Positions 1 to 23,880 of a stretch of 23,880 bases of DNA are shown here, piece by piece. The notes under the pieces were generated by a model, which was not told the origin of the DNA, did not search any database, and saw only the letters and a program-made list of their open reading frames with translations. Each line of letters starts with the position of its first letter. The first letter of the stretch is position 1. Source of the stretch: a virus; the IMG/VR virus record IMGVR_UViG_3300030106_003224, positions 1 through 23,880 of that record; one strand, given 5' to 3'. The position numbers and the translations under genes are program-made.

Positions 1-645
1 GGGAATCTAGATACTATCGAGAAATTACAAGAGAAAGCCGCTGAGGTTGACCAAGTAGTTGAATGGGCTGAGGACTTAATCTTTGAAAGTGATGGTTATA
101 GCGCAGAAGATATAGTAACTACAATTGATGGTAAGGATTGGACAAAGAAGGATGTTCGACAGGCTTTATTGAAAGCCCGGAAAGCACAGAAAACTTTTCT
201 TCCCGCCCAACTAAAACAAGTTCAGGCACAACAGCAGGGTGAAAAGCTCACAGAGCAGTTCAACCAGCAAGCCAAAAAAGAACTAGATTGGTTGGATGGA
301 GAAGACAATGACTTACGCAAACAATTTGAGGCTACTGTAGGTGATGATAGATTCAAGAAGTTAAAAACTGTCTTGAAACGTGAAGCACCAGATGTTGCTG
401 CTCAGTTGGACTATTGGTTCGCTCACGCTACAAATAGCATATATGGACGCAAGCCAGTGGTAGAAACTAAGAAGGCTCCTACGCTCAATCCTCCAAGAAC
501 AGGTAATCCAGCCGCTGCCCAATCCGAGAAAGGAATGGGAAGAACTGCCAAGGCTCTAAAAGAATTAGAAGCCAGGTTTAAGCAGACGGGTAATGCTAGA
601 GATTTTGCTGCTCTTCGCAAACTTAAAATGAGCACACGCTCATAA
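1..645 (+). CDS. Putative capsid scaffolding protein, C-terminal part (cut by window edge)
   Basis: The frame is open from base 1 with no stop before 645, so the start lies outside the window; an internal TTG at 169 is not needed. About 214 residues are visible. They are charged and helical, with a Q/K-rich segment that could form a coiled coil near the middle, a P/A-rich linker, and a basic C-terminal helix pair ending ...RKLKMSTRS. A helical, charged protein with a basic C-terminal hairpin directly before the major capsid gene is the usual picture of a phage scaffold, whose C-terminus binds coat subunits during procapsid assembly and is then lost. Family membership is inferred from position and composition, not from a recognised signature. 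A minor head protein is the alternative. Confidence 0.5.
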   Translation, partial: GNLDTIEKLQEKAAEVDQVVEWAEDLIFESDGYSAEDIVTTIDGKDWTKKDVRQALLKARKAQKTFLPAQLKQVQAQQQGEKLTEQFNQQAKKELDWLDGEDNDLRKQFEATVGDDRFKKLKTVLKREAPDVAAQLDYWFAHATNSIYGRKPVVETKKAPTLNPPRTGNPAAAQSEKGMGRTAKALKELEARFKQTGNARDFAALRKLKMSTRS

Positions 646-675
646 ACTAACAACTCATTATAATCATTAATTACA

Positions 676-1683
676 ATGTCATTCTCAAATACATTCGATA
701 CTACAAATACAGGATCGGCTGTTTCTAATCGTGAGGACTTGACTGATGTCTTGACTATCCTTGCTCCAGAAGAAACTCCAATCCTTTCGTCTGCTAATAA
801 AGAGCGTGCTACTTCAACACTTGTTGAGTGGACTGTTGACAGCCTTTCTGCTCCTGTAACTTCAGGTATCCCAGAAGGTGCTGACGTAACAGCATTCACT
901 GACAAGTTTGCTAGTCGTGCTCGCCTTGGCAATCGCATTCAAAAGTTCCGCCGCGACTTCATGGTTTCTGACCTACAAGAAGCAGTGGACTCCGTTGGTC
1001 CCGCTAAAATCGCTCAAGCCGAAGCAAAGGCTATTCGCGAACTAAAACGTGACATTGAAGCTACTATTGCTTCTGCAAATACTCAAGCAGTTGAAGATGG
1101 TGCTGGCACAGCCAATGCTCTTGGTGGTCTTGGTGACTGGATTCAAAATGCTGCAGGTTCTGCAAATGTTCCTGCTGATTTCCGTACACCTGCTGCTAGC
1201 GTTGTCGATGCTGGTTCTAACCTTAGCGAAAGCGAGTTTAATGGACTAATCACTTCTATCTTTGGAGTTACTGGTTCTACAGACAACCTTATGCTTGTTG
1301 CTGATACCACACTTCGTTCAGATATTAGCGATTTTGCTCGTACTGGATTCGACACAGCTGATGGCTCAAACCCTGGTGTTCGCTCCGTCAACTATGATGG
1401 TAACAGCGGAACAATAAAATTGTCCGTTGATCTCTATCAAAGTGACCATGGTGTTGTCTCTATCGTTAACGGTAACCCAGACTGTATGCCAACTCAAGCT
1501 GGCACAGCAGGAATGATGGGCTATATGGTTAACCCTGAGTATTATGGCATCCACGAACTTATCCCAATGGGAAGCACACGTCTTCCTAACCTTGGTGGTG
1601 GCGAGCGTGGTTTCGTTGATTGTGCTTTGACCCTTGGTGTATACCACCCTGGTGCTCACGGTAAGATCGTTGATCCTTCATAA
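676..1683 (+). CDS. Major capsid protein, SU10-like HK97 fold
   Basis: The 335-residue product resembles the SU10/DUF5309 type of HK97-fold major capsid protein. The N-terminal part reads 'LTILAPEETPILSS', followed by a 'VEWTVDSL' strand and a helix with 'RELKRDIEATI', the order expected of N-arm, spine helix and P-domain. It forms the icosahedral shell. It follows the scaffold-like gene by 30 bases and precedes the putative decoration gene by 22. No Shine-Dalgarno (SD) sequence precedes the ATG; the leader is AT-rich with TATAAT at 659-664, 11 bases before the start, unusual for what should be the most abundant virion protein. Residues 270-335 contain a glycine-rich loop. Family call is confident; fine subdivision is not. 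Confidence 0.85.
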   Translation: MSFSNTFDTTNTGSAVSNREDLTDVLTILAPEETPILSSANKERATSTLVEWTVDSLSAPVTSGIPEGADVTAFTDKFASRARLGNRIQKFRRDFMVSDLQEAVDSVGPAKIAQAEAKAIRELKRDIEATIASANTQAVEDGAGTANALGGLGDWIQNAAGSANVPADFRTPAASVVDAGSNLSESEFNGLITSIFGVTGSTDNLMLVADTTLRSDISDFARTGFDTADGSNPGVRSVNYDGNSGTIKLSVDLYQSDHGVVSIVNGNPDCMPTQAGTAGMMGYMVNPEYYGIHELIPMGSTRLPNLGGGERGFVDCALTLGVYHPGAHGKIVDPS

Positions 1684-1693
1684 TTAACAAAGG

Positions 1694-1699
1694 AGATAT
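1694..1699 (+). promoter_or_regulatory. Strong Shine-Dalgarno before the decoration-like gene
   Basis: AAAGGAGATATAACATT precedes the ATG at 1706. The AGGAGA core with about 8 bases of spacing is near-perfect for anti-SD pairing and fixes the start. It contrasts with the SD-less capsid gene just upstream and shows that the host ribosome recognises SD sequences. Confidence 0.8.
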
Positions 1700-1705
1700 A
1701 ACATT

Positions 1706-2167
1706 ATGGCACGTTTAACCGTAAATGAAGCTGGTACTTCCGGCTATACACACGTAATATCACTTAGCTTTTCGGACCTAAATGATATTAAGACAGGAAC
1801 AAATCCCTTTACAGGAGAGTCCCTTAGCACAGCTACACAACTTCCTATAGCAACCATCCCTGCTGGTGGTGCTGTTGAGCTAGCTGGTGTCTTTGAATCA
1901 ACTGCACTTGCTGGTGCTACTGACATCACTCTTGATGTTGGCACAACTGGCGGTGATCCAGATGAGTTCATTGACAACCTTGATGTTGATGGTATGTCTG
2001 CTCCAGTATTTAATTCTGGGGAGTCATTCACTGGCAACCAATCACAAGCGGTTCCTTTCCAAGCAGAAACAAGTGTTCTTGCTGAAGTAAATGGAACAAC
2101 TGCTAACTTAACTGCTGGCAACATTGTTATTGGATTACGCATTATTGATCTAGGATCATTCGCGTAA
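1706..2167 (+). CDS. Putative capsid decoration / head-associated protein
   Basis: The product has 153 residues, is rich in T, S, G, D and hydrophobic beta-formers, has no cysteine, and has no predicted signal or membrane segment. The sequence pattern (alternating short strands, 'AGGAVELAGVFEST', 'ETSVLAEVNGTTANLTAGNIVIGLRI') suits a small all-beta virion protein. It is the second gene of the capsid transcription unit, has the strongest ribosome-binding site (RBS) in the region, and is followed at once by an intrinsic terminator, so it is probably made in large amounts together with the coat. Decoration or cement proteins usually sit in this slot. Function is inferred from position and composition only; no signature was recognised. 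Confidence 0.5.
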   Translation: MARLTVNEAGTSGYTHVISLSFSDLNDIKTGTNPFTGESLSTATQLPIATIPAGGAVELAGVFESTALAGATDITLDVGTTGGDPDEFIDNLDVDGMSAPVFNSGESFTGNQSQAVPFQAETSVLAEVNGTTANLTAGNIVIGLRIIDLGSFA

Positions 2168-2177
2168 ATTAAATCTG

Positions 2178-2207
2178 GTTGGGGGGCGCAAGCCCCCCGC
2201 CTTTTTT
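2178..2207 (+). terminator. Intrinsic terminator after capsid/decoration genes
   Basis: A GGGGGGC / GCCCCCC stem of 7 bp closes on a GCAA (GNRA) tetraloop, with a short outer GG/CC extension, and is followed by TTTTTT at 2202-2207. It is a textbook rho-independent terminator. The ATG of the next gene (2211) lies only 3 bases beyond the T-run, leaving no room for an SD. Confidence 0.9.
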
Positions 2208-2210
2208 AAT

Positions 2211-2519
2211 ATGAATATTATTGTTCCTAATTTTAAACGCTACTCAGATGGCGAGATTGATCGTGCCTTTATGAAGGAGATCAAGACTGGTTTTAAACTA
2301 GAGAAAGAAACAGAACATAAAAGAGTTCAACAAGCAGCAAAGGAATCTAAAGAACTAAAAGGTAAGACGCATCCAGTTCTTGGTAAGCCAGTTGCTACAA
2401 TACCCGCAAGAGAGTTTTTTAGACTCACGAATAAGTACGGTCATGAGACTGTGCATTCAAAAGAATTTTTAAAGTATTACAATAAGAAGTTTCCAGAACT
2501 AAGCCCAAATAAAGCATAA
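2211..2519 (+). CDS. Conserved-type small phage protein, unknown function
   Basis: The product has 102 residues, is basic (many K/R) and helical, with a C-terminal segment 'IPAREFFRLTNKYGHETVHS' that looks structured and an ending '...ELSPNKA'. I recall similar small proteins between capsid and connector genes in other aquatic phages, but cannot name a function. The start at 2211 directly abuts the upstream terminator and has no SD. An internal ATG at 2271 is followed, not preceded, by an AAGGAG, so it does not help. The stop overlaps the next start as TAATG, pointing to translational coupling with the adaptor-like gene. Confidence 0.6.
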   Translation: MNIIVPNFKRYSDGEIDRAFMKEIKTGFKLEKETEHKRVQQAAKESKELKGKTHPVLGKPVATIPAREFFRLTNKYGHETVHSKEFLKYYNKKFPELSPNKA

Positions 2520-3553
2520 TGCAGACCCGCAGCTACAAAGATTTATTTAGATTAATTACCTCGATGATAGGCACTGGGGGTCAACTTGATGCTAGCGGAA
2601 CAGAGGGTACACAGGTAGCGGATTTTATTAACCGTAGGTTCCAGCAAGCTTTTGATACTAGTCCTGTATGGCCTAGGTATTTTGTTAACTCGGAAGCTCG
2701 CGATATTATTTCTTTAATTATTAGCGGTTTAGGTGCAGGAAGTTCATCTGACAGGTCGTCTGTTGCTAACGGAAATTACATTTTGATTGGACAGGCTGAC
2801 GATCCAGCCGCAGACCAAGGTGCTGTTCTTGGGACTAATGTTTATTATAATCCTGCCACAGATAGTCAACCCAACGCACAAGATGTTAATAGTGCAACTG
2901 TTTTATATAAAAGAGCTAGCACCAACAGATGGGAACTTGAAGATGGAACTGACATAAATTTTAATTCTAGTGATCAAATAAAAGTAGATGCAGGTGGGGG
3001 ATCTGCGCTTTTAGTTGAAGCTGATTCTGTTAAAAAAGATAATCCATCTGAGGTTGTTACTTGGACTTTAACAGCTGCGACAGTATCTGGAACTCCATTG
3101 ATTGTAGATGAACAACTTATTCCTTATGCTCAGACAGGTAAGGATACTATTGGTGACTTCAATCGCATTCACCGCAAGCGAGCATTCTTAAATAACTCAG
3201 CTATTGAATATGAGTTCTTTGTAGATTTAAATGGTGCTAACATTTTAAATATTACTAATACCACTGACAACGAAGCGTTTGTCTCCTACAAGAAGCAGTT
3301 CACACCATTTACTGTTACCTCTGACTTCTACAACCAAGGGGCGGTAGAGGTTCCCGGTGAGTTCTTTAACTTTATTGCTCACGCTGTGTACGCTGACTTC
3401 CTACGAGTGCAGAACCGTCAGCAAGAAGCAATAGCGGAAGAGCAAATAGCACAAACTTATCTAGCCCAAGAGTTAGAGAAGATAGACATTAGAAATAACA
3501 ACAATACTGTGAACAAACGATTTTCTACTTACGTTAATCGTCAATCACGATAA
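2519..3553 (+). CDS. Putative head-tail adaptor (connector) protein
   Basis: The product has 344 residues. The N-terminal ~45 residues (helix 'SYKDLFRLITSMIG', then 'ADFINRRFQQAFDTSPVWPRYF') resemble the helical start of podovirus adaptor/gatekeeper proteins (P22 gp4 or T7 gp11 type). A long beta-rich insertion with many S/T/D/G residues fills ~60-215, and the C-terminal part (PGEFFNFIAHAVYADFLRVQNRQQEAIAEEQ) returns to helices, as adaptors do. It would sit below the portal and join head to tail. ATG overlaps the previous stop. The long insertion makes it larger than usual adaptors, so it could instead be a combined adaptor/neck protein. Confidence 0.5.
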   Translation: MQTRSYKDLFRLITSMIGTGGQLDASGTEGTQVADFINRRFQQAFDTSPVWPRYFVNSEARDIISLIISGLGAGSSSDRSSVANGNYILIGQADDPAADQGAVLGTNVYYNPATDSQPNAQDVNSATVLYKRASTNRWELEDGTDINFNSSDQIKVDAGGGSALLVEADSVKKDNPSEVVTWTLTAATVSGTPLIVDEQLIPYAQTGKDTIGDFNRIHRKRAFLNNSAIEYEFFVDLNGANILNITNTTDNEAFVSYKKQFTPFTVTSDFYNQGAVEVPGEFFNFIAHAVYADFLRVQNRQQEAIAEEQIAQTYLAQELEKIDIRNNNNTVNKRFSTYVNRQSR

Positions 3554-3575
3554 CCCTGTGATATAATGCACAACT
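3551..3575 (+). promoter_or_regulatory. Repeated intergenic element with extended -10 box (copy 1)
   Basis: Directly from the stop codon, TAACCCT is followed by TGATATAATGCAC and then by ATGG at 3576. TG-A-TATAAT (3559-3567) is a perfect extended -10 sequence; the expected RNA start would fall within 0-3 bases of the ATG, giving a leaderless mRNA. No SD is present. The same element recurs at 11116-11141. Confidence 0.6.
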
Positions 3576-3836
3576 ATGGCAAGTTCAAGAAATAACGCAC
3601 TAGAGTTTAGCTCCGCAGGTTCTATAGTTATTAATGCTGGTGACGGTGCGACTACTGGCACGTTTGGGGCTATCCAGTTTTTAAAAGATTCTGAAATAGA
3701 CGAGGTTATTTCTACCAATGTAACAAATGCGTCTGACCTTCAAACAACTTTTGGAGCAGGTACAATTATATATGGTAACTTTACTTCTGTGACAGTAACT
3801 GGTGCTGGCAGCTTAGTGCAACTACACAAGGTCTAA
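3576..3836 (+). CDS. Small beta-rich virion protein, tandem paralogue A
   Basis: The 86-residue product has the pattern 'GTFGAIQFLKDS...GAGTIIYGNFTSVTV.GAGSLVQLHKV'. I recognise this as a frequent small protein of aquatic phage structural modules (general form: FGAIQ, then a variable middle, then aGT.IYG.FTS), but no function is firmly known; head decoration or neck/fibre attachment are the usual guesses. Its neighbour at 3897 is a close paralogue. The first ~20 codons and last ~8 codons are almost identical at DNA level while residues ~39-60 differ strongly. It starts directly behind the extended -10 element, without SD. Confidence 0.65.
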   Translation: MASSRNNALEFSSAGSIVINAGDGATTGTFGAIQFLKDSEIDEVISTNVTNASDLQTTFGAGTIIYGNFTSVTVTGAGSLVQLHKV

Positions 3837-3896
3837 TAATAATTTTTTAGAAGACTATCAACTCATAAGACTAGGCAATCAAGGTAAAATATAATT

Positions 3897-4157
3897 ATGG
3901 CAAGTTCAAGAAACAACGCACTGGAGTTTAGCTCCGCAGGTTCTATAGTTATTAATGCAGCTGACGGTGCAACCGCCGGTACGTTTGGAGCTATTCAGTT
4001 CCTAAAGGATTCAACTCTCTCTGCACTAACAGCTACAAATGTAGAAAATTCTGCCGACCTCCTTACATCCTTTGGAGCAGGTACAATTATATATGGCAAC
4101 TTTACTAGTGTAACCGTAAGCGGTGCTGGTAGCTTAGTGCAACTACACAAGGTCTAG
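3897..4157 (+). CDS. Small beta-rich virion protein, tandem paralogue B
   Basis: The product has 86 residues, the same length as its upstream twin, with identical N-terminal 20 residues and identical C-terminal 'GSLVQLHKV'. The middle differs (DSTLSALTATNVENSADLLTS against DSEIDEVISTNVTNASDLQTT). A recent duplication followed by divergence or selection of the middle is the simplest reading. The 60-base spacer before it is AT-rich; AAGG (3881-3884) lies somewhat far from the ATG, and TATAAT at 3890-3895 almost touches it. The stop is followed by the lectin-like gene after one base. Function is unknown but certainly shared with copy A. Confidence 0.65.
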   Translation: MASSRNNALEFSSAGSIVINAADGATAGTFGAIQFLKDSTLSALTATNVENSADLLTSFGAGTIIYGNFTSVTVSGAGSLVQLHKV

Positions 4158-4158
4158 T

Positions 4159-5070
4159 ATGCACATTAGCCTTGACTCAGCCCTAGGTCAGCAGCGTAGG
4201 CTAAACCAAGTAGGAGAGAGCATCACACAGATTGCTCCTAATCCTGCGGCGGCATACAGCCTCCGCAGTCTTACGGGTGGTGATCCTAGGGCTGTGCGTA
4301 TTCGTAGATCAAGTGACAATAGTGAGCAAGACTTTACTGTTTCTGAGATAAGTGCAGGTGCGTTAGTTGACTTTGTTGGTTCTGGCAATGATGGCTTTGT
4401 AGAAACTTGGTATGACCAGTCAGGTAATGGCAATGATTTAACTCAAGCTACTGCATCTAAACAACCTACGATTGTAACGAGTGGAGCTATAAATACAAGA
4501 AACAGTCAGCCAATTGTAAAATTTATACAGACAAACGAAACTCATTTAGAGGGAGTTAGCAGCATTTTTCCAACTGGGACAGATATTGCAATGACCGTCT
4601 TTCATGCAATGCACGTTGATACTTCTTCTAGCAACAGAATAGGTCTATTTGGTCATAAAAATGCAGGCAATAGTCCAAGCACAAATAAATATTTAACTGG
4701 AAGTGGTCCTAATATAAAAACAGTTATTAAAACCAAAGATGCGTCAAACACAGTTGTTTCACTTCAATCTGATGCTGTAACATCAAATGATAGTGACGCC
4801 ATTATTACCTATTTGTCTTCAATGAGTAATGGCACTGTAACACACGCGGTTTTTAATTTAGGCGCACAAGTTGGTTCAACGTTAACAGGAAGTATTACAG
4901 ATCAGTCTTACGAAAGCGGAAATACTACAATATTGGGATCAAGAACAACTGGGGATAATTTTTCAGATTCAGAATTTTTTGAAGTCATTGTTTACGCTAG
5001 CGATCAGTTATCAAATCGTAATGCTATTGAGTCCAACCTTTCTAATAAATACGGAATCTCTCTATCATAA
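4159..5070 (+). CDS. Lectin-fold (concanavalin/LamG or AbfB-like) tail or receptor-binding protein
   Basis: The product has 303 residues. Residues ~30-105 carry the pattern 'AAYSLRSLTGGDPRAVRIRRSS...VETWYDQSGNGNDLTQ', which I recognise from phage and bacterial proteins related to the arabinofuranosidase-B/concanavalin-like beta-sandwich. The C-terminal 'EVIVYASDQLSNRNAIESNL' is the usual closing helix-strand of the same domain. Such domains bind carbohydrates, so a role in host attachment or as a fibre head is likely; no catalytic residues can be assigned. An AAGG at 4149-4152 serves as RBS inside the end of paralogue B. The stop overlaps the next ATG (TAATG). Confidence 0.7.
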   Translation: MHISLDSALGQQRRLNQVGESITQIAPNPAAAYSLRSLTGGDPRAVRIRRSSDNSEQDFTVSEISAGALVDFVGSGNDGFVETWYDQSGNGNDLTQATASKQPTIVTSGAINTRNSQPIVKFIQTNETHLEGVSSIFPTGTDIAMTVFHAMHVDTSSSNRIGLFGHKNAGNSPSTNKYLTGSGPNIKTVIKTKDASNTVVSLQSDAVTSNDSDAIITYLSSMSNGTVTHAVFNLGAQVGSTLTGSITDQSYESGNTTILGSRTTGDNFSDSEFFEVIVYASDQLSNRNAIESNLSNKYGISLS

Positions 5071-5300
5071 TGCTCTATCTAATATACGCAAGCAAAGAGG
5101 CCGCCATTGAGCGAGCCGATGAAGAAGGCAAGGAGATTGGCTACAGCTATTGGACTGATGGCATAGGTACGCGCTGGCTTACTTACCCCGACGAAACCAT
5201 TGACCATACCTGGGCATTAGACGTAACGGACTACGACCTCGATGATTCTGAGAAGTCATCAACCGTTGATCACTACACACCATTATCTGACGGAGACTAA
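5070..5300 (+). CDS. Small acidic protein coupled to the lectin-like gene
   Basis: The 76-residue acidic product begins 'MLYLIYASKEAAIERADEEG' and has a C-terminal 'ALDVTDYDLDDSEKS.TVDHYTP'. It overlaps the upstream stop by one base (TAATG), so expression is probably coupled. Small acidic proteins directly behind fibre genes are often assembly chaperones or accessory tail proteins. That is only a positional inference; I recognise the type from other aquatic phages but not a function. Confidence 0.6.
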   Translation: MLYLIYASKEAAIERADEEGKEIGYSYWTDGIGTRWLTYPDETIDHTWALDVTDYDLDDSEKSSTVDHYTPLSDGD

Positions 5301-5305
5301 TTTCT

Positions 5306-5461
5306 ATGGATACTATGCTTAGAGGAACTTTGGGATCAACTGGATTCTTTGCCTGTATTGGCTTACAAAGTATTAATAGTGTAGTTAGCTTGATTGTTGG
5401 TATAATGACCTTTGTTTTCTTAGGTTTATCTATTTATAAACTGCTAAAGGAAATCAAATGA
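5306..5461 (+). CDS. 51-residue single-pass membrane protein (holin-like candidate)
   Basis: ATG at 5306 has a GGAGA at 5292-5296 in the end of the upstream gene, and the reading frame gives 51 residues: a short polar N-terminus, a long hydrophobic stretch (from about 'TGFFACIGLQ' through 'VSLIVGIMTFVFLGLSIY') and a basic tail 'KLLKEIK'. The stop overlaps the next start as ATGA. Size and topology (one or two helices, positive C-terminus) suit a holin or antiholin, and the next gene is another membrane protein. The assignment rests on topology and location only. Confidence 0.6.
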   Translation: MDTMLRGTLGSTGFFACIGLQSINSVVSLIVGIMTFVFLGLSIYKLLKEIK

Positions 5462-5862
5462 CCACCGAACTTATAGCTATGCTGGGTGGGGGCGCGTCTG
5501 GTTTTCTGTTTAAGCTGATCGGCACAATGGTTACTGCTCAACAGAACAATATTGCAAATTTACTAAAGAAGCAAAAAGCGTCTGACGAAAGTGCCAACGC
5601 CGCAGCTAAACGTATAGGAGACGGTGGTGTTTGGGTACGAAGGGTAATAGTAGTAACAGTTTTATTTGGTGTAATTATAGCTCCTTTTATCCTAGCTCAC
5701 AGCAATGAGGGGGTAACAGTAGCCAAAGAGTATAGTAAGTTTTTTGGTTTTGTAAAAGGCACAACTTATCAAACCCTACATGGGTATGTTATACTACCAG
5801 AGATACGCCAAACCGTTCTTGCTATCGTAGGTTTCTACTTTGGCTCATCATCAGTTAAATAA
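5458..5862 (+). CDS. Phage membrane protein, probable holin-type
   Basis: The product has 134 residues. It has a glycine-rich N-terminus (IAMLGGGASGFLFKLIGTM), a polar helix with 'QQNNIANLLKKQKASDESANAAAKR', then 'WVRRVIVVTVLFGVIIAPFILA' (~61-82), a strong membrane helix, and a C-terminal hydrophobic 'ILPEIRQTVLAIVGFYFGSSSVK'. I recognise this architecture (helix, WVRR, APFI, LAIVGFYFG) from proteins often annotated as holins in aquatic phages. AAGGAAA at 5446-5452 is a good RBS. It overlaps the upstream membrane peptide by 4 bases. No endolysin was found nearby, so the lysis role is plausible but unproven. Confidence 0.6.
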   Translation: MTTELIAMLGGGASGFLFKLIGTMVTAQQNNIANLLKKQKASDESANAAAKRIGDGGVWVRRVIVVTVLFGVIIAPFILAHSNEGVTVAKEYSKFFGFVKGTTYQTLHGYVILPEIRQTVLAIVGFYFGSSSVK

Positions 5863-5863
5863 A

Positions 5864-6082
5864 ATGAAAAAATGCACTGTATGTAACAAACCCAAGAAAA
5901 TTTGCTCTTGGTGTTCACCAATCCAATGGATTACAAAAACGCTCAACAAAAACTCTCTGAACTCCGTGACAGTCTGGATAAAGTCCTTGGGAGCAAAGTC
6001 GAAGGACCTAGCCAAAAAGACGCTGAAAAGGCTCTCAGCGCAGCTAAAGACGGTGCTAGGCGGGCTAAGAAAACGTTTCTAG
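5864..6082 (+). CDS. Small zinc-ribbon-like basic protein overlapping the next gene
   Basis: From ATG at 5864 (two bases after the upstream stop) the frame encodes 72 residues beginning MKKCTVCNKPKKICSWC. The C-x2-C-x6-C-x2-C spacing suggests one zinc-binding knuckle, followed by a very basic helix-forming tail (LAKKTLKRLSAQLKTVLGGLRKRF). The last ~157 bases overlap, in another frame, the start of the larger protein that follows. Both frames look protein-like, so this may be a genuine overlapping gene pair. A nucleic-acid-binding or membrane-surface role is possible; none can be claimed. Confidence 0.45.
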   Translation: MKKCTVCNKPKKICSWCSPIQWITKTLNKNSLNSVTVWIKSLGAKSKDLAKKTLKRLSAQLKTVLGGLRKRF

Positions 6083-6756
6083 GTAGAATTAAAGATTTAC
6101 CTGTAGTAGATAAAATAACTCAACTAGGAGCCGCAGGAACAGTAGCTGTGGGCACAGCGGCAGTTACTCAAACAAACATTGCCGTTGATGAGACAGAAGT
6201 ATTTGTAGCAAGTGTAGCTAACGATGTAGTGCATGAGAGACTAATTTTTTCTCCAATAATAACTAACTTTGTAGATTTTGGAGCGTTAAACTCTTGGGGT
6301 GCTGGCGTGATGCAAGAAAAAGTAGCTAAGGTAAAAGCCGAAGTTGCTAAAGTAGAGGCCAAGGTAGCACCGCCTGAGTCGCAACAAGAGTCTCAAACTG
6401 AATCACAAGCCGGCGAGAAAACCAGCAGCCAAGAACCACAGACCCAAAAAGAAAGTGCTAACAACGGCGAGGAAAACGGAGGAGATGCAGAAGAAACCAA
6501 ACAAGATGCAGGGGAAGTTGAGAGTAAAGAAGTAAAGAGTGAGGAGTCACAAGAATCCGAAGAATCACAGGCAGAAGACCCAGCAGAACCTGTGCCAGAA
6601 AATAAAGATAGCAAAAGTGTTGATGAAGTAGATAAAATTAAGCCGCATTCAGATATAAAAAGCGATGAGTCTGGTATGATAAAACAAATGCCAGAGCCAG
6701 TAATAATACCAGATGATGGGATTGTAGTTTCATCAGAAAAACAAAAACAGGTATGA
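5926..6756 (+). CDS. Membrane-associated protein with long acidic disordered tail
   Basis: I prefer ATG 5926 (276 residues) over an upstream TTG at 5902; neither has an SD. The N-terminal ~50 residues are an amphipathic charged helix region (NAQQKLSELRDSLDKVLGSK), followed by weakly hydrophobic segments (about 65-85 and 105-130), a K/V/E-rich helix 'EKVAKVKAEVAKVEAKVA', and then ~130 residues of Q/E/S-rich, strongly acidic low-complexity sequence. It could be a membrane-anchored virion or lysis accessory protein. The stop TGA overlaps the next start as ATGA. No family is recognised. Confidence 0.5.
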   Translation: MDYKNAQQKLSELRDSLDKVLGSKVEGPSQKDAEKALSAAKDGARRAKKTFLGRIKDLPVVDKITQLGAAGTVAVGTAAVTQTNIAVDETEVFVASVANDVVHERLIFSPIITNFVDFGALNSWGAGVMQEKVAKVKAEVAKVEAKVAPPESQQESQTESQAGEKTSSQEPQTQKESANNGEENGGDAEETKQDAGEVESKEVKSEESQESEESQAEDPAEPVPENKDSKSVDEVDKIKPHSDIKSDESGMIKQMPEPVIIPDDGIVVSSEKQKQV

Positions 6757-6917
6757 TACAATACATATTAGAAAATTACAAAGATAATTTACTAGGTATG
6801 CTTTTTGCATATATAGGTATAGTTTCTATTGTAGTTATGTTTTTGCCTAAGAATAATATAATATCTAGAATTTTTAAAGAGTTCGCCTCAATATGCACAT
6901 CAATCTTCAAAAAATAA
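6753..6917 (+). CDS. 54-residue single-pass membrane protein
   Basis: ATG overlaps the upstream stop (ATGA). The product begins MIQYILENYKDNLLGML, has one clear transmembrane helix (LLGMLFAYIGIVSIVVMFLP) and a mixed basic/hydrophobic tail ending FKK. Its last 25 bases overlap the start of the following exported protein. It lies inside a run of membrane proteins (5306-7510). Function is unknown; an antiholin- or pinholin-like role is possible. Confidence 0.5.
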   Translation: MIQYILENYKDNLLGMLFAYIGIVSIVVMFLPKNNIISRIFKEFASICTSIFKK

Positions 6918-7510
6918 AGTTTTTATTAGCCCCTTTGGTAGCAGCTTCTATAGCTTGGGGTGCGGTGCAGTTAAACAGCGTAATTTATGATCTAGAGGTA
7001 GACATTGACGAAACCTATAGTGTGTCTGATTTTAACCCAGTAGGTGGAACAACTTACTACAACCCAATGATATTTACTACTTCTGCGGGTGGAGAGTTTG
7101 TATTCGAGAACTATTCTAGCGATTTAACCGCTGGGACTCAAGATACCTCCCTGTTAATATACGATAACCTAGAGGCTAACTTTATTGTTGATGAACCCCT
7201 AATATTTAATGATGGTCCAAACATAGGATTTGGTGGAGGACAACTTGATACCTTTCAGGGCTTTGAAAGATATAATCAGCCATTTAATGCTAGTATTACC
7301 CTATCCGCAAACACTACCTATGCTGCATTATTTTCATCGTTTTTGCCAGATACTACAGGTAGTATGCAAGTAAGGCTTACAGCACCAGGACAAATCACAA
7401 GTGCTGATCTAGTGGCTATACCAGAGTTAAAAAACACTGGACTTTGGATTGCACTAATTATAGCATTTTTTGTAGCATTTAGCTACTTCAAAATAAGAAG
7501 CGATATATAA
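6893..7510 (+). CDS. Exported/anchored beta-rich protein with PEP-CTERM-like tail
   Basis: The product has 205 residues. An N-terminal hydrophobic segment (residues ~9-28, LLAPLVAASIAWGA) acts as signal or anchor. The body (~40-168) is beta-rich and acidic, with 'GGEFVFENYSSD', 'DTSLLIYDNL' and 'LSANTTYAALFSSFLPDTTGSMQVRLTAPGQ', similar in style to exported bacterial pre-peptidase-type/PEP-CTERM proteins. The C-terminus has IPE (176-178), a membrane helix (~183-199) and a short basic end KIRSDI, the layout of a PEP-CTERM sorting tail, although the canonical proline after the E is leucine. It may sit in the host envelope. AAAGAG upstream is a modest RBS. Confidence 0.5.
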   Translation: MHINLQKIKFLLAPLVAASIAWGAVQLNSVIYDLEVDIDETYSVSDFNPVGGTTYYNPMIFTTSAGGEFVFENYSSDLTAGTQDTSLLIYDNLEANFIVDEPLIFNDGPNIGFGGGQLDTFQGFERYNQPFNASITLSANTTYAALFSSFLPDTTGSMQVRLTAPGQITSADLVAIPELKNTGLWIALIIAFFVAFSYFKIRSDI

Positions 7511-7529
7511 TCGCATAATCAAATAAACA

Positions 7530-7535
7530 AGGAGA
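7530..7535 (+). promoter_or_regulatory. Strong Shine-Dalgarno opening the micro-gene array
   Basis: AAGGAGATAATACA precedes the ATG at 7543. The AGGAGA core with 7 bases of spacing is as good as the one before the decoration-like gene and fixes the first tiny gene of the array. Confidence 0.75.
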
Positions 7536-7542
7536 TAATACA

Positions 7543-7635
7543 ATGCCAGGTCACTACGGAAAAATGATGAAGGGTGGTAAAAAGCCAGTCAAAAAAGTTG
7601 CTAAGAAAATGGGTATGAAAAAGAAGAAGAAGTAA
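7543..7635 (+). CDS. Micro-gene 1: 30-residue lysine-rich peptide
   Basis: The product begins MPGHYGKMMKGGKKP and ends in KKKKK; about half of all residues are lysine, with G and M making up much of the rest. The strong SD at 7530-7535 and the coupled downstream start make it a genuine gene despite its size. I recognise similar very short MPG...G-K-K peptides from aquatic phage genomes. A packaged DNA-binding peptide is one idea; nothing in the sequence proves it. The stop overlaps the next ATG (TAATG). Confidence 0.7.
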   Translation: MPGHYGKMMKGGKKPVKKVAKKMGMKKKKK

Positions 7636-7775
7636 TGCCATTTAGCAAATACAGTCCAAAACAAAAGAAGTTAGCTAGGGTTGCACCCCCTCGTAATAAA
7701 ATTACTGCGGCTGACTTCAAAGTACTAAGGAGTAGAAATGCACAGAAAAATACTAACCGTCGCAAGAAAGCTTGA
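7635..7775 (+). CDS. Micro-gene 2: 46-residue basic protein
   Basis: The product begins MPFSKYSPKQKKLARVAPPRNKI and continues with 'TAADFKVLR' and a basic end NRRKKA. It is coupled to gene 1 through TAATG. The K/R-rich ends flank a short possibly helical 'TAADFKVL' core that I recall as conserved in phage proteins of the form SKKQ..LA....KIT.ADF..L. The SD of micro-gene 3 (AAGGAG, 7727-7732) lies inside it. Function is unknown. Confidence 0.7.
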   Translation: MPFSKYSPKQKKLARVAPPRNKITAADFKVLRSRNAQKNTNRRKKA

Positions 7776-7863
7776 GAAGGCTTCTAAGGCTCACGCTGGT
7801 CAAGCGAAGCTTCTTAAATCTATTGTAAAAAATGGCAAAGAAAAAAGCAAAAAGCGGAGGTAA
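7738..7863 (+). CDS. Micro-gene 3: 41-residue basic helical protein
   Basis: AAGGAG at 7727-7732 precedes the ATG by 5 bases, so the start is well supported even though the gene overlaps micro-gene 2 by 38 bases in another frame. The product begins MHRKILTVARKLEKASKAH and ends KEKSKKRR. A single amphipathic basic helix is expected. Its 3' end overlaps the start of micro-gene 4 by 32 bases. Confidence 0.65.
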   Translation: MHRKILTVARKLEKASKAHAGQAKLLKSIVKNGKEKSKKRR

Positions 7864-8005
7864 GATATGCCCTGAAGGTAAGGCTTGGGCGAGACGGACG
7901 TTTGATACGTATCCGTCCGCTTACGCCAACCTGGCTGCATCTAAGTATTGTAAGGACCCTAACTATGCTAAAAAGGCTAAGGGCGGTAGACGAAAGGGTA
8001 GATAG
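7832..8005 (+). CDS. Micro-gene 4: 57-residue basic protein with two cysteines
   Basis: The product contains 'GGKICPEGKAWARRTFD' followed by 'YPSAYANLAASKYCKDPNYAKK' and a G/R/K tail. The two cysteines (13 and 40) and the conserved-looking CP.GK.WA+RTFDTYPSAYAN...SKYCKDPNYA pattern indicate a folded core that I recognise from other viral genomes, without a known function. The stop TAG overlaps a GTG start (TAGTG) of micro-gene 5. The start overlaps micro-gene 3. Confidence 0.7.
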   Translation: MAKKKAKSGGKICPEGKAWARRTFDTYPSAYANLAASKYCKDPNYAKKAKGGRRKGR

Positions 8006-8157
8006 TGGCTAAGATAGGTAAACGTCAGGAAGCGGCACTCAAGGCTCACTCTAAGCACCACAGCAAGAAGCATATGTCTTTTATGCGTAAGCTAATAAAA
8101 GAGGGTGCTACCTTTACTGAGTCCCACAAGAAAGCGATGAAGAAAATTGGTAAGTAA
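8005..8157 (+). CDS. Micro-gene 5: 50-residue basic protein, GTG start
   Basis: GTG at 8005 shares its G with the upstream TAG. The product (MAKIGKRQEAALKAHSKHHS... ending KKIGK) is K/H-rich and has a conserved-looking 'HMSFMRKLIKEGATFTESHKKAMKKIG', two short helices probably packing on each other. Five histidines cluster at 15-23 (H-S-K-H-H-S-K-K-H), which might bind metal. The stop overlaps the next ATG as TAATG. No ATG alternative exists near the start. Confidence 0.65.
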   Translation: MAKIGKRQEAALKAHSKHHSKKHMSFMRKLIKEGATFTESHKKAMKKIGK

Positions 8158-8444
8158 TGGCATCTAAAAGAATCCCTAGAAAAAGACCAGACGGAACTAT
8201 TAGACCTAAGTCTAAGCATTCTGATTTGTATACGGATGAAAATCCAAAAGGAACAATTAAGGGATTAGGATTCAAGGATGTAAAGACAGCTAAATCTAGT
8301 ATAAATAAAATAAAAAGATCAGGCAGAACTCACGCACACAAGATACAGGCAGCAATAGCAATGGAGCAACGGGCAAAAGTAATGAAGAAGACTGGACCTG
8401 CTAGAGTGTATAGAACTTATATTAACAGCATCAAAAAATCATAA
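8157..8444 (+). CDS. Micro-gene 6: 95-residue basic protein
   Basis: The product begins MASKRIPRKRPDGTIRPKSKHSDLYTDE and has a central segment 'GTIKGLGFKDVKTAKSSINKIKRSGRTHAHKIQAAIAMEQRA', which looks like two or three helices, and 'KKTGPARVYRTYINSIKKS' at the end. I recognise the general form (GTIKGLGFK...A..S...I...G..HAHKIQAAIAMEQRA) from phage proteins of unknown function. It is coupled on both sides through TAATG overlaps. Confidence 0.7.
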   Translation: MASKRIPRKRPDGTIRPKSKHSDLYTDENPKGTIKGLGFKDVKTAKSSINKIKRSGRTHAHKIQAAIAMEQRAKVMKKTGPARVYRTYINSIKKS

Positions 8445-8683
8445 TGGCTCAACTCAAACAATGGCTCAAGCAGAACTGGGTAAGGATAGGGACTGATGGA
8501 TCGATTAAAGGCCCTTGCGGAACGTCGAAAGATAAGAAAAACCCTGACCGTTGCCTGCCTAAAAGAAAGGCTCTCAGCCTCACGAAAGCAGAGAGAGCGG
8601 CAACTGCACGTAAAAAGAAAGCGGCAGGAGCCAGAGGAAAGACAGTCGTAGCCAACACACCCAGAGCAAGAGTTAGAAGCTAA
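8444..8683 (+). CDS. Micro-gene 7: DUF5872-like basic protein
   Basis: The 79-residue product has a W-rich start (LKQWLKQNWVRIGTDGSIKGPCG), followed by 'KNPDRCLPKRKALSLTKAERAATARKKK' and a tail 'GKTVVANTPRA'. The pattern W..IG.DG.I.GPCG....K.P.RCLP..KA.SL....R.A.A.KKK..G....V.NT is one I recognise as a viral domain of unknown function (DUF5872, from memory). Two cysteines at conserved-looking positions may bind metal. It is coupled upstream and downstream by TAATG overlaps. Confidence 0.7.
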   Translation: MAQLKQWLKQNWVRIGTDGSIKGPCGTSKDKKNPDRCLPKRKALSLTKAERAATARKKKAAGARGKTVVANTPRARVRS

Positions 8684-8919
8684 TGAGGAAGGAACACAAA
8701 AGTAAAAAAGGAGGACTGACTGCCGCTGGTCGCGCCTACTTCAAGCGTAAGACAGGTGCTAACCTCAAGCCCCCTGTTACTGAAAAGAATCCAAAGGGTA
8801 AAAGACTTGCCCGGAAAAAATCATTCTGCGCTAGAATGGCAGGAGTCAAGGGTCCAATGAAGGACAAGAAAGGAAGACCAACACGTAAGGCACTAGCCTT
8901 GAAGCGTTGGAGGTGCTAG
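8683..8919 (+). CDS. Micro-gene 8: DUF6321-like basic protein
   Basis: The 78-residue product reads 'KKGGLTAAGRAYFKRKTGANLKPPV', then 'NPKGKRLARKKSFCARMAGVKGPMKD', then 'PTRKALALKRWRC'. I recognise this GGL...GR...... TG.NLKPPVT...P.GKR..RRKSFCARM.G..GPM pattern as a viral domain of unknown function (DUF6321, from memory). It is extremely basic, with two cysteines. It starts on the previous stop (TAATG). The GGAGG that serves the next gene is inside its last codons. It closes the micro-gene array. Confidence 0.7.
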   Translation: MRKEHKSKKGGLTAAGRAYFKRKTGANLKPPVTEKNPKGKRLARKKSFCARMAGVKGPMKDKKGRPTRKALALKRWRC

Positions 8920-8921
8920 TT

Positions 8922-10226
8922 ATGGGATTTGGGCAAAGAGCAAATAAGTTTAATGAGTTAGGAAAAGTAATATCAATACGTCCTAGCTCTGGAACTCCTA
9001 CGACTGTAATTGAATCATTTCAGATTCAAAGTAGCGGTCAACCCGCTAGTGTAATTCACGCAAGAGACCCTATATTCATACCAGGTACAGAAACCGCATT
9101 GGAGTCCGATGCACTATTTTTTATGCCCACAGAAAGTTATGGGGCTGATGGAGTTCCTCGATATACTCAACTGGTAATAAACGATGGATTTTCTAACCCT
9201 AAAAAAATTAGTGAGTATAACGAATACTTTACTGTTACAAAACCAGGCACAATGTCAACAGCTATTACTTCTGCTACTTCCACAATAGCAACCAGCACTG
9301 GTACTATATCTACACAGGGTCAAGTAATTACTCCTAGAGCTACAACAGTTCCTCAAACATACAGAAAAGAGGGCCTTGTTGAAGTTTTTTTAACTACATC
9401 AAGTGATGCAGACACGGAAGTCGCTTATTCTGATGATGGAGTAAACTGGTGCCATTTAGCAGTTAGGGGACTTTTTTTTAACGGTCTTGGCGGTGCATTT
9501 TCAGCTTCAAATAAATTTCAAAATTTTCCAAAATATTTAGTAGGTGCTCTTGCAACAAGGTCAATTGAGATAGGACAAGGATTATTGTCTACCTTAAACT
9601 TTATCTCTTCGTTTAAAATTGAAGCAACTGGCGCAACTTCTTATGATACTCACGGTATTTATAGATCAAAAGTAGTTCCCTTTTTAAGAGATGAAAGCGG
9701 AACTCAATATTTCTTAAAAACCAATGTAACATTCTCTGGGGCTTCTGTTAATGCAAGTGCATCAGAAAACGGAACCATTTCTGGTTCATTTGGAGGGGTT
9801 ACATTTCCAGAGGGATACAATGAGCATGCGGTAAATGATGATCCAGTGTACAAATCAGTGCCCGATTCGGGTCGCTTTATCGTAAGCGTTGAGGCTAATG
9901 GTGTAACCCAAACTGTTTCTGATTCAGAACGGGGTGACACAACAGATGGTTTTTCTAAAACATTTACAGATATTTCTGGAGCCAATAGCATTCAAGCTGT
10001 ATTTGGATATAAAACCACTGTTAACATATCGGGTTCAGGATCAGTAACTTCTCCTTCAGGCATCACCAACGGCAGTTTTATTTACAGGGCAGAGGGAGAT
10101 AACATTGATTTTACTTTTAGTACACCACCATCATCAATAACTTATGATAGTGTTGCTCAAATTGTAAGTGGAACAACGTTTACTATAACTGTTCTAAAAA
10201 ACGCCACTATCGCTATTGCCTTTTAA
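8922..10226 (+). CDS. Putative tail/fibre structural protein
   Basis: The start is set at ATG 8922 because GGAGG at 8909-8913 lies 8 bases upstream; an in-frame TTG at 8907 would overlap that SD. The 434 residues are S/T/G/N-rich and beta-rich with no cysteine cluster (only one Cys near residue 170). The C-terminal ~120 residues read like two small Ig-like or bacterial-repeat beta domains ('GRFIVSVEANGVTQTVSDSE' and 'TTVNISGSGSVTSPSG'), as found at the ends of fibres. A virion surface or tail role is likely from composition and location. No family is firmly recognised. Confidence 0.5.
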   Translation: MGFGQRANKFNELGKVISIRPSSGTPTTVIESFQIQSSGQPASVIHARDPIFIPGTETALESDALFFMPTESYGADGVPRYTQLVINDGFSNPKKISEYNEYFTVTKPGTMSTAITSATSTIATSTGTISTQGQVITPRATTVPQTYRKEGLVEVFLTTSSDADTEVAYSDDGVNWCHLAVRGLFFNGLGGAFSASNKFQNFPKYLVGALATRSIEIGQGLLSTLNFISSFKIEATGATSYDTHGIYRSKVVPFLRDESGTQYFLKTNVTFSGASVNASASENGTISGSFGGVTFPEGYNEHAVNDDPVYKSVPDSGRFIVSVEANGVTQTVSDSERGDTTDGFSKTFTDISGANSIQAVFGYKTTVNISGSGSVTSPSGITNGSFIYRAEGDNIDFTFSTPPSSITYDSVAQIVSGTTFTITVLKNATIAIAF

Positions 10227-10228
10227 TA

Positions 10229-10546
10229 ATGGATGATGAATTATTATACGGTGATCCTGAAGGTGATCCAATAACCAAGCCAGACATTTCTAGAAGGATT
10301 AATGTTGATGAAGAGGTATCTCTGGGCGATATATCTCTGAGCGATATATATCTTAATGCAACTTCTTTAACGTCTGAACCAGTTGTACCAGCAGGAGACA
10401 TTGAGTTTGAATCAGAACTTTCAAAAGTAGCAGATATAGATGGAGCAGCCGCAGGGTCTGCATCGTCTGGCTTTTCTGAAACAGAAGTAACAATATGTAT
10501 TAATGGCACTCCGACTACGGGAAAAATATTGTTTAAGGCAAATTAA
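10229..10546 (+). CDS. Small acidic protein, unknown
   Basis: The product has 105 residues and is strongly acidic (many D/E), with few aromatic residues. 'LGDISLSDIYL' is encoded by a 15-base tandem duplication (10322-10351) around GATATAT. There is no SD; the ATG follows the previous stop by two bases, so coupling is probable. It lies between fibre-like genes and may be a chaperone or small fibre component. No family is recognised. Confidence 0.5.
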   Translation: MDDELLYGDPEGDPITKPDISRRINVDEEVSLGDISLSDIYLNATSLTSEPVVPAGDIEFESELSKVADIDGAAAGSASSGFSETEVTICINGTPTTGKILFKAN

Positions 10547-10560
10547 AGTCGATTATTGAT

Positions 10561-11118
10561 GTGTCAAATATACTAATAACACCAATTAAAATAGATGGGA
10601 CGCACTACTGTTTACAAACCAGCGGATTAACAGTTCCTATACTTGGAGGCAATATGCCCTCTAGCACAGGTGCCTTAGTTGGTCCTGTTGCTGGTTCTGG
10701 ATTACCTACACTTACTGGACGCAATGTTTTTAATGTTTATCAATCAAATCCAGGGCCAGGAAGTGATGGCGCATTTACAGACAGTCAAAGAACGGGAAGT
10801 ATTAAGTTTGGCGTTCACCCGTGTGCTGAGAGTATATCTATTCAAGTAGCAGGTAGAGCTGATATATATGGATCAGGTTTTGATACCCTAGACATTACCA
10901 TAGATGGCGTTCAAGAAGCATTTTTTCAAAGCACGTCAGATGAACCTAGTAGTACTAGACCAGCTTCAGGAGTTAATATCTATAATCAAACAGTAACAAA
11001 GACATTTTCAACAGATGTACCTTGTGGTCACATAGTCAATATTTCTGGTGCATCTGGAACTTTTGCAAATAATAACGTAGGTTATGATGTAAGGATTTCA
11101 GTGACCCTCCCTACCTAA
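10561..11118 (+). CDS. Beta-rich putative structural protein, GTG start
   Basis: The frame opens with GTG at 10561 (185 residues); no ATG lies nearby in frame until a Met at residue 32, and no SD is visible, so the start is less sure than the gene. The sequence is S/T/G-rich with strands such as 'SIKFGVHPCAESISIQVAGRADIYGSG' and 'HIVNISGASGTFANNNVGYDVRISVTL', like a compact beta-sandwich. Three cysteines are present. Position among tail/fibre genes suggests a virion component. The stop is directly followed by copy 2 of the repeated extended -10 element. Confidence 0.5.
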   Translation: MSNILITPIKIDGTHYCLQTSGLTVPILGGNMPSSTGALVGPVAGSGLPTLTGRNVFNVYQSNPGPGSDGAFTDSQRTGSIKFGVHPCAESISIQVAGRADIYGSGFDTLDITIDGVQEAFFQSTSDEPSSTRPASGVNIYNQTVTKTFSTDVPCGHIVNISGASGTFANNNVGYDVRISVTLPT

Positions 11119-11141
11119 CCCTTTATGATATAATACACCCT
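11116..11141 (+). promoter_or_regulatory. Repeated intergenic element with extended -10 box (copy 2)
   Basis: From the stop codon, TAACCCT is followed by a 3-base spacer, TGATATAATACAC (11126-11138), and ATGG at 11142. It nearly repeats the element at 3551-3575. TG-A-TATAAT is a perfect extended -10; transcription would begin at or within a few bases of the ATG. No SD is present. Confidence 0.6.
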
Positions 11142-12836
11142 ATGGACGAAGAAGAAGAGCTAGAAAACACCCTTATCGGACAAGAGGAAGAAGCACCTGC
11201 TGTGAATACGGGGGATGCCCTAATAGGTGCTGGGCAACCAATGTTTACCGCAGATTCTAATGTAGTTGCATCAGTTCCTGGCATTGAAAACATTAGGAAT
11301 CCTGGTGCGTTTAACCTGAGGACTGAAGATTTAGGAAACGGCACTTCTCAAATTTCTTCATTCCCAGATTTTACGGGAGTAGGTGTATCTTTAAGTCCTT
11401 TTGTAAAAGGAGCTTTAGATGCTTTTAAAAAAGGGATTACTCAACCTCAATTTGGAATTAGGGGGTTTGATCCAAGGCAAAATCCTTATCAGGATACAAT
11501 CTCCGCGCAAGCCCCTCCAGAGGAAACACAAACTCCGTCAACATCAGCGCCAGCAACACAATTCTTAACACCTGATCCATTGGTTCTTCCTTCAGAAACT
11601 ATTGGTCAAACTCCATCGGTAAATCTTTTTTCTGCAGAAAATTCAACACAGGTTAATCCAATGATGCAGCCGTTAACTCAAGATCAATTAAACGCTATCC
11701 CGGCCCCTCTTCCGCAGGGAGTGCAAAGGGGATCACCTCAGGCTAATTTTTTAAACACTTTAAGAGAGTCTGATAATAACTTGACCGAACAACAAATTGC
11801 TCAATTCCGTCAGGATGCTCAAGATATGGGAACTACATTTGATCCCGTAACTGGATTTAGCCGTGACCCATTTTTAAGTCGAGAAGCAAGTAGGACATCC
11901 ACACTAATGCCTGGTCAAACCCTATCTCAGTTTATTCGCAACGAGGATGCTCCAGAGCAACGCACGGAGCAGTTTGTTGACCCTCAAGGTCGTCTGCGTC
12001 GTAGGTTAACACCACAGGCATCCGCACTTCAAGGATTTGCTCCAGGGGTGCAACCACTGGCATCTGAGTTTACTGACTTTGAACAAGCAAGTCTAGAAAG
12101 ACAACAAAGAATCGGTGGCACTGGAAGTTTTGCTGGTGACAGTGCAGCACGTGAAGCTAGGATCGCAGAAAGAGATAGGCTACCAGGTGAAACTCAAACA
12201 GAAAGAGATACTCGTATAGCACGAAGTAGAACTACTGGTGGACAAACAGAGGGTATATCCTTTGATGAAGCAAGGCGTAGAGCAGAGGGTCAACTCGCCG
12301 CACGGGGAGTAACAAATCCACCCGTATCTCAGGTCAATGCTTTAGCTACAAGCATACAGGCTGCGGAGCCAGAACGTCTAGCAGAATTAAAAATTAAGAG
12401 AGCTAAGGATGCTGCTGAACTAGCTAAGGATGCTGCTAAACTTAGGGATGAAGAAGCCAAGAAGGACTTCAAGCCGCAAGTAGTTGAAATAGGTGGTCAA
12501 AAACTCATACAACTTTCTCCAAATTATTATCAACCAGTTCGTCCAGAACCTACAGAAGAAGAGCCGTTTGTGCCAAGAGTATTGGAGGAAGGTGGCTTTA
12601 CTTACTATGAGGTTGCTCCAAATCGTTTTGAACGCCAGCCAAAAGATACAGCCTCTACTACTGAAGAAACAAGTGAATTGATTCCCATGGACGGTGAAGC
12701 CCCTGTTGTAACTGAGACTACCCCCACAGTTCCTAATAATATAAAGGATTATCCAAGCGTAGAAGCCGCTGAAGCAGCAAATTTAGCCCCAGGAACTAGA
12801 ATAACCGTTCAAGGCAAACCTGCAATAATTGAATAA
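11142..12836 (+). CDS. Large proline/glutamine-rich virion-type protein
   Basis: The product has 564 residues. The N-terminus is very acidic (MDEEEELENTLIGQEEEAP); residues ~110-420 are rich in Q, P, T, S and R with 'QFIRNEDAPEQR', 'FDEARRRAEGQLAARG' and other charged helices; ~415-450 is an A/K/D-rich helix with a short repeat (KDAAELAKDAAKLRD); the C-terminal ~110 residues have 'VVEIGGQKLIQLSPNYY' and 'TRITVQGKPAIIE' strands. It appears mostly disordered with helical islands, typical of phage internal or tail-tip proteins encoded next to the ejection protein. The stop overlaps the next ATG (TAATG). No known enzyme motif is seen. Confidence 0.5.
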   Translation: MDEEEELENTLIGQEEEAPAVNTGDALIGAGQPMFTADSNVVASVPGIENIRNPGAFNLRTEDLGNGTSQISSFPDFTGVGVSLSPFVKGALDAFKKGITQPQFGIRGFDPRQNPYQDTISAQAPPEETQTPSTSAPATQFLTPDPLVLPSETIGQTPSVNLFSAENSTQVNPMMQPLTQDQLNAIPAPLPQGVQRGSPQANFLNTLRESDNNLTEQQIAQFRQDAQDMGTTFDPVTGFSRDPFLSREASRTSTLMPGQTLSQFIRNEDAPEQRTEQFVDPQGRLRRRLTPQASALQGFAPGVQPLASEFTDFEQASLERQQRIGGTGSFAGDSAAREARIAERDRLPGETQTERDTRIARSRTTGGQTEGISFDEARRRAEGQLAARGVTNPPVSQVNALATSIQAAEPERLAELKIKRAKDAAELAKDAAKLRDEEAKKDFKPQVVEIGGQKLIQLSPNYYQPVRPEPTEEEPFVPRVLEEGGFTYYEVAPNRFERQPKDTASTTEETSELIPMDGEAPVVTETTPTVPNNIKDYPSVEAAEAANLAPGTRITVQGKPAIIE

Positions 12837-15800
12837 TGGCAGTTCGATTTTTAGAGGAAGAACCTATCCAACCAAAGGTAAGATTTTTAGAGGAAGAACC
12901 TAAAAAGAGCAGGGTAAAATTCTTAGAAGAAGACCCTACCGTTGGTGAAATAGGCACTGGACTAGCCGCTGAGGTTGCTATAGGAGAAGGAGCAAAGTAT
13001 ACAGGTACTCTTGCCGGGGCTTCTATAGCTGGACCAGCAGGTGCGCTTGGTGGCTACATTGTAGGTGGTATTAGTGGTGGTATCACAGGAAGTATAGCTG
13101 CACAAAGAATTGAAGGCAGAGACGATATATCTTGGGGTCGTGTAGTTGCTGATTCCCTAATAAACTTGATTCCTGGTGGACTAGGAAAGGCTGGAAAAGG
13201 AGCAAAGATAATACCTAAACTAGCCAAGGGAGGAGCCATTAGAGGCACAGAGGGTGCTGTTATAGCAACAGTAGGAGGTCAAGTAGAGAAGGGTATAGAA
13301 GAGGGAGAACTACTGACTCTAGACGAAGTAGCCACACTCGCTGGAACAGGTGCTGCGCTAGGCTTAGGACTAGGTGCTTCTGGAGAAGTCTTGAAGAAGT
13401 CTTACAGCAAGTTTGCAGGTAAAAGTGACAACTTTCTCAACAAGGCTTACAATGATGGTGATCCAGATGCTACCGCGCTAGTTGAGTCTATTGCTGGAGA
13501 AAATCCAACAGGTCGAGGAGAGCGAAACTTCAAAATGTTGGGGGCAAAGTTATCACCTGCTACTACACTAGGTCCACGAGTTAATGAAGAAACAAATGCG
13601 GCAATAGCAAAGGCTAGGGCTAGATTGGATACAGCTTCAACTGTTAGGAATCAAATCAATCAACAGACTAAGGATTTTACTCAAGAGCAAAGAGATCGTT
13701 TAGATGATTACATATTCAATAGGACTAGCCAGATACCAGAAGAGGCACAAGGGCTGAAAAGCGTTCTTGATGATGCTAGAAGCCAGATTGATGAGTATCA
13801 GAACACAATACTCAATCTATACAAAGAGGGTCGCATCGAATTAAACGACTATGTGGCTAATAAGATACAGAAGAGTGTTAATTCAAAGGATTATTTTACA
13901 AGGGAATATAGGTTCTACGAAGACCCTAGTTATGTGCCAAGTCCTAAGGCAACTAGCGAACTAAGAAGTAGATTATCCAGAGATGGAATGGACGATGAGT
14001 CTATTGATGTATTCATTCGTGGCTTAGACGAAAACAGATACAATGCCGTTGAACTAATGAACCATATTGCTGGTGCTACTAGTGGTAGCAAGCGAGTGTT
14101 TAGAAAACGTAAACTAGACGAATCCCCAGAGTTACGGAAATATTTAGGTGAATACGAAGAAGCTGGTGAGCGTATGTTTGGAACTCTTTCAAGGCTAGGT
14201 AAAATAGCCGCACAAGAGGAGGCGAATAAATCTATCACAGAGCAGATAGTAAAAAATAATCTAGGTCGTGTAGTTCGATCTGCGTCTGAGGACACAGGAG
14301 ATTTGGTTCCCCTTTTCATACGGGGCAGACAGCAAACCGTTGGAGACTCTTTGGTTGTAAGAAACAAGAGAGTAAATAAATATGAAGCACCAGATGGCAA
14401 TAGGTTTGATACAATCAAGGAAGCCACTGACGCGGGGTTTAACAAGCAACAACTCAAGAAGATCAATAGGCAAGCCATAAAGGTTCGCAGACCAGGGCAA
14501 GCAGTTTATGTTCCTAGAGAGGTAAATGAAGCCCTAGATCAATACTTTTCAACTGGTAGCCAGAGAGATGGAACTTCTATGATGCAATCTGTCTTAGCTA
14601 AGGTTTTGTCTACCACAACCGCAGGGGCTAAGTTTGTCAGAGTGCCTCTAAATGCTGCATCTTATCCAGTTCAGTTTGTTGGTAATGCTGTCATGGTAGC
14701 AGGGCAAGGTATGAATCCATTCAATGGGTGGAGACGCGGCTTTGGTATTGCGCTAAACGAAGTAAACAAAAAGGGCATAACAAAAGGTAAATACTCAATC
14801 AAGGAGATCAATCGACTGAAGGAGTTAGACCTAGTAGACCAAGGCGTTGTAGCCGGTGATATAAGAGACGGGTTTAAGAATGGAGTTCTACCTAAGCCTT
14901 TTAGCAAGTTAACAGATTACTTTGGAAAGGCGTATAATGTTTTTGATACCGCACAACGTATATCTGTGTTTGAGAACTACAAAGGTTTTCTTAAAAGGAA
15001 TATCCCCGAAGATCAGTATAGTAAACTAACAACTAAGCAAGTAGAAGATATAGCTGCCTTCTTAACAAACTCTACATACCAGAACTACGGACGAATCAAC
15101 AAGAACCTAAGAACTCTATCTCGATACGGTATACTGAACGAGTTTGCTGCCTTCAATCTTGAGCAGATGAGAACAATATACAACCAAGGCCGTATGGCTA
15201 AGAAGATGATAGATGGTTCGTTCTCTGATGAAATGGCAAGGACATACGGAATAACTCTGAGCAAAGATGCTATGAGAACCGAAGGTCTTAAACGTGTTGC
15301 GGCACTATCAAGTGTATTGGCTCTTGGTTCAGCAGGGGTATCACAACTTAATAAGGCGGGTGGCGTAAACGACGAGGATGAAAAGTTTATTAGAGATTTT
15401 GGTCTAGCCCGTTGGGAAAGAGATCAAGGCTTACACATTCGCAGGGACGGAAACAAATTATCTTTGGCAAACCTAAGTTATCAGATACCGTCCATTGAAC
15501 TAACATCTGTTCTTGATGCTGCTCTGCGGGGCGATGATTTTCAATCGGCGGCTGGAGACGCTATCGAGGCTGCTTGGAGCAAGTTTGGTGGAGACTTAAC
15601 TATCAATCTGAAGAATCTAGTTGCTTCAGTAAGCAACACAGATTTAAACACAGGTAAGGCTATTAGCAATGAGATGGGTCTAAGGAAGGCTCTAGGTTTG
15701 ATAGAGTATTACTTTGCTGAAAACTTTACACCAGGAACAGTTAGAGACTTAAAGTCTTTGGATGACAGAACTTCCATAGAGAACACGCTAAGATATACAC

Positions 15801-16318
15801 TGGGTTATCGCTCAAGAAACACAACCATTGACGAGGGCATTGGATATAAACTTAGAAGCTTAGGTAAATCACTGAAGAACATACGATCTGCATACGCTGG
15901 CGATACTAGTAGAATGGATTCCGTAGAGGATGCTTATAATAAAAACAACGCAGTCTACCGCAGGAACATGGAGGTTCTTGTGAACTTTGCCAATGAAGCC
16001 AAGGCTTTTGGTTCAAGGAACCCAGACTCTGGCCTGACCGAAGAAAAGATAAGTTCTCTGATGAAGAAGGCTGGGCTAAACGTAAGCCAAGTCAATGATG
16101 CAATGTCTGGCAATGTAACAGATATGCCAATATTCGTATCCTTGGGCGAACGAAAGAAAGAAGATAAGTTAAGAAGATACGTTGAACTTGGAGAAAGAAT
16201 GAGTCCACGAACTCTTACAATAATGCTTCAAAGAGACTTCGATGATAAAAAGATCAAGCGAGCAGACATACAGAGAATCATGAGGACTATAGAGGCTAGA
16301 AAAGCCTTCTCTCAATAA
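12836..16318 (+). CDS. Large internal virion / DNA-ejection-type protein
   Basis: The product has 1160 residues. The N-terminus has three repeats of V-R/K-F-L-E-E-E/D-P at residues 3-10, 15-22 and 27-34. Residues ~37-190 are glycine/alanine-rich hydrophobic helices (AGASIAGPAGALGGYIVGGI, LINLIPGGLGKAGKGAK, GTGAALGLGLGASGE), suited to inserting into membranes. The remaining ~950 residues are charged, helical and without transglycosylase or peptidase motifs that I can see. Size, position as last late gene and membrane-active segments fit podovirus internal proteins (T7 gp15/gp16-like role) that leave the capsid with DNA and bridge the envelope. Family homology is not claimed. Confidence 0.6.
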   Translation: MAVRFLEEEPIQPKVRFLEEEPKKSRVKFLEEDPTVGEIGTGLAAEVAIGEGAKYTGTLAGASIAGPAGALGGYIVGGISGGITGSIAAQRIEGRDDISWGRVVADSLINLIPGGLGKAGKGAKIIPKLAKGGAIRGTEGAVIATVGGQVEKGIEEGELLTLDEVATLAGTGAALGLGLGASGEVLKKSYSKFAGKSDNFLNKAYNDGDPDATALVESIAGENPTGRGERNFKMLGAKLSPATTLGPRVNEETNAAIAKARARLDTASTVRNQINQQTKDFTQEQRDRLDDYIFNRTSQIPEEAQGLKSVLDDARSQIDEYQNTILNLYKEGRIELNDYVANKIQKSVNSKDYFTREYRFYEDPSYVPSPKATSELRSRLSRDGMDDESIDVFIRGLDENRYNAVELMNHIAGATSGSKRVFRKRKLDESPELRKYLGEYEEAGERMFGTLSRLGKIAAQEEANKSITEQIVKNNLGRVVRSASEDTGDLVPLFIRGRQQTVGDSLVVRNKRVNKYEAPDGNRFDTIKEATDAGFNKQQLKKINRQAIKVRRPGQAVYVPREVNEALDQYFSTGSQRDGTSMMQSVLAKVLSTTTAGAKFVRVPLNAASYPVQFVGNAVMVAGQGMNPFNGWRRGFGIALNEVNKKGITKGKYSIKEINRLKELDLVDQGVVAGDIRDGFKNGVLPKPFSKLTDYFGKAYNVFDTAQRISVFENYKGFLKRNIPEDQYSKLTTKQVEDIAAFLTNSTYQNYGRINKNLRTLSRYGILNEFAAFNLEQMRTIYNQGRMAKKMIDGSFSDEMARTYGITLSKDAMRTEGLKRVAALSSVLALGSAGVSQLNKAGGVNDEDEKFIRDFGLARWERDQGLHIRRDGNKLSLANLSYQIPSIELTSVLDAALRGDDFQSAAGDAIEAAWSKFGGDLTINLKNLVASVSNTDLNTGKAISNEMGLRKALGLIEYYFAENFTPGTVRDLKSLDDRTSIENTLRYTLGYRSRNTTIDEGIGYKLRSLGKSLKNIRSAYAGDTSRMDSVEDAYNKNNAVYRRNMEVLVNFANEAKAFGSRNPDSGLTEEKISSLMKKAGLNVSQVNDAMSGNVTDMPIFVSLGERKKEDKLRRYVELGERMSPRTLTIMLQRDFDDKKIKRADIQRIMRTIEARKAFSQ

Positions 16319-16319
16319 A

Positions 16320-16385
16320 TGGTGGAGATGGGAGGAGTTGAACCCCCGTCTCTGGCACTAGCCAGATCGATAACCCTGCATCCCC
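16320..16385 (-). ncRNA. tRNA-like structure resembling the tmRNA tRNA-like domain
   Basis: On the - strand, 66 nt begin GGGGATG and end CATCTCC-A-CCA. The ends pair as a 7-bp acceptor stem (6 Watson-Crick, one G-U) with discriminator A and an encoded CCA. A 5-bp T stem with one G-U closes a canonical TTCAACT loop. The segment after the acceptor (CAGGGTTATCGA) resembles the tmRNA D-loop (consensus near GG.TTCGA, with one extra base) and has no D stem. In place of anticodon arm or tmRNA body is a 6-bp hairpin, TCTGGC-TAGT-GCCAGA. No usable anticodon loop exists. It lies in the 3' region of the replication transcript, right where the two gene blocks converge. A degenerate tRNA or an attachment-site remnant are alternatives. 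Confidence 0.55.
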
Positions 16386-16400
16386 TTGAAGTAAAATGGT

Positions 16401-16477
16401 GTCAGCGTCGTGGTTGGAAGGCTGGCTGACGGCAACCCTATATAGGCAGTAAAGAACCTTTCCGGAGCACTCACGAC
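16401..16477 (-). other. Possible H-type pseudoknot upstream of the tRNA-like structure
   Basis: On the - strand, GTCGTG (16477-16472) can pair with CACGAC (16412-16407), and GTCAGC (16430-16425) with GCTGAC (16406-16401). The order of the four arms (stem 1 left, stem 2 left, stem 1 right, stem 2 right) is that of a pseudoknot, and the two right arms are directly adjacent, allowing coaxial stacking. Each stem has 6 Watson-Crick pairs. The 41-nt first loop is long. tmRNAs also combine pseudoknots with a tRNA-like domain, but no tag reading frame is seen here. Confidence 0.35.
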
Positions 16478-16507
16478 TTACTCTTTGTGTACTTATGAAC
16501 AACAAAG

Positions 16508-16705
16508 TTATTCTCGCTCTTCTGCGTTAGATAAGAGACGATGTTGAAGCATATCAATCTTCTTTTTTAAATTTTCTATATCTTGGTTTAGTCTTTCATT
16601 CTGGTTAGTCAGAGCCTCGCATGATTTAGTCATAGCATCTAAGCCTTTTGCCAGAATTACTTCAGAGTTAACATTGTATACGGATGGAGTTTTTGTTTGT
16701 TGCAT
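16508..16705 (-). CDS. 65-residue coiled-coil protein
   Basis: The product has an N-terminal 'MQQTKTPSVYNVNSEVILAK' and then a long helix with heptad-like leucines/isoleucines (LTNQNERLNQDIENLKKKIDML) ending NAEERE. A dimeric coiled coil is likely. It starts directly behind the TAA stop of the next upstream gene (no gap), so coupled expression is expected. It is the last protein gene of the replication-side block. No function is recognised. Confidence 0.55.
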   Translation of the reverse strand: MQQTKTPSVYNVNSEVILAKGLDAMTKSCEALTNQNERLNQDIENLKKKIDMLQHRLLSNAEERE

Positions 16706-16927
16706 TTATTTATTATGTGAAATTGATTGCCACTTGCCTGGGTCTTGCTCGATCCACTCAAACAGATATGAGAGATCATCGCTAGACAAAGGTTCGTCAG
16801 ACTCAAGATAATATATACCCCTGACCTCTGGGTCACGTGATGAGGGTGCGTCAGCTTCAAACTCTACAATGACATTGGTTATGCTGCCAGCGTAGTTGTC
16901 CATTTCTAGTTTGTGTTCATACATCAT
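16706..16927 (-). CDS. 73-residue acidic protein, unknown
   Basis: The product begins MMYEHKLEMDNYAGSITN and contains 'EVRGIYYLESDEPLSSDDLSYLFEWIEQDPGKW'. It is acidic, with aromatic residues spaced as in a small alpha/beta fold. The start could be the first or second Met; both sit directly behind the metallophosphoesterase gene (11-base gap). The gap and upstream sequence contain no strong SD. Unknown family. Confidence 0.5.
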   Translation of the reverse strand: MMYEHKLEMDNYAGSITNVIVEFEADAPSSRDPEVRGIYYLESDEPLSSDDLSYLFEWIEQDPGKWQSISHNK

Positions 16928-16938
16928 GGTGGTATTTT

Positions 16939-17766
16939 TTAGATAAACATTGGTTCAAAGAAAGCAAGCTTGGGAGAGTATACTACACCACATCCAACGA
17001 TTGGTTTGGCGGCGTAAACACGCCCGTAGTTCATGGCAGGGTGATCGTGATCTACCCCACAGCCTACGTTCATGCCAAAAACAATATCGTCTTGATTGGC
17101 GTGGTAGTTGATGCCAGCTTGTGCGTGAAAATGACCCATCACTAGAGACTTGAACTGGGCTTGTGCATTTTTTAGAGCCGACATCTGGCCTCCCTTTTCC
17201 TTGTCTCCGTGCCTGTATATGACTCCATCAATTACTAGGTCTGTGAACCTAGGATGTATCGTCCACCCGTCAAGACCCCATAATGTTTTGAAATTAAGTA
17301 TTACCTCTGGCGGTAGACCAACACTCTGTGCCTTACGCTCTGGCAGGGCTGAGTGATTACCCACGAGGTAGTCTACCTCTGGAAAAGCCCTGTGTAGTGC
17401 TCTAACCTGCTTGGCTGCCGCTACAAACTCGTCTGCTGCGCTAGGCATGGTTGGGTCTTTCTCGTGGAAGCTGATGGCGTTCCAGTCCACCAGGTCACCA
17501 ATGTGAACTACGCGTGTGCATCTATGCTTGTGGAAGATAGATAATAAAAATTCTATGTAGCCGCTGTGCATGGCAGGGCAATGGGTATCTGCTATGACTA
17601 GGACTCGCTCTGTTCCTTGAGCGGATGGGATGGTAGCCTTGTATCGCCTAATCTTAGAACGCACAGCCTCTGCACTTGTTCCATAGTCTTGAGCGATTTG
17701 ATGGTAACTAAAACCTTCTAGATAGAGGTTATAGGCTTGCTTCTGTGTTAGGTTTTCGTGTGTCAT
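16939..17766 (-). CDS. HTH-metallophosphoesterase fusion
   Basis: The product has 275 residues from ATG 17766; a TTG at 17787 would add seven residues and overlap the helicase stop. Residues ~5-43 form a helix-turn-helix (LTQKQAYNLYLEGFSYHQIAQ, then SAEAVRSKIRRYK). From ~54 onward is a calcineurin-like phosphoesterase with the full metal set: D60-T-H62, G90-D91-x2-D94, G136-N137-H138, H186-G187-D188, and G211-H212-F-H214. Two divalent metals would be bound and phosphodiesters or phosphomonoesters hydrolysed. The HTH suggests DNA binding, so a nuclease or end-processing role in replication is possible. Context next to a DnaB helicase supports DNA metabolism; the substrate is unknown. Confidence 0.75.
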   Translation of the reverse strand: MTHENLTQKQAYNLYLEGFSYHQIAQDYGTSAEAVRSKIRRYKATIPSAQGTERVLVIADTHCPAMHSGYIEFLLSIFHKHRCTRVVHIGDLVDWNAISFHEKDPTMPSAADEFVAAAKQVRALHRAFPEVDYLVGNHSALPERKAQSVGLPPEVILNFKTLWGLDGWTIHPRFTDLVIDGVIYRHGDKEKGGQMSALKNAQAQFKSLVMGHFHAQAGINYHANQDDIVFGMNVGCGVDHDHPAMNYGRVYAAKPIVGCGVVYSPKLAFFEPMFI

Positions 17767-17783
17767 ACTTATGATTGTGAGAG

Positions 17784-19097
17784 TCAACTAAATCTGCCGA
17801 TGTGGTTTTGAAAGACAAACTTACCATACTGGTCTCGCTGACCTTCACGCTGCTTTGCTATATTGTATTTGATAGATATGTGTGTGCCGTGAACAGGATC
17901 ATTGTAGACAGTGGCTTCTTTCGTATCTGAGCCGTCAGGCCATAGCAAGAGAATAATGTCTGCGTCGTTTTCAATGTCTCCAGAGTCTTTCAAGTCATAT
18001 AGTGTAATACCTGTCTCTCGCTTGGCTCCCTCTCTGTTTACTTGTGCTAACAGTATAACAGGTAGGTCTAACTCCATAGCCATAAGTTTTATCTGGTGAC
18101 TAACCTCTGCGATGCCGTCATGCTTCTTTAATTTAATATTCCAAGGGACAAGTTGCAGGTAGTCTATCACAATCCATTCAATTTTATGCTTACGCTTATA
18201 CATACGAGCACGCGACCTAAGTTCATCAACATTCCTAACGTAGTGCTCTGTAAATATAGGTGCGTTCTCTACCCTGTCAGTAGCATCCCAGACTCGCTTT
18301 TGTTTCTCTTCAGACAGTACACGGTCTTGGAACTGGTTAAGGTTCACGGCAGAACAAGTCTGTATCATACGCTTTGCCAGAATCTTGGCTTGCATCTCAA
18401 AGGAGAAGTATAGACCCGGCTTACTATGTGTTACACCGTTCTGTAAGGCTATGTTTAGGGCGATACAAGTCTTACCGCAGGAGGTAGGAGCCGCAACAAC
18501 CATTACCTCTCCGTTGGCTATACCACCCGCACTAAGCTTTTCGTCTAGCTGTTTAATCCTAGTTGGTAGAGCGAAGGTATCGTAAGTCCCCTCCTCCATC
18601 TTCTTGAAGTCCTCGCGCAAAGACTCAGCGGCTACTCTAATTGACGAGTCAGTAGTGGAGTTGTTATCTAGGGTAGCGGTGACAGCCCTTTCAATGTCAG
18701 CAATGATTATGTCTGGGTCTTGGTTTTCTCTTGCTGATTCAATGGCGATGCGAGAGGTGCGAATAATCTGACGTAACTTAGACTTCTCTTTTATAATCTT
18801 GGCATAGCTTCCTATTTGCATAGAACTACTAGCCTGATTCTGTATATGCATGATGGTGCTCAGTCCACCTGCTTCTCTGTCTGTCCCTTCACGCTTTAGT
18901 AACTCATCAAGGTCGAGTTCAGAGAATTCTTGACCAGCAGAGCATAACTTAGATATAGCTTTGAAGATTATTTTGTTAGAGTTGCCGTAGAAATCGTCTG
19001 CGTTGACAATGGTGCTGATGCTATCGTAAGCAGCATTATCTAGTAGGCAACAGGCTAACAAAGCCTCTTCTGCTTCTAAGTTATGAGGTTGATCCAT
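17784..19097 (-). CDS. DnaB-type replicative helicase
   Basis: The product has 437 residues, the usual DnaB size. The N-terminal domain has 'NLEAEEALLACCLLDNAAYD' (6-25). The RecA-like domain carries Walker A APTSCGKT (203-210), Walker B WIVIDYLQL (308-316), 'LLAQVNREGAKR' (349-360), the 'LKDSGDIENDADII' segment (369-382) and a basic 'KQREGQRDQYG' (415-425) where the arginine finger lies. It should form hexamers that unwind the fork with 5'-3' polarity and may recruit primase; no primase domain is fused. The 5' end overlaps the DUF5664 gene by 17 bases. Complete, with no missing motif. Confidence 0.93.
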   Translation of the reverse strand: MDQPHNLEAEEALLACCLLDNAAYDSISTIVNADDFYGNSNKIIFKAISKLCSAGQEFSELDLDELLKREGTDREAGGLSTIMHIQNQASSSMQIGSYAKIIKEKSKLRQIIRTSRIAIESARENQDPDIIIADIERAVTATLDNNSTTDSSIRVAAESLREDFKKMEEGTYDTFALPTRIKQLDEKLSAGGIANGEVMVVAAPTSCGKTCIALNIALQNGVTHSKPGLYFSFEMQAKILAKRMIQTCSAVNLNQFQDRVLSEEKQKRVWDATDRVENAPIFTEHYVRNVDELRSRARMYKRKHKIEWIVIDYLQLVPWNIKLKKHDGIAEVSHQIKLMAMELDLPVILLAQVNREGAKRETGITLYDLKDSGDIENDADIILLLWPDGSDTKEATVYNDPVHGTHISIKYNIAKQREGQRDQYGKFVFQNHIGRFS

Positions 19098-19473
19098 TCT
19101 TTTCTATAATCTTAATAGCTTCTTTGTTTAGTTCTGATACGATGTTGGGAGTAGGTTCTGGCCTATCATCGATCCAGTTGCCTCTCATGATTGAATCCCT
19201 TAGAACGGCAAGACCTGTTATGGCGTGAGAGATGTGGTGTAGTCCAGAGTCTGGGTCATTGTCCTCTCCTTCATACCACGCCGCTAGGTGACGAAAGGCA
19301 GCGTCATAGTATACGGAACCCCTGACACCTGCTTCACGCCAGTTAAACCTGCCATACTTCAAGTCTCCGTGTAGCTTCACAAGCCCTGCTTCAAGGAGCA
19401 CGTTAGCCGGCATACCTGATAACGGCACCTTCTTTATGCCACAAGCATCCTTTGGGTTAGTTTTCTTAACCAT
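19081..19473 (-). CDS. DUF5664-type putative dATP/dGTP diphosphohydrolase
   Basis: From ATG 19473 the product has 130 residues; an upstream frame-open start at 19491 would lie inside the terminator hairpin and is less likely. The pattern 'TNPKDACGIKKVPLSGMPANVLLEAGLVKLHGDLKYGRFNWRE' followed by 'YYDAAFRHLAAWYEGEDNDPDSGLHHISHAITGLAVLRDS' is the DUF5664 signature, a MazG-like phage family described as dATP/dGTP diphosphohydrolase. It would adjust purine nucleotide pools during replication. The E/D cluster (EGEDNDPDSGL) suits metal-dependent pyrophosphate release. The ATG nearly touches the T-run of the upstream terminator and has no SD. Confidence 0.8.
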   Translation of the reverse strand: MVKKTNPKDACGIKKVPLSGMPANVLLEAGLVKLHGDLKYGRFNWREAGVRGSVYYDAAFRHLAAWYEGEDNDPDSGLHHISHAITGLAVLRDSIMRGNWIDDRPEPTPNIVSELNKEAIKIIEKNGSTS

Positions 19474-19475
19474 TA

Positions 19476-19518
19476 TAAAATAAAGCCCCACCCCCGAAGG
19501 GGAAGGGCTAGCCCCATA
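19476..19518 (-). terminator. Intrinsic terminator between SSB-like and DUF5664 genes
   Basis: On the - strand a CCCC-TTCG-GGGG core (UUCG tetraloop) is extended by further CCC/GGG pairs with an internal mismatch, and is followed by CTTTATTTTAT. It lies directly after the SSB-like stop, with the ATG of the next gene (19473) at the end of the T-rich run. The + strand shows no T-run, so the terminator acts on leftward transcription. Confidence 0.75.
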
Positions 19519-19521
19519 TGC

Positions 19522-20220
19522 CTAGAAAGGGTTGGCAATGACTTCAGGCTCTGAGTAAGCAATGTCTAGCTCACTCTCTTCCTCGTCATCGTCTTCAGTG
19601 GGCTTGTCTACCTTGAGATAGGAGGATAAATATTCCTGCAATGTGCCATCCATCATGTCTGCTTTCAGAGCAGCCTCATTGGATAGTGTGTGAGATACAA
19701 TATTAAAGACTGGTCTGTTGTAACTTACAGCACCCTTGCGATCTTCGACTGCTTCGGTAACTGCTACAACAACGTCTCCTTCTAATGTATTGGAGCCACC
19801 AATCTTGTCTTCAAATTCAATCCATGCGGTAAGAGCACAGCCCTTGAGTTGAAAGTTAACAAGCTCGTAGCCCCCACCAATCTTAGCCATAGCGTAGACA
19901 GACTTGGTGAACTTAACTCCATGCACAGTCTTCACTTCAGACCAGATGCCAGTAGCGATGATACCGTCTTTGTTACGAAGAGTAAGTTTGTCTCCTACAG
20001 TATAGACTTCGTTAGCCCAGATTGCACTGTTCTTTCTATCGTCCCAGCCCTTGGCTGTGATGAGTTGGTCGAGGATGATGAACCCTGTGTCCTGTGGTAG
20101 TGTTTTAGACTCTTGGGCTTCTTTATCGTAAAACTCCCATGCGGAAGCTTGTGTGTTCCATTGAAGGAACTTGGTAGCAGGGTTTGAAGACCCTGTTGAT
20201 CTTGGTTTAGTTCTAGACAT
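19522..20220 (-). CDS. SSB-like single-stranded DNA-binding protein
   Basis: The product has 232 residues. The body is alpha/beta and OB-fold compatible: 'GFIILDQLITAKGWDDRKNSAIWANEVYTVGDKLTLRNK', then 'VKFTKSVYAMAKI' and 'ELVNFQLKGCALTAWIEF'. The C-terminal ~27 residues are strongly acidic (TEDDDEEESELD) and end in ANPF. An acidic tail with terminal -PF is the partner-binding tip of SSB proteins (E. coli ends in IPF; T7 gp2.5 has a similar acidic, aromatic end). It would coat ssDNA and recruit helicase and nucleases. No SD precedes the ATG; the leader is A-rich. Sequence family is not certain, but the tip and context are persuasive. Confidence 0.75.
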   Translation of the reverse strand: MSRTKPRSTGSSNPATKFLQWNTQASAWEFYDKEAQESKTLPQDTGFIILDQLITAKGWDDRKNSAIWANEVYTVGDKLTLRNKDGIIATGIWSEVKTVHGVKFTKSVYAMAKIGGGYELVNFQLKGCALTAWIEFEDKIGGSNTLEGDVVVAVTEAVEDRKGAVSYNRPVFNIVSHTLSNEAALKADMMDGTLQEYLSSYLKVDKPTEDDDEEESELDIAYSEPEVIANPF

Positions 20221-20270
20221 AATGTTATTGGTTTGTTATTTGTTGATGTTGAAGGATTGTAAATAGCGAA

Positions 20271-20657
20271 TCAAGCATTATTTTTATTTTTCTTTCGCTC
20301 TGCATTCTCAGCCTTGGTCTTGATTGAATGACACTCCACGCAGATAGCCTGGAACCCATCTATCTCACAGAACAGTCTGGCTATGAGCGCATCCCAGTTG
20401 TCAAAGCCAGTAACAGGGACGATGGGGTCAATGTGATCTGCTCTCATATCTTTAGCAGGAAATAGTTGCCCGCAAACAGAGCACTTGTGCAGCTTACACT
20501 TGCGCCCTGTTGCGGGGTTAACACCATGAACAACAAAACTTGATTTGATAACTTCATACTTAACAGGCCATTGAGCACGACGCAAGGCAGACATGATAAA
20601 GCTTCTATACCTAGCCTTAGACCATTGACCTGAGTTGTATGGCTTTTCTACTCCCAA
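20271..20657 (-). CDS. HNH endonuclease
   Basis: The product has 128 residues. A zinc ribbon is formed by C59-x2-C62 and C106-x2-C109, and the catalytic core is 'MRADHIDPIVPVTGF' with D74-H75 and D77, followed by 'CVECHSIKTKAENAE'. The order (Cys pair, DHIDP, Cys pair with H110) is that of a classical zinc-bound HNH/McrA-type domain. In phages such proteins act in DNA processing, packaging or host DNA breakdown, and some are homing enzymes. Here it stands inside the replication block between SSB-like and unknown genes, and no intron is visible around it, so a replication/recombination role is more likely. Confidence 0.85.
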   Translation of the reverse strand: MGVEKPYNSGQWSKARYRSFIMSALRRAQWPVKYEVIKSSFVVHGVNPATGRKCKLHKCSVCGQLFPAKDMRADHIDPIVPVTGFDNWDALIARLFCEIDGFQAICVECHSIKTKAENAERKKNKNNA

Positions 20658-20663
20658 ACTAAT

Positions 20664-21236
20664 TTATGATTGTTCCTCCATGTCTAAGACATACCCTAGA
20701 GCTTCTCTGACAGTTTCAAATCCTTCTGCAACCCCTGTAAGTTGCTGTCCGGTAGGTGAAAATATAGCAACGCTTCTGTGCTTATTCCTTGTAAGTTCTC
20801 CCTCGGAGGCAAAGAAGCAGTAAGTGTAGCCTTGGTTGTCTATCAAATCTAAAAGATCGCTATCGCTACGTGGAGCCTTGGGCTGCAAAGCTTCGGTGAC
20901 GTCGGCCACCTTGACATAGGGATGAGGACTGCCAACTTCCCCATATTGCAAACGCTGCAATGATGCCTCGTCTACGTCTAGGGCAAACACTTCTGTGTGT
21001 GGGTCAATTTCTTCGGTGTGAACTTCTATTTTCATATTTTTCTTTGGTTTATGGTTTTTTATTATTTTTTTAGTAGATGAGTAATATTTAAATAGTTCTT
21101 TAGGCTCCATATCTTTGATGTCAACGAAGTTTTCGTTCCATCTCTCAAACTTGTTCCTAAGAACCATAGCTGACCATGTGCTATTCCCAATAACCATAGC
21201 TTTCCATATGCTATAGGACTTGTTTGGGTCGTGCAT
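20664..21236 (-). CDS. Unknown protein with a 10-residue internal repeat
   Basis: I choose ATG 21236 (190 residues) because it follows the TAG of the small gene upstream by one base; a TTG at 21251 would add five residues. Near the N-terminus a 30-base direct repeat encodes SIWKAMVIGN and STWSAMVLRN in tandem. The middle is basic (KKIIKNHKPKKN) and the second half is acidic with 'EVFALDVDEASLQRLQYGEVG' and 'TYCFFASEGELTRNKHRSVAIFSPTGQQ'. A Met at position ~68 (21035) could be the start of an independent C-terminal protein. It precedes the HNH gene with a 6-base gap. No family is recognised. Confidence 0.55.
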   Translation of the reverse strand: MHDPNKSYSIWKAMVIGNSTWSAMVLRNKFERWNENFVDIKDMEPKELFKYYSSTKKIIKNHKPKKNMKIEVHTEEIDPHTEVFALDVDEASLQRLQYGEVGSPHPYVKVADVTEALQPKAPRSDSDLLDLIDNQGYTYCFFASEGELTRNKHRSVAIFSPTGQQLTGVAEGFETVREALGYVLDMEEQS

Positions 21237-21237
21237 A

Positions 21238-21369
21238 CTAGGGTTTTCCAAATCTTTTGAAGTTTCCCATGCCGTCGTAATCAGACTCAGGTAGTTTCTT
21301 CTCAGGTTCTTTGGTTGCCTTTGTTTTTGTTTTCTTTTTGGTAAAAACCTTTTTAATTATTTGTTTCAT
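21238..21369 (-). CDS. 43-residue basic peptide
   Basis: ATG at 21369 opens a 43-codon frame: MKQIIKKVFTKKKTKTKATKEP, then 'PESDYDGMGNFKRFGKP' and TAG. The TAG is one base from the next ATG (TAGTATG), so the two are probably coupled. The leader (AAGGCGTAAAATATG) offers a weak AAGG. Lysine-rich N-terminus and a conserved-looking short acidic/aromatic end make it a plausible small gene, without known function. Confidence 0.5.
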   Translation of the reverse strand: MKQIIKKVFTKKKTKTKATKEPEKKLPESDYDGMGNFKRFGKP

Positions 21370-21402
21370 ATTTTACGCCTTGGGTTTTAGTATGATTAAT
21401 TA

Positions 21403-21873
21403 CTAGGATGCAAGCTTTTTCTGTCGCTCGATCCTTTCGCAGATGGCGCGATGCAGCCAGTCAGAGATAGTTTGGTTCTGTATTCGGCTGTCTAGGTATT
21501 TCATTTGTTCCTCAGTCACTCGCACCATGAACGTCTTACATGGGAGCTTATCTCTAACTTTAGTCACCGGCTCCCAACCCTCTATGACTTCTAGGATGGC
21601 ACTAATTACTTGCGATCTATCAATCTGGAACCATTCTCCACGAACCTTGAAGGCTTCTAGTTTCTGATGAATGGCGTATTCGATCTGGCCAGTCGTAGCA
21701 CCTAGTTGTTGCTCATCGACGGCAGCCTCAAACATAATGCTCATTTGAATAGGATTCGCTGTCTGTAAGGATTTCATACGTTCCTTTACTGAATCGTATG
21801 TCATACCCACTTTGACGTATGAGCCGCAAGCGATGGCGTATATCTTGCCGAACCTATGTTTGTCGCATCTCAT
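21403..21873 (-). CDS. GIY-YIG nuclease (T5orf172-like) fused to a ribbon-helix-helix domain
   Basis: The product has 156 residues. The N-terminal ~95 residues form a T5orf172/GIY-YIG nuclease: 'KIYAIACGSYVKVGMT' (10-25) provides the two strands, R32 follows, and 'GQIEYAIHQKLEAF' has E65 and H69, then 'GEWFQI'. The C-terminal ~45 residues (KTFMVRVTEEQMKYLDSRI, then ISDWLHRAICERIE) look like a CopG-type ribbon-helix-helix DNA-binding domain. A nuclease targeted to a site by its RHH part, or autoregulated by it, is a reasonable idea. It sits in the replication block seven bases behind the coiled-coil gene. Free-standing GIY-YIG genes are often homing nucleases. Confidence 0.75.
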   Translation of the reverse strand: MRCDKHRFGKIYAIACGSYVKVGMTYDSVKERMKSLQTANPIQMSIMFEAAVDEQQLGATTGQIEYAIHQKLEAFKVRGEWFQIDRSQVISAILEVIEGWEPVTKVRDKLPCKTFMVRVTEEQMKYLDSRIQNQTISDWLHRAICERIERQKKLAS

Positions 21874-21880
21874 GCGTATC

Positions 21881-22111
21881 CTACGCCCTGATTGTTAAAT
21901 CATCGAGAGCTTCGCCTACGCCCTCAATAAGTTCTCTGGTGGGTATTGCGTTAACGGCTTCAAGCCTATCCTTGAGTCTGCTCTTCTCTTGTGAAAGAGC
22001 CTTGCGCTGCTCAGTCATTCTCTCAATGCGGTAGGAAAGAGCACGTGACTCTTGGCGTATCATATCTATGCGAGTTTGTATGCGCTCGATGTTTTCTTGT
22101 TTTATATCCAT
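21881..22111 (-). CDS. 76-residue coiled-coil protein
   Basis: The product is almost entirely helical and highly charged: 'ENIERIQTRIDMIRQESRALS', then 'RIERMTEQRKALSQEKSRLKDRLEAV', ending with 'GVGEALDDLTIRA'. Heptad-spaced I/L/M residues point to a dimer. It starts two bases behind the exonuclease stop. No SD is visible, so coupling is likely. It may be a partner or inhibitor of neighbouring proteins; no evidence beyond the location. Confidence 0.55.
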   Translation of the reverse strand: MDIKQENIERIQTRIDMIRQESRALSYRIERMTEQRKALSQEKSRLKDRLEAVNAIPTRELIEGVGEALDDLTIRA

Positions 22112-22112
22112 G

Positions 22113-22868
22113 TTATTCTAGTGTTGGTATGGTTTTTACTATTTCTGTGATTAGTTCGTTATCTAGGAGTTCCTTTGGTAATGGCTTCCTCCAGATTGTG
22201 ACAGTGTTCAGACAGGCATAATACTGGTCAAGAGAAAAATTTTCTTTTTCATAGATGTGCTTGGCTTGCTCTGGAACACTAAGCTCTGGGTTCTTATATT
22301 TCTTAATAAGTTTCTCTGCCTTTACCTTGCCAATGCCCTTCATGCCTTCGATGCAATCGGTGCTATCACCCATGAGAAGCTGCACTAGCCAGTTATGATC
22401 AGCTTCTTCTTGGCTAACATAGGTAGGCCAGTCATCTTTGTCCCAGTTGTAGTGCCACCCGGGAACAGAAAGCATATCTTTATCTATGCTACATATAATT
22501 GGATTGTCTACCTTTCCATTGGTAGATATTATCCCTAGTAAATCGTCAGCTTCTAGCTGGTCATGCTGATACCACCTATCCGCATACATCTTTTTTATAG
22601 CCTTGCTCAGTGGAGTATACAATGGCGGCTTTTCTCCTCTGTTACCTTTATACTTGGGATAGAGTGTCTTGCGAAAGTTATTGCGACCTGATACTATGAG
22701 GTAAAACTCCGATGCCTTGCATCCCATGACGCATTGATCAATGGCTTGTCTACACATTGATTTTAATGTGAGTAGTTTTGTTCCTTCAGTCTCTGCTTTA
22801 GCGGCGTGTCTATACAGGATTATTTCTACATCCAGCAGGGCAGTTTTCTTATCAGTTTTCTTATTCAT
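22113..22868 (-). CDS. 5'-3' exonuclease / flap endonuclease (T7 gp6 type)
   Basis: The product has 251 residues and contains the metal-binding PIN/FEN set: LLDVEIILYR with D13, 'NNFRKTLYPKYKGNR' (63-77; the basic arch), 'LEADDLLG' (E106, D108, D109), 'CSIDKDML' (D129, D131) and 'LMGDSTDCI' (D168, D171), followed by the helix-three-turn-helix 'GMKGIGKVKAEKLIKK' (175-190) that binds duplex DNA. It would remove RNA primers and trim 5' ends, and feed recombination. Length matches phage members. The ATG has no SD; it overlaps the stop of a possible 32-residue ORF (ATGA), which could provide coupling. Confidence 0.9.
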   Translation of the reverse strand: MNKKTDKKTALLDVEIILYRHAAKAETEGTKLLTLKSMCRQAIDQCVMGCKASEFYLIVSGRNNFRKTLYPKYKGNRGEKPPLYTPLSKAIKKMYADRWYQHDQLEADDLLGIISTNGKVDNPIICSIDKDMLSVPGWHYNWDKDDWPTYVSQEEADHNWLVQLLMGDSTDCIEGMKGIGKVKAEKLIKKYKNPELSVPEQAKHIYEKENFSLDQYYACLNTVTIWRKPLPKELLDNELITEIVKTIPTLE

Positions 22869-22963
22869 GTGATAGTTTTATCATGTGAATTAGTTACTGG
22901 GTCAATGCTTTTTTCAGCCTCGTTCAAATTAGAGTTGCTTCTCGTTGGACATAGGTTCCCCAT
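22865..22963 (-). CDS. Possible 32-residue leader ORF coupled to the exonuclease
   Basis: ATG at 22963 opens MGNLCPTRSNSNLNEAEKSI and ends at TGA overlapping the exonuclease start by ATGA. No good SD precedes it, and its 5' end lies inside a hairpin (22950-22980), so translation may depend on RNA folding. It could be a leader peptide, a coupled start device, or chance. Confidence 0.3.
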   Translation of the reverse strand: MGNLCPTRSNSNLNEAEKSIDPVTNSHDKTIT

Positions 22964-23183
22964 TACTGGTCAAACCTATGCCTTGCTACAACCTCAAATT
23001 ATGAGTGTTCCCGCCTTCGATAGTGCCCCGGATCGTCGCGCGTGGTAAGTCCTGTATTACGCTAGCCGTGGCTGTTCCTGCATTACTGCAAACCTTTTAT
23101 ACATAGCCGGGTTTCGGTCAAGCTATGCAACCACTTACTCAGACTTGGGCTAACCTGTGAGGCCGCTTGCTCCGATAAACTGT
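22950..23183. repeat. GC-rich non-coding island with repeated hairpins (origin or structured RNA candidate)
   Basis: No convincing gene lies between 22964 and 23317. On the + strand, CATAGGTT...AACCTATG (22950-22980, 8-bp stem) and CATAGC...GCTATG (23102-23127, 6-bp stem) both carry GGTCAA just before the right arm. A motif like GTTCCyGCATTACTGC recurs at about 22955, 23007 (weak), 23048 and 23074. GC content is visibly higher than in surrounding DNA. The block lies just upstream of the replication genes. Iteron-like origin, structured RNA on either strand, or a regulatory leader are all open; no known RNA family was recognised. Confidence 0.4.
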
Positions 23184-23220
23184 AAAAAAAGACTCCTCCC
23201 TAGTCGAGTAAGGAGAAGTC
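23184..23220 (-). terminator. Intrinsic terminator upstream of the exonuclease region
   Basis: On the - strand GACTTCTCC and GGAGGAGTC form a 9-bp stem with one G-U pair, followed by TTTTTTT (23190-23184). It ends leftward transcription coming from the small genes at 23787-23318, or a short RNA that begins near 23302. The + strand has no T-run after the stem. Confidence 0.85.
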
Positions 23221-23221
23221 C

Positions 23222-23247
23222 AAAATTGCCTGTATACAAGCGGTTTT
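23222..23247. promoter_or_regulatory. 26-bp near-palindrome, operator-like
   Basis: AAAA-xx-GCYTGTATACARGC-xx-TTTT: the two halves match at 11 of 13 positions counting one G-T pair, centred on TGTATACA. Such symmetry suits a dimeric DNA-binding protein or an RNA hairpin. Confidence 0.4.
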
Positions 23248-23309
23248 ATAGAACTGAACAAGCCGCCTCGACGCGGTATCGCACAAGGCGATTTAAAAAA
23301 CTGATAAGT

Positions 23310-23328
23310 ATTATACACTATAGGTCAA
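23310..23328 (-). promoter_or_regulatory. Possible promoter directly after the 61-residue gene
   Basis: On the - strand TTGACC is followed after 7 bases by TATAATAC; the spacing is too short for these to act as -35 and -10 together, so only the -10 is convincing. The -10 lies just beyond the TAG at 23318. Confidence 0.35.
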
Positions 23329-23503
23329 CCTTTTTTATATTTATTAATTCAATGGCCACTCCGCTACGCTTGAGCTTGTAGCCTTTTTTGCTACTACCAG
23401 TAGCCAAATGCTTTAGTGCTTCCTCCTCCGTATGGGCGTGCTTTATAGCCTCGCAAATCTGGGGCATATCTCGCCTAGTGTAGACGATTTTATAGCAACT
23501 CAC
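23318..23503 (-). CDS. 61-residue basic protein, unknown
   Basis: The product begins MSCYKIVYTRRDMPQICEAIKHAHTEEEALKHLA and ends 'GYKLKRSGVAIELINIKKVDL'. It looks like a compact alpha/beta protein of the form strand-helix-strand-strand. ATG overlaps the upstream stop (ATGA), so the two are co-translated. No signature is recognised. Confidence 0.55.
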   Translation of the reverse strand: MSCYKIVYTRRDMPQICEAIKHAHTEEEALKHLATGSSKKGYKLKRSGVAIELINIKKVDL

Positions 23504-23787
23504 TTAGTCTTTGGGGTATGGAGCCCTTCTTTGATTAGCCACCTGCGAAAGCTTCCCCTATCTGCACCGCCTTGCTCTGCGGCTTGCGCTATGTTGCAAC
23601 CCGTTTCTTGCCAAATCTTTAGCGACCGAGCCCTTGCCTTGGCGGTCTCTTCGCTGGTCGATCTGCCGCTTGTGCAATGGTCGAGGATGTCCCCGGCTTT
23701 CATTAGCATCTCTATTTTATCCTTGAAGCTTTCCATGCACCTAACTGCACTAGCCCTGGTTTCCGATGTATCTACGAGTTCTACCAT
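23500..23787 (-). CDS. 95-residue protein with C-terminal HTH-like segment
   Basis: The product has a helical, charged N-terminal half ('MESFKDKIEMLMKAGDILDH') and a C-terminal 'GCNIAQAAEQGGADRGSFRRWLIKEGL', which reads as a helix-turn-helix of the NIAQAA...R..F.RWL type. It may be a small regulator of the replication block, being the first gene visible on this strand. No SD precedes the ATG; a strong stem-loop (23801-23835) lies 13 bases upstream. It overlaps the next gene by ATGA. Confidence 0.55.
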   Translation of the reverse strand: MVELVDTSETRASAVRCMESFKDKIEMLMKAGDILDHCTSGRSTSEETAKARARSLKIWQETGCNIAQAAEQGGADRGSFRRWLIKEGLHTPKTK

Positions 23788-23800
23788 GTTTGACGTAATG

Positions 23801-23835
23801 CGCCCTCTAAGGGCTTCTAATGCCCCTAGAAGGCG
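23801..23835. promoter_or_regulatory. 14-bp stem-loop just upstream of the first leftward gene
   Basis: CGCCCTCTAAGGGC and GCCCCTAGAAGGCG form, as RNA on the - strand, a 14-bp stem with two G-U pairs and a 7-base loop; on the + strand it is followed by TTTTGATTATTT. On the - strand it would be a leader structure 13 bases before an ATG. A second hairpin (AAGGG-TAAGA-CCCTT on the - strand, 23850-23864) lies just beyond it. Confidence 0.6.
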
Positions 23836-23880
23836 TTTTGATTATTTACAAGGGTCTTACCCTTAGATTTATATTGTAAG

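Follow-up and report, generated by a model that had tools for sequence, protein, structure and literature searches.

tmRNA is the bacterial ribosome-rescue RNA. The 23,880-nucleotide stretch of viral DNA analysed here (positions 1 to 23,880 of IMG/VR record IMGVR_UViG_3300030106_003224; hereafter the window) comes from a marine phage. It encodes an RNA of 66 bases in which only the tRNA-shaped end of tmRNA is reproduced. The locus raises two questions: what this RNA is, and what a phage would use it for. We determined the identity, structure, conservation, viral distribution and turnover of such RNAs, which consist of a tRNA-like domain (TLD) only, and weighed their possible functions.

The element lies on the minus strand at 16320–16385, where two gene blocks converge. 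A plus-strand gene of 1160 amino acids (12836–16318), whose product is probably an internal virion protein as judged from its position and size, stops at 16318; from the opposite side, the minus-strand replication block extends to 16508 with its last gene, a 65-aa coiled-coil ORF (16508–16705). A preliminary description of the DNA had noted a 66-nt tRNA-like structure at this convergence point, and every structural feature that it described was seen when the sequence was read again. From 16385 to 16320, the RNA begins with the 5' strand of the acceptor stem, GGGGATG (16379–16385), in which all seven bases pair with the 3' strand CATCTCC (16324–16330); the only G-U pair of this 7-bp stem is G3:U70 (16383 and 16326). 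Then come CA and GGGTTATCGA, and the D-loop-like stretch CAGGGTTATCGA (16367–16378) has no D stem. The hairpin TCTGGC-TAGT-GCCAGA (16351–16366; 6 bp with a 4-nt loop) occupies the helix-2 position and replaces the mRNA-like body, and it is followed by GAC and the T arm GGGGG-TTCAACT-CCTCC (16331–16347; 5-bp stem, 7-nt loop). The 3' acceptor strand leads to the discriminator A73 and an encoded CCA (ACCA, 16320–16323). Elsewhere in the window, the structural block contains two near-identical tandem ORFs of 86 aa (3576–3836 and 3897–4157, plus strand).

The Rfam tmRNA model (RF00023) aligned end to end (model positions 1–374) across 16320–16385 with 43.7 bits (E 3.7e-18), slightly below its curated cut-off of 47 bits, which was exceeded by relatives L007 (47.1 bits), L002 (50.2 bits) and L140 (62.0 bits). 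A covariance model built from 36 relatives (R1), trained without any window-type sequence, scored the window RNA at 79.7 bits (E 2.4e-13) and gave no match in closely related loci that do not carry the TLD. Some results would also suit an ordinary degenerate tRNA or a chance fold: ARAGORN made no call in the window, Rfam at its curated cut-offs had no match there, and the folding energy was unremarkable (z -1.28; 23 of 200 shuffles folded equally well), with a minimum-energy fold that misdrew the T arm. Folding energy alone is no evidence here, and the case rests on homology and covariation.

Pattern scans of IMG/VR together with a helicase-anchored search yielded at least 148 distinct TLD-only RNAs in viral contigs. 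Among the matches listed, 50 sequences, including the window RNA, form a short class (63–73 nt before the last A) and 98 form a long class, mostly of 78–85 nt, with an additional internal hairpin. Fixed letters in the scan patterns were limited to GGGG and G7 of the 5' acceptor strand plus letters of the D-loop, GAC and T-loop; the D-loop GG..TCGA is thus common to all relatives by search design, and the letters around it vary. All seven acceptor pairs and all five T-stem pairs were present in 144 of the 175 distinct matches listed, the remaining 31 being mostly one-base-shifted readings of the same RNAs. In an alignment of 36 short-class sequences without a window-type member, paired cells made up 96.7%, compared with 80.5% after shuffling, and cells changed on both sides numbered 119, compared with 33.9. 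The covariation score was 0.497, against 0.171 for shuffled and at most 0.124 for slid alignments, and none of 500 shuffles reached the observed paired percentage, double-change count and covariation score. The T stem was 100% paired across the 36 relatives with both-side changes in three of its five pairs. In the middle hairpin, pairing was kept while the letters changed: in an alignment-free comparison anchored at both ends, at least five of the six pairs formed in 98% of the 50 short-class RNAs, versus 30% when strands were swapped between RNAs. Several relatives (L002, L139 and L168) have a UUCG loop.

These results identify the window RNA as the TLD of a tmRNA with the message-coding body swapped for a 6-bp hairpin. 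The preliminary description had likewise taken it for a minimal free-standing TLD of tmRNA type, and RF00023, the independent model and the compensatory changes in the acceptor, T and middle stems bear this out. A degenerate tRNA or chance fold is next to impossible; it is refuted because the covariation surpassed all 500 shuffles in score and percent paired and because a model trained without the window RNA gave it 79.7 bits. The window RNA is not filed as a full tmRNA because D-loop and T arm have a 16-nt hairpin between them, and the mRNA-like domain with its tag reading frame and pseudoknots is absent. The order GGGG..D-loop..T arm..CCA is not that of the permuted two-piece tmRNAs (RF04321, only 9.9 bits), which have the T arm and CCA ahead of the GGGG/D-loop part, and a tRNA assignment fails on the missing D stem and on a 4-nt loop where a 7-nt anticodon loop is expected. 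The window RNA agrees with the DS6A type, which is phage-borne, in standard order and composed of the TLD only. A Tymovirus tRNA-like match (20.3 bits, cut-off 40) involved the T arm and CCA alone and was rejected, and distant blastn matches in Dinoroseobacter phage DFL12phi1, phiSAJS1 and Mx1 were ordinary or other tRNAs.

A narrow short-class pattern matched 87 viral stretches. When a broader pattern was run over 257 Gb of bacterial and archaeal genomes, only five matches were obtained, none of them of the short class. One, in a Mycobacterium metagenome bin, is a TLD-only RNA (66.1 bits); by inspection, the others are a spirochaete tRNA-like fold, two degenerate Cupriavidus copies and an ordinary archaeal tRNA. 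TLD-only RNAs are therefore a broad, essentially viral class.

The same survey gave several observations on individual phages. Two cultured Streptomyces phages, pSt2308 and LuckySocke, have unannotated long-class TLD-only RNAs within their tRNA clusters (L355 801–880 and L361 801–880); in LuckySocke (OR725497) the RNA lies at about 17977–18056. A complete group I intron (L100 5277–5565, minus strand; RF00028, 82 bits), which starts at the end of a 251-aa ORF, holds a TLD-only RNA (5423–5488) inside its P5 loop. ARAGORN called unannotated permuted tmRNAs in Stenotrophomonas phage BUCTxx99 (OR529408; L004 1439–1764) and Pseudomonas phage PA_L9 (PP869205; L005 1439–1859). A 136-nt tmRNA-like RNA with the acceptor GGGCCAG/CTGGTCC in the 595-kb uncultured phage LR756511 (L360 711–846) may be a very small tmRNA.

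Integration often takes place at tmRNA genes (PMC11915505), and the preliminary description had entertained a competing idea, namely that the element is an attachment-site remnant of a host tmRNA left by integration. A tyrosine integrase was in fact present in six of 40 carrier records, these being carriers of another subtype. At the window locus, both halves of the TLD are present, the 5' half is paired, and the two covary; the window record and the tested 35-kb relatives gave no tyrosine integrase match (PF00589), and the short class was missing from the 257 Gb of cellular genomes. Because of the compensatory changes, the idea did not survive for this phage, and we regard an attachment-site origin as very improbable.

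The surroundings of the TLD were compared among close relatives. Just upstream, a conserved non-coding element (16401–16481, minus strand; GTAAGTCGTG...GCTGAC) ends 15 nt before the TLD and may form an H-type pseudoknot; a compensatory change in relatives converts GTCAGC/GCTGAC to GTTAGC/GCTAAC, and Rfam had no match for 16401–16481. All close relatives with the junction read carried this element, with or without the TLD, which was present in some only. On the helicase-gene tree, the TLD requires three gains or losses, at least two of which are forced by well-supported branches. The 1160-aa gene is swapped for unrelated alleles in relatives, homology being confined to the first 220 residues. 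With its patchy presence, the three gains or losses and the swapped neighbouring module, the TLD behaves as an optional cassette in this lineage. C75C1, the nearest named phage by capsid (65.5%), has no TLD according to the covariance model.

The position of the TLD could point to a 3'-end element of the replication transcript, comparable to the tRNA-like ends of plant viruses, in which cutting by RNase P/Z at the tRNA-like fold sets or protects the mRNA end and alanylation is incidental. The TLD is the last feature of the leftward block, directly after the conserved RNA element; no intrinsic terminator was found near it, whereas the TLD-less relatives L022 and C75C1 have a terminator-like hairpin at the TLD site. 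In L002, the stop codon of a 109-aa upstream ORF falls within the TLD at bases 8–10 (2472–2481, minus strand), so RNase P cutting would make the mRNA of that ORF nonstop. However, a processing signal would not need G3:U70, A73 and a tmRNA-type T arm every time, 30 of the 50 listed short-class copies lie between co-directional genes, away from transcript ends, and several TLD copies sit in tRNA gene surroundings. A role in 3'-end processing is conceivable at the window locus and does not explain the whole class; we consider this explanation improbable.

G3:U70 and A73 are established identity elements of alanyl-tRNA synthetase. The G-U identity pair that the preliminary description had singled out for checking is present in the window RNA, together with A73. 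Both signals were kept in all 148 TLD-only RNAs among the matches listed. G was also fixed at positions 1, 2, 4 and 7, where the partner was C except in seven long-class cases of G-U pairing at position 4; position 3 was the only always-wobble pair among the listed relatives. As GGGG was a requirement of the initial patterns, we also scanned with the acceptor left free: all 43 RNAs that had a complete acceptor showed G3:U70 and A73, and three of them start with GGGC or GGGT. An encoded CCA was present in only part of the TLD-only set. Because G3:U70 and A73 were kept in 148/148 listed RNAs and in 43/43, alanine charging is probably under selection.

How might a chargeable TLD act? The preliminary description had listed charging, a decoy role and protection of the mRNA end. 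An even prospect, in our estimate and by analogy with known molecules, is that the TLD-only RNA serves as a decoy: SmpB, EF-Tu and stalled ribosomes would be contested between it and host tmRNA. The window RNA would arise as the last part of the leftward replication transcript, be cut out by RNase P and 3' processing, receive alanine from the host alanyl-tRNA synthetase, and then associate with SmpB and EF-Tu of the host, the SmpB-TLD pair imitating a tRNA. SmpB would have to come from the host, since no SmpB gene (nor ArfA gene) was found in 40 carrier records, many of them fragments. Separately, an ORF of Pelagibacter phage HTVC106P (L006 1427–1552) carries the annotation alternative ribosome-rescue factor A. 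Acting through SmpB and stalled ribosomes, the RNA would be a dominant-negative inhibitor of host tmRNA. It could not finish tagging because it has no message to switch to, and phage proteins from broken or unfinished messages would therefore escape the degradation tag.

We favour the decoy because the TLD construct crystallised with SmpB resembles the phage RNA and because a DS6A-like molecule is reported to inhibit tmRNA. PMC4131195 and PMC11915505 describe the DS6A tmRNA as 'little more than the TLD' and report that a similar molecule strongly inhibits E. coli tmRNA, perhaps via SmpB titration and reportedly whether or not it can be charged. Perfect charging signals would thus not be needed for a pure SmpB decoy. 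Two further facts stand against a decoy: some phages benefit from trans-translation, as in the case of lambda-immP22, which plates ~10,000-fold worse without it (PMC2862035), and close relatives of the window phage do without the TLD. The conserved signals suggest that alanine matters, either by allowing stronger competition on EF-Tu and the ribosome or by letting the RNA accept nascent chains.

The second of these options corresponds to a tag-less rescue RNA, which we hold to be rather unlikely. Here, alanyl-TLD with SmpB would enter stalled ribosomes, take the nascent chain and free the ribosome, with peptidyl-tRNA hydrolase or some other factor releasing the chain, or would add several untemplated alanines. 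The perfectly conserved charging signals among the matches listed agree with such a role. In vitro, a TLD fragment together with SmpB makes poly-alanine in the absence of mRNA (Shimizu and Ueda 2006, as relayed in PMC3929946), and mitochondrial tmRNAs that have lost the tag frame are believed to help even so with incomplete messages (PMC11915505). On the other hand, inhibition is the sole in vivo effect reported for such a molecule in PMC4131195 and PMC11915505, and the literature consulted gave no case of a TLD achieving rescue on its own in vivo. A more specific proposal, to which we attach little probability, is that alanyl-TLD is a templateless rescue substrate that, with host SmpB, would supply alanine again and again to ribosomes stalled on phage messages, so that alanine tails replace the host degradation tag. 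If true, trans-translation would be rerouted, which goes beyond a mere block. The TLD-only class suggests that interference with ribosome rescue, or its rerouting, is practised by many phages. This opens the testable question of why phages fight or need trans-translation, for which natural minimal RNAs, some from cultured Streptomyces phages, are suited.

The window RNA was compared with known systems. It shares with bacterial tmRNA (RF00023) the G3:U70 acceptor, the stemless D-loop, GAC with the T arm, and CCA, but has no mRNA-like domain, no pseudoknots and no tag. The tmRNA of Methylophilales phage Melnitz (PMC9004378) also belongs to a marine phage, but is permuted with a tag-coding piece, whereas the window RNA is a single piece with its parts in standard order. 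The CDS-less plastid tmRNAs of Mallomonadaceae (~65 bp; PMC11915505) share its size and absent tag frame; they are organellar and reduced from a resident tmRNA, whereas the window RNA is viral. The T. thermophilus TLD crystallised with SmpB (PDB 2CZJ; PMC3929946), a construct of 25 + 34 residues with a UUCG loop junction, likewise has tmRNA ends joined by a short capped stem in ~60 nt; it was engineered, whereas the phage RNA is natural. A TLD-only phage tmRNA is not wholly new, given that one was described previously, in mycobacteriophage DS6A (Mao et al. 2009; Hudson et al. 2014, PMC4131195), which is, like the window RNA, phage-borne, in standard order and without a tag frame. The DS6A RNA is one sequence from one actinophage, compared here by its published description, whereas the window RNA belongs to a short class (64–73 nt) of aquatic phages with the D-loop form GGGTTATCGA. 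The current tmRNA database contains only nine standard no-CDS forms among 97,179 sequences. To these the scans add a broad, essentially viral class of TLD-only RNAs with perfectly kept alanine marks among the matches listed.
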